44,220 bases of DNA, taken from contig LADR01000087.1 in NCBI GenBank assembly GCA_000961655.1, forward strand, positions 1-44,220, given 5' to 3'. The notes under the pieces are model-generated. The model worked only from the letters and a program-made list of their open reading frames with translations, made no database searches and had not been told where the DNA came from. The stretch comes from Desulfatitalea sp. BRH_c12 (lineage in GTDB: Bacteria > Desulfobacterota > Desulfobacteria > Desulfobacterales > Desulfosarcinaceae). Within the stretch, counting starts at the first letter, position 1; every line of letters begins with the position of its first letter. Below, piece by piece: positions 1 to 44,220 of this stretch. The position numbers and the translations under genes are program-made.

Positions 1-505
1 ATACCTCACTAAAACTCATGGCTGACGCGGACCACCCACCGGCTCAACTCCTTCGTGCCAATCCCATGTAGGGTGGGCATTGCCCACCGCTATTCCCCGC
101 AAAACAAACATCATCAGTTTCTGCTACTGATATCACCCAAGCGATTGGATAGACACCGGATCGAACATAGCGATAAAACGTCGAACAAGGCCCATCTCAA
201 AGGTGATCAACACAAGACAATGGTGGGCGATGCCCACCCTACCAGGCTGCGCACACCTTATACCTCACTAAAACTCATGGCTGACGCGGACCACCCACCG
301 GCTCAACTCCCTCGTGCCAATCCCATGTAGGGTGGGCATTGCCCACCGCTATTCCCCGCAAAACAAACATCATCGGTTTCTGATACTGATATCACCCAAG
401 CGATTGGATAGACACCGGATCGAACATAGCGATAAAACGTCGAACATGGCCCATCTCAAAGGTGATCAACACAAGACAATGGTGGGCGATGCCCACCCTA
501 TCAGG
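1..505. repeat. Tandem repeat, 259-bp period, about two copies
   Basis: Bases 1-259 recur from 260 with only a few mismatches and diverge near 505; the first copy may start outside the window. Each unit is composite. It has one arm of the long palindrome found at 514-679 and elsewhere (bases about 6-65 and 265-324, containing CTCATGGCTGACGCGGACC). This arm is joined to a 175-bp block bounded by two short palindromes of the form GTAGGGTGGGCATTGCCCACC (68-242 and 327-500). That block is related, in opposite orientation, to the repeats at 19272-19656. Open frames run through the unit, but they follow the repeat and have no ribosome binding site, so I treat the stretch as non-coding. Confidence 0.9.
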
Positions 506-513
506 CTACCAGG

Positions 514-679
514 CTCAAGTGAGACTAAGGTGTGCTCCGGGTCGGGCCGCAAACTCGCTGGCGCTCAAACATTGCGGCCCACACACCTTACGCACACCTA
601 AGTTTCACTAAATCTCATGGCTGACTGTGGCGCGGACCACACGTCCGGCTCACCTCACTACGTGCCAATCCCGAAAGTC
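514..679. repeat. Long dispersed palindrome, family A, copy 1 (left arm shortened)
   Basis: The core hairpin at 544-580 has an 8-bp GGGCCGCA stem base. It is followed by the outer right arm (CTCATGGCTGAC, then GTGGCGCGGACCAC), ending in CCGAAAGT at 679, just past the nuoH stop codon on the other strand. The left outer arm is missing or replaced by the tandem repeat. Complete copies lie at 28469-28706, 37008-37220 and 44017 to the window end. Confidence 0.85.
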
Positions 680-682
680 GCT

Positions 683-1663
683 TTAATAAACAATAAACGC
701 CCCGGTGATCACAATGTTGATCAACGCCGCCGGTATCAGAACTTTCCATCCGATCACCATCAACTGGTCGTAGCGCAGGCGTGGCAGTGTTCCGCGTATC
801 CAAACCATGACCAGGGCCGCCAGGATCATCTTGATCGTCAGCCAGACCACTGGCGGCAGCAGCGGGCCGCGCCAACCCCCCAGAAAAAAAACCGCCAACA
901 GGGCGCCCAGAATTTGCATGTGGACATATTCGCCGAGAAAAAAGAGCCCGAAGCGCATGCCGCTATATTCCATATGGTAACCGGCGCCCAATTCGTTTTC
1001 GGCTTCGGGAAGATCGAAGGGGATGCGCTTGCTCTCGGCCATGGCGGCGATAAAGAAGATGATAAACGACACCGGCTGCACCAGCACAAAGGGATAATCG
1101 GCCTGGGCGTTGACAATCTCCACGAGGCTGAACGAACGCGCCAGCATCACGACCGGTACCAAAGAAAGCCCCAGGGCCAGTTCATAGCTGATCATCTGGG
1201 CGGCCCCTCGAATGCCCCCGAGCAGAGCGAACTTGGAATTGGAGGCCCAACCGCCCAAGGCAACGCCATAAACCCCCAGCGACGAGAGCGCGAAGACATA
1301 CAGCAGCCCGACATTCAGATCGCTGACCACCAGGGGGATGACTTGACCGGCGATGAGCAGTTCCGTGCCAAAAGGCACCACCGCGAACATGAGCAGTGCC
1401 GTAACTGCCACAATGGCCGGCGCGATCAGAAAGAGCACACGGTCGGCCGCCTCGGGCACAATGTCTTCCTTGGTGAGCAGTTTAATCGAATCGGCGATGG
1501 GCTGCAGCAGGCCGAATTTTCCGGCGCGGTTGGGTCCCAGGCGCACCTGCAGCCGCGCCAGCAGTTTGCGCTCGACCCAAACCAGATAGGCCGCCACAAA
1601 AAGGAGCCCCCCCAGTACCAGGCCGATTTTGACGAGTAATGCGATGAATCCAAAAATCCACAT
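683..1663 (-). CDS. nuoH: NADH-quinone oxidoreductase subunit H (NuoH)
   Basis: Membrane subunit of respiratory complex I that links the peripheral arm to the proton-pumping arm and forms much of the quinone chamber. The protein is 326 residues, normal for the family, and has about eight hydrophobic segments. Family signatures are visible: a GPNRAGKFGLLQPIAD loop near residues 45-60, the GGWASNSKFALLGG stretch, and the acidic quinone-site loop PFDLPEAENELGAGYHMEYSG in the second half. I prefer the ATG at 1663; an in-frame TTG lies 6 bases upstream. It is last in the visible nuoA-BCD-G-H order. The next expected genes (nuoI to nuoN) are not on this side, because repeats begin directly after the stop codon. 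Confidence 0.95.
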   Translation of the reverse strand: MWIFGFIALLVKIGLVLGGLLFVAAYLVWVERKLLARLQVRLGPNRAGKFGLLQPIADSIKLLTKEDIVPEAADRVLFLIAPAIVAVTALLMFAVVPFGTELLIAGQVIPLVVSDLNVGLLYVFALSSLGVYGVALGGWASNSKFALLGGIRGAAQMISYELALGLSLVPVVMLARSFSLVEIVNAQADYPFVLVQPVSFIIFFIAAMAESKRIPFDLPEAENELGAGYHMEYSGMRFGLFFLGEYVHMQILGALLAVFFLGGWRGPLLPPVVWLTIKMILAALVMVWIRGTLPRLRYDQLMVIGWKVLIPAALINIVITGAFIVY

Positions 1664-1682
1664 AATCAAGGTGTGAAGTCAA

Positions 1683-4151
1683 TTAAGGGTTAATTTTCGT
1701 TTCTCTTTGATCGATTTTCTTTATGCTTCGGTCCGCTATGCGTGCGTGGCGGCCATCCCACGGCCAATCGGGATGGCAATGGCGCCCCACGGCCAATGTG
1801 CCTTCCGCCATGTTGTCGGCGACCTTCAGCGTGGTTTCATAGAACCCATTTTCCGCCGCAAGGGCGATACGATCGCCATCTTTCAATGCCAGGCGCCGGG
1901 CTTCCGAAGGCGCCAGCCGGGCCTGCGGGGTCGATTCGAGTTCGATCAGTTGCGGTGAGCGGCACGAGAGTTCTTCGCTGCCGAAGGTCCGCTCGGTTGA
2001 CAGCAGATGTAAGCCCCCCCCGCTATTCGGCGGATTAAGAGGGCTTTCACTGGTAACATCCAGACAATGTCGCCCAATCTCCGATCGACCGGCGGAGTCC
2101 AACAGGAGGTCTTCGCCTGTGGGCGGCTGGGCCGCTTTCAGGTTTTCAAAGCCGGGGACCTCGCGAGCCAGCCACTGCAGGATGTCCGCGGAAGATCCGA
2201 AGGCCGACTCGCCGCTCAGGGCGGAAAGCATGAGCCAGGCCGGCATGGGCTGATTGCCCGGAATGCCTTGACCATAGAGGCGCGGGGGATGCGTGTTGCT
2301 GACAAGACGCAAAGCGGTGCCGCCCTGCAATGCCCCTGCGGTCTTTTGCACGCGTCCTTCCTGATTGATAAAAGTGCCGCCACTTTCGAAGATCGTGGTG
2401 CTAGGCAGAAAAACGTGTGCCTTGCGCGTATGCGGGCCATCGAGATAATCCAAAGTCACCAGCAGTTCCAGGCGTGCCAGGGCGTCGGTCAACCGTTTCC
2501 GGTTGGGCAGGTGGTGGAAAGGATCGGTTTCCACCACAAGCAAGGCTTTGACGGCGCCCTGGGCGATGTCGGCCGCCACCTGCGCCATGCTTCGGCCACG
2601 GTTCAGCAGAGCGGCGCTATAGGCATTGGCCCCAGGAAGCACATGGAACAGGCCCGAATCTCGATTTTCACGCAGCACCCGGGCGAGTTTGCCAGCCTGC
2701 CGGATGGCGGCCACATTGGGCAGATCGGTGCCGCATACAATTACCGGACGTCGGCTGCGGACCAGAAGATCTGCCGCCGCCGCCAGGGGATCCGCCGGCG
2801 ACCCGGTTTCCAGCGCACCAGGGTCGTGCGCGACAGTGCCGACCCGCGTGATCAGATCGTCAAGGCAGGCGGCCAGTTGGTCGGCGGCCAGCGGAATATG
2901 CTGAAACGCCAGCGGCAACTCGATGGGACGCGGATCTATGACAACGATCGTCGCGCCGCGGCGCTGCGCCTGTCGCAATGCCAGGGCCAGCATGGGAGCT
3001 TCGGCTATCGGATCGCAACCGGCCACTATCACGGCATCCGCATTTTCCACCGCACGCAGGCTGACATGCACCTGGGCATGCTGCTGCGCAACCGCTGTTT
3101 GCACGGCCGCCAGCCGTTCATCATCGTCAAAAAAGGCCGGTGCCGGCCACCCTTGGGCGTTGCACAGGCGCACCAGGGCGCCCTGGGCCTCCACACTGCT
3201 GCGCAGTGAACCAATGCAGGCCACGGCGGCCAGACCATGCATCCGTGCGATGCTGGTCAGGCGCTCGGCGGCGTGTTGCAGCGTCGCGTCGACGTCGGCG
3301 GGTTGGCCCTCAAAAATAGCCTGCCGCGGCCGACCGGCGGCACTGGTATAGGTATATCCATGCCGACCGCGGTCGCACATGAAATAGCCGTTGATGTGGG
3401 GATTGAAGCGCGCTTCCAGGCGCACCACCTCCCGATAACGGGCGCTGACCACGATGTTGCAGCCCAGCGAACAATGGATGCACACGGCGGGGCTGCGTTC
3501 GTAATCCCAGCGCCGTCCCATGTAGCGCGAGGGTTTGTCGGTGAAAACGCCGGTCGGACAGATATCGGCCAGGTTGCCGGCAAACGGACTTTGCAAGGTG
3601 CCGTCGCGGTCGCGCCCGAAATAGACTTTGTTGCCGATCTGCATCACACTTAAATCGCGGGCGCCGGCAAAATCCTGATAATAGCGGCTGCAGCGGTAGC
3701 ATTGGATGCAGCGGTTCATCTCATGCTGCAGCAAGGGCCCGAGATACTGATCGCGGTGCGTGCGCTTGGCGCCGCGGTAACGCCGGATGGCATGCCCGCT
3801 GGAGACCGTATGATCCTGCAACAGGCAATGGCCGCCTTCGTCGCACACGGGGCAGTCATGCGGATGATGCAGCATCAGCCATTCAATCACCTGGCGGCGA
3901 AAGTCGACGGCTTTTGCATCGGTGGTCGACACCACCATGCCATCTTGGGCATCGACCATGCAACTCATCTGCAGGCCTTTGACCGGCCCATCCAGGAACA
4001 TGACCGCACACAAGCGGCAGGCGCCCACCGAGCCCAGGGCCGCGTGGTAGCAAAAGCGCGGAATCATGATCCCCAGCTGTTCGGCAGCCGCGATCACTTT
4101 GGTCCCAGTGGGAACCTCGATGGGGTGGTCATCGATGGTGAGTTGGGGCAT
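1683..4151 (-). CDS. nuoG: NADH-quinone oxidoreductase subunit G (NuoG)
   Basis: Large iron-sulfur subunit of complex I, 822 residues. All N-terminal cluster ligands are visible: [2Fe-2S] N1b C34, C45, C48, C64; the His-Cys3 cluster N5 H96, C100, C103, C109; N4 C148, C151, C154, C198; and the off-path N7 cluster C224, C227, C231, C259. A degenerate molybdopterin-oxidoreductase domain follows from about 220. Near residue 690 there is a low-complexity insert rich in P, N, S and G. The ATG at 4151 has an AAGGA ribosome binding site. It follows nuoBCD by 12 bases and precedes nuoH. In most complex I operons nuoE and nuoF lie just upstream; here they do not, so how NADH (or another donor) feeds this subunit is not shown by the window. 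Confidence 0.95.
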   Translation of the reverse strand: MPQLTIDDHPIEVPTGTKVIAAAEQLGIMIPRFCYHAALGSVGACRLCAVMFLDGPVKGLQMSCMVDAQDGMVVSTTDAKAVDFRRQVIEWLMLHHPHDCPVCDEGGHCLLQDHTVSSGHAIRRYRGAKRTHRDQYLGPLLQHEMNRCIQCYRCSRYYQDFAGARDLSVMQIGNKVYFGRDRDGTLQSPFAGNLADICPTGVFTDKPSRYMGRRWDYERSPAVCIHCSLGCNIVVSARYREVVRLEARFNPHINGYFMCDRGRHGYTYTSAAGRPRQAIFEGQPADVDATLQHAAERLTSIARMHGLAAVACIGSLRSSVEAQGALVRLCNAQGWPAPAFFDDDERLAAVQTAVAQQHAQVHVSLRAVENADAVIVAGCDPIAEAPMLALALRQAQRRGATIVVIDPRPIELPLAFQHIPLAADQLAACLDDLITRVGTVAHDPGALETGSPADPLAAAADLLVRSRRPVIVCGTDLPNVAAIRQAGKLARVLRENRDSGLFHVLPGANAYSAALLNRGRSMAQVAADIAQGAVKALLVVETDPFHHLPNRKRLTDALARLELLVTLDYLDGPHTRKAHVFLPSTTIFESGGTFINQEGRVQKTAGALQGGTALRLVSNTHPPRLYGQGIPGNQPMPAWLMLSALSGESAFGSSADILQWLAREVPGFENLKAAQPPTGEDLLLDSAGRSEIGRHCLDVTSESPLNPPNSGGGLHLLSTERTFGSEELSCRSPQLIELESTPQARLAPSEARRLALKDGDRIALAAENGFYETTLKVADNMAEGTLAVGRHCHPDWPWDGRHARIADRSIKKIDQRETKINP

Positions 4152-4163
4152 TAAGTTTTCCTT

Positions 4164-6554
4164 CTAACGATCAATATCCGGCAAAATGTAGTCCAGCGAA
4201 CCGAAAATGGCGATCAGATCGGCAATGCTCTCGCCCAGGGCCATCAGCGGGACGGCCTGCACATTGGCGAATCCCGGCCCGCGGATGCGCATGCGATAGG
4301 CGTATCCCAGCCCATCGCTGACGATGTGGTAGCCTTGCTCGCCCCTGGGAATTTCGCAGACCGCGTAGGCTTCGCCCACCGGCATTTTGGGTCCGCGGGT
4401 CACATTGATAAAATGGTGGATCAGGCTTTCAATGTCCTTGAGCATATCGGCACGGCGCGGAACAGTGTAGCGGTACTGCTCGGTCACATGGCGGCCGGCC
4501 GGCATGCCTTCGGCGGCCTGGGCGATAATGCGCATGCTCTGGCGCATCTCTTCGATGCGCACCCGGTACCGCGCGTAGCAATCGCCTTCGTCGGCCGTGG
4601 GCACGTCGAAGTCGAAGTTTTGGTACCCGGAATAGGGAAATGCCTTGCGCAGGTCCCATTGCAGGCCGCACGCGCGCAGGTTGGCGCCGGTCACCCCCCA
4701 TTCGATGGCATCGTCCCGCCGCAGACGCCCGATGCCCTGGGTGCGGGCTTTGAAGATCGGGTTTTTGGTCAATAGCGATTCATATTCATCCAGCGCTTTG
4801 GGAAACAGCCCTAAAAAACGGTCGACAGGCTCTTTCCATCCCGCGGGCAGGTCCAGGGCCACCCCGCCCGGGCGGAAGAAAGAGGCGTGCATGCGGCCGC
4901 CGGTGATCAGTTCGACGATGTCGAGGATCATTTCGCGTTCGCGAAAGGTGTAAAAGTTGGGTGACATGGCACCCAGGTCATGCGCCATGGTCGCCAGCCA
5001 GACCAGATGGCTGCTCAGGCGGTACAATTCACTGAGCAGTATGCGGATGGTCTGGGCGCGTTCGGGCACTTGAATGCCGGCCAACGTTTCCATGGCCAGC
5101 ATATAAGGCAGGTTGTTGGCCGCGCCGGCCAGGTAGTCCACACGATCCGTGTAGGGGATGAACTGCAGCCAAGTCTGGCGTTCGCCGATTTTCTCTACCG
5201 AGCGGTGGTGATAGCCGATATCGATATCCATATCGGTGATCTCTTCACCGTCCAAAGCGATGATGTACCGTATGATGCCGTGGGTGCTGACATGATGCGG
5301 TCCGAGGTTCAGGACGAGTTGTTCGCGGTCACCCGGCAGCCGGATGTACCCGCCGGCGTCGCGCGGCTGGCGCTGGCGCGCATCCTGCAGCGTGTAGGCC
5401 GGCATCTCGGTGGCCCGGCCCGGGTGGCTCTTGCGCAGGGGATGACCTTGCCAATCCTCAGGCATGATCAATCGGCGCAGATCCGGGTGGCCTTCGAAGC
5501 GTATGCCGAACATATCGAAGACCTCGCGTTCATACCAGGCGGCCGATGGCCAGATGCCCGTGACACTGGGTGTCGATGGATTTTCACCGTGCAAGGCGAC
5601 CTTCAAGCGCAGGCGCATGGGCGGATCGAATGCCAGCAAGTGATAAACCATGTGAAAATCGGGGTAGGCCTCGCGGTTGCGCCGCGCCGACTCGTCAATC
5701 GCGGTCAGGTCGTCCAGCCGGCGGAAGCGCGGCCGGCAGTCATCTTTCAGAAAGCGCAGCACCGCGCGAAGGCGCGCGGCAGTCACCTGTAATGCGGGCA
5801 TGTCAGAGGTCGGTTCGATGGGCGTGACATCAGCCCCGAAACGTTGCGTCAGCGTATCGACAATACCCCGCTGGGTGGCGTTGAGGTGGATGCGGTGCGC
5901 GGGCGGCGCCCACATCACGTCGGCGCGGCTGTCATTGAAAAAAGGCGGGCGTGTGGATGTGCCCCGAATCGGCGTGCCATCCATTCCCGGTCCGCGCGGA
6001 TCGCGCGATTTGGTCTGACCGTCGATCAAGATGGGTGCCTGGGTGCCCTGCGCACCGCCGCCAAGGTGAAAGACAGTCCGGAAAGGGCGTTCGTCGGCGC
6101 TTATTTTTTCCTGCAGCAGCACCAGGGATTGCTCGACGGCCTCCGGCCGCGGTGGGCAGCCGGGAATGTACAGATCGACCGGCAGTATTTGATTGACTCC
6201 CTGCACGACACTATAGCCATCGTACATACCGCCGGAATTGGCGCACGAGCCCATGGAAATGACCCACTTGGGTTCGGCCATCTGCTCGTACAGACGCAAC
6301 ACGACCGGCGCGATCTTCTTGAACACGGTGCCGGAGATGATCAGCAGGTCCGCCTGGCGCGGGGAGGGGCGCAGTACTTCGGCGCCAAAACGCGCCAAAT
6401 CGTAACGCGCGGTAAAGACGGTGGCTTCTTCCACAAAGCAGCAGGACAGGCCGAAGAACATGGGCCACAGACTGTTTTTGCGCGCCCAGTTGATCAACGT
6501 GTCGGCGGCCTGTCCCGTTTGGTTGCTTAGCGCTTTTTGAACGTCGGTCCCCAC
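4164..6554 (-). CDS. nuoBCD: NADH-quinone oxidoreductase subunits B, C and D fused (NuoBCD)
   Basis: One 796-residue protein carries three complex I subunits. Residues about 1-180 are NuoB with the tandem-cysteine N2 cluster ligands C38, C39, C104 and C133. Residues about 230-400 are the 30-kDa NuoC domain, with the [12 protein letters not shown] signature. Residues about 405-796 are the 49-kDa NuoD domain, with HGIIRY, the quinone-site region and ending in [12 protein letters not shown]. It passes electrons from the iron-sulfur chain to quinone. The start is a GTG at 6554 that overlaps the end of nuoA by 28 bases, which suggests translational coupling. NuoCD fusions are common in enterobacteria; the triple fusion is known from some deltaproteobacteria. 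No frame break was seen at the domain joins. Confidence 0.95.
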
Positions 6555-6949
6555 TCGAGCCCTCCTTTGCGCCAGATGTAGATCAACCCCAGGATCAGCA
6601 CGGCGATGAAAAAGCTGATTTGCGACCAGCCTTTCCAGCCTAAATCATAGCATGCCACCGCCCACGAAAAGATGTAGGCGCCTTCCACGTCAAAGATCAG
6701 AAAGAAAATGGCCACCATGAAGAAAGGTACCGGCAGGCGCAGCCGGGCCGTGCCGGTCGGAATGATGCCGCTTTCGTAAGCGCGCAGCTTTTCGACTGAG
6801 GGACGTCGCTCGCCCAGCCAGGTCGCCAGTGCCAGCAGGACGATCGTCAGCACCAGGACGGCGGCGAAGTAAATGCTCAGGCTGAACACACCCGGCTGCC
6901 ATGGCGACAAAGCATTCGCTTCGGCCATTGGCAAGGGTTGCATCGGCAT
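6527..6949 (-). CDS. nuoA: NADH-quinone oxidoreductase subunit A (NuoA)
   Basis: Small membrane subunit of complex I, 140 residues with three transmembrane helices. The YESGI.P loop after the first helix and the [16 protein letters not shown] helix with acidic residues are family signatures. The open frame extends 60 codons further upstream, but that part is not NuoA-like. The ATG at 6949 has a GGAGC ribosome binding site, so I start there. It is the first gene of the operon and overlaps nuoBCD by 28 bases. The promoter should lie between 6950 and about 7150; no clear -35/-10 pair stands out. Confidence 0.93.
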
Positions 6950-7146
6950 GTTGCGCTCCTGCTGAAAGGTGACAAAGATATCGGCCGGCCGTTTCGCAGC
7001 CGAATACAGTGGACCGTGCTGATTCCGCATCCGCAGACAGGTCGCCAAGGGGTTATTGCACAGCACGAGCAGCAGGGAATATCGAGGTGAGACTTGCGCC
7101 AATTTAGGGCGCATTGATGCCGTTGTCAATGGGCGCAGTCCGGCGC

Positions 7147-7348
7147 CGGGGTAACCGCATTTGGAAAATTCAGCTCTTTAAGCCTTCTCACCCTATTGTT
7201 TCGAAAAAGCTGCCGTTCACCATAGGTGCGGACCCGAGGGGAGACGCCCCACGGTGAACCTAATCCCGTTCATCTGTAGGGGCGACACAAGGTTCGAGAA
7301 CGATGTTCCGGTTCTGTGATCAAGCCACACGCAAAATTTCGGTTAGGA
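7147..7348. repeat. Dispersed element, family C, copy 1 (decayed ends)
   Basis: The left end reads CGGGGTAACCGCATTTG and the right end is a worn inverse copy (CAAAATTTCGGTTAGG). The inside shares AACGATGTTCCGGTT and TGATCAAGCCACACGC with the copy at 16618-16792, and GTAGGGGCGAC with the copy at 27997-28423. No target duplication could be seen. It fills most of the nuoA-pyrF intergenic region (6950-7494); apart from it I see no gene or RNA there. Confidence 0.75.
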
Positions 7349-7494
7349 ACACCCTCGTTGGATGGGTGTTGTGTACCTGACATACCCTTTCGCATTCGCG
7401 GGGCCACACCTTCCGGCCACTGAATACGATGATTGTATTTTGACCGCTAAAATGTTTTTATCAGCGCAAACCAGACCCAAAGAGGTGAGATGGC

Positions 7495-8229
7495 ATGAAG
7501 CAACCTAAAGAGTACATTATTTTCCCACTGGACGTGCCCACTGCCGAGCAGGCGCGTCACTTGGTGTCCTTGCTCCACGCGCATGTCGGCATGTTCAAAG
7601 TCGGATTGGAACTCTTCATACGAACCGGCCCGGCTTTGCTGGAATGGATCGGTGCGCGTGCCAGGGGAGGGATCTTTTTGGATCTCAAACTGCACGATAT
7701 CCCCGAAACGGTCCGGCGCGCTGTGCGCGCCATCACCGATTTCAACGTGGCCCTGACCACCGTGCATTGCGGTGAGAGCCGGGCAATGCTCGAAGCGGCC
7801 GTGGAGGGCAGTCAAGGCAAGGTAAGGGTTTTGGGCGTGACCGTGCTGACCAGCATTGCAGCCGCGGATCTGCGCACCAGCGGGTATAGCGCGCAAATGG
7901 CCGATGATGTCGGGCGTTTGGTGCTGCACAAGGCCGCTATGGCCCAAGCGGCCGGTTGCAGCGGTGTGGTCTGTTCGGGGCACGAAGCCGCCGGTATCAA
8001 GGCCCGGTTCGACCCAGCGTTTCTGGCTGTAACGCCAGGCATCCGACTGGCTGGCGACAACGGGCAGGACGATCAGCAACGCATTATGACACCAGCGCTG
8101 GCCATTGCCCAGGGCGCGGATTACCTGGTGATCGGCCGGCCGATTCGCGATGCGGCCGATCCGGTGGCAGCGGCCGAAGGGATAGCGCGTGAGATCGGAG
8201 ATGCCTTCGCGCGCAGCGACGCATCCTGA
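7495..8229 (+). CDS. pyrF: Orotidine 5'-phosphate decarboxylase
   Basis: Catalyses the last step of UMP synthesis, decarboxylation of OMP, in the cytoplasm. The protein is 244 residues with a TIM-barrel pattern. Active-site residues are visible: D13, K35, and the catalytic motif DLKLHDIP with D63, K65 and D68. The C-terminal phosphate-binding segment is GADYLVIGRPI. The ATG at 7495 follows GAGGTGAG at good spacing. It is monocistronic: the neighbours on both sides are on the opposite strand. Confidence 0.97.
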   Translation: MKQPKEYIIFPLDVPTAEQARHLVSLLHAHVGMFKVGLELFIRTGPALLEWIGARARGGIFLDLKLHDIPETVRRAVRAITDFNVALTTVHCGESRAMLEAAVEGSQGKVRVLGVTVLTSIAAADLRTSGYSAQMADDVGRLVLHKAAMAQAAGCSGVVCSGHEAAGIKARFDPAFLAVTPGIRLAGDNGQDDQQRIMTPALAIAQGADYLVIGRPIRDAADPVAAAEGIAREIGDAFARSDAS

Positions 8230-8260
8230 TAAAATAGTTTAGCAAGGGACCGGCATTGCA

Positions 8261-8362
8261 TCAGCATAGGGTCAGGTAGCGCCAGGCGCTTAGACCGACA
8301 ATCGCCAACCCCAGTACAATGATCAAGATAAGGTGGTCAGGGCTGAAGCGTGGGATTTTCAT
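8261..8362 (-). CDS. Predicted 33-residue single-span membrane protein downstream of lysC
   Basis: A short frame starts with ATG at 8362, 9 bases after the lysC stop on the same strand, and ends with TGA at 8261. The peptide begins MKIPRFSPDH, continues with a strongly hydrophobic stretch of about 18 residues (LILIIVLGLAIVGL) and ends WRYLTLC. This is the shape of a small bitopic membrane protein. The ribosome binding site is weak, so it may depend on coupling to lysC. I do not recognise a function. The evidence is the reading frame, composition and position only; chance is possible in a frame this short. Confidence 0.5.
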   Translation of the reverse strand: MKIPRFSPDHLILIIVLGLAIVGLSAWRYLTLC

Positions 8363-8371
8363 GCACTCTGA

Positions 8372-9592
8372 TTATTCTTCCGCATCCAGCCCGAAAGCGG
8401 TATGCAGCACCCGCACGGCCAGCTCCGTGTATTTCTCTTCGATGACGCAGGAAATGCGGATTTCGGATGTGCCGATCATCAAGATATTGATGTTTTCACG
8501 GGCCAGTGTGTTGAACATGACCGATGCCACACCCGAATGGTTCTTCATCCCCACACCGACCACCGATACCATGGCGATATCGGTGTCGCCCAGAACCTCT
8601 TCCGCGCCAATCTGCAGGGCGACTTTTTTGGTGATCTCCATGGTCCGCTTGAAGTCTCCCTTGGGGACCGTGAAAGTCATGTCGGTTTTGCCCCCCTTGC
8701 GGGTATTCTGAATGATCATATCGACAAGAATTCCCGCTTCCGAGATGGGGGAGAAGATGTTTGCGGCAATACCAGGCTGATCGGGAACCTTGATGAGGGT
8801 TACGCGGGCTTGCTTCTTGTCATGCGTCACACCGGAAACCAACAATTGTTCCATGCCCGAATCTTCATTGACGACCATGGTGCCTTCCTCTTCGTTGAAA
8901 GATGACCGTACGTGGACGGGAATATTGTATTTTTTAGCAAAACCGACCGAACGGATCTGCAGGACCTTGGCGCCCAGGCTGGCCATGTTGAGCATTTCAT
9001 CATAGGTGATGGTTTTGAGCTTGCGCGCCTTGGGACACACGTTGGGGTCAGCGGTATACACACCGTCTACATCGGTGAAAATCTCGCAGACGTCGGCATT
9101 CACCGCCGCGGCAATGGCCACGGCCGATGTATCCGATCCGCCTCTCCCCAGCGTCGTGATGTTGCCCTTGATATCATAGCCCTGGAAACCGGCTACGACC
9201 ACGATGTTTTTTCGATCGATCAAGTGTTTCAGCCGCTTGGCGCCGATTTCCAGGATGCGCGCGTTGCCATAGTCGGAGTCGGTGACCACTTCGGCCTGAT
9301 GGCCCAGCAGCGATTGGGCTTGGTAGCCCATCGATTTGAGCATGATCGCCAGCAGTGCGGCCGTGGTCTGCTCGCCGGTGGCCAGAAGGGCATCCAATTC
9401 GCGTTTATCCGGTTCTTCGGCCGCCTTATGGGCCAGTTCGATCAAGCCGTCCGTGACCCCGGACATGGCCGACAGAATGACAATCACATCATTGCCCTGA
9501 TCGTAGGTTTTAGCCACCCTCTGGGCGACCCGGCTGATGCGTTCGATATTGGCCACGGAGGTGCCGCCGAATTTCTGAACGACAAGAGGCAT
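8372..9592 (-). CDS. lysC: Aspartate kinase
   Basis: Phosphorylates aspartate, the first step to lysine, threonine, methionine and diaminopimelate. The protein has 406 residues. It opens with the KFGGTSV nucleotide-binding motif (residues 7-13) and has the [15 protein letters not shown] segment of the amino-acid kinase fold. Two ACT domains follow from about residue 265 (one carries [20 protein letters not shown], the second [19 protein letters not shown]) and normally bind Lys or Thr for feedback inhibition. Length and layout match the monofunctional type with tandem ACT domains. The ATG at 9592 has an AGGAAA ribosome binding site. It lies 53 bases after tsaE. No lysine riboswitch fits in that gap. 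Confidence 0.97.
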
Positions 9593-9645
9593 AGTATTTC
9601 CTATAAAGTGTATCTGCTTTCATTGAATAATGGTGGGCAAGGAAC

Positions 9646-10137
9646 CTACCCTTGAATCTTTCCCTCCCAACTTTCGACCGCCTCCCTTATCAAATCGTCC
9701 ATTCCAAGTCCACATCCATTTAAGCGGATCAGATGGAAATCTTCGTGGGCAAGGGTGAACGTGATTTTCAGATTCGGCACGGGCCATGTCTCATCCGGCA
9801 GGCGTTCGGACCATTCCACGGCGACCACGGCCTCATAGCCCAAGATCTCGTACAAGCCGATGCCATCGGCATCGTCATGATCGGCCAGACGATATAGATC
9901 GATATGATACAGGGGGAGCCGACCCGGATATTCGTTGATCAGAGTATAGGTTGGACTGGTGACGGCATACGCATCGGGGACACCCAAGCCCAGAGCCAAT
10001 CCTTGCACAAAACAGGTCTTACCGCTGCCCAGATCTCCGCACAGTCGCAGGATCGCTCCTTGTTTCTCGAAGCGCTGCCCTAAACAACGCCCCAATGCCC
10101 GCGTCTGTTCGGGACTATGCGAAGTCACTTCGATCAT
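9646..10137 (-). CDS. tsaE: tRNA threonylcarbamoyladenosine biosynthesis ATPase TsaE
   Basis: ATPase of the TsaB-TsaD-TsaE complex that makes t6A at position 37 of ANN-decoding tRNAs. The 163-residue protein has Walker A GDLGSGKT at 34-41, the TSPTYTLINEY switch segment, and LYHIDLYRL followed by VAVEWSERLP, all typical of the family (about 150-160 residues). It lies between nnrD and lysC. The nnrD-tsaE neighbourhood is conserved widely in bacteria. No strong ribosome binding site precedes the ATG at 10137. Confidence 0.95.
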   Translation of the reverse strand: MIEVTSHSPEQTRALGRCLGQRFEKQGAILRLCGDLGSGKTCFVQGLALGLGVPDAYAVTSPTYTLINEYPGRLPLYHIDLYRLADHDDADGIGLYEILGYEAVVAVEWSERLPDETWPVPNLKITFTLAHEDFHLIRLNGCGLGMDDLIREAVESWEGKIQG

Positions 10138-10249
10138 ATTCAGCGCAACCCGTCAACGATTCGAATCAAAAAAATCAACAAATGAACCCATCTTAACCAA
10201 TTTGGTTAATCCCCGGCGAACCATTTAACGCATCAACACATGCGCAAAC

Positions 10250-11833
10250 TCACAATACCGGCCCATGAATCGGCGATGCGGGCGGCTCCTTCAAGACCCG
10301 GTACAATGCCTGCGGCAGGACGTTCATGACCTCTGTCGCCGTATAGCCCCACGGGTTTTGCGCAGCGAGCATATCGGCCGCCAACCCGTGCAGGAAGACG
10401 GCAACGATGGCGGCGTGCACGGGCGAACAGCCTTGGGCCAGCCATCCGGCAACGGCACCGGTGAGTACGTCGCCCATGCCGCCGCTGGCCATGCCGGGAT
10501 TGCCGGTGGTGTTGATCCAGACATGTCCGTCAGCATCGCAAATCAGCGTGCGGGCGCCCTTGAGGACCACACAGGCTGCGGACAGCCGCGCCAGTTCGCG
10601 GGCTGCGGCGAGGCGATCCTGTTGTACCGCGGCGACGCTGCAATCGAGCAGACGCGCCATTTCACCCGGATGGGGGGTGAGCACGGTTGCTGCATCGCGT
10701 TGGGCAAGCAATGCCAAGTGGCCGGCAAGGGTATTCAGCCCATCGGCATCGATGACCAGGGGCAGTTTGCACGTCCGCACGACATGGTGCACGAGTTGGC
10801 GGGTTGCAGGGGCCGTTCCGATGCCCGGCCCGATGGCCAGGACGCGTTTGTCCACCAGGGCGCGCGCGATGGTATTCTCGGCTGTGGGGGTCAACATGCC
10901 CGTACCGTCATCCGGCAGCGGCACGGTCATGGCTTCGGTCACCTGTGATGCCACGATCGGTAACAGCGTCTGCGGGATCCCGAGCGTGACCAGCCCCCCG
11001 CCCGACCGTATAACCGCATTGGCGGCCATGGCAGCCGCCCCGGTTTTGCCGGTTGAAGCGGCCAGCACCAGCACATGGCCCGTGCGTCCCTTGTGGCTAT
11101 CGATCGTTCGCCGGGGCACCAGCGATTGAACGTGATGGCCGCTGAGCATATGGACAGGTAAATTCCCTGACGGGATGGTTTGCGCAGGAATGCCGATATC
11201 GATCACATCTATCGTCCCGCACAAATCCGCACCCGGATAGATCAGGTGTCCGATCTTGGCATACCCGAAAGTCGCCGTGGCGTTAGCCTTGATGCAGATA
11301 CCGCAGGGTTGGCCGTTGTCGGCGTGTACGCCTGAAGGAATATCGACCGCAAAAACCGGCCGGCCCAAACTATTGATGAATTCGATCACTTCTTTGAAGT
11401 AGCCGCGCACTTCCGCATTCAGACCGGTGCCGAAGATAGCATCGATCCAGTACCGGCTTTGCAGCATGTGCAGCCTGTGACGGGCAAAAGCAGGTGCGTC
11501 GGGGATTTCTGCGATCGGCACGTGCAATGTTGTCAGCAGGTGCAGGTTGGCGGCCGCATCCCCTTTGACTTGCTCCTGCCGGGCGAGCAGAAAGACTTCC
11601 ACCTCGATCTTGCGTTCGGCCAGATAGCGCGCCATAACAAAACCATCGCCGCCGTTGTTGCCGCGTCCGGCGATCACTCCCACCCGTCCCGGACCGGATG
11701 CATAAATCCGCTCCAGAAAAGAACGGGTCGCGCCACGCCCGGCATTTTCCATCAACACGCGCCCGGGTATCCCCAGGTCCGCAATGGTGTGACGGTCTAT
11801 GGATTGCATTTCGGCGGCGGTGACGATGCGCAT
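10250..11833 (-). CDS. nnrD: Bifunctional NAD(P)HX epimerase / ADP-dependent NAD(P)HX dehydratase
   Basis: Repairs hydrated NADH and NADPH. The N-terminal YjeF-type domain (about 1-215) carries MENAGRGA and the GRGNNGGDGFVMAR loop and epimerises the R and S hydrates. The C-terminal ribokinase-like domain (about 225-500) carries TPHPGEMARLL and the TGNPGMASGGMGDVLTG phosphate and base loop of the dehydratase. The protein is 527 residues from the ATG at 11833, which has a GGAG site at good spacing; an in-frame TTG 18 bases upstream is less likely. It sits between the pdxJ-like gene and tsaE. An acpS gene often found in this neighbourhood is absent. Confidence 0.96.
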   Translation of the reverse strand: MRIVTAAEMQSIDRHTIADLGIPGRVLMENAGRGATRSFLERIYASGPGRVGVIAGRGNNGGDGFVMARYLAERKIEVEVFLLARQEQVKGDAAANLHLLTTLHVPIAEIPDAPAFARHRLHMLQSRYWIDAIFGTGLNAEVRGYFKEVIEFINSLGRPVFAVDIPSGVHADNGQPCGICIKANATATFGYAKIGHLIYPGADLCGTIDVIDIGIPAQTIPSGNLPVHMLSGHHVQSLVPRRTIDSHKGRTGHVLVLAASTGKTGAAAMAANAVIRSGGGLVTLGIPQTLLPIVASQVTEAMTVPLPDDGTGMLTPTAENTIARALVDKRVLAIGPGIGTAPATRQLVHHVVRTCKLPLVIDADGLNTLAGHLALLAQRDAATVLTPHPGEMARLLDCSVAAVQQDRLAAARELARLSAACVVLKGARTLICDADGHVWINTTGNPGMASGGMGDVLTGAVAGWLAQGCSPVHAAIVAVFLHGLAADMLAAQNPWGYTATEVMNVLPQALYRVLKEPPASPIHGPVL

Positions 11834-11890
11834 GGGGCGGACTCCAATCAAAAAGGGTTTAGGATCAGGTTTTACCTGAGCCTTCTGTTC

Positions 11891-12610
11891 TTATATCTCC
11901 CGAATCAAAGCCACCATATCCCGCACTGCCTGGTCCATCCCCACTAGTATCGCCCGTGCAATCAGGCTTTGTCCGATGCTGAACTCGTCGATTTCGCGCA
12001 GCCCGGCGAACAGCTTGATCAATCGATAATCCAGACCGTGGCCAACAGCGACATGCAGGCGCAGCCGATGGGCCATTTTGATGGTATCGGTGACTTTATG
12101 CAGCTCCTGGGTTTGCATGGCGGCCGATGTGGCCGTGCGCAGTTTCGCTGCATCGACATGGACCCAATTGGCCCGCATCTGGTGCACGATTTTGACTTGG
12201 TCGGGATCCGGCGTGATCGATACGCCCACGCTGATGCCGCTGGATTGCAAGGTGTCGATGGTTTCAAAAATGGTTTTGCTTTCGCTGACCGTGTCGAAAC
12301 GGAAATCGGCGATATTGTTATCGCGCAACGCCGGCATCAGGACCACCCGGGCGGGCTTGATATCGAGGGCAATGCCGACCATTTCGGAGGTCGATGCCAT
12401 ATAAAGCACCAGGCGGCTGTGAATCGTCTGGCGCAGCAATCGGACATCCCGCTCGCGCACTGGGCGGAAATCTTCACGCAGGTAAGCGCCTACGCCATCG
12501 GCGCCGGCGGTTTCAGACAACAATGCGGCCGCCACGGGATCAGGGGTAGGCGACTGCATGGTTTCACGCAATGCGGCGACATGATCGACCAGAACTGTCA
12601 AAGCAGCCAT
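11891..12610 (-). CDS. PdxJ-like protein with a degenerate active site
   Basis: Overall fold and length (239 residues) match pyridoxine 5'-phosphate synthase: VDHVAALRE near the start, TPDPVAAALLSETAGADGVG, YLREDFRPVRERDVRLLRQT, and VGHGLDY plus SIGQSLIARA at the end. Key catalytic residues of the E. coli enzyme are changed when aligned by eye: N9 to L7, R20 to M18, H45 to Y43, H52 to P50, E72 to Y70, and H216 to Q214. D11 (D9), R47 (R45) and H193 (H191) remain. The protein is therefore unlikely to make pyridoxine phosphate in the known way; it may be a diverged paralogue with another role. The ATG at 12610 has an AGGGGG site. It lies between ybeY and nnrD, in the usual pdxJ place. Confidence 0.85.
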   Translation of the reverse strand: MAALTVLVDHVAALRETMQSPTPDPVAAALLSETAGADGVGAYLREDFRPVRERDVRLLRQTIHSRLVLYMASTSEMVGIALDIKPARVVLMPALRDNNIADFRFDTVSESKTIFETIDTLQSSGISVGVSITPDPDQVKIVHQMRANWVHVDAAKLRTATSAAMQTQELHKVTDTIKMAHRLRLHVAVGHGLDYRLIKLFAGLREIDEFSIGQSLIARAILVGMDQAVRDMVALIREI

Positions 12611-12652
12611 TGGGTGCCCCCTGGGTTTGGTTGAGGTTCGCTTCGCAAGTGG

Positions 12653-13111
12653 TCAGATCGCCAAATCGGCGCTGGGATTGCCAATCAGCGACAACAGTTC
12701 GCGGCTTTTGGCTTCCATCAGGGCCGCTTCTTCTTCCGAATGGATATGATCATACCCGAAAAGGTGTAATATGCCGTGCACCAGCAGTTCATAGAAGCGT
12801 TGTTCCGCGGGGATGGCGCCTGTTTCGGCTTCCCGGACCGCGGTGTCGATGGAGATCACCACATCTCCCAGCAGCTCGGGGTGTATTGCGCCGTGATCCC
12901 CCTCGCGCATGGCAAAGGAAATCACGTTCGTCGGCCCCTTGTGGTTCAAGTATGATTCGTTCATCTGGGCGATACGAGCGTCATCCACGATCAGGATGGA
13001 CAACTCCCCTTCAGGACATGCCAAGGCGTTTAAGAGGTCTTGGGCTTTCCTTTGGACGGTTTTGATCCTTATGGGATATTTTAGCTGCTGATTGTCGATC
13101 AAAATTGCCAT
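12653..13111 (-). CDS. ybeY: Endoribonuclease YbeY (16S rRNA 3'-end maturation)
   Basis: Metal-dependent single-strand endoribonuclease in rRNA maturation and ribosome quality control. The 152-residue protein has the zinc motif with H112, H116 and H122 in HGILHLFGYDH, and the preceding TNVISFAM and LGDVVISIDT strands of the family. The ATG at 13111 has an AAGG site. Its first 101 bases overlap the 3' end of the upstream HD-phosphohydrolase gene in another frame. The order phoH - HD protein - ybeY is conserved in many bacteria. Confidence 0.96.
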   Translation of the reverse strand: MAILIDNQQLKYPIRIKTVQRKAQDLLNALACPEGELSILIVDDARIAQMNESYLNHKGPTNVISFAMREGDHGAIHPELLGDVVISIDTAVREAETGAIPAEQRFYELLVHGILHLFGYDHIHSEEEAALMEAKSRELLSLIGNPSADLAI

Positions 13112-15428
13112 TTTTTACCTTGATGTTCTCTTTCACGGTCGACTCGGCATATTCGATGCGATGATGATGGATGCCGTTTAAAATTTTGTTGAAGCTTTTG
13201 GCGATGCTGTGCAGGTCCTTCAGGGTCAGTTCACAGTTGTCCAACTGACCGTCGGAAAAAACCTTGTTAATCAGGTGCTGGACCAGTCCCTGGATTCTTG
13301 CCGGCGTGGGGTTTTCCAATGTGCGCGAGGCGGCTTCGACCACATCGGCCAGCATGACCAATCCAACCTCTTTGGTTTGCGGTTTGGGTCCCGGGTAACG
13401 GTAATCATCGATCTTGACGGCATCGTCGCCTTTGAGTTGTTTGGCTTTTTCGTAAAAAAAGTGAATCAGGCTGCTACCGTGATGCTGTTGGATAGTGTCG
13501 ATAATAATTTGCCCCAACTTGTATTTCTGAGCGATTTCCACGCCGTCCTTGACATGCGCTGTCAGGATCAGGCTCGACATGGAAGGGGCCAGCCGGTCGT
13601 GCTTATTGCGCCCATCGGTCTGGTTTTCGATGAAGTAGAGTGGTTTGGTGACCTTGCCGATATCATGATAGTATCCGCATACCCGGGCCAGCAGCGGGTT
13701 GGCACCGATATCCTCGGCGGCGGCCTCCACCAGGGAACCGACAATGACCGAATGGTGGTAGGTGCCCGGGGCTTCGATCATGAGCTGACGCAGGATAGGT
13801 CGGTCCAGGTTCGACAACTCGAGCAGGGTGATGTCGGTTGTATATTGAAAAACCATTTCGATCAGCGGCGCAATGCCCAGAGCGATGATGCCACCCGTGA
13901 ATCCGCCCACGAAGGCCAAGGTGCCGTCCCATACCAGCGCGGTTCCATTATAGTCCGATGAGAAGACGGCGATGCCGACAGCCATCAAGACGTTGAGCAG
14001 GCCGACCTTGATGCCTGCAATGATCATGACCTTGCGCTCGCGGCAGCGTTGAACCCAGTAAGCCGCTGTGGCACTGCTGACCAGGTAAAAGATAAAAATC
14101 TCCATGCGGCTGCCAACCAGCAAAGCGGCGCAGGCCGCCGCCACCAGACTGAAGGGCAGGGCGATCTCGAATCCCAGAACCAGGCATACCAGCATGGCGC
14201 CGGTCGCTACGGGAACAGCGAACACCACCGCTTCGGTCGGTATCGAAAAAACCGAATTAGGGATTTGGGCAACCGAAACGATGACGCCGATTTTGGCCAT
14301 CAGCAGTACCAAGGCCAGGACAATAGCCATAAACAGTAGGTTTTTGTTCTTATTCAAACGTGCATAGCGTGGCTGATAAAAGTAAAGCACATAAAAAACC
14401 AGGATCAGGGTACCGAGAATGATGGCCGCTCCCAATCCTGTGCTGGAGATATGCCGGCCCCTTTTCTGGCTTTCCAGGGCGTTGAGCTTCAGCAGTTGCA
14501 GCGCCGAGACCCGTTCGCCTTCGCGCAGCAGCATTTCCCCGGCCTTGATCTTGTGCAGGATGGGTTTGACCTCCTGCAGGGCACGTTTTTTACGTTCCTC
14601 GGTCTCGTGATGGTTCAGCGTGATGTTGGGGTGGACCAGTTGCTGGCCGAAATCGACGATCAGATTGACCAGGTTGTAGTTGAGGTGGCTGACATACGGT
14701 TCGGCCACGATACGCACCATTGTTTTGGCCTGGTCCGGACCGTAATATTGGCGCAGGGCGTAGACGGTCTTTTCAGTTCTGTCGGCCACGTCGCGAAGCG
14801 CGATGCCTCTGTCGGCCTCTTTGAGCAATAGCTCCTTATTGGCCACAACCCCGTTGGCGAGGATGGTTTCGGTAATCTTACCAATCGGTTCGGCAATCGC
14901 CGAAGAAAACGATTCCTGGGCCAACTGCCGGTAAGCACCCGGGCTGATTTCGATGCCCAGGGCGATTTCAAATTCTTCCTTATGCACCGACAGCGCTTTT
15001 TCAATCTCCTGCTGGTCTGCTGCGGTCATTTGCGTCGATCGGAGGCCATCCGTGTCTTTAGCTGCCGGTGCCGCCAATTCCAGGTTGGTCATGATCTTGC
15101 GCATTTTATGGAAGGCGTTGTAGACGCGTTCCGTGATTAGAGGGGCAATGCGCGGGTCATGATCGTAAACGGTCAGTACCTGCTCGATGGCCTGCTGCTG
15201 ATTGGCGATGGTCGCGGCTTTGTCTTCAACCAGAAAGTCCTGAGAGGCCTTGACATCCTGTTGGGCGATATCGCCTACTTGGTAAGTGTGTTGCCGTACG
15301 ATGACGCTGGGGTACAAAAGGATCAGGAAGAATCCCACTACCGCTGCCAGGAGCAACCATTTCAACCGCTTCTCAAGGGTGTCGGCGTAGGGCAACACCT
15401 TTTTAAGATCCAAACCCATGGGCTTCAC
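13011..15428 (-). CDS. 7TM-extracellular sensor HD-family phosphohydrolase (PgpH/YqfF-like)
   Basis: Large membrane signalling enzyme, 805 residues. One N-terminal transmembrane helix (about 22-42) is followed by a long extracytoplasmic region (about 45-330), then about seven transmembrane helices (about 335-510) and a C-terminal cytoplasmic HD domain. The HD domain has the metal-binding pattern GTYHHSVIVGSL, GYYHDIGK and later QQHHGSSLIHFFY. PgpH in Listeria hydrolyses c-di-AMP; the substrate here is inferred only. The start is a GTG at 15428 in a 4-base overlap with the phoH stop, with an AGGA site. The tail of about 34 residues is basic and overlaps ybeY by 101 bases, longer than usual; homologues may end earlier. 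Confidence 0.93.
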   Translation of the reverse strand: MKPMGLDLKKVLPYADTLEKRLKWLLLAAVVGFFLILLYPSVIVRQHTYQVGDIAQQDVKASQDFLVEDKAATIANQQQAIEQVLTVYDHDPRIAPLITERVYNAFHKMRKIMTNLELAAPAAKDTDGLRSTQMTAADQQEIEKALSVHKEEFEIALGIEISPGAYRQLAQESFSSAIAEPIGKITETILANGVVANKELLLKEADRGIALRDVADRTEKTVYALRQYYGPDQAKTMVRIVAEPYVSHLNYNLVNLIVDFGQQLVHPNITLNHHETEERKKRALQEVKPILHKIKAGEMLLREGERVSALQLLKLNALESQKRGRHISSTGLGAAIILGTLILVFYVLYFYQPRYARLNKNKNLLFMAIVLALVLLMAKIGVIVSVAQIPNSVFSIPTEAVVFAVPVATGAMLVCLVLGFEIALPFSLVAAACAALLVGSRMEIFIFYLVSSATAAYWVQRCRERKVMIIAGIKVGLLNVLMAVGIAVFSSDYNGTALVWDGTLAFVGGFTGGIIALGIAPLIEMVFQYTTDITLLELSNLDRPILRQLMIEAPGTYHHSVIVGSLVEAAAEDIGANPLLARVCGYYHDIGKVTKPLYFIENQTDGRNKHDRLAPSMSSLILTAHVKDGVEIAQKYKLGQIIIDTIQQHHGSSLIHFFYEKAKQLKGDDAVKIDDYRYPGPKPQTKEVGLVMLADVVEAASRTLENPTPARIQGLVQHLINKVFSDGQLDNCELTLKDLHSIAKSFNKILNGIHHHRIEYAESTVKENIKVKNGNFDRQSAAKISHKDQNRPKESPRPLKRLGMS

Positions 15429-16456
15429 GCGTTTTCCTGTCCTTCCGGCAACAAATCGATATGCCTTTGACCACCATTGGCGGTGGCCGCTTTTTTTCTG
15501 GAAAGGGTTTCGTAGGCTTGGATGATATCCTGCACCAATTTATGGCGTACAACGTCGCGTTGTGAAAAGAAAACCATTTTGATCCCCTCGATCTGCCCCA
15601 GGATCGCTTTGGCCTCGATCAGCCCGGATGTTTTTTGCGGCGGCAGGTCGATCTGAGTGATGTCACCCGTGATAACCGCCTTGGAACCGAATCCAATACG
15701 GGTCAAAAACATCTTCATCTGTTCGGATGTGGTGTTCTGGGCTTCGTCCAGAATGATGAACGATTCGTTCAGCGTGCGTCCGCGCATGAAAGCGAGCGGT
15801 GCAACCTCGATGATCCCCTGTTGCATCAAAGCGGTGGCTTTTTCGAGGCGCAGCATATCATGCAAAGCATCGTACAGCGGACGCAGATAAGGATCAACCT
15901 TTTCCGCCAGGTCACCCGGTAAAAATCCAAGCGTCTCGCCGGCTTCGACGGCTGGGCGCGTCAGGATAATCCGGCTGACCGTTCCTTTGGTCAAGGCCGC
16001 GACGGCCATGGCCATGGCCAGGTAGGTTTTGCCTGTGCCCGCCGGACCGATACCGAAAACGATGTCGTGTTGACGGATGGCATCGATGTACTCTTTCTGA
16101 GCACGGCTTTTGGGCGTAATAGACATTTTTTTGGCAGTAATGTAGACCGTGTCCAGAAAAATGTCCTTCAGATGGGCGCGGTCATCGGCGCTGAGCACAC
16201 GGATGGCATAATCGATGTCTGTCGCGTAGATCGGGTAACGTTCCTTGAGCAGCCCATACAGTTGGGTCAGAAGATTTTGCGCCAGATGGACGGTAATCTG
16301 TTCGCCTTGAATATGAACGGTGGTGCCACGGGCCTGGATCTGCACACCCAGGCTTTGCGCGATGCGTACCAAATGGCTGTTGTGTTCGCCAAATAACTGG
16401 CGTGCCAGTTCCACATCGTTGAAGGTAATTTTGGTTTGATAGTCGTCTGTACTCAT
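15425..16456 (-). CDS. PhoH-like ATPase (PhoL type)
   Basis: Cytoplasmic P-loop ATPase linked to RNA metabolism, 343 residues. An N-terminal KH-like region (about 1-110) is followed by the PhoH ATPase domain with Walker A GPAGTGKT at 137-144, the LTRPAVEAGE motif, and Walker B FIILDEAQN. The ATG at 16456 has an AAGGAGAC site. It is first of a long minus-strand run and overlaps the HD-protein start by 4 bases. Conserved linkage to ybeY supports a role in ribosome or RNA quality control. Confidence 0.95.
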   Translation of the reverse strand: MSTDDYQTKITFNDVELARQLFGEHNSHLVRIAQSLGVQIQARGTTVHIQGEQITVHLAQNLLTQLYGLLKERYPIYATDIDYAIRVLSADDRAHLKDIFLDTVYITAKKMSITPKSRAQKEYIDAIRQHDIVFGIGPAGTGKTYLAMAMAVAALTKGTVSRIILTRPAVEAGETLGFLPGDLAEKVDPYLRPLYDALHDMLRLEKATALMQQGIIEVAPLAFMRGRTLNESFIILDEAQNTTSEQMKMFLTRIGFGSKAVITGDITQIDLPPQKTSGLIEAKAILGQIEGIKMVFFSQRDVVRHKLVQDIIQAYETLSRKKAATANGGQRHIDLLPEGQENA

Positions 16457-16550
16457 TGTCTCCTTTCGGGCGCCGGCGCCCCGTTGATGCGTGGTGCGCG
16501 GTGACGGCCTCGTTCCGGGCGGTCAGCGGACCGCAACTGGAATCTTTATA

Positions 16551-16577
16551 AATATATAATTTTTAAATCGATTGCAA
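16551..16577 (-). promoter_or_regulatory. Possible AT-rich promoter for the phoH operon
   Basis: On the minus strand TTGCAA (16572-16577) is followed after 15 bases by TATATT, within an AT-rich block that contrasts with its GC-rich surroundings and lies about 95 bases before the phoH start. The spacing is shorter than ideal, so this is only a candidate. Confidence 0.3.
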
Positions 16578-16617
16578 AGGCAAAAGTCCGCAAAGGCCAT
16601 CGTCCGCGTCAACCATT

Positions 16618-16792
16618 CAGGGTAACGGCATTTGGAAATTCAGAGTTGTGGGGCGGGGCGTCTTTCGACGCACAGTCTTCATCAAGTGGGCCGACGGCCG
16701 TCATACGCCCCGGGCGAACACAAGATTCGCCCCTACGAGTAGAACGATGTTCCGTTTCGATGATCAAGCCACACGCAAATGCGGTTACCCGG
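16618..16792. repeat. Dispersed element, family C, copy 2 (175 bp, terminal inverted repeats)
   Basis: Left end CAGGGTAACGGCATTTG, right end CAAATGCGGTTACCC. The flanks GTCAACCATT (before) and GTCAAACCCT (after) agree at 7 of 10 positions, as expected for a worn 10-bp target duplication. The interior shares GGGCGAACACAAG, AACGATGTTCCG and TGATCAAGCCACACGCAAA with the other copies. It occupies much of the phoH-cvpA divergent region (16457-16916), where I see no gene. Confidence 0.8.
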
Positions 16793-16916
16793 GTCAAACC
16801 CTTTTTAATCCCTTGACGCTATTCAGGGCCTCTGTTAGCCTCGGTCCGTTTTTATTCAGGATGAAACCGCATCGACCGGAAATGATTTACGTAACCGGAC
16901 ATGACAAGGTGGCGTT

Positions 16917-17447
16917 GTGAATTTACTCGATTATGGAATGATTTTTATACTGGGGTACTGCCTGGTACGCGGCATTTTTCGAGGTATGATCAAGGAACTT
17001 TCCGCCATCGTCGGTGTCATGGGCGGTTTTTATTTCGCCTTCAGCTACTACGATCAGATGGCCAAACATTTGGGGCGCTACATCACCAGTCCCGGCTATG
17101 CGAATATTGTCGGGTTCTTAGTCCTGTTCGTGGCGGTCTACCTAGTGATCAGTATTACAGGCGTCATCATCAAATATCTGTTGAACATCGCCTTTCTAGG
17201 GTGGGCCGACCGTGTCGGTGGTGCCGTGTTCGGCGGACTCAAGGGTGTGCTCATCGTGGCCGTGATGGTGGTCATGCTGACCACCTTTTTGCCGAAAAAC
17301 CCTCCCGCGCTGCGAGATTCACTCGTGGTCCGCGAAACCAGCGAGTTCAGCGCCATCCTGGTCAAGATCGCCTCAACGGAAATTAAAACCCTTTTTGACA
17401 CCCATCTGAAGGAACTGAAAACATCGTGGCATCCCACAGGAAAGTGA
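16917..17447 (+). CDS. CvpA family membrane protein
   Basis: A 176-residue protein with four hydrophobic segments: about 5-20, 28-45, 62-85 and 95-120. The GIFRGMIKELSAIVGVMGGFYF and GWADRVGGAVFGGLKGVL stretches are typical of the CvpA (colicin V production) family. Members are inner-membrane proteins whose molecular role is poorly defined. The start is a GTG at 16917 after AAGGTGG. The end overlaps mazG by 22 bases, so the two are probably co-translated. Confidence 0.88.
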   Translation: MNLLDYGMIFILGYCLVRGIFRGMIKELSAIVGVMGGFYFAFSYYDQMAKHLGRYITSPGYANIVGFLVLFVAVYLVISITGVIIKYLLNIAFLGWADRVGGAVFGGLKGVLIVAVMVVMLTTFLPKNPPALRDSLVVRETSEFSAILVKIASTEIKTLFDTHLKELKTSWHPTGK

Positions 17448-18271
17448 CCCCTTCTCCGACGTTTTCGGCCGTACTGGAACTGATAGCCGCCTTGCGCGCC
17501 GAAGATGGTTGTCCCTGGGATCGCAAGCAGACCCCACTTTCCATGACCGTTTACCTGATTGAGGAGGCTTTCGAACTCGTCGAAGCCATCCGGGCCGATC
17601 ATACCGCCGATATCCAGGAGGAAATGGGCGACGTTCTGTTCCAGATCTTGTTCCTCATGTCCCTTTACCAGCAGGAGGGACGCTTTGCGCCCACTGACGT
17701 CCTGCATCAAAATCTGCAAAAAATGATTCGGCGACACCCCCACGTTTTTGGAACGGACAAAATTGAAACGGCTGGGGAGGTCAAGGTACGCTGGCGTGAA
17801 ATCAAACAGCAGGAAAAACATTTTGATTCGGGTTCGTTGATGGATTCGGTGCCCAAGGGACTGCCGGCTTTGCTCAGAGCGTACCGCATCTCCGAACGGG
17901 CCGCCGGTATCGGTTTCGACTGGGACCACCTCAATGGCGTGATGGCGCAGGCCGAAGCCGAGTGGGATGAGTTCAAGGATGAGCTCGATCGCCCCAACGG
18001 GGTGGTGAAAGACAAGGCCAAGGCCACCGAAGAATTTGGAGACGTGCTGTTTACACTGATCAATGTGGCGCGCATTGCCGGCATCCACCCGGAAACCGCC
18101 CTGTCCCAATCCACCGGTAAGTTCGTGCGGCGGTTTAAACGCATGGAAAGCATGGCGGCCGCAGAGGGACGGACGGTCGCGGAGGTCTCCAGGGAACAGC
18201 TGGAAAAATTCTGGCAGAAGTCTAAAAAAATGGAGGCGATCCGAGACGCCGCCGACCCGCAAGAAGATTAA
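17426..18271 (+). CDS. mazG: Nucleoside triphosphate pyrophosphohydrolase MazG
   Basis: House-cleaning enzyme that cleaves NTPs and dNTPs to monophosphates plus pyrophosphate. The 281-residue protein shows two MazG domains. The first has CPWDRKQT, LIEEAFELVEAI and EEMGDVLFQ (Glu and Asp Mg ligands at about 46-50 and 69-72). The second has RISERAAGIGFDW, EWDEFKDEL and EEFGDVLFTL. The start is a GTG at 17426 inside the cvpA end. The stop overlaps the stop of the convergent gene at 18268 by a few bases, so there is no room for a terminator between them. Confidence 0.95.
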   Translation: MASHRKVTPSPTFSAVLELIAALRAEDGCPWDRKQTPLSMTVYLIEEAFELVEAIRADHTADIQEEMGDVLFQILFLMSLYQQEGRFAPTDVLHQNLQKMIRRHPHVFGTDKIETAGEVKVRWREIKQQEKHFDSGSLMDSVPKGLPALLRAYRISERAAGIGFDWDHLNGVMAQAEAEWDEFKDELDRPNGVVKDKAKATEEFGDVLFTLINVARIAGIHPETALSQSTGKFVRRFKRMESMAAAEGRTVAEVSREQLEKFWQKSKKMEAIRDAADPQED

Positions 18272-18555
18272 ATCCGTTCATCGACCGGTTTGTGAGAGGG
18301 CGGCACCCTCATGATCAGGTCTCCGTCCTTATTGTACTTTTCGAAGACAAGCGTCTTGTCCTCGAACAGGTAATTGGTTTGCTCCCCTTGCGTATCCTGC
18401 GATCTGGCCTTGCCACTCGTATCCGCATTTTCGATTGGACGGTCCTGCCGGGCCACTTGGGTTTTTTGCCGGATCGCCTGCCGGTCGTGGACTGCCAGTA
18501 GCGGATCCGCCTTAGCGGCCGTTCGAAATGTATTCTCACCAATACTGTTGATCAT
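18268..18555 (-). CDS. Small FlaG-like protein, probably flagellum-associated
   Basis: A 95-residue hydrophilic protein. The first 60 residues look disordered (rich in Q, R, D, A). The end, LVFEKYNKDGDLIMRVPPSHKPVDE, resembles the C-terminal strand pattern of FlaG family proteins, but the similarity is short. The ATG at 18555 has a strong GGAGGA site. It lies 47 bases after the DVU0524-like gene on the same strand and probably shares its sigma-28-type promoter. The function is inferred only from this context. Confidence 0.6.
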   Translation of the reverse strand: MINSIGENTFRTAAKADPLLAVHDRQAIRQKTQVARQDRPIENADTSGKARSQDTQGEQTNYLFEDKTLVFEKYNKDGDLIMRVPPSHKPVDERI

Positions 18556-18602
18556 AATTCCTCCTTCCCGGCGTACGCCAGTAGCGTATCCCGGGGGGCG
18601 GT

Positions 18603-19007
18603 TTAGCCCGGTTGTTCACCCGCTTGCTGCTTCAGCGCGGCCCGAGCGATCAGCGGGTTTAACTCCTCAATGCCCAAGGTATTGGTCCGCTTGCAGTTGT
18701 TTTCGTCGATGGCCGTATACGTAAATTCGGCTTCCTTCTTTGGGCTCATGGCATCTTTTTCATGGGTGGCCGCCGGATCGGAACAGGCAGCGTCAAGTGC
18801 GCGGTGCGGGCCCGTCTGGACAATCCGCTCTACAATTTCAGCCGATATCTGATCGATGAGCGATTGGCGTTGCCCGCTGTTGGATCGCAGGCGCTCCATG
18901 TCCACAGGCACCGATAGCAGGCGTAGCTTATCCGGATTCGGCCCTTGGATCAGCTGCTTCCGATAAACATCGAGCACGTTGTGGATCTGATAAGTATGGA
19001 TGTACAT
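18603..19007 (-). CDS. DVU0524-like FlgM-associated small protein
   Basis: A 134-residue soluble protein starting MYIHTYQIHNVLDVYRKQL. This matches my recollection of the N-terminal pattern of a family named after Desulfovibrio DVU0524, found beside the anti-sigma factor gene flgM; I could not check this by search. The middle region (SLIDQISAEIVERIVQ) looks helical and there are no membrane segments. The ATG at 19007 has a strong GGAGGA site. A sigma-28-like promoter lies directly upstream (19027-19053), which fits a flagellar role. No flgM is present in the window. Confidence 0.65.
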   Translation of the reverse strand: MYIHTYQIHNVLDVYRKQLIQGPNPDKLRLLSVPVDMERLRSNSGQRQSLIDQISAEIVERIVQTGPHRALDAACSDPAATHEKDAMSPKKEAEFTYTAIDENNCKRTNTLGIEELNPLIARAALKQQAGEQPG

Positions 19008-19026
19008 ATGCGGTTCCTCCGAAAAG

Positions 19027-19053
19027 GTATCGACCGGTCTTCGGGGAACTTTA
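19027..19053 (-). promoter_or_regulatory. Sigma-28 (FliA) type promoter
   Basis: On the minus strand TAAAGTTC (19046-19053) is followed after exactly 11 bases by GTCGATAC (19027-19034). The FliA consensus known from enterobacteria is TAAAGTTT, 11 bases, GCCGATAA, so 13 of 16 positions agree. Transcription would begin near 19020, right at the GGAGGA ribosome binding site of the gene starting at 19007, giving a very short leader. Confidence 0.7.
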
Positions 19054-19189
19054 ACAAAATTTTGGTAATTGGTTAGCCATTTCGTTCAGTGACAATTGGC
19101 GAAGTGTATTCGGGATTGGTGAGGAACACCCACCCGGATCACCGGGGCTTTGGCTTTTTAAATCCGTATCTCATTTGACCGAGCAGGGT

Positions 19190-19707
19190 AGCGCGGTGGT
19201 GGGCAATGCCCACCCTACAACTCCCCTGTACAAGGCGGGCCGATCATTGCCCGAGGCCCGCAGGCAAGCAGGTAGGGTGGGCATCGCCCACCATTTGTCT
19301 TATATTGATCGCCTCTGCGATTGGCCGTATTCAACGTTCCATAGCTATGGACGCTCTGGTGTCCACCGAAGTGCTTGGGCGGGATCAGTGTCAGAAACCG
19401 ATGATGTAATAGCGCGGTGGTGGGCAATGCCCACCCTACAACTCCCCTGTACAAGGCGGGCCGATCATTGCCCGAGGTCCGCAGGCAGGTAGGGTGGGCA
19501 TCGCCCACCATTTGCCTAATATTGATCGCCTCTGCGATTGGCCGTATTCAACGTTCCATAGCTATGGACGCTCTGGTGTCCACCGAAGTGCTTGGGCGGG
19601 ATCAGTGTCAGAAACCGATGATGCAATAGCGCGGTGGTGGGCAATGCCCACCCTGCAACTCCCCTGTACAAGGCGGGCCGATCATTGCCCGAGGTCCGCA
19701 GGCAGGT
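19190..19707. repeat. Tandem repeat block, family B (periods 221 and 217 bp, 2.4 copies)
   Basis: Units start at 19190, 19411 and 19628 (partial) with AGCGCGGTGGTGGGCAATGC. Each contains a 168-bp block (19272-19439 and 19489-19656) bounded by GTAGGGTGGGCATCGCCCACC and its near-inverse GGTGGGCAATGCCCACCCTAC. A linker containing GTACAAGGCGGGCCGATC separates the blocks. The 168-bp block is related to the inverse of the 175-bp block at 68-242 (shared GTTGATC/ATTGATC, CGTT, GGTGTC and TCAG.AAC.GATGATG landmarks in the same order). Open frames through it are repeat-driven and are not called. It fills most of 19054-19864; the rest also holds a worn family-A fragment near 19108-19150. Confidence 0.9.
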
Positions 19708-19808
19708 CCGGTTGCGCCCCTTTTTGATTAAATGCCTCTTTGTGGGGCGCAACGGCGTTCGGTACCAGTTGCGTTCAAAAAAGCGAGGGACTGGCAATTG
19801 TTTGTGGC

Positions 19809-19843
19809 GGTGCGCATAATCATGGGTTTGGATTACGCGCACC
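19809..19843. terminator. Long hairpin downstream of the aldolase-like gene
   Basis: Arms 19809-19821 and 19831-19843 pair over 13 positions (one G-T) around a 9-base loop. It lies 22 bases beyond the stop of the minus-strand gene at 19865. No T-run follows, so it may act as a transcript-end stabiliser rather than an intrinsic terminator. Confidence 0.5.
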
Positions 19844-19864
19844 CGCGGCAAAGCCGCTTCACCA

Positions 19865-21151
19865 TCAATCTTCAAAATTACCGGCAGGTCCTTTGTCGCT
19901 TGTGATGCTTTTGGCTCTTTCGACGATTTTTTCCGCGGTCCATTCACGCGGATCTTCGATGCGCTGCGCCTTGGGGCCGGGATCGTGGCTGCCGGCTTTC
20001 AAGATTTCGGCGATGGCCAACGGCGCGGTATCCTGTGCATTGAGGACATTGACCATCATCGTGTACACGAAGGTTTCCACGCGTTCGGCCATGCGGTCAC
20101 GAATGGGTTTGGGTTGGGTCAGCAACTTGCTTTCGAAGGGCAGGTTCAGTTTCTTGTAATCCCCCTTTTTCAGGGATTTGCTTTGGGCATACTGTTTCAT
20201 CTGAGCCCACATCTCTTCACTGACACCCTGATCTTTGACTTTGATAAAATCACCGCTGCTGTCCAATATGGCGTTGCCATAATCATTGACTTCCAGGCCC
20301 CATGATATCATCTGCAGTGCGGTGGCCACATTGGCTTTGGTGGTGCGCGTCGTGCGGGCGATCTGGCGCAGACGCTCGGAACTGTTGCCGGAGGTGCCGT
20401 GTTGGGCACCGGAAACAAGGTAATCCCGCAAAGCCGCATGGATTTCGGCGGTCAACTCGACCTGGATGCCCTGGTCGCTGGCTTCTATTCCGTGGGTGGT
20501 GCCGTTGTTTAGCGCTATCCAGTTGGGAAAAATGTCGTGGGCATTGAGTCCTTGAATCAGGAACAGGGCTTCTTCCTTGGTGGAAAGCCCTTCTTTTCCT
20601 TTTATCTCACCAACTTCAGTTTCAAGACCCGCCCATTTCGGGACATAGGTATTGAGCACGATGCTGGCCAGAAGATTCTTGTCATCGGGCATGTGCGAGG
20701 CATCGATAGCGATGGATGTGATGCCGGCATCGAACATCGATGGAATTTCGAATTTGGCCGTGTCGATATCCTTGTCATTTTTAATACCGTAATGATCGGC
20801 ATGAATTGCGACCGGAACCGTGATGTTCATCTGATTGCACAAAGTGTCGACGATACGTGCCATGTTCCAGTAATTCACCGCACAATAAGCTTCGGAACCC
20901 CCCTCGGATTTGGCAATTTCGATGATCAGCGCGGCATTGGCCCGTTGGGCGGCGCGCAATGCACCTTGGATGACGAAGTAACTGCGCCCGTTGGCGGCGA
21001 TGCAAATGCTGTTGCCCTTGGCCAGCATGGCCAGATCGATGAATTTGCCGCTGATGATCAGAGCCCTGGAATTAGGGAATAAGGCTTTAATGTTGGGGGG
21101 GCGTCCAATGGCCAACGCCTGATTGAAATCCGATGGGGCGGTTTTTGACAT
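19865..21151 (-). CDS. Class II fructose-bisphosphate aldolase family protein
   Basis: A 428-residue cytoplasmic protein of the zinc-dependent aldolase family. The zinc and catalytic region is VPVAIHADHYG (H117, D119, H120), followed by the family-typical AGITSIAIDASHMPDDKNL. Later LNNGTTHGI and GAQHGTSGNSSERLRQI give further His ligands and the phosphate loop. It is longer than the usual 300-360 residues, with an extra C-terminal part from about 330. Probable reaction: fructose-1,6-bisphosphate to triose phosphates, in step with the phosphofructokinase gene at 25398; another sugar-phosphate substrate is possible. The ATG at 21151 has a perfect AGGAGG site; the longer frame to 21190 does not. 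Confidence 0.88.
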   Translation of the reverse strand: MSKTAPSDFNQALAIGRPPNIKALFPNSRALIISGKFIDLAMLAKGNSICIAANGRSYFVIQGALRAAQRANAALIIEIAKSEGGSEAYCAVNYWNMARIVDTLCNQMNITVPVAIHADHYGIKNDKDIDTAKFEIPSMFDAGITSIAIDASHMPDDKNLLASIVLNTYVPKWAGLETEVGEIKGKEGLSTKEEALFLIQGLNAHDIFPNWIALNNGTTHGIEASDQGIQVELTAEIHAALRDYLVSGAQHGTSGNSSERLRQIARTTRTTKANVATALQMISWGLEVNDYGNAILDSSGDFIKVKDQGVSEEMWAQMKQYAQSKSLKKGDYKKLNLPFESKLLTQPKPIRDRMAERVETFVYTMMVNVLNAQDTAPLAIAEILKAGSHDPGPKAQRIEDPREWTAEKIVERAKSITSDKGPAGNFED

Positions 21152-21251
21152 GCGTTTTTCCTCCTGAACCGGCTTCGCCGGAGTTGACATTGAAAAGAGA
21201 AAAGGGGCGGTTACCTCCTAATGGGTTCCCGTGAATGTCCCTGAGGGGCTT

Positions 21252-21746
21252 CTAAGGTTTTGGTTTCAGGCGCTCATTGAACGCCTTGACTTGTTCCGTC
21301 AAGGCATCTCGTTTGGTATCATATGCCTGAATATGCGCATTAAATTCGATTATCTTTTGATTATAGCCCTTGATCTGATCCGGCGTAAGGGCAGTGTTCT
21401 TTTCCTCGTCCAACTCGGATCTTCTTTTCATCAGCGCATCGTATTCCTTGTTTAGGTTTTGCTCTTGCTGTTCGAGGTGCTTGCGCTCATTTTCAAAATC
21501 ATCCACCGCCGGTTGCAGATCCTGCGCGTCCGGTGGCGTGGGGGTGTTTTCGTTCGTGGGCAGTGGTGCGGAACTGGACTCCTCATACATTTGGGCCTTT
21601 TGGCGTTGTTCCTTGGGAACCTTGCTCAGGTCATCCGTATAGAGAACATTGCCGTGCCGGTCGGTGTACCGGTAAAATTCGGCCGATGCCGTAGGCACAC
21701 CGGCAAAGACTATCATCAACAGAGAAACAATGGCTGCTGCTTTCAT
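21252..21746 (-). CDS. DUF4124-type periplasmic protein with coiled coil
   Basis: A 164-residue exported protein. Residues 1-22 form a signal peptide ending ASA. A DUF4124 segment follows (FYRYTDRHGNVLYTDDLSKVP, about 24-45), then a Pro/Thr-rich linker and, from about 80 to 160, a charged helical region likely to form a coiled coil. The molecular role of the family is unknown; members are periplasmic. The ATG at 21746 follows GAGGGG. It is transcribed divergently from the lipoprotein gene at 22051 and lies 100 bases upstream of the aldolase gene start. Confidence 0.8.
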   Translation of the reverse strand: MKAAAIVSLLMIVFAGVPTASAEFYRYTDRHGNVLYTDDLSKVPKEQRQKAQMYEESSSAPLPTNENTPTPPDAQDLQPAVDDFENERKHLEQQEQNLNKEYDALMKRRSELDEEKNTALTPDQIKGYNQKIIEFNAHIQAYDTKRDALTEQVKAFNERLKPKP

Positions 21747-21885
21747 CGTGAACCCCTCACATGTCAGTGTCGTTCGGATTATCCGCGGATTAGTCGGCTA
21801 TTAGAGCAATTTGCTAGCATAAGATTTAAGAAGGTAACCTGTCAAGAGTAGGAACGGCTCCTGTGGTTACTGTCGTTCCTGTTCC

Positions 21886-21976
21886 GCACGTTGCCCCTGT
21901 TCAACCTTATGGATGTCCATAGCGACGACGTGATGGATAGTGCCACACAGGGGCGGACTGTCTTGCGCAACGTGCA
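21886..21976. repeat. Interrupted inverted repeat in a divergent promoter region
   Basis: The left arm GCACGTTGCCCCTGT (21886-21900) is matched by the right arm in two parts: ACAGGGGC (21947-21954) and, 14 bases later, CAACGTGC (21968-21975). It lies between the divergent genes starting at 21746 and 22051. It could be an operator or a decayed mobile palindrome. Confidence 0.5.
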
Positions 21977-21980
21977 CTAT

Positions 21981-22008
21981 TTGACAATAAAGGAAACTAG
22001 TGTAAATT
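21981..22008 (+). promoter_or_regulatory. Predicted sigma-70 promoter for the LpoA-like gene
   Basis: A perfect TTGACA (21981-21986) is followed after 16 bases by TAAATT (22003-22008), with an AT-rich spacer. It is 43 bases before the GTG start at 22051. The rest of 21747-22050 holds the inverted repeat at 21886 and no gene. Confidence 0.55.
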
Positions 22009-22050
22009 GAACACCAATTTTGGCCTTAACCCCAATCATTCGAGGCATGT

Positions 22051-24003
22051 GTGGTACTAAAAAATTCTCCATTGTATTTCGGCCATATTTGGGTGTTGTG
22101 TTTCGTGCTGCTGCTCAGCGCCTGCGCCTATGCGCCACGTCCCTCCGAGGATGCCGAGGATATTGCATTTCAGGAAGGTGAATCCCTTTTTCAGCAAGGA
22201 GCGACAGATCAGGCGCTGGCCTCTTTCAGTCGTTATCTGGGACGTTATCCTCGCGGGCGCCATGCGCCAGTGGCCTTGCGGCGTATTGGCGACATTTATC
22301 GAAGTCAAGGGGCCAACGAAGCCGCCCAAGCCTTCTATCACAACCTGATTGCGCAATATCCCCAAAATCCGGTATCCGATCAGGCACGGCTGACCCTTAT
22401 CGATCTTTACATCGAAGAGGGCCGATCACCCGAAGCCGTCGATATCGCGGTTGAAATGCTTGAGGGCGATTTGAGCAAGGAGGTGCGTCAAACGTTATAC
22501 CGGCGGTTGGCCCAATTGTACCGGGTGAGCGAGGATGCACCGCATTCAGTATTGTATGCTTATCTGTTGTACAAAGAGCTGCCCGCTTCGGAAAAACAAC
22601 AATGGGAGACACAACTGGAAGAGGCGATCGGTCGCCTGGACGGACCCGCCATCGAAATGGTTTGGGAGCGCATCGATGATCCGCGGATCCGCGGCTCGTT
22701 GATGTACCGCTATGCCATGATTCAGGTATCGCTGGCCAATTACGACGATGCCCTGGATCTGCTGACCGCTTTTCAGCAGGCTTCTCCGGACCATCCCAGG
22801 TTGCCCGAGGCGCTGAGCAGGATACAGTCGATCATCGATATCCTCTCTTTCACGCCCCATACGCTAGGGTGTTTATTGCCCTTGAGTGGGTCGCATCAGG
22901 CCTACGGCCAGCGGGCCCTCAATGCTGTGGAAATGGCTTTGAACCTGGCGCAAACGCCTGTCCCCATCAAATTGGTGGTCGAAGACACGGCTTCGGACGA
23001 TACCCAGGCCGTGCTGGCAGTCAGGAAGCTGGCCGAGGCCGGGGTGGGCGCCATCATCGGCCCTATTGTCACTGCCCCGGCTGCGGCGCGCGAAGCGCAA
23101 CGGCTCAATATCCCCATTGTGACCTTTACCCAGAAACCGGACATCACCACCATTGGAGATTATGTTTTTCGGCATTTTATCACGCCTCAAAACCAAGTGA
23201 AAACTTTGGTTGCCTATTTTATCAGCGATCTTGGGTTGCGCAGGTTCGCTGCCATGTACCCTGACGACACTTACGGTCGGACATTCATGGCGCTTTTTCG
23301 TGACGAAGTTACCTTGCAGGGTGGAATTCTGGTCGCAGCTGAAACCTACGCCCCCGGATTGACCGATTTTTCCAATGCCATCAAAAAGCTTGTAAATTCT
23401 CGTTCTCAAAAGTTGCAAGGGCGCGTAGAGAGAGATGCGGCCGACGCGTATCTCGCACAAGATCCTGAACTGGGCCAGACCATGCTTGTGCAGCGCGGTT
23501 CGGTCAATGACAGTAAGGTGATCGAGGTCGACTTCGACGTGCTGTTCATACCCGATTCGCCCAATGCGGCCGGTATGATCCTACCGCAATTGGTCTACCA
23601 TGATGTCACAGGTATTTACACCGTGGGAACGAATTTGTGGCATTCTCGACAGTTGATCGATACGGCGCACCAGTATTCGCAAAATGCCATCATGGTCGAT
23701 GGCTTCTACACAAACGGCCAGTCCGATGCCGTGCGCAATTTCGTGGACACCTACAGAATGATCTTCAATACGGAACCCGAGCTGATGGCGGCTTTTGCGT
23801 TCGACACCGCCAACATCTTGATAGATTTACTGGCTCAGCCGCAAATGCAAATGCGCCATCATCTGCGCAATCAACTCAAGCAGATGCCTCAAGCGGAAGG
23901 GGTCACCGGCGCAACCGCTTTCGCGCCGGACGGGGAAGCGATCAAGCGATTAACCTTGCTGCAAATCAAAGGGGATCGCTTTATCGAAATTTCACGGCCA
24001 TGA
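22051..24003 (+). CDS. LpoA-like lipoprotein (penicillin-binding protein activator family)
   Basis: A 650-residue lipoprotein. The signal peptide has a lipobox LSAC with C25. Residues about 35-270 are TPR-like helical repeats (for example ALASFSRYLGRYPRGRHAPVALRRIGDIY). Residues about 275-640 are a type 1 periplasmic-binding fold (LPLSGSHQAYGQRALNAVEMAL, then IIGPIVTAPAAAREAQRLNIPIVTF). This TPR plus binding-fold layout is that of LpoA, the outer-membrane activator of PBP1A; an ABC-transporter binding protein is less likely because of the TPR region. The start is GTG at 22051. It overlaps waaA by 4 bases (ATGA). Confidence 0.85.
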   Translation: MVLKNSPLYFGHIWVLCFVLLLSACAYAPRPSEDAEDIAFQEGESLFQQGATDQALASFSRYLGRYPRGRHAPVALRRIGDIYRSQGANEAAQAFYHNLIAQYPQNPVSDQARLTLIDLYIEEGRSPEAVDIAVEMLEGDLSKEVRQTLYRRLAQLYRVSEDAPHSVLYAYLLYKELPASEKQQWETQLEEAIGRLDGPAIEMVWERIDDPRIRGSLMYRYAMIQVSLANYDDALDLLTAFQQASPDHPRLPEALSRIQSIIDILSFTPHTLGCLLPLSGSHQAYGQRALNAVEMALNLAQTPVPIKLVVEDTASDDTQAVLAVRKLAEAGVGAIIGPIVTAPAAAREAQRLNIPIVTFTQKPDITTIGDYVFRHFITPQNQVKTLVAYFISDLGLRRFAAMYPDDTYGRTFMALFRDEVTLQGGILVAAETYAPGLTDFSNAIKKLVNSRSQKLQGRVERDAADAYLAQDPELGQTMLVQRGSVNDSKVIEVDFDVLFIPDSPNAAGMILPQLVYHDVTGIYTVGTNLWHSRQLIDTAHQYSQNAIMVDGFYTNGQSDAVRNFVDTYRMIFNTEPELMAAFAFDTANILIDLLAQPQMQMRHHLRNQLKQMPQAEGVTGATAFAPDGEAIKRLTLLQIKGDRFIEISRP

Positions 24004-25313
24004 ATGCGCTGCATTTCGCCTATAACCTGATCGGTACCGCGGGCCTGGCCCTTGCGCCTTTGGTGTGGCTGCATCAGCGCAGGCATGCCGAGGATTTGGA
24101 ACGTTTCCATCAGCGCCTGGGAAGGTATCCTCAATCGTTGCAGGGACGTTTCCGCGGACGACCGAGAATCTGGCTGCATGCGGTTTCGGTCGGTGAGGTC
24201 GGCGTGGCGGGTGCGATCGTGCGTGCATTGGCGGGACACCTCACGGACGATCAAATCGTGCTGTCCACCTCTACACGGCAAGGCTTGGCGCGCGCACGGG
24301 CCCAGCTTCAAGGCGTAACGAGTTTTTACGCGCCGATCGATCTGATCGGACCGTCGGAGAAGGCGCTGCAAATGGTGCAGCCCGATGTCCTTGCGTTGCT
24401 CGAGACAGAGATTTGGCCGAATCTTGTGATCAGGGCCAAACGCAGGGGCGTGCGCACCGCGATTTTGAACGGCCGTATTTCGGTCCGCACAATTCGCCGC
24501 TATACCATGATTCGGCCGCTGATGCGGCACGCGCTGGCCCATATCGATGCTTTCAGTATGATATCGACGCAGGATGCCCTGCGCATTCAGTCCCTGGGAG
24601 CCGATCCGCGCAGTATTGTCGTCAATGGAAACGCCAAATTCGACGGCGCGGATCCGCTCGCGCAGGGCAATCGCGCCAAGCAGTGGGCTTTATCTTTGTA
24701 CGGTTTGCAAGCGAATACACCTGTTTTCGTGGCCGGTAGCACGCGCAATGCCGAAGAGCCGATCGTGTTGGATGCCTTTTTACGTATTGTTCGTGATTTT
24801 CCCCGCACGGTATTAATTCTGGCCCCCCGGCATACGACCCGCGTTGAACAGATCGAACAATGGATCAAAGCGAAAGGGTTGCAATGGCAGCGCCGGACCA
24901 CCTTCGACGGCGTCAATCATCACCGCACCGCGTCGGTAGTTGTTCTGGATACTATTGGCGAGTTGTCCGACACCTACAGTGCAGCCGATTTTGTTTTTTG
25001 CGGGGGGAGCCTGGTGCCCAAAGGCGGTCAGAACCTGCTTGAACCTGCGATTTGGGCCAAACCGGTGATGTATGGCCCTTCCATGGATGATTTCAGCGAT
25101 GCGCGACAGTTGATCGAGCGTGCCGGAGGCGGAGTGACGGTTTTCAATGCCGACCAAATGGCCGCAACGGCCTGCGACTGGCTACGGCATCCCCGCATAG
25201 CCGTACAGGCGGGAGCGGCTGCGCGCAATGCCATTTTAGCGCATCGGGGTGCAGCCCATAACCATGCCCATGTGATCATGCGTTTTTTGGACCATAGCAT
25301 GACACTATCCTAA
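24000..25313 (+). CDS. waaA: 3-deoxy-D-manno-octulosonic acid (Kdo) transferase
   Basis: Inner-membrane GT30 enzyme that adds Kdo from CMP-Kdo to lipid A precursor. The protein is 437 residues. It has an N-terminal membrane anchor (about 8-25), FHQRLGRYP, and the HAVSVGEV motif near 60. LLETEIWPNLVIRAKRRG and VNGRIS-like segments follow, then the C-terminal nucleotide-sugar part with ILAPRHTTRVEQI, FCGGSLVPKGGQNLLEPA and GPSMDDF. The ATG at 24000 overlaps the stop of the LpoA-like gene; the frame is open further upstream but that part overlaps the lipoprotein gene. It fits with the arabinose-5-phosphate isomerase gene at 26859, which supplies the Kdo pathway. Confidence 0.95.
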   Translation: MNALHFAYNLIGTAGLALAPLVWLHQRRHAEDLERFHQRLGRYPQSLQGRFRGRPRIWLHAVSVGEVGVAGAIVRALAGHLTDDQIVLSTSTRQGLARARAQLQGVTSFYAPIDLIGPSEKALQMVQPDVLALLETEIWPNLVIRAKRRGVRTAILNGRISVRTIRRYTMIRPLMRHALAHIDAFSMISTQDALRIQSLGADPRSIVVNGNAKFDGADPLAQGNRAKQWALSLYGLQANTPVFVAGSTRNAEEPIVLDAFLRIVRDFPRTVLILAPRHTTRVEQIEQWIKAKGLQWQRRTTFDGVNHHRTASVVVLDTIGELSDTYSAADFVFCGGSLVPKGGQNLLEPAIWAKPVMYGPSMDDFSDARQLIERAGGGVTVFNADQMAATACDWLRHPRIAVQAGAAARNAILAHRGAAHNHAHVIMRFLDHSMTLS

Positions 25314-25397
25314 GCAAGTCACTGCGCGTGCCGATATCCGTCTGAATGGCCTCCATGCCGCTGATCGGAGGTCTTGATCCGGCGCAAAACAACGCCC

Positions 25398-26729
25398 TCA
25401 ACCCTGCTGGTTGTTCTTAAGGGATCCCTGGCCTGTCGCAGACAGCACCGCCGACCAGAGTTCACCGTTGGGAGAGACCTGTTTGCGCTTCGTCGTGGTC
25501 GCTTCCATGGGGATGTGAACAAAATGGTTGTTCCATCGTCCGATAACTACTTTGGTTTTGCCCGCCATGCCGGCATGCACGGCGTTGCGCCCTAAAAAGC
25601 CGCAATACACGCTGTCGTTGGCGTTCGCCGGCAGGCTGCGGATCATGTAACTCGGATCGATGTATTTAATATTGGTCTCGATACCACGAGATTTAAAGTG
25701 ATTGGCGATCGTGCTTTTCAGGAAAACCCCGATGTCCTTGAGCCGGATGTTGCCCGATTCATCACGCTCTTCGGGGGAATTCTGGAAAAACCGCTGACCG
25801 GCTCCCTCGGCCGCGACAATGACCGCATGACCCCTGGATGTCAGACGTTTTTCAAGGGCGGCCAGGAATCCGTGCGGCCCCTCCAGGTCAAAATCCACTT
25901 CGGGAATGAGCACGAAATTGACATCCTGCTGCGCCAGGGATGCTGTAGAGGCGATAAAGCCGGAATGGCGCCCCATTAGTTTGATTAAACCAATGCCGTT
26001 GGGATATCCGGCAGCTTCATTATGGGCGCCGATAATGGCCTGGGTCGAAACGTCCACGGCCGTATCGAAACCGAAGGAACGTGAAATCAGGTTGATGTCG
26101 TTATCTATGGTTTTGGGAATCCCCACGACGCTTATTTTAAGACCGCGCTCCAGCACGGCGTCGGCGATTTTGACGGCTGCCTTCATGGTGCCGTCACCGC
26201 CGATCATGAACAGGATGCCGATGTTCATGCGTTCAAGGCAATCGACAATCTCCTCCATATCCTGCGGCCCGCGCGAGGAACCCAAGATCGATCCGCCGCG
26301 ATCAAGAATATTGGTTACGGCCGCCGGCGTGAGGTCGATGACTTCATGGCCGTATTTTGGGATAAATCCCTGCAGTCCGTAGCGCATGCCGTAAATGTTG
26401 CGAATGCCATAGCCGTAGGAGAGTTCCAGTACGATCGAGCGGATAATATCGTTAAGCCCCGGGCACAGTCCGCCACAAGTGACCAGAGCGCAACGTAGTT
26501 TGCTCGGATCGAAATAGATCTTTCTGCGTGGGCCGGCCACTTCGAAACTGGGCGGAGAAATATTTTTTTCCAGGTTGGCCGCAACTTCTTCGACGCGGAT
26601 ATGCACCAGCACGCGGTCTTGTTCAGTGATATAATTTTGATTTTCTGCGCGGTCATTGTTGGACAAGGGTGAGTTGATGCCCACGCGACCCAGGCTGGTA
26701 ATACTCGTATCAAACACTATGTCGTTCAT
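25398..26729 (-). CDS. ATP-dependent 6-phosphofructokinase (long clade)
   Basis: Phosphorylates fructose 6-phosphate. The protein is 443 residues, longer than E. coli PfkA (320), with an N-terminal extension of about 75 residues. The phosphate-donor loop GGDGT at 177-181 has Gly where PPi-dependent enzymes have Asp. The PKTIDND motif at 205-211 has Lys where E. coli PfkA has Gly. This Gly/Lys pair is that of the ATP-using clade that includes plant and trypanosome enzymes; the donor is thus probably ATP, but not certain. The ATG at 26729 has a strong GAGGAGG site. It is convergent with waaA, and 129 bases separate it from kpsF upstream. Confidence 0.9.
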   Translation of the reverse strand: MNDIVFDTSITSLGRVGINSPLSNNDRAENQNYITEQDRVLVHIRVEEVAANLEKNISPPSFEVAGPRRKIYFDPSKLRCALVTCGGLCPGLNDIIRSIVLELSYGYGIRNIYGMRYGLQGFIPKYGHEVIDLTPAAVTNILDRGGSILGSSRGPQDMEEIVDCLERMNIGILFMIGGDGTMKAAVKIADAVLERGLKISVVGIPKTIDNDINLISRSFGFDTAVDVSTQAIIGAHNEAAGYPNGIGLIKLMGRHSGFIASTASLAQQDVNFVLIPEVDFDLEGPHGFLAALEKRLTSRGHAVIVAAEGAGQRFFQNSPEERDESGNIRLKDIGVFLKSTIANHFKSRGIETNIKYIDPSYMIRSLPANANDSVYCGFLGRNAVHAGMAGKTKVVIGRWNNHFVHIPMEATTTKRKQVSPNGELWSAVLSATGQGSLKNNQQG

Positions 26730-26858
26730 TGAATCCCTCCTCGGGAGGATTTTGTCGTGCAGCGGCGCAGGTGAAAAAAGAGCTGTTCACCATTCCCAGG
26801 TAAAGAATTCCGTGAAACGGAAGCAGGAATCTGCAACGTCGCGCTACGTGTCGAAAAG

Positions 26859-27854
26859 TTACCGTCCGTTAAACTTAAATTCACCTTTGCCCAGAATATC
26901 GTGCAAATGAAGAACGCCCTTTAATATTTTATCGCTATCGATAATAGGCAAGACCGTAATTTGATAACGCTCCATGGTGTTGAGCGCATCGTATGCCGGC
27001 GTATCCGGATGGGCAAAATGGGGTGCCGAACTCATCATCTGGTCGACTTTCATGGTGTACAGGGGCACGCGCCGGGCGACGGCGCGCCGGATGTCCCCGT
27101 CGGTGAGAATCCCGATCAGCTGATTTTGTGCATTCAGGACAAGAATGACGCCCAGGCTGTGGTGATTCATCTCTTCGATGGCCGCCGGCATGTCGGTGTC
27201 CGTCATGACCGAGGGAACGGCCTTGCCGGTCAGCATGATATCGCTGACATCCTGTGCCAGCCGATGTCCCAGACTCCCGCCCGGGTGAAATCGTTTGAAA
27301 TCGTCTGTTTTGAAATGCTTGCGATTGATCAGGACCACCGCCAACGCATCTCCCATGGCGAGCATGGCCGTCGTGGAGCACGTGGGCGCCAGGCCCAGGG
27401 GACAAGCTTCTTTTTCCACTCCGGTATCGATGATTATGTCGCTGTGGGTGGCCAAGGTCGAGGCCGGGTTGCCGGTGAACGCAATGATAGGGCATCCGAC
27501 GGAGCGTATACGGGGGAGCAGTACGTTTAATTCGTCCGTCTCACCGCTGGCCGAGAGGGCCAGGAAAATGTCTTCCGGGCAGACCACCCCCAAATCGCCG
27601 TGCATGGCTTCCACCGGATGCAGAAAAAGCGAACGCGTGCCGGTGCTGTTCAGCGTGGCGGAAATCTTGCGGGCGATGATGCCTGATTTGCCGATACCGC
27701 CGATGATGACGCGCCCCGTACACCGGCATATTGCCTCGACCATCTGGACGAACGCGTGGTCAAGACGTTGACTCATACGCAATATGCTATCCGACTCCAA
27801 CTTGAGGACGAGGGCTGCTTCATCGAGAATGGTTTGAATTTCGGTCGGGTTCAT
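26859..27854 (-). CDS. kdsD: D-arabinose-5-phosphate isomerase (KpsF/GutQ/KdsD family)
   Basis: Converts ribulose 5-phosphate to arabinose 5-phosphate, the first step to Kdo. The 331-residue protein has a SIS domain (about 35-170) with GGIGKSGIIARKISATLNST, HPVEAMHGDLG and SASGETDEL. Two CBS domains follow (about 205-260 and 270-330). The HPGGSLGHRL segment links them, as in characterised members. The ATG at 27854 gives the usual length and has an AGGA site. In-frame ATGs further upstream (27950 and others) lack sites and family similarity. It lies directly upstream of the phosphofructokinase gene on the same strand. Confidence 0.94.
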   Translation of the reverse strand: MNPTEIQTILDEAALVLKLESDSILRMSQRLDHAFVQMVEAICRCTGRVIIGGIGKSGIIARKISATLNSTGTRSLFLHPVEAMHGDLGVVCPEDIFLALSASGETDELNVLLPRIRSVGCPIIAFTGNPASTLATHSDIIIDTGVEKEACPLGLAPTCSTTAMLAMGDALAVVLINRKHFKTDDFKRFHPGGSLGHRLAQDVSDIMLTGKAVPSVMTDTDMPAAIEEMNHHSLGVILVLNAQNQLIGILTDGDIRRAVARRVPLYTMKVDQMMSSAPHFAHPDTPAYDALNTMERYQITVLPIIDSDKILKGVLHLHDILGKGEFKFNGR

Positions 27855-27996
27855 AAGTATCATCCTGTTCATGCAGCTATGTCTGCCTGCCTCCGGGTGC
27901 CGTTGGGCAACCATGATCTGCGGCCCCTTTGCCGGTGCCAAAATAGGCACAATAGATCAACTTGTCCGTACATGCAAGGACCGCTCTTTCAGCAAA

Positions 27997-28423
27997 CAGG
28001 GTAACCGCATTTGCGTGTGGGCCGCATTTCAGAAATGGCACATCGTTCTTCCTCAGGGCGAACCCTGTGTACGTGGTGCGCTAAGATGTCCGTTGATACC
28101 AGGGACGAATGGACAGCTTAATGGTCACGAGACTTATGGCACGATGCGCGCTGTAGGGGCGACCGGCGGTCGCCCGCGCGAACCTTTGCATTCGGGTCAT
28201 CGCAAAGGCTGGCGCGGAAATATTCTCCCGCACGCATGATTGCCGTAGATGGTGGCTTTGCTCCCGCACCGGGCGACCGCCGGTCGCCCCTACAGGTGAA
28301 CCCCTGCGATAACACGGTGAAAAGGGCCGCGTATGGTCCGCAGGAGGATATGGCCTTTTATTAGCTCAGAATAACGCTTATTGCAAAAGTACAGTAATGA
28401 AAAATATCAATGCGGTTACCCTG
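27997..28423. mobile_element. MITE-like element, family C, copy 3, with 10-bp target-site duplication
   Basis: The element begins CAGGGTAACCGCATT and ends AATGCGGTTACCCTG, a perfect 15-bp terminal inverted repeat. It is flanked on both sides by the identical 10 bases TTTCAGCAAA (27987-27996 and 28424-28433), the mark of transposition. At 427 bp it encodes no transposase, so it must have been moved in trans. Inside is a second, perfect 25-bp inverted repeat (28151-28175 with 28271-28295) of the GTAGGGGCGACCGG type around a 95-base loop; this may be a later insertion, since copies 1 and 2 are only about 200 and 175 bp. Confidence 0.88.
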
Positions 28424-28468
28424 TTTCAGCAAAAGTCTTACTGAGGGCAAAGTTTCAATGTTACATCT

Positions 28469-28706
28469 CAACTTTCCGGAGTGGCACGCAGTGAGGTGAT
28501 CCGGGCAGGTGGTCCGGCGCCACAATCAGCCATGAGATTTAGTGAGGCCTTAGGTGTGCGTAGGGAGTTTGGGCCGCACTGTTGAGCGGCAGCGAGTTTG
28601 CGGCCCGACCCGGAGTGCACCTTTAGCCTCCTTGAGCGAAATGGCGTGTGGCGCGGCCACTCGCCCGGATCACCGGCGTTTGGAACCCGTAACGCAACTT
28701 TCGGGG
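28469..28706. repeat. Long dispersed palindrome, family A, copy 2
   Basis: The outer arms (GGTGATCCGGGCAGGTGGTCC at the left, GTGGCGCGGCCACTCGCCCG at the right) surround mid arms (ATGAGATTTAGTGAGGC and its partner GCCTCCTTGAGCGAAAT) and a core hairpin at 28571-28606 with GGGCCGCA stem base. The outermost parts carry ACTTTC and its inverse. It lies 45 bases after the family-C element. Confidence 0.85.
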
Positions 28707-29025
28707 TCGGCATTTGGACCACCCATCGGGTCGCCGGCGTTTGAAATTCGCGCGCGAACAATGCACGGGCATCATGAACAAATACGCACTCCCATAAAAC
28801 GCACCGGGCGAACACAAAGGTTCGGCAGTAAGGGTTCAACGACGGTCCAGAACGATTCGAATGGCAGATGGCGCCCTTTTACGAGGTCCATCAAAGTTGA
28901 TACTTTAATTTGACAACGGGGGCCATTTCTTTGATAGTAGGCGCCTACTCACCCCGCGAAGAGTCGCATCAAGGGTTTGGCTCGAACAAGGATTTGCATC
29001 GAAAACAGGACATACAGGAGGAATA
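28707..29025. other. Intergenic stretch before mscS
   Basis: No gene is visible. A piece near 28802-28828 (CCGGGCGAACACAAAGGTTCGG) matches the inside of family-C elements, and 28725-28750 repeats an arm fragment of family A. A TTGACA at 28911-28916 could be a -35 box for mscS, but no good -10 follows. Confidence 0.5.
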
Positions 29026-29952
29026 ATGGACTTGGAGATTATCTTACAAAAGATATGGGAATTGGTGACTATTTACGGACTTAAAGCGGTCGCCGCCTTG
29101 GTGATCATGGTCGTGGGCCGTTGGGCGGCCCAGGCGGCCGGCAACCTGGTGCGCAGCATGATGCGCAGGGCGAACATCGATCAAACACTGCGCAGCTTTG
29201 TCGGCAACCTGGTCAATGTCACTTTGCTCGCTTTTGTGGTTCTGGCCGCGTTAAGTCAACTGGGCATCCAGACCACCTCCTTTATCGCCGTCCTGGGCGC
29301 CGCCGGCCTGGCCATTGGTCTGGCCCTTCAGGGCTCCCTGGCCAACTTCGCCGCCGGGTTCCTGATGATCATCTTCAAACCATTTGGGGTGGGCGACTAT
29401 ATTGAAGGTGGCGGTGTTGCCGGTACGGTCGAAGAGATCCAGATATTCACGACCACGCTGAAAACGCCCGACAACAAGAAAGTCATCATCCCCAATGCCA
29501 AGCTTACCGGCGACAATATCGTCAACTGGAGTGCCAATGGGACCCGCCGCATTGATTTTGTTTTCGGCATTGGGTACGGCGACGATATCGACAAGGCCAA
29601 GCAGATCATGCAAGACGTCCTGGCCAAGGACCAACGCATCCTCAAAGATCCGGAACCCCAGGTTGCCTTATCGACACTAGGCGAGAGCAGTGTCGATTTT
29701 GTCGTCCGACCCTGGGTCAAGGTGGCTGACTACTGGGGCGTTTATTTCCAAACGATGGAAAACATGAAAAAAGCTTTTGACGCCAACGGCATCACCATTC
29801 CTTACCCGCAGCGGGACGTGCATGTTTATCAGCATGCCGCGGCTGTTGACCCGTTATTCGTTCAGCCATCAAACAGTGCCTTCGTTGAATCGGCGATTAC
29901 CGCTGAGGATTCTAAAAGCTCATTGCCCGAACGGACCATTCGAAGGAATTAA
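29026..29952 (+). CDS. Small-conductance mechanosensitive channel (MscS)
   Basis: Inner-membrane channel that opens under membrane tension in hypo-osmotic shock. The 308-residue protein has three transmembrane helices (about 15-35, 60-80, 85-115). The pore helix is GAAGLAIGLALQGSLANFAAG (from 91), with the Gly/Ala packing of MscS. The beta domain follows with KPFGVGDYIEGGGVAGTVEEI and TLKTPDNKKVIIPNAKL. The C-terminal end has YPQRDVHVY, then about 45 extra residues. The ATG at 29026 has an AGGAGG site. It appears to be transcribed alone. Confidence 0.96.
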   Translation: MDLEIILQKIWELVTIYGLKAVAALVIMVVGRWAAQAAGNLVRSMMRRANIDQTLRSFVGNLVNVTLLAFVVLAALSQLGIQTTSFIAVLGAAGLAIGLALQGSLANFAAGFLMIIFKPFGVGDYIEGGGVAGTVEEIQIFTTTLKTPDNKKVIIPNAKLTGDNIVNWSANGTRRIDFVFGIGYGDDIDKAKQIMQDVLAKDQRILKDPEPQVALSTLGESSVDFVVRPWVKVADYWGVYFQTMENMKKAFDANGITIPYPQRDVHVYQHAAAVDPLFVQPSNSAFVESAITAEDSKSSLPERTIRRN

Positions 29953-29975
29953 CGAAAACTTTCGAGATTGGACCG

Positions 29976-30032
29976 TAGTTCGGGATTGGACCGGTAGTGA
30001 GGTGATCCGGGCGTGTGGAACCCGAAAGTTGA
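29976..30032. repeat. Family A palindrome, internally deleted copy
   Basis: The outer left end (TTCGGGATTGGACCGGTAG and GTGAGGTGATCCGGGCG) runs straight into the outer right end (TGTGGAACCCGAAAGTTG), with the core hairpin and mid arms missing. It lies just after mscS. The remaining bases to 30152 hold no gene. Confidence 0.65.
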
Positions 30033-30173
30033 AGAATTAACGAAGGATCAATGAACGAAAACACTTGACAAGGGCTGAAGTCCCAACTATAGCTCGCCGG
30101 GTTATAAATTCTGAAAAATTGCCGGGAGAACCTTTCGGCTTTTTCAAAAAATATGCAGAAGGGAATATTCGAA

Positions 30174-30452
30174 ATGATTTGTCAAACAATCCGCAAAGGT
30201 TCTGAATGCGCTTTCATGACCGCCAAAGGGTGCAACTACAATGGCGGGGTCTGCCACGAAATCGTCGATGCTTGCCAGGGGTGCGGCCGCGCTACTCAGA
30301 TTGAAGCGGGCTGGTATTGCAGCGCCTGTCCCGAGCCGTCGACCAAGTGGAAACGTGGCAATTGCAATCTGGCCACCCACATCGCCGCCACCGTGGCTAC
30401 CGCCAAAGCCAAAGTCAATCCGCTGAAAGCATCCAAACGCGGTATGAAGTGA
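30174..30452 (+). CDS. PxxKW-type cysteine-rich protein
   Basis: A 92-residue cytoplasmic protein with ten cysteines. It opens MICQTIRKGSECAFMTAKGC and has CHEIVDACQGCGRA, WYCSACPEPSTKWKRGNCNLATH and a basic tail. The PSTKW segment is the motif after which a deltaproteobacterial small-protein family is named (recollection, not searched). The Cys pairs suggest zinc or iron-sulfur binding; the function is unknown. The ATG at 30174 follows AGAAGGG, while an in-frame ATG 21 bases upstream has no site. A strong terminator lies 27 bases after the stop. Confidence 0.75.
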   Translation: MICQTIRKGSECAFMTAKGCNYNGGVCHEIVDACQGCGRATQIEAGWYCSACPEPSTKWKRGNCNLATHIAATVATAKAKVNPLKASKRGMK

Positions 30453-30479
30453 ATTTTTCCGGTTTCCGGTATGGTTTTG

Positions 30480-30510
30480 AACCCCATCCTGAAATCAGGA
30501 TGGGGTTTTC
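30480..30510 (+). terminator. Intrinsic terminator after the PxxKW gene
   Basis: A 12-bp perfect stem (ACCCCATCCTGA at 30481-30492, TCAGGATGGGGT at 30495-30506) is followed by TTTTC and preceded by TTTTGA. Confidence 0.9.
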
Positions 30511-30591
30511 AGTCTTGTGCAACAACTATCGCCAAGGCATCGCCTTCATTCCATTGAAAATCTTGACTGTCATAGCGGGGGGTACCAGAGC

Positions 30592-31905
30592 ATGAATCCG
30601 TTAGCCGTGGAGCTAAACCAGACGATCCGTCGGGGTAACGCCTCGATCGAGGCCATGTTGTCCGATGTGGGCCATAAGCTTTTTTTCCCCAAAGGGATTT
30701 TGAGCCAAAGCGCCGAAGCCAAGGAAAAAGCCCATCGCATCAATGCCACCATCGGTATCGCCAAGGAATCCGGCCGTACGATGTGTTTTGGCAGCATCAT
30801 GGATTCTGTGCAGGGGATTCCGGCCAGCCAGGCGCTGACCTACGCACCTTCTTTCGGTATTCCGGCGTTGCGCAAGCGATGGCAGGAAGACATTTATGCC
30901 AAGAACCCTTCGTTGAACGGCACCCCGATCAGTATGCCCGTGGTGACCTGTGGTATCACGCATGCCGTCAGTATTTTCGCCGAGGTGTGGGTGGATCCGG
31001 GTGACGTTATCCTGATGCCCGATATGATGTGGGGCAATTACAATATGATTTTCGGTGTGCGCCAAGGCGCGCGCATGAGCCACTACCCTTTGTTCAACGC
31101 CGACGGCGGGTTCAACCTGGAGGCCTTGGCGGAAGCTGTGGCCAAGGAATCGAAAGCTCATCAAAAAATTGTCGTGCTGCTGAATTTTCCGCAGAACCCG
31201 ACCGGCTACACGGTTTCCAAAGATGAAGCCGAGGGCATCGTTCGCATTCTGACACAGGCGGCCGAAAGCGGCACCCGCGTGCTGGCCGTTTTAGATGATG
31301 CCTACTTCGGTCTTTTTTACGAAGCGCAGACCATGAAAGAATCCTTGTTCGCCAAACTTTGCGGCTGCCACCCCAATTTACTGGCCGTAAAACTGGACGG
31401 CGGCACCAAAGAGTATTTTGTATGGGGATTGCGGATCGGTTTCATCACGTATGGTTTGCAGTGCAATGGCGACCCCGCGGCGCTGTATGATGCCTTGGAG
31501 AAGAAAACCGCCGGATGCGTGCGCGGCAACATCTCCAATGCCTCGCACTTATGCCAGACAATGCTTTTGCACGCCATGCAGGATCCTCGCCATGAAATCG
31601 AGAAAGAACAAAAATTCGATATTCTCAAGGGGCGTGCCCTGAAGGTCAAGCAGGTCCTGGCCGACCCCAAATATGCAGCAGCCTGGGAGGTCTACCCTTT
31701 CAATTCGGGCTACTTCATGTGTCTCAAGCTCAAAACCGTCGAAGCCGAACCCCTGCGGGTCCACCTGCTGAACACCTACGGCGTAGGCTTGATTGCCCTG
31801 GGCAAACATGATTTACGCGCGGCGTTTTCATGCATCGATGAAGATCAGGTGCAGGAGCTTTTTGATACCGTTTTGCAGGGTGTGCGCGATTTGGAAGCGC
31901 AATGA
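30592..31905 (+). CDS. Class I/II (fold type I) PLP-dependent aminotransferase, substrate unknown
   Basis: A 437-residue cytoplasmic enzyme of the aspartate-aminotransferase fold. The substrate-binding NFPQNPTGY motif, the PLP-ring Asp in VLDDAYFG and a Schiff-base lysine, probably K273 in GGTKEYFVWGLRIGF, are visible. The usual Ser-Phe-Ser-Lys context of that lysine is replaced by Gly-Gly-Thr-Lys. The spacing to the conserved Gly-x-Arg-x-Gly is kept. The ATG at 30592 is the best start by family similarity, although the frame opens at 30517. It is transcribed alone between two hairpins. I do not recognise a specific amino acid substrate. Confidence 0.85.
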   Translation: MNPLAVELNQTIRRGNASIEAMLSDVGHKLFFPKGILSQSAEAKEKAHRINATIGIAKESGRTMCFGSIMDSVQGIPASQALTYAPSFGIPALRKRWQEDIYAKNPSLNGTPISMPVVTCGITHAVSIFAEVWVDPGDVILMPDMMWGNYNMIFGVRQGARMSHYPLFNADGGFNLEALAEAVAKESKAHQKIVVLLNFPQNPTGYTVSKDEAEGIVRILTQAAESGTRVLAVLDDAYFGLFYEAQTMKESLFAKLCGCHPNLLAVKLDGGTKEYFVWGLRIGFITYGLQCNGDPAALYDALEKKTAGCVRGNISNASHLCQTMLLHAMQDPRHEIEKEQKFDILKGRALKVKQVLADPKYAAAWEVYPFNSGYFMCLKLKTVEAEPLRVHLLNTYGVGLIALGKHDLRAAFSCIDEDQVQELFDTVLQGVRDLEAQ

Positions 31906-31913
31906 AACAAAAC

Positions 31914-31943
31914 TGCCGGCATCCAGTCGGTCTGGTGCCGGCA
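31914..31943. terminator. Hairpin terminator between convergent genes
   Basis: TGCCGGCA plus CCAG (31914-31926) pairs with CTGG plus TGCCGGCA (31932-31943). On the minus strand it is followed by GTTTTGTTTC, so it should end the cNMP-protein transcript and possibly also the aminotransferase transcript from the other side. Confidence 0.75.
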
Positions 31944-31961
31944 TACTGAAATAATACGAAA

Positions 31962-32453
31962 CTACCAGAATTTTAAGTTGATGCGACCCTTGGCCTGGAC
32001 CAGTGCTTCGGTCGTATGTCGCAAACGTCGCGACAGTATTTCGGACATGAGACGATAAAACACGTATCCAAAGGCCAGTTTTTCGTTGCCCGTCAATTTC
32101 TCCAGGTAAAAGATGTCCGTGGCCAGGCAGACGGTATCGGTCACGGCATGGGCCGATGCCGAGCGTCGCGAACTGTCCAGGGCGCCCATTTCGCCGAAAA
32201 CTTCGCCCTTGCGCGAAAGAACGACCACCTCTTTGCCGCCCTTGCTGATCCGGATCTTGCCATACATCAGAAAATAGAGCCAGGTATCCGAAAGCCCCTC
32301 TTCCACGATGCACTCACCTGGGCGGTATTTACGAATCTTGCTCATCTCCAGCAGTTTGTTCAACTCCTGTTCTTCAAAAGATTCCAACACTGGAATGGTT
32401 TTTAAATTTTCCATCATCGCCGCGTTGTTGTCCAGAAAGGTGGTTTCCAGCAT
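31962..32453 (-). CDS. Cyclic nucleotide-binding domain protein without DNA-binding domain
   Basis: About 163 residues from the ATG at 32453 (GGGA site); the frame extends to 32489. One cNMP-binding domain (about 15-130) is visible, with YRPGECIVEEGLSDTWLYFLMYGKIRI and a phosphate-cassette-like GEVFGEMGALDSSRRSASAHA, which keeps Gly-Glu and Arg. No helix-turn-helix follows, so it is not a Crp-type regulator. The last 30 residues are basic and helical. It may be a stand-alone sensor or regulator of a partner; the ligand is unknown. Confidence 0.85.
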   Translation of the reverse strand: MLETTFLDNNAAMMENLKTIPVLESFEEQELNKLLEMSKIRKYRPGECIVEEGLSDTWLYFLMYGKIRISKGGKEVVVLSRKGEVFGEMGALDSSRRSASAHAVTDTVCLATDIFYLEKLTGNEKLAFGYVFYRLMSEILSRRLRHTTEALVQAKGRINLKFW

Positions 32454-32737
32454 TTTGCAGTCCCTTTGTGCATGAGATGATTTTTCCATTATCTATCGGA
32501 CGGCGAGATGCCCGACATAATATATTTGTGGATAGCTTCGGCTTGATTCGAAAAGGTGTCCTGAGCCCAAACCGTTTCCGTTCTGAAACTTTTTCCTACG
32601 CAAGTATGATGCCAATTCACCTTTTCAGTGCACGTCAGGAAAGTTGCGTCACAGATTGAACAATAGGGGCAGGGGTGTCTACAAACGAACCTTCGAAATG
32701 TATGCCAAATGATACGGCTGATGGTTCCGGGCAAGTA

Positions 32738-33478
32738 TCAGTAATAGACGGCCAGCAGACATAACCCCTGGGGTGGGGCGGTGGCGGCGGCTTTGTTTCT
32801 GTCGCGCGCCAGCAAAATGGCCTGCAGGGCTTCAGGCGGCAACACGCCTGTGCCCACCGCGGTCAATGTACCTACGATATTGCGGACCATGTAGCGCAGA
32901 AAACCCTCTGCCTGGATTTCGAAAACGATCAGGCCCTCCGACAGCTTCTGCACTTCGGCGCGCATGACATGTCGAACGGTGTGCGCGCGCGGGCTGCCCG
33001 TGCCTTCAAATGACTTGAAATCTTTGAGCCCGATCAAATAAGCGGCCGCAGTGGTCATGGCTCCCAGGTCCAGCGGCGCGCGGATCCACCACGCATACTG
33101 ACGTCCGATGGCCACCGGCATCGGTTGGTTGCGGATGCAGTAACGGTAAAGCTTGCTTTTGACGTCATAGCGGGCGTGAAAGGTGAGGTCAACCTCGGCA
33201 CTCTCCCGTATAACAATGTCGTTCGGCAGCAAGCTGTTGAGTCCCTTCTGAAAGGCTTGCGCTGCAATGGTTGTGTCGCATTTGAAATGGGCGACTTGTC
33301 CGATGGCATGGACACCGGCATCGGTGCGGCCCGATCCAATCAACGTCACCGGTTGACGCGTCATGGTCTGCAAGGCCATTTCGATGGTTTGCTGAATGGT
33401 GGGACCATTGGGTTGGCGTTGCCAGCCGCAATAAGCGCTGCCATCATATTCTATCGTCAACTTGAAATTTTTAAGCAT
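32738..33478 (-). CDS. truA: tRNA pseudouridine(38-40) synthase
   Basis: Modifies U38, U39 and U40 in the tRNA anticodon stem. The 246-residue protein has the family start LTIEYDGSAYCGWQRQPNG, catalytic D53 in GSGRTDAGVHA, and the late VRHVMRAEV, GFLRYMVRNIVGTL and GLCLLAVYY segments. Full length. Its start overlaps the end of the AEC-transporter gene by 8 bases, so the two are co-translated. Confidence 0.97.
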   Translation of the reverse strand: MLKNFKLTIEYDGSAYCGWQRQPNGPTIQQTIEMALQTMTRQPVTLIGSGRTDAGVHAIGQVAHFKCDTTIAAQAFQKGLNSLLPNDIVIRESAEVDLTFHARYDVKSKLYRYCIRNQPMPVAIGRQYAWWIRAPLDLGAMTTAAAYLIGLKDFKSFEGTGSPRAHTVRHVMRAEVQKLSEGLIVFEIQAEGFLRYMVRNIVGTLTAVGTGVLPPEALQAILLARDRNKAAATAPPQGLCLLAVYY

Positions 33479-34391
33479 GCAACAACCCTATTACGACCGT
33501 CAGGGAACAAAAAGATAATACCGTAGAGAGCATAATTGCGGCTGACGCCAATTCAGTATCGCTACCCAACTGGGATGACAGCACGTAGATCGCCGGAGAA
33601 GTGGGCAGGGCAAAAAAGATGAGTCCTACTGCGTAATAAATTCCTGCGACACCGAACATGTGCAGGAAAAGAGCCCCTGTCGCCGGCAACAGCAATAGCT
33701 TGAACGCTGCTGACGCCAGGGCCGGCCTGAAATAGGTTTTAAGCGTTTGCAAGGTCAGGCTGCCGCCGATCGAGATCAGGGCCAATGGCAGTGTGACTGC
33801 GGCGCCCAGCCGAAACGTGCTGTCGATAAAGGATGGAAACGCATTGATCCAGCGCGCATAGAGCAATCCGGCCGCGCAGCTGATCACCAGCGGGTTGCTC
33901 ACAATTGAAAAAAACGTGCTGCGTAAACGCTGGCGCCAGTTTCCCGGATGTTCCGAAAACCAAATCAAGGTTGTGACCGCCAGAACATTGATAAGCGGAA
34001 TGGCCACCGCTATGAGGATGCCGAAAAGTGCGACGCCTCTTTCACCCAGGATGCTAAGTACAACCGCCATGCCCACGTAGGTATTGAACCGATAACAACT
34101 CTGTGAAAACGCACCGGCTTGAAATTTAGGGACCCAAAACACAATATACACTGTGCTGAGCACATACACTGCGCCGATGGCGCACATGGTCGCCAGATAA
34201 AGATCGAAGGCCTCTCCGGCCAGGTGGCGGTCCGCGGTGCCGATCTTCCAGAACAGCATGCCCGGAAAAAATATATAATAGATCAAGCGATCGGTGCGCG
34301 CCAAAAAGGCCCTATCGGTCATGTGGAAGCGTTTGAGGAAAGCGCCTAGTACAATTAAAGCGAATGCGGGAAAGAGATGCTCGATGACCAT
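33471..34391 (-). CDS. AEC family transporter (auxin efflux carrier-like permease)
   Basis: A 306-residue membrane protein with about ten hydrophobic segments. The N-terminal LIVLGAFLKR and the repeated inverted five-helix pattern, with NTYVGMAVV and a proline-rich FFALPTSPAIYVLSSQLGSD near the end, are typical of the AEC family. Members export or import small organic anions such as malate; the substrate cannot be told. It lies between the candidate selenoprotein gene (45 bases upstream) and truA (8-base overlap). Confidence 0.88.
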   Translation of the reverse strand: MVIEHLFPAFALIVLGAFLKRFHMTDRAFLARTDRLIYYIFFPGMLFWKIGTADRHLAGEAFDLYLATMCAIGAVYVLSTVYIVFWVPKFQAGAFSQSCYRFNTYVGMAVVLSILGERGVALFGILIAVAIPLINVLAVTTLIWFSEHPGNWRQRLRSTFFSIVSNPLVISCAAGLLYARWINAFPSFIDSTFRLGAAVTLPLALISIGGSLTLQTLKTYFRPALASAAFKLLLLPATGALFLHMFGVAGIYYAVGLIFFALPTSPAIYVLSSQLGSDTELASAAIMLSTVLSFCSLTVVIGLLHA

Positions 34392-34436
34392 GAGAGTGGG
34401 GAATCCTGAGGTTGACCGATGATTGAGATCAGTCCG

Positions 34437-34661
34437 CTACATCCGATTGCAGACAATGTTGCCCAAAGCCGCTTCCATGCGTTCATCCAACTGATCGAGC
34501 AGGTCGGACAAGTCGTATTTCAGGCTGCATGCCATGCAGCGCCAGTGCATGTCCCGTCACGACCGTTGAAGCGTCAACGGCTTGCGGCACTGCGGGCAAA
34601 CGAATGAAGGGGTGTCCAGTCGCATATGAACGTCCTGATTTTGAAATTGGTTCAGCGTCAT
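34437..34661 (-). CDS. Candidate selenoprotein with two CXXC motifs (in-frame TGA = Sec)
   Basis: A 75-codon frame runs from the ATG at 34661 (AGGA site seven bases upstream) to TAG at 34437, broken only by one TGA at 34557-34559. Read through, it gives 74 residues: CPQC at 22-25, U35 in the context LQRS-U-RDMHWR, CMAC at 42-45, then an acidic helical tail (YDLSDLLDQLDERMEAALGN). The Cys pairs suggest a zinc ribbon or redox protein. A SECIS-like hairpin lies at the expected distance after the TGA. I recall a deltaproteobacterial family described as dual-CXXC small (seleno)proteins that fits in size and motif. The alternative is a pseudogene from a CGA-to-TGA change, but the frame, CXXC and start signals are intact on both sides. 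The selenocysteine machinery is not in the window. Confidence 0.72.
34524..34540 (-). promoter_or_regulatory. SECIS-like hairpin after the in-frame TGA
   Basis: On the minus strand GCTGCATGGCATGCAGC forms a 7-bp stem with a GGC loop. It begins 17 bases after the TGA and its loop is at 24-26. Bacterial SECIS elements lie within the coding region with the loop about 16-37 bases after UGA and usually a G at the loop start; this fits. Confidence 0.6.
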
Positions 34662-34847
34662 TTCCTTTTCCTGGTTCGTACATCAGTGAACCGTAAGGAT
34701 ACGCGTCAAAAACTACTGTTTAGTGAAAATTGGTTTCGATGGCAACTAAAAAGGCGAATTGACATTTGCCCGGTTTTGACCCATGAAGACTTTCCCAATG
34801 TTGATTTTCAACGTCGATATCATGCGAGCATCATCAAGGAGGCTAAT

Positions 34848-36035
34848 GTGAGCGAATCCATTCAATGCCCAGGATTTGTAGCGGCAGGCGTATCCGCCGG
34901 CATCAAGAAGAAAACAGCCCTCGACCTCGGGTTGATCTTTTCACAGCAGCCTGCCACGGTTGCCGGCATGTTCACGCGCAATCGCGTCATGGCCGCCCCA
35001 GTGCAAATTACCCAAAAAAGGACGGCGCATGGCGTGGCCCAGGCCATCGTGGCCAATGCCGGCTGCGCCAACTGCTGCACAGGCGACCAGGGTGTGCTGC
35101 ATGCCCGTGAAATGTGCGCCGCCGCTGCCGCCGGCCTGGGAATCGATGCGGAACGAATGCTGGTGGCGTCTACTGGTGTCATCGGCGCGCCCCTGCCAAT
35201 TGCAAAAATTCAGGACGCCATGCCGGCGCTGATCCAAGGCCTGCGACCGGACGGCTTCGAGGCTTTCGCGCGGGCCATAATGACCACCGACACCGTTCCC
35301 AAACTGGTGCGCCGTCAGGGTGTCATGGAGGGTACGCCTTTTACCCTTTTGGGCGTTGCCAAAGGCGCCGGTATGATCCGGCCCGACATGGCCACCATGT
35401 TGTGCTTCGTTTGTACGGATGTGGCCGTCTCGGCGACGTCATTGCAAGCCATGTTGCACCAGGCCGTCGACCGATCCTTGAACTGTATCACCATCGACGG
35501 CGATACCAGCACCAACGACACGGTTTTGCTGATGGCCAATGGGGTTTCGGGAGTGGTTGTGGAAACGGCTGACCAGCGCCAGGTATTTCAGGACCTGCTC
35601 GATGACCTGTTGATGGACATCGCGCGTCGTCTGGTCAAAGATGGTGAAGGGGTCACCAAGGTGGTGGAAATCAAGGTCACAGGCGCTGCATCGCGGCAGG
35701 ATGCTTTCCGGATTGCCGACACGGTTGCCCATTCACCCCTTGTCAAGACCGCTTTTTTTGGTGAAGATGCCAACTGGGGGCGTATTCTAGCCGCTGCCGG
35801 ACGTGCCGGCGTGGCGTTCGACCCGCGCGTCATCGAAGTCTTTTTCGATGGCATTCAAATGGTTGCGGCCGGGCAGGGCTGCGGTCCGGACAGGGAAACG
35901 CAGATCACCGCCATCATGAAACAACCGGAGTTCACTGTGACCATCGACCTGCACGGCGGCAGCGCCGAGGCCAGCATGCTGACCTGCGATTTTTCACTGG
36001 ACTATGTGAAGATCAATGCCGATTATCGATCATGA
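34848..36035 (+). CDS. argJ: Bifunctional ornithine acetyltransferase / N-acetylglutamate synthase
   Basis: Moves acetyl between N-acetylornithine and glutamate in the cyclic arginine pathway. The 395-residue precursor is cut by itself before the nucleophile T183 in RPDMATML. Also visible are the N-terminal [22 protein letters not shown], the KGAGMI motif, and the [15 protein letters not shown] and [16 protein letters not shown] segments. The start is a GTG at 34848 after AAGGAGG, although the frame is open from 34626. It is transcribed divergently from the selenoprotein-AEC-truA group. Confidence 0.97.
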
Positions 36036-36155
36036 TTGTGTTGATAGGTTAACAAGGTGTTTCGAAAACGCAAACATCGACGCATCAGCAAATCAACGAT
36101 CGACGATCGACGACCTGGCAAATCAACGAACGAACAAATTCAACGAAAAAGAACC

Positions 36156-36869
36156 ATGACAAGGTTGCAAAAATGGCTTTCCGAAGCAGGCGTCTGTTCT
36201 CGCAGGCAGGGTGAAGCGTATATCCTGGCCGGTCGGGTACGCGTCAATGGAAAGGTCGTAACGGAACTCGGCAGCAAGATCGATCCGCTCAAGGACCGGG
36301 TCGAGGTAGATGGCCGTCTGGTCAGTGTCGAACAAATGCGAATCTACATCGCTCTCCATAAACCGAAAGGGTATGTGACCAGTTGTCTGCATGCCGGCCA
36401 TAAAGTTGTGCTGGACCTGATCGACCTGTCTGAACGCATCTATCCGATCGGCCGCCTGGACAAGGATTCCACGGGGCTGTTGCTGCTGACCAACGACGGC
36501 CGGCTGCATCATCGACTCTCGCACCCTTCATTCGACCATGAAAAAGAGTATGAGGTGGTCGTGCAGAGCCCGATCGAAGATAGTGCCCTGCGCCAACTGG
36601 CCGAAGGAATTTCCCTGCTGGGTACCAAAACAAGACCGGCCCACGTCCGCAGAATGTCGGGGCGGCGTTTCCGTATCGTGCTTCAGGAAGGCCGTAACCG
36701 TCAAATCCGTCGCATGGTGCGCAATGTCGGGCACAAGGTCAAACGTCTGCAGCGCATTCGTGTCGCTCAAATCCATCTGGGCAGTCTGCCCGAGGGGGCG
36801 TGGCGCTATTTGACCTCTACCGAGAGGAAAACCCTTTTGCGCGGGTTGGTGGAACCCAAGAACACCTGA
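36156..36869 (+). CDS. RluB/RsuA family rRNA pseudouridine synthase
   Basis: Makes pseudouridine in rRNA, most likely 23S position 2605 (RluB type). The 237-residue protein has an N-terminal S4 RNA-binding domain (about 1-60, RLQKWLSEAGVCSRRQGE) and a pseudouridine synthase domain. The latter has HKPKGYVTS, catalytic D102 in GRLDKDSTGLLLLTNDG, and QEGRNRQIRRM. The ATG at 36156 matches the family start; its ribosome binding site is weak, and the open frame upstream (from 36057) reads through a short simple repeat of CGATCGA and AACGAAC units. Follows argJ by 120 bases. Confidence 0.94.
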   Translation: MTRLQKWLSEAGVCSRRQGEAYILAGRVRVNGKVVTELGSKIDPLKDRVEVDGRLVSVEQMRIYIALHKPKGYVTSCLHAGHKVVLDLIDLSERIYPIGRLDKDSTGLLLLTNDGRLHHRLSHPSFDHEKEYEVVVQSPIEDSALRQLAEGISLLGTKTRPAHVRRMSGRRFRIVLQEGRNRQIRRMVRNVGHKVKRLQRIRVAQIHLGSLPEGAWRYLTSTERKTLLRGLVEPKNT

Positions 36870-36960
36870 ACGGCCCCGGCCAACACCTTCGGTCCGCGCT
36901 TGCATTCAGGACGATCCCACGTGTCCCGGAATGCGGGGCAGGTGCGTAGGGCTGAACCAT

Positions 36961-36979
36961 CAGGGCAATCGCATGTAAG
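36961..36979. repeat. Possible solo end of a family-C element
   Basis: CAGGGCAATCGCATGTAAG resembles the family-C terminus CAGGGTAACCGCATTTG, and its left flank ends AACCAT as in copy 2. No partner end was found before the family-A palindrome at 37008. Confidence 0.35.
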
Positions 36980-37007
36980 AAACTCTCTCAGGATACCCAG
37001 ATTCGTT

Positions 37008-37220
37008 TTCGGGGTTGGCACGGAAGAGGTGAGCCGGGTGGGTGGTTCGCGCCACGTCAGCCATGAGATTTAGTGAGGCAATAAGGCGTGCGCAGGACAT
37101 AAGGGCCGCACTGTTTGAGCGCAGCGAGTTTGCGGCCCGTCCGGAGCATGCCTTATTGCCTCACTTAATCGAATGGATGGTGGCGCGGACCACCCATCCG
37201 GATCACCGGATTTCAGCACG
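37008..37220. repeat. Long dispersed palindrome, family A, copy 3
   Basis: Outer arms GGTGAGCCGGGTGGGTGG (left) and CCACCCATCCGGATCACC (right), mid arms around GCAATAAGGC and GCCTTATTGC, and a core hairpin at 37103-37138 with GGGCCGCA stem base. The mid-arm sequence differs from other copies, but on both sides together, so pairing is kept. It fills most of the 36870-37383 gap, in which I see no gene. Confidence 0.88.
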
Positions 37221-37383
37221 ATAGATCTCATAATAGCACGCTACGTGCCAAGGTTTACATGGCCCGCTGATCCATCCCCGCGCACTTGTTTTTGGTGGGT
37301 CGTTGCTGTATGAAATCCGCATCGCCCGATGATAGCAATCCCTCAAGCACAAATGTGTGACTCAAAATACAAAAGGAGCGTGT

Positions 37384-38694
37384 ATGGTCACTTTCGACTC
37401 TTTGACCGCCCGTCAGGACAAGATTGCCGTGGTGGGGTTGGGTTATGTCGGTTTACCGCTGGCCGTTCGTCTGTCAGCTCATTTTGACGTGGTCGGTTAT
37501 GACATGAAGACGTCACGTGTGGCCGAATTGCGCCAAGGTCACGATCGCACGCTGGAGGTTGAAGAGGCGGTGTTGGCGGACGCCAATATCGTTTACACCA
37601 GCAATGCCGAGGATCTGGCTGCCTGCCGTTTGATCATTGTGGCCGTTCCGACCCCGATCGATCAATACAAGATCCCCGATCTGGGGCCCCTGCAGGGTGC
37701 TTCAACGGCCACGGGCCGTTTTTTGCGCAAAGGGGCCTGCGTCGTGTTCGAGTCCACCGTTTATCCGGGTGCCACCGAAGAAATTTGCGTGCCTATCCTG
37801 GAAAAGGAGTCCGGACTTACTTTAGGATCCGATTTCACCGTTGGCTATTCGCCTGAGAGAATCAATCCCGGCGATAAGGTCCATACTCTTGAAAATGTCA
37901 TTAAAATCGTGTCTGGTTCGGATGCCCTGACCGCCGACATGTTGGTCAACGTGTACAGCCAGGTGGTCAAAGCCGGTATTCACAAAGCCTCGAGCATCAA
38001 AGTGGCGGAAGCCGCCAAAGTCATCGAAAATACCCAGCGCGATTTGAATATCGCCCTGATGAACGAACTTTCCATGATTTTCGATATTATCGGCATCGAT
38101 ACTCAGGAAGTACTCGAGGCGGCCGGCAGTAAGTGGAATTTTTTACCCTTTCGCCCAGGCCTGGTCGGGGGACATTGTATTGGCGTGGATCCCTACTATT
38201 TGACTTTTAAAGCCGAATCTCTTGGATATCATCCTGAAATGATTCTGGCCGGACGCCGTATCAATGACGGCATGAGTAAATACATTGCCGAAAGAACGAT
38301 CAAGCTGATTATTCACAGCGGCAAGCCCGTCAAGGGGGCCAAAGTAGCCGTGCTCGGATTTACCTTCAAAGAGGATGTGCCCGACCTGCGTAATACGCGT
38401 GTGGTCGATATTGTGCGGGAACTGGAGGCGTTCGGTGTCCAGGTTCTTGTTCATGACCCCCTGGCGGACTCCGAGGAGGCCGAGGAACATTATGGTATGA
38501 CGCTCAGCCCTATGGAACACCTCAAAGGGGCGGATGCGGTTGTGCTGGCAGTGATGCACAGGGCGTATTTCGCGATGGGTTTGCCCGGAATTGCCGAGTT
38601 GTGCACCAACGGGCATCCCATTGTCGTTGATGTCAAAAGTGTTTTCAGCGAAGCCCAGGCCGCACTATTGGGTATCACCTATTGGCGCTTGTAA
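37384..38694 (+). CDS. UDP-N-acetylhexosamine 6-dehydrogenase (TviB/WbpO-like)
   Basis: NAD-dependent nucleotide-sugar dehydrogenase, 436 residues, probably oxidising UDP-GlcNAc or UDP-GalNAc to the uronic acid for surface polysaccharide. It has an N-terminal Rossmann motif VVGLGYVGLPLAV, a VAVPTPID segment, YSPERINPGD and EAAKVIENTQRDLNIALMNE. The catalytic cysteine, near residue 264, lies in GGHCIGVDPYYL, and the C-terminal UDP-binding domain has FTFKEDVPDLRNTR. The ATG at 37384 has an AAAGGAG site. No other polysaccharide gene is adjacent. A hairpin follows 9 bases after the stop. Confidence 0.92.
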   Translation: MVTFDSLTARQDKIAVVGLGYVGLPLAVRLSAHFDVVGYDMKTSRVAELRQGHDRTLEVEEAVLADANIVYTSNAEDLAACRLIIVAVPTPIDQYKIPDLGPLQGASTATGRFLRKGACVVFESTVYPGATEEICVPILEKESGLTLGSDFTVGYSPERINPGDKVHTLENVIKIVSGSDALTADMLVNVYSQVVKAGIHKASSIKVAEAAKVIENTQRDLNIALMNELSMIFDIIGIDTQEVLEAAGSKWNFLPFRPGLVGGHCIGVDPYYLTFKAESLGYHPEMILAGRRINDGMSKYIAERTIKLIIHSGKPVKGAKVAVLGFTFKEDVPDLRNTRVVDIVRELEAFGVQVLVHDPLADSEEAEEHYGMTLSPMEHLKGADAVVLAVMHRAYFAMGLPGIAELCTNGHPIVVDVKSVFSEAQAALLGITYWRL

Positions 38695-38703
38695 GCGTGA
38701 CCC

Positions 38704-38728
38704 CCGGCCATCCGATGCGGATGGCCGG
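38704..38728 (+). terminator. Hairpin after the UDP-sugar dehydrogenase gene
   Basis: A 10-bp perfect stem (CCGGCCATCC / GGATGGCCGG) with a 5-base loop, 9 bases past the stop. No T-run follows, so its strength as an intrinsic terminator is uncertain. Confidence 0.6.
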
Positions 38729-38865
38729 TCGCGCTGATCGGTTGTCTCAAACTGGGCCTTCTGTCTCTTTTTCTATCATAACGACCCAGCTACAGCATGT
38801 TCCCGTCCGCTCTTCCTACCTGAATTAATGAGTTATCCAAGCCTGTTATCTCTGATTTCACGCAA

Positions 38866-38881
38866 TGGCACAGGCGTTGCT
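38866..38881 (+). promoter_or_regulatory. Sigma-54 (RpoN) promoter
   Basis: TGGCAC, five bases, TTGCT: an exact match to the -24/-12 consensus with correct spacing. Transcription would start near 38892, about 60 bases before the ATG of the Cys-rich gene at 38952. An enhancer-binding activator would be needed; none is in the window. Confidence 0.75.
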
Positions 38882-38951
38882 TTGTTAGGTGACGTAATGC
38901 GCCTGTGTGCTCGAAAGATTTCGACCGATGGTTTCAGGAAGGACACTGCCG

Positions 38952-39236
38952 ATGATTGCCGAACCGCCTAAACGTTTACCAAATAATTTGGGAATGCCCT
39001 GTTATGCTTGTCAAAAGCAGTTGGCTACCCATGTGTGCCGATACCGTATCGGCGAACTGGCCGTGCAAGTTTGCCTATGTCCGCAATGTATGCAAATGGA
39101 TACTCAGCGTTTGCTGAAAAACACCATCGGTATCCAGGATATCGGTGTTCATGCCCCGTTGAACTATCTCATTGGAAATGAGAAGAAACCCCTTGAACAA
39201 GGCTGTTCGGATGGCCCGGCAGAAGTTGTTACCTGA
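38952..39236 (+). CDS. Small cysteine-rich protein of unknown function
   Basis: A 94-residue soluble protein from the ATG at 38952, which follows AGGAAGGA; the frame is open to 38907. The cysteines are CYAC, a single Cys in THVCRYRIG, and CLCPQC, a spacing that could bind zinc or an iron-sulfur cluster. I do not recognise the family. It lies behind a consensus sigma-54 promoter and convergent with the hydrogenase maturation operon, which suggests tight, signal-dependent expression. Confidence 0.65.
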   Translation: MIAEPPKRLPNNLGMPCYACQKQLATHVCRYRIGELAVQVCLCPQCMQMDTQRLLKNTIGIQDIGVHAPLNYLIGNEKKPLEQGCSDGPAEVVT

Positions 39237-39396
39237 CGCCTGCATCGCCACCTATAAAGGCATCCCCTGCCTTTGGAAATCTCTCCACAGTAATACAAAT
39301 GAAAACCAGAGAATATCTTCGTTACGAAGAGGACTATTCGTGCAGGAAAGGACTACATCATAGCACTGGTGATGATAGGCGTTTTGGCCCAGGCGT

Positions 39397-39912
39397 TCAG
39401 TTTTGCGGGTATGTTGTGTTTTTAAGACAGTATCCAGCCCCCATGCGGTCCAGTTCGTCGAGTACCATGGTGATCAACGCATCCATTCTGGCGGCCACAA
39501 CCGGGCTGAGGTCCACCGATAATGTTGCGGTATCCAAAGGTTCCACACCGATAACCACAATGTGTTGCGGCACCTTATCGACGGCCGCGCACAGTGCCAG
39601 GACCTCGGGCAAATCCATCTGGTGCATGGATTGTTTGGCCAGCATTCGGCGTGGCACTTGTTCGTCCGCCAATCGGTAAAGGCTCCCCGGTTCGTCGTTG
39701 TTGTGAACGGCATCGACGACGATCAGTATGTCGCTCTGGCTGATTACGCCCATCAGCCGAATCCCCAGCACGCCACCGTCCACAAGCTCGACGTTCGGAT
39801 CGAAGTCATAGCGGTTCGCCAGTTGTTCGATGACCCGAACGCCGATACCCTCGTCCGTGAGCAGGATGTTGCCCACGCCCAAGATGGTGATGTGCTCTGT
39901 CGAGGTCTGCAT
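39397..39912 (-). CDS. Hydrogenase maturation protease (HyaD/HybD type)
   Basis: Endopeptidase that removes the C-terminal extension of the [NiFe] large subunit after nickel insertion. About 171 residues from the ATG at 39912. Nickel-binding positions known from HybD are kept: Glu in GNILLTDEGIGV, Asp in IVVDAV, His in SMHQMDLPEVL. The ATG at 39912 is one base after the hypC stop, so it should be translated by coupling; longer in-frame starts at 39933 and 39954 overlap hypC. This is the copy most likely to be active. Confidence 0.9.
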   Translation of the reverse strand: MQTSTEHITILGVGNILLTDEGIGVRVIEQLANRYDFDPNVELVDGGVLGIRLMGVISQSDILIVVDAVHNNDEPGSLYRLADEQVPRRMLAKQSMHQMDLPEVLALCAAVDKVPQHIVVIGVEPLDTATLSVDLSPVVAARMDALITMVLDELDRMGAGYCLKNTTYPQN

Positions 39913-39913
39913 G

Positions 39914-40150
39914 CTACGATTCGTTGCGCGCATCGAATGCCCGCGCCGCTTCATGCAGCAGCTTGAGCGTTTCTTCGGCCGCGGCTTCGTCTAATTTCTG
40001 GATGGCAAATCCGGCATGAACGATCACATACTCACCAACGGTTGCATCGGGTAGAAGCAACAGGCTGGTTTCACGCCGGACCCCTTCGACATCGATGGTG
40101 GCCATGCCGTTCTCAATTCGGGTGATGCGACCGGGAATGGCTAAACACAT
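39914..40150 (-). CDS. hypC: Hydrogenase assembly chaperone HypC
   Basis: A 78-residue chaperone that carries the Fe(CN)2CO unit with HypD and delivers it to the large-subunit precursor. The N-terminal MCLAIPGR with the essential C2 and the VGEYVIVHAGFAIQKLDEAAAEE segment are typical. It lies between two protease genes: its start overlaps the upstream one by 10 bases and its stop is one base from the next. HypD, E, F, A and B are not in the window. Confidence 0.96.
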   Translation of the reverse strand: MCLAIPGRITRIENGMATIDVEGVRRETSLLLLPDATVGEYVIVHAGFAIQKLDEAAAEETLKLLHEAARAFDARNES

Positions 40151-40647
40151 GGGATAAAATCCTCTTTTTTGTCATAGGCAACGCCAAGCCGATCCAATTC
40201 GGCAAGAACCCGGGCGAGCATGGTGTCACAGCGTTGTTGCAGCAAGGGCGTCAATGCGCAGGCCAGTGTATCGTTGTCCTGCGGCTGGATACCCAGCAAG
40301 ACAGCCTGCGGTGGATGGTCCAACACCTGGCAGTGACTTAAGGCTTCCAGAAAATCGACCTGCTGAACATGATTTTTCACCTTGAGCCGTTCCAGAATGG
40401 CAGTGCCCTCCAGGCGGCAGATATCGCCGGGTTTGCCGCCGAAGGTGATGGCATCCACCGCGATCACATGGTCGGCCTGGGCGATCGTGCCGGTCAAACT
40501 GATGCCGATCAGGCCGCCATCAGCCAGAAGCACCTCCGGGGGAAATCGATAGGCGTGCTCCAGGGCCTGGACAATACTCACACCAAAGCCCTGGTCGCTG
40601 TAAAGGGTGCATCCGATTCCCAGTATCACGATTCGTCCTGCTCGCAT
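40141..40647 (-). CDS. Second hydrogenase maturation protease homologue with altered nickel site
   Basis: About 168 residues from the ATG at 40647 (GGAG site). The fold pattern is that of HyaD/HybD: VILGIGCTLYSDQGFGVSIVQAL, LADGGLIGISLTG, HVIAVDAITFGGKPG, VLLGIQPQ. The nickel-ligand Glu of the DEG motif is Gln here (SDQG), while the Asp in AVDAI is kept. The His that should follow is shifted by two residues in an ungapped comparison with the neighbouring protease (NHVQQVD against SMHQMD). It may therefore be a weak or non-peptidase paralogue. It lies first in the maturation group, after the structural genes. Confidence 0.85.
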   Translation of the reverse strand: MRAGRIVILGIGCTLYSDQGFGVSIVQALEHAYRFPPEVLLADGGLIGISLTGTIAQADHVIAVDAITFGGKPGDICRLEGTAILERLKVKNHVQQVDFLEALSHCQVLDHPPQAVLLGIQPQDNDTLACALTPLLQQRCDTMLARVLAELDRLGVAYDKKEDFIPCV

Positions 40648-40837
40648 AGAAAGGCACTCCATCATACGGTTCAGGCTACGTCAACCCCATCTTTGGTAAC
40701 AGAGGAAAGTGGCAAGTTGAAGGTGGCGCAATGGTGTCGATTTAATCCGCCATGACTTTTTTAAACGGTACGCGCATTTGCTTGTATTTTCACAATTTAT
40801 GGTGAACATCGCCTTTGCGGAATTCACGGCGTCGGAA

Positions 40838-40883
40838 ACAAAAAAGGTCCCGGCGACCCTATGAAGGTCTGCCGGGACCTTTC
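40838..40883 (-). terminator. Intrinsic terminator after the hydrogenase structural genes
   Basis: On the minus strand an extended stem based on GGTCCCGGC and GCCGGGACC is followed by TTTTTTG, starting about 12 bases after the large-subunit stop. The rest of the 40666-40894 gap holds no gene. The maturation genes beyond must be read by read-through or their own promoter. Confidence 0.9.
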
Positions 40884-40894
40884 GGTAACTAAGA

Positions 40895-42547
40895 TTACAG
40901 CACCCGGACTTTATACACCTGATTGGAGTGCGCATCGATGACATGCACGCCGCAGGCGATACACGGATCGAAAGAGTGCACGGTGCGCAGGATCTCCAAA
41001 GGCTGGCTGGGATCGGCGACCGGGGTGCCGATCAGGGCTTCTTCGACCGGTCCTAATTTGCCCTTGGCATCGCGCGGCCCAAGATTCCAGGTGGAAGGCA
41101 CCACATACTGATAGTTTTTGATCTTTTTGTTTTCCACCTGGACCCAATGGCCCAGAGCGCCGCGCGGCACATCATTGAGGCCGACGCCCTGGCAGTTTCC
41201 TTCGGGAATCTCGTAAGGCTCGTAGCTCTTGGTGTCACCGCTCTTGATATTTTCCACCAGGTCCATGACCCAGCCCTGCAACGCATCGCCGATCGCAACG
41301 GTCTCGATGCAGCGCGCCGCGGTCCGGCCCAGCGTCGAAAACAGCGCCGGGGCGGGAACACTGAGCGAATTCAGAACTTTTTCAACGAGTGGCTTGATAT
41401 CCTTATGACCTTTGCCATAAGCGACCAGCACGCGGGCCAATGGACCGACTTCGCAGGCCTCGCCTTCGTAGCGTGGCGCTTTGGACCAGGAGTACTTGCC
41501 TTTGTCCGGATTGTATTTGGGGTTTTCCTTGAGCGGTTTGGTCTCGCCCTCAAAAGGATGTTTCGCGGCGCCTTTTTCATACCAGGCGCGGGTGACATCC
41601 TCGGTCACCTTGGTGGCATCGGCCATCTTGATGTTGGCCAGATCACGCTTCATCATGACCCCGCGCGGCATGTAAAGACTTTCAGGTTCTTTCTCGTCCG
41701 CCGGAAATTCCCCCCAGGTGAGGAAATTCTGGGTACCGCCGATGGCGCCCCAATCCTTGTAGAAGGAAGCCACTGCCAGCACATCGGCCAAATAGACGTT
41801 CTTGATAAAATCCTGAGTCTCCTTTGTCAGGTAAAGAAACTCGGCAATACGCTCCGCGTTCAGATCGGCCGCACAGGTGACACCACCGACCACCAAGCCC
41901 TGCGGATGGGGATTTTTACCGCCGAAGATAGCGTGCATGCGTGCCGTGCGTGCCTGCAGTCGCAAAGCCTCGATGTAATGCGCACTGGCCATCAGGTTGG
42001 CCTCGGGCGGCAGTTTGTAGGCAGGATGGCCCCAGTAGGCGTTGGCGAACGGGCCCAGTTGGCCGCTGTCCACAAATGTTTGCAGCCGCTGCTGAACTTG
42101 CTTGAAGTAGGCTGTGCCGCCTTCCTTGGCATTGGACAGGTTGTCAGCTAGAACAGCTGTTTTCTGGGGATCGGCTTTCAGCGCGCTGACGATATCGACC
42201 CAATCCAGGGCATGCAGGTGATAAAAATGCACCAGATGGTCATGCTGGTATTGCGCGGCATGCATCATGTTCCGAATCAGACGCGCATTTTTCGGGATCG
42301 TTACCTTGTAGGCATCGTCCACGGCGCGTACGGATGAGATGGCGTGAACATACGTGCACACACCGCAGGAGCGCTGTACGAAATGATGCGCATCTCGCGG
42401 GTCGCGCCCCTGCAGGATCATCTCGATGCCGCGGAACATCTGCCCCGAACTCCACGCATCCACGACCTTGCCGCCTTCCACTTCGACTTCGATCCGCAAA
42501 TGGCCTTCAATTCTTGTGATTGGATCGACTACAATTCGCTTACCCAT
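40895..42547 (-). CDS. hynA: [NiFe] hydrogenase large subunit, group 1 periplasmic type
   Basis: Catalytic subunit for H2 uptake, 550 residues. The N-terminal nickel motif is RSCGVCTYVH (C61, C64) and the C-terminal motif is DPCIACGVH (C529, C532, H535). The first residue of the latter is Cys, so this is a [NiFe] and not a [NiFeSe] enzyme. A 15-residue extension after H535 (VIDAHSNQVYKVRVL) is the part removed on maturation. The protein has no signal of its own and would be carried out with the small subunit. It follows the small subunit by 39 bases. The sequence most resembles the Desulfovibrio periplasmic enzymes (recollection). Confidence 0.96.
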   Translation of the reverse strand: MGKRIVVDPITRIEGHLRIEVEVEGGKVVDAWSSGQMFRGIEMILQGRDPRDAHHFVQRSCGVCTYVHAISSVRAVDDAYKVTIPKNARLIRNMMHAAQYQHDHLVHFYHLHALDWVDIVSALKADPQKTAVLADNLSNAKEGGTAYFKQVQQRLQTFVDSGQLGPFANAYWGHPAYKLPPEANLMASAHYIEALRLQARTARMHAIFGGKNPHPQGLVVGGVTCAADLNAERIAEFLYLTKETQDFIKNVYLADVLAVASFYKDWGAIGGTQNFLTWGEFPADEKEPESLYMPRGVMMKRDLANIKMADATKVTEDVTRAWYEKGAAKHPFEGETKPLKENPKYNPDKGKYSWSKAPRYEGEACEVGPLARVLVAYGKGHKDIKPLVEKVLNSLSVPAPALFSTLGRTAARCIETVAIGDALQGWVMDLVENIKSGDTKSYEPYEIPEGNCQGVGLNDVPRGALGHWVQVENKKIKNYQYVVPSTWNLGPRDAKGKLGPVEEALIGTPVADPSQPLEILRTVHSFDPCIACGVHVIDAHSNQVYKVRVL

Positions 42548-42586
42548 GCAATTTCCTCCCTATTTTCAAGCACTCCGTGCGGGTTG

Positions 42587-43528
42587 TCACATCTCTTGAT
42601 AAAACGGGGTCATTTCATCCCAGAAATTGGGCTGGCTGCATCCGATGCATGGATGGCCTGCTTCCACGGGCCAACTGGTCCCATCATTGAATTTGGCAAT
42701 CGGACAGTTGTTGTAGGTTTCAGGACCGCGGCAACCGACTTTGTAGAGGCAATAGCCCATGGTCGCCTCTTTGGAGCCGAACTCTTCCACAAATTCGTCG
42801 TTTTCGAAATGCGAGCGCCGCGGGCATTGGTCGTGAATGGTTTTGCCGTAGGCAAAGAGCGGCCGGCCCAAGTTGTCCAGGTCCGGCAGTTTGCCCAGCA
42901 GGAGATAATTGACGATAGTGCCCACCAGGTTGACCGGATTGGGAGGACATCCAGGAATGTTGAGTGTTTTCATATTGAGCGCCTGGCCGACCCCTTTGTA
43001 GCCACCCGGATTGGGCTTGGCCGCCGGCACGCCGCCAAAACTGGCGCAGGTGCCATAGCAGATGGTGGCTGCAGCCTGCGGGCACACTTTTTGAGCGATC
43101 TCCAGAAAGGTCCGATTTCCGATTTTGCCGTATCCACCTTTATAATTGGTCGCGATCGAGCCTTCCACCACGCAGATGAATTTGCCTGAATGCTTTTTCA
43201 CCGCTGCTTCCAGTTGCTCTTCGGCTTGATGGCCAGCAGCTGCCATGATGGTCTCGTGGTATTCGACCGACAGGATCTCCAGGAGGAGTTCGTCCGCATA
43301 CGGATACATCGTGCGCAGCAATGATTCCGAACAGCCGGTACATTCACCCAAATTCAGCCAGATCACCGGGGGGCGCGTTGAAGGGGCGGCGAACACCTCC
43401 GCAACTTTTGGCACGAAACTGTGCGACAGTCCCAACGTGGCGGTCACGAAGGTGCAATACTTCATAAAGTCCCGTCGCGTTACTCCCTTGCTTTCCAGTC
43501 TTTCATAAAAGCGCTTTTCGTTCTCCAT
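42587..43528 (-). CDS. hynB: [NiFe] hydrogenase small subunit (Tat-exported)
   Basis: Electron-transfer subunit, 313 residues. The twin-arginine signal TRRDFMK (17-23) is followed by a hydrophobic stretch and a likely cut near residue 48. Proximal-cluster ligands are ECTGC (C63, C66), CYGTCASFGG and IPGCPPNP. The distal and medial cluster region has IHDQCPRR, GYCLYKVGCRGPETYNNCP and FNDGTSWPVEAGHPCIGC. No membrane anchor is at the C terminus and no cytochrome b gene follows, so the enzyme is probably soluble in the periplasm and donates to a c-type cytochrome. The ATG at 43528 has a strong GGAGG site. Confidence 0.96.
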   Translation of the reverse strand: MENEKRFYERLESKGVTRRDFMKYCTFVTATLGLSHSFVPKVAEVFAAPSTRPPVIWLNLGECTGCSESLLRTMYPYADELLLEILSVEYHETIMAAAGHQAEEQLEAAVKKHSGKFICVVEGSIATNYKGGYGKIGNRTFLEIAQKVCPQAAATICYGTCASFGGVPAAKPNPGGYKGVGQALNMKTLNIPGCPPNPVNLVGTIVNYLLLGKLPDLDNLGRPLFAYGKTIHDQCPRRSHFENDEFVEEFGSKEATMGYCLYKVGCRGPETYNNCPIAKFNDGTSWPVEAGHPCIGCSQPNFWDEMTPFYQEM

Positions 43529-44016
43529 GGATACCTCCTGCTGCAGTTTTAAGGGATCTATGCATCACCCTGGTTGCCCTGACCAGATACCGGGGGACTT
43601 GAACAAGACAAAGGCCGGCTCGCGGCATAATATCTATCGTAATTTTTTTTATGGATTCCGTTTGTGAAATCGAATACCCTGTTTTTCCACAAATAATTTT
43701 TCTTACCCGGGAGGGGTTGCAGGAAGGGCGCCGGGAGTTGTCTGAGGATAATAAGCAGGGAAGCGTCACTCAAAGTAATGCCTGTCAGTTTTTAAACTAT
43801 CTTCATCACCTCAATGAGGATTCATTTTTATTATCATCAGCCATTCAAGTCAAGGGGAAAGATTGTCGGAACATTTTCGGAACAAAAATCTATCGAGGCA
43901 GGTGTTGCCGGTGGCCGAAGTCGCCGGCTTGTTTTACCCTGCGTGTAAAAATAGGGTAGAGCGCAGGGGCAAAAAAGGACCTTAACGGACTCACGGAAGC
44001 TTCAGTTAACTAATTC
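43529..44016. other. Upstream region of the hydrogenase operon
   Basis: About 490 bases without a convincing gene. AT-rich bases at 43635-43700 probably hold the hydrogenase promoter on the minus strand (for example TATTAT near 43630), but no clean -35 or sigma-54 site was found. An open frame on the plus strand (43651-43959) lacks a ribosome binding site and family features. Confidence 0.5.
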
Positions 44017-44220
44017 AACTTTCGGGTTCCAAACGCCGGTGAGCCGGGCGGGTGGTCCGCGCCACACGCCATTTCGCTCAAGTGAGGCTAAAGGTATGCG
44101 TAGGGTCGGGCCGCAAACTCGCTGGCGCTCAAACAGTGCGGCCCGAACACCCTACGCCACCTTAAGCCTCACTAAATCTCATGGCTGACAGTGGCGCGGA
44201 CCACCCGCCCGGCTCACCTC
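44017..44220. repeat. Long dispersed palindrome, family A, copy 4 (runs off the window)
   Basis: The best-preserved copy: left outer arm GGTGAGCCGGGCGGGTGGTCC and right outer arm GGACCACCCGCCCGGCTCACC are perfect inverses over 21 bases. The core hairpin at 44108-44144 is GGGCCGC-based. The mid arms contain AAGTGAGGCTAAAGG and CCTTAAGCCTCACT. The outer end begins ACTTTCGGGTTCC; its partner lies beyond 44220. Confidence 0.92.

Follow-up and report, generated by a model that had tools for sequence, protein, structure and literature searches.

Introduction

Whether an in-frame TGA codon ends a small gene or is read as selenocysteine (Sec, U), and what the encoded protein might do, are the questions raised by a short frame in Desulfatitalea sp. 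BRH_c12. The window, that is, the whole 44,220-nucleotide stretch of contig LADR01000087.1 that was analysed, contains on the minus strand, at 34661..34437 (-), the frame MTLNQFQNQDVHMRLDTPSFVCPQCRKPLTLQRS*RDMHWRCMACSLKYDLSDLLDQLDERMEAALGNIVCNRM*, with a single internal TGA, a CPQC motif before it and a CMAC motif after it. The original prediction had described such a frame as that of a likely unannotated selenoprotein without naming a strand, and the motifs are indeed there, on the minus strand; a plus-strand reading of 34437-34661 was rejected, as it has no CXXC pair. The conclusion reached here, to which we give a probability of about 0.93, is that the gene is a member of an already catalogued family, NF041197, and that its UGA is decoded as Sec. 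What is added to the existing record is a correction of the start codon, a test of the SECIS hairpin with Cys genes as controls, a conserved C-terminal tail, the predicted position of U in a hairpin turn and an association with dsrA that is uncorrected for descent.

The gene and its start codon

The frame is not a chance one, because its product matches the NCBIfam family NF041197, "dual CXXC motif small (seleno)protein" (CxxC_Se_CxxC), with 58.9 bits (E 4.1e-16, U scored as Cys, curated cut-off 40 bits), and because the family is found in 27 of 30 genomes, the window's included, from its own GTDB family. The match spans profile positions 1-53 of 53, it is the one NF041197 match found in the window genome, and the two CXXC motifs that define the family stand on either side of the Sec/Cys position (CPQC, TGA, CMAC).

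The original prediction opened the frame at ATG 34661, which makes the TGA residue 35 of 74, seven residues ahead of the second CXXC; this count agrees with the sequence as read from that ATG. Translation very likely begins at the internal ATG 34625-34623 instead, judging from the sequences of relatives. The start was moved there since the alignment of 10 relatives from the same GTDB family begins at this Met, since three of the relatives (L088, L089 and L093) have an in-frame TGA just 5' of the corresponding Met, L088 also a TAG, and since an AGGA, a likely ribosome-binding site, lies 7 nt upstream (34633..34636 (-)). The upstream ATG 34661 is likewise preceded by AGGA and, on the window sequence taken alone, would be a second candidate. 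The gene thus delimited, 34437..34625 (-), has TAG 34439-34437 as its stop and would encode 62 amino acids, with the first CXXC (CPQC, residues 10-13) at 34587..34598 (-), the Sec codon (U23) at 34557..34559 (-), the second CXXC (CMAC, residues 30-33) at 34527..34538 (-) and the codons of a C-terminal tail, CNRM, at 34440..34451 (-).

Family identity and published descriptions

The small dual-CXXC (seleno)protein family to which the original prediction referred is NF041197, a family already described. According to the accessible parts of PMC13188914, OS_HP3 is the same as NF041197, has the motif RxU and goes back to a 2007 study of Olavius symbionts, and "hypothetical protein DW", with the motif GxU, is given the same accession. 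The available text of PMC12013277 names both OS_HP3 and DW in Desulfosarcina widdelii PP31 and describes DW as having no conserved domain, and OS_HP3 is also listed in the portion of PMC9312934 at hand. No function for OS_HP3 or DW is given in these parts of the three papers. The window protein shares with OS_HP3 the match to the whole profile, the two CXXC motifs with U between them and the type of C-terminal tail, and there is no difference that matters except that the window start codon has been corrected. The GxU-type genes found here would be DW, to go by the GxU motif and the Desulfosarcina widdelii source in its description. They are like the window gene in having two CXXC motifs, U between them at equal spacing and a hairpin at equal offset, but differ from it in having GxU in place of RxU, in lacking the DR-hydrophobic tail and in lying near dsr genes in one third of the compared GTDB families.

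The nearest named records to the window protein come from Desulfatitalea and other Desulfobacteraceae/Deltaproteobacteria (9 loci). A Pfam scan of the protein gave nothing above the gathering score (best CoiA_N, 17.2 vs 26.3 bits), an Rfam scan of 34300-34900 gave no match, and a tblastn search of plasmids gave no match at E 0.01.

Relatives and the exchange of Sec and Cys

Relatives were collected as 167 rows of family matches from 30 genomes belonging to the window's GTDB family and 395 genomes of a phylum sample, in which the family is present in 112 of the 395. The rows of the window genome itself (G000) were left out, as were the weakest ones, namely four rows of 23 bits that lack a stop (two of G011 and one each of G022 and G023) and the rows of G073, G074, G286, G195, G356, G260:C123 and G302:C47. 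The sequences of 160 of the 167 were read, the last 7 being left out, and two incomplete ones (L099 and L190) were set aside, so that 158 remained; L077 and L227, which contig ends truncate, are counted.

At the position of the window TGA these 158 relatives, the window gene not counted, have Sec in 130, Cys in 28 and any other residue in none. Homologues with UGA or Cys at this position are what the original prediction had asked for, and the Arg or other residue that it named as evidence to the contrary is absent. The exchange is found within both main types, with 88 U and 12 C in the RxU type and 42 U and 2 C in the GxU type, and a group ending in [IL]IYD has Cys only (n=14). Conservation also continues past the TGA, the lack of which the original prediction had named as further evidence to the contrary: in an alignment of 74 proteins of the RxU and IIYD types, the columns without variation are those of the four CXXC cysteines, C30 and C33 among them, and of U/C. 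A tree of 157 proteins needs at least 4 changes between Sec and Cys, although it is poorly resolved, 77 of its 153 inner branches being open. Three distant RxU-type members (L204, L208 and L215, GTDB family f59) have CxC instead of CXXC at the first motif. Moreover, two GxU-type frames (L220 and L232, f48) run without a stop for more than 100 residues beyond the usual end and represent an extended form.

Selenocysteine machinery

The window genome contains tRNA-Sec (72.4 bits), selA (613.8), selB (379.5) and selD (372.6), each over its cut-off, so the Sec-decoding deltaproteobacterium supposed from the window sequence, with the selA, selB, selC and selD that were to be checked, is borne out. 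Co-occurrence with tRNA-Sec was tried as a test and is uninformative, because 355 of the 395 genomes in the phylum sample pass the cut-off; under stricter filters some U-bearing genomes have only weak tRNA-Sec matches, e.g., G261 with a best E of 5.3e-8. SelD is known as a selenoprotein in other bacteria. The selD match of the window genome (L242, G000:C66:111700-112626) has one in-frame TGA, and this SelD is probably itself a selenoprotein, to judge from its sequence.

The SECIS-like hairpin

A hairpin, GCTGCAT-GGC-ATGCAGC, at 34524..34540 (-), begins 16 nt after the TGA and has a stem of 7 bp and a GGC loop at nucleotides 24-26 after the TGA, stem length and loop being as in the original prediction; it overlies the second CXXC codons (34527-34538). 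The limits for bacterial SECIS elements given in the accessible parts of PMC13188914 are a loop of 3-9 nt, a stem of 4-16 bp, a G in loop bases 1-2, a UGA-to-loop distance of 16-37 nt and a minimum free energy of at most -7.5. The window hairpin lies within these published limits, with the 3-nt loop GGC, 7 bp, 23 nt and -8.3 kcal/mol for the hairpin taken alone. The minimum-energy fold of a 48-nt stretch of the window, as a single sequence, differs from the hairpin. Single-sequence folding was dropped as a criterion, being a poor discriminator that was also passed by 6 of 12, 11 of 14 and 0 of 2 Cys genes, and was replaced by a synonymous-codon test, in which the protein is kept, the codons are redrawn according to local usage and the stem pairs are counted.

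In the 131 Sec genes, the window gene included, 5.81 of 7 stem pairs are formed vs 4.83 expected in synonymous recodings (z 14.2, which is not to be read as a probability, the sequences being kin and not independent), and at least 6 pairs plus a G at loop base 1 or 2 are found in 92 of 131 vs 28.2 expected. The 28 Cys genes have 3.86 pairs vs 3.80 expected (z 0.4), and none of them combines at least 6 pairs with the loop G. When the stem start is shifted from 6 to 23, the mean number of pairs reaches its maximum at 16, with 5.92 in one Sec type and 5.57 in the other. Furthermore, the bases of stem pair 1 vary (GC 55, TA 16, CG 13 and AT 6), and pair 7 is also swapped, while pairs 4 and 5 are set by the Cys codons and carry no evidence for a hairpin. 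The hairpin is thus selected beyond the needs of the protein in the Sec genes and not in the Cys genes, and this Sec-only selection backs its supposed role as a SECIS element. The case for the hairpin in the window gene rests on the comparison with its relatives, because the window stem taken alone, with 7 of 7 pairs, is not significant against synonymous recoding (p 0.083).

This same p value, together with the stop that a gene caller reads at the TGA, speaks for taking the codon as a true stop, in which case the locus would be a pseudogene, a frame error or a gene for a short CPQC peptide. Such a reading is very improbable, since relatives have the TGA at the same codon or else Cys, since conservation goes on beyond it up to the second CXXC and since hairpin selection is confined to the TGA genes. 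A TGA decoded as another residue, by general read-through or by reassignment to Trp, Gly or Arg, would leave the family match standing, NF041197 scoring 50.5 bits and still over the cut-off with Arg at U. We regard it as exceedingly improbable, because all 28 relatives without TGA have Cys, because the genome has the Sec machinery and because the hairpin downstream falls within the bacterial SECIS range quoted above. Decoding as Sec remains the preferred reading.

Predicted fold and the C-terminal tail

The AF2 model of the window protein (mean pLDDT 76.6) has strands at 16-21, 26-30 and 36-38 and a helix at 39-55, and the model of a GxU-type member is similar (mean pLDDT 82.5). U23 falls between the predicted strands 16-21 and 26-30, i.e., in a hairpin turn, a placement read from secondary structure and not from coordinates. 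Foldseek matches for the window model are zinc ribbons (RNA polymerase subunits, ZifS and YfgJ), all weak, with a best E of 0.066 and none at or below 0.001, and the GxU-type model again gave weak zinc-ribbon matches. What the window protein would have in common with RPC11/RPB9, YfgJ and ZifS is a predicted beta-hairpin with two Cys knuckles, and at this strength of match no common function is implied. From the models, the window protein may be a zinc ribbon that carries U in its hairpin turn.

Among the 88 RxU-type proteins with U, 78 have R or K at U-2 and 74 at U+1. The 99 complete RxU-type proteins all end in [DN][RHKI]-hydrophobic, with one extra residue in six, and the residue before this tail is C in 66 of the 99. 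Every complete non-GxU protein read ends either in this way (99) or in [IL]IYD (14); the type labels (A, Aiiy and B) were assigned partly by the tail, L145 and L077 being moved by hand, so that the tail count holds for the non-GxU proteins as a whole.

Gene neighbourhood and dsr genes

The next gene, 45 nt downstream of the selenoprotein gene, encodes an AEC-type membrane transporter (PF03547, 33471..34391 (-)), and a truA-type tRNA pseudouridine synthase gene (PF01416, 32738..33478 (-)) overlaps the transporter end. The longest ORF of the divergent argJ (PF01960, 34626..36035 (+)) starts one base from the selenoprotein start codon; its true start is probably further in, since the ArgJ match begins only at residue 86. 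Elsewhere in the window, the large and the small subunit of a hydrogenase are encoded at 40895-43528 (-), and since the large subunit ends in DPCIACGVH, the hydrogenase is the Cys [NiFe] form and not [NiFeSe].

A truA gene accompanies the family on the same strand in 30 loci, which come from 7 GTDB families (f1, f4, f6, f7, f9, f10 and f11), all of the window's order, including 23 of 27 loci in the window's own GTDB family. The transporter is nearby in 19 loci (2 families), argJ in 24 (4 families), pyrE in 12 (4 families) and a gene of a cluster that we take to be FabD-like in 11 (4 families), and GxU-type genes of families other than those with dsr neighbours lie near topA, dnaX, recR, dprA or thrS. 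Because the neighbours vary between lineages, the neighbourhood singles out no one pathway.

A strong match to dsrA, the gene for sulfite respiration (E<1e-100, 190 genomes; 188 by the cut-off), is found in 107 of the 112 family-bearing genomes vs 83 of the 283 without the family (395 phylum genomes, kinship ignored), and dsrA is in the majority in 36 of 38 GTDB families with the family vs 14 of 70 without it (kinship ignored). Among the 14 GTDB families in which part of the genomes have dsrA, no separate signal links the two. Five genomes have the family but no strong dsrA match. Two of them, G071 and G142, are 67% and 76% complete, and G074 has a family match of 22.7 bits with two TGA; in G339 (97% complete) the best dsrA match has E 2.7e-14, and in G326 (100% complete), which has a Cys member, it has E 4.9e-5. 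As 83 dsrA genomes are without the family, it is not required for the Dsr pathway. The association is a clade-level link uncorrected for descent and is offered as a lead.

In addition, 10 of the 44 GxU-type loci, from 5 of 16 GTDB families, have dsrA, dsrK or dsrP no more than 6 kb away, vs 0 of 116 RxU/IIYD loci. The ten (L193, L198, L202, L207, L209, L212, L214, L216, L228 and L229) stand beside dsrAB/dsrMKJOP, and most are divergent from genes for a TPR protein and a DVU0298-family protein, an order kept in five GTDB families.

Possible function and significance

In the mechanism that we propose, the ribosome would read the UGA as Sec, directed by the SECIS hairpin 16 nt downstream, which lies over the second CXXC codons, and Sec would be supplied through the genome's own tRNA-Sec, SelA, SelB and SelD. 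The four CXXC cysteines may hold one zinc in the ribbon, with Sec exposed in the beta-hairpin turn between basic residues and not bound to the metal. There it could carry out selenol/thiol redox chemistry or form a redox-switched contact with a partner, which might also recognise the fixed C-terminal tail. Computation shows the family membership, the Sec/Cys exchange, the hairpin selection and the presence of the Sec machinery. The functional part, that is, the zinc ribbon, the exposed Sec, its redox or partner contact and the recognition of the tail, is a tentative proposal that we consider rather doubtful as a whole.

Two other functions may be weighed against it. U could instead be one more metal ligand, the fifth, or act as a switch in metal binding. 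This would fit the five invariant Cys/Sec positions and the accessible text of PMC13188914, according to which Sec may bind metal in other families, and the original prediction had also allowed a metal-binding position. The predicted strands disfavour this by placing U in a turn between residues 21 and 26, 7 residues from the second knuckle, and we think it unlikely. A small basic zinc ribbon that acts on tRNA, in RNA modification with TruA and without redox chemistry, might be supposed from the recurrent truA on the same strand and from the basic residues around U; but all seven GTDB families with this arrangement belong to the window's own order and other lineages have different neighbours, such as pyrE and the FabD-like gene, which makes it quite unlikely. 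The exposed, redox-active or partner-contacting Sec thus stays our working proposal.

On a wider view, both types of the family might be accessory to sulfate or sulfite respiration, as Sec-tipped zinc ribbons for the sensing or handling of intermediates (sulfide, persulfide or selenium) alongside the Dsr pathway, with the RxU tail docking in a partner; this is a speculation with low odds. An orphan selenoprotein family that is common in the window's GTDB family (27/30) and present in 112/395 genomes of the phylum sample has handles for functional work in its clade link with dsrA, its fixed tail and the place that U takes in the fold prediction. The corrected start and a SECIS element lying over the CXXC codons are useful for annotation.
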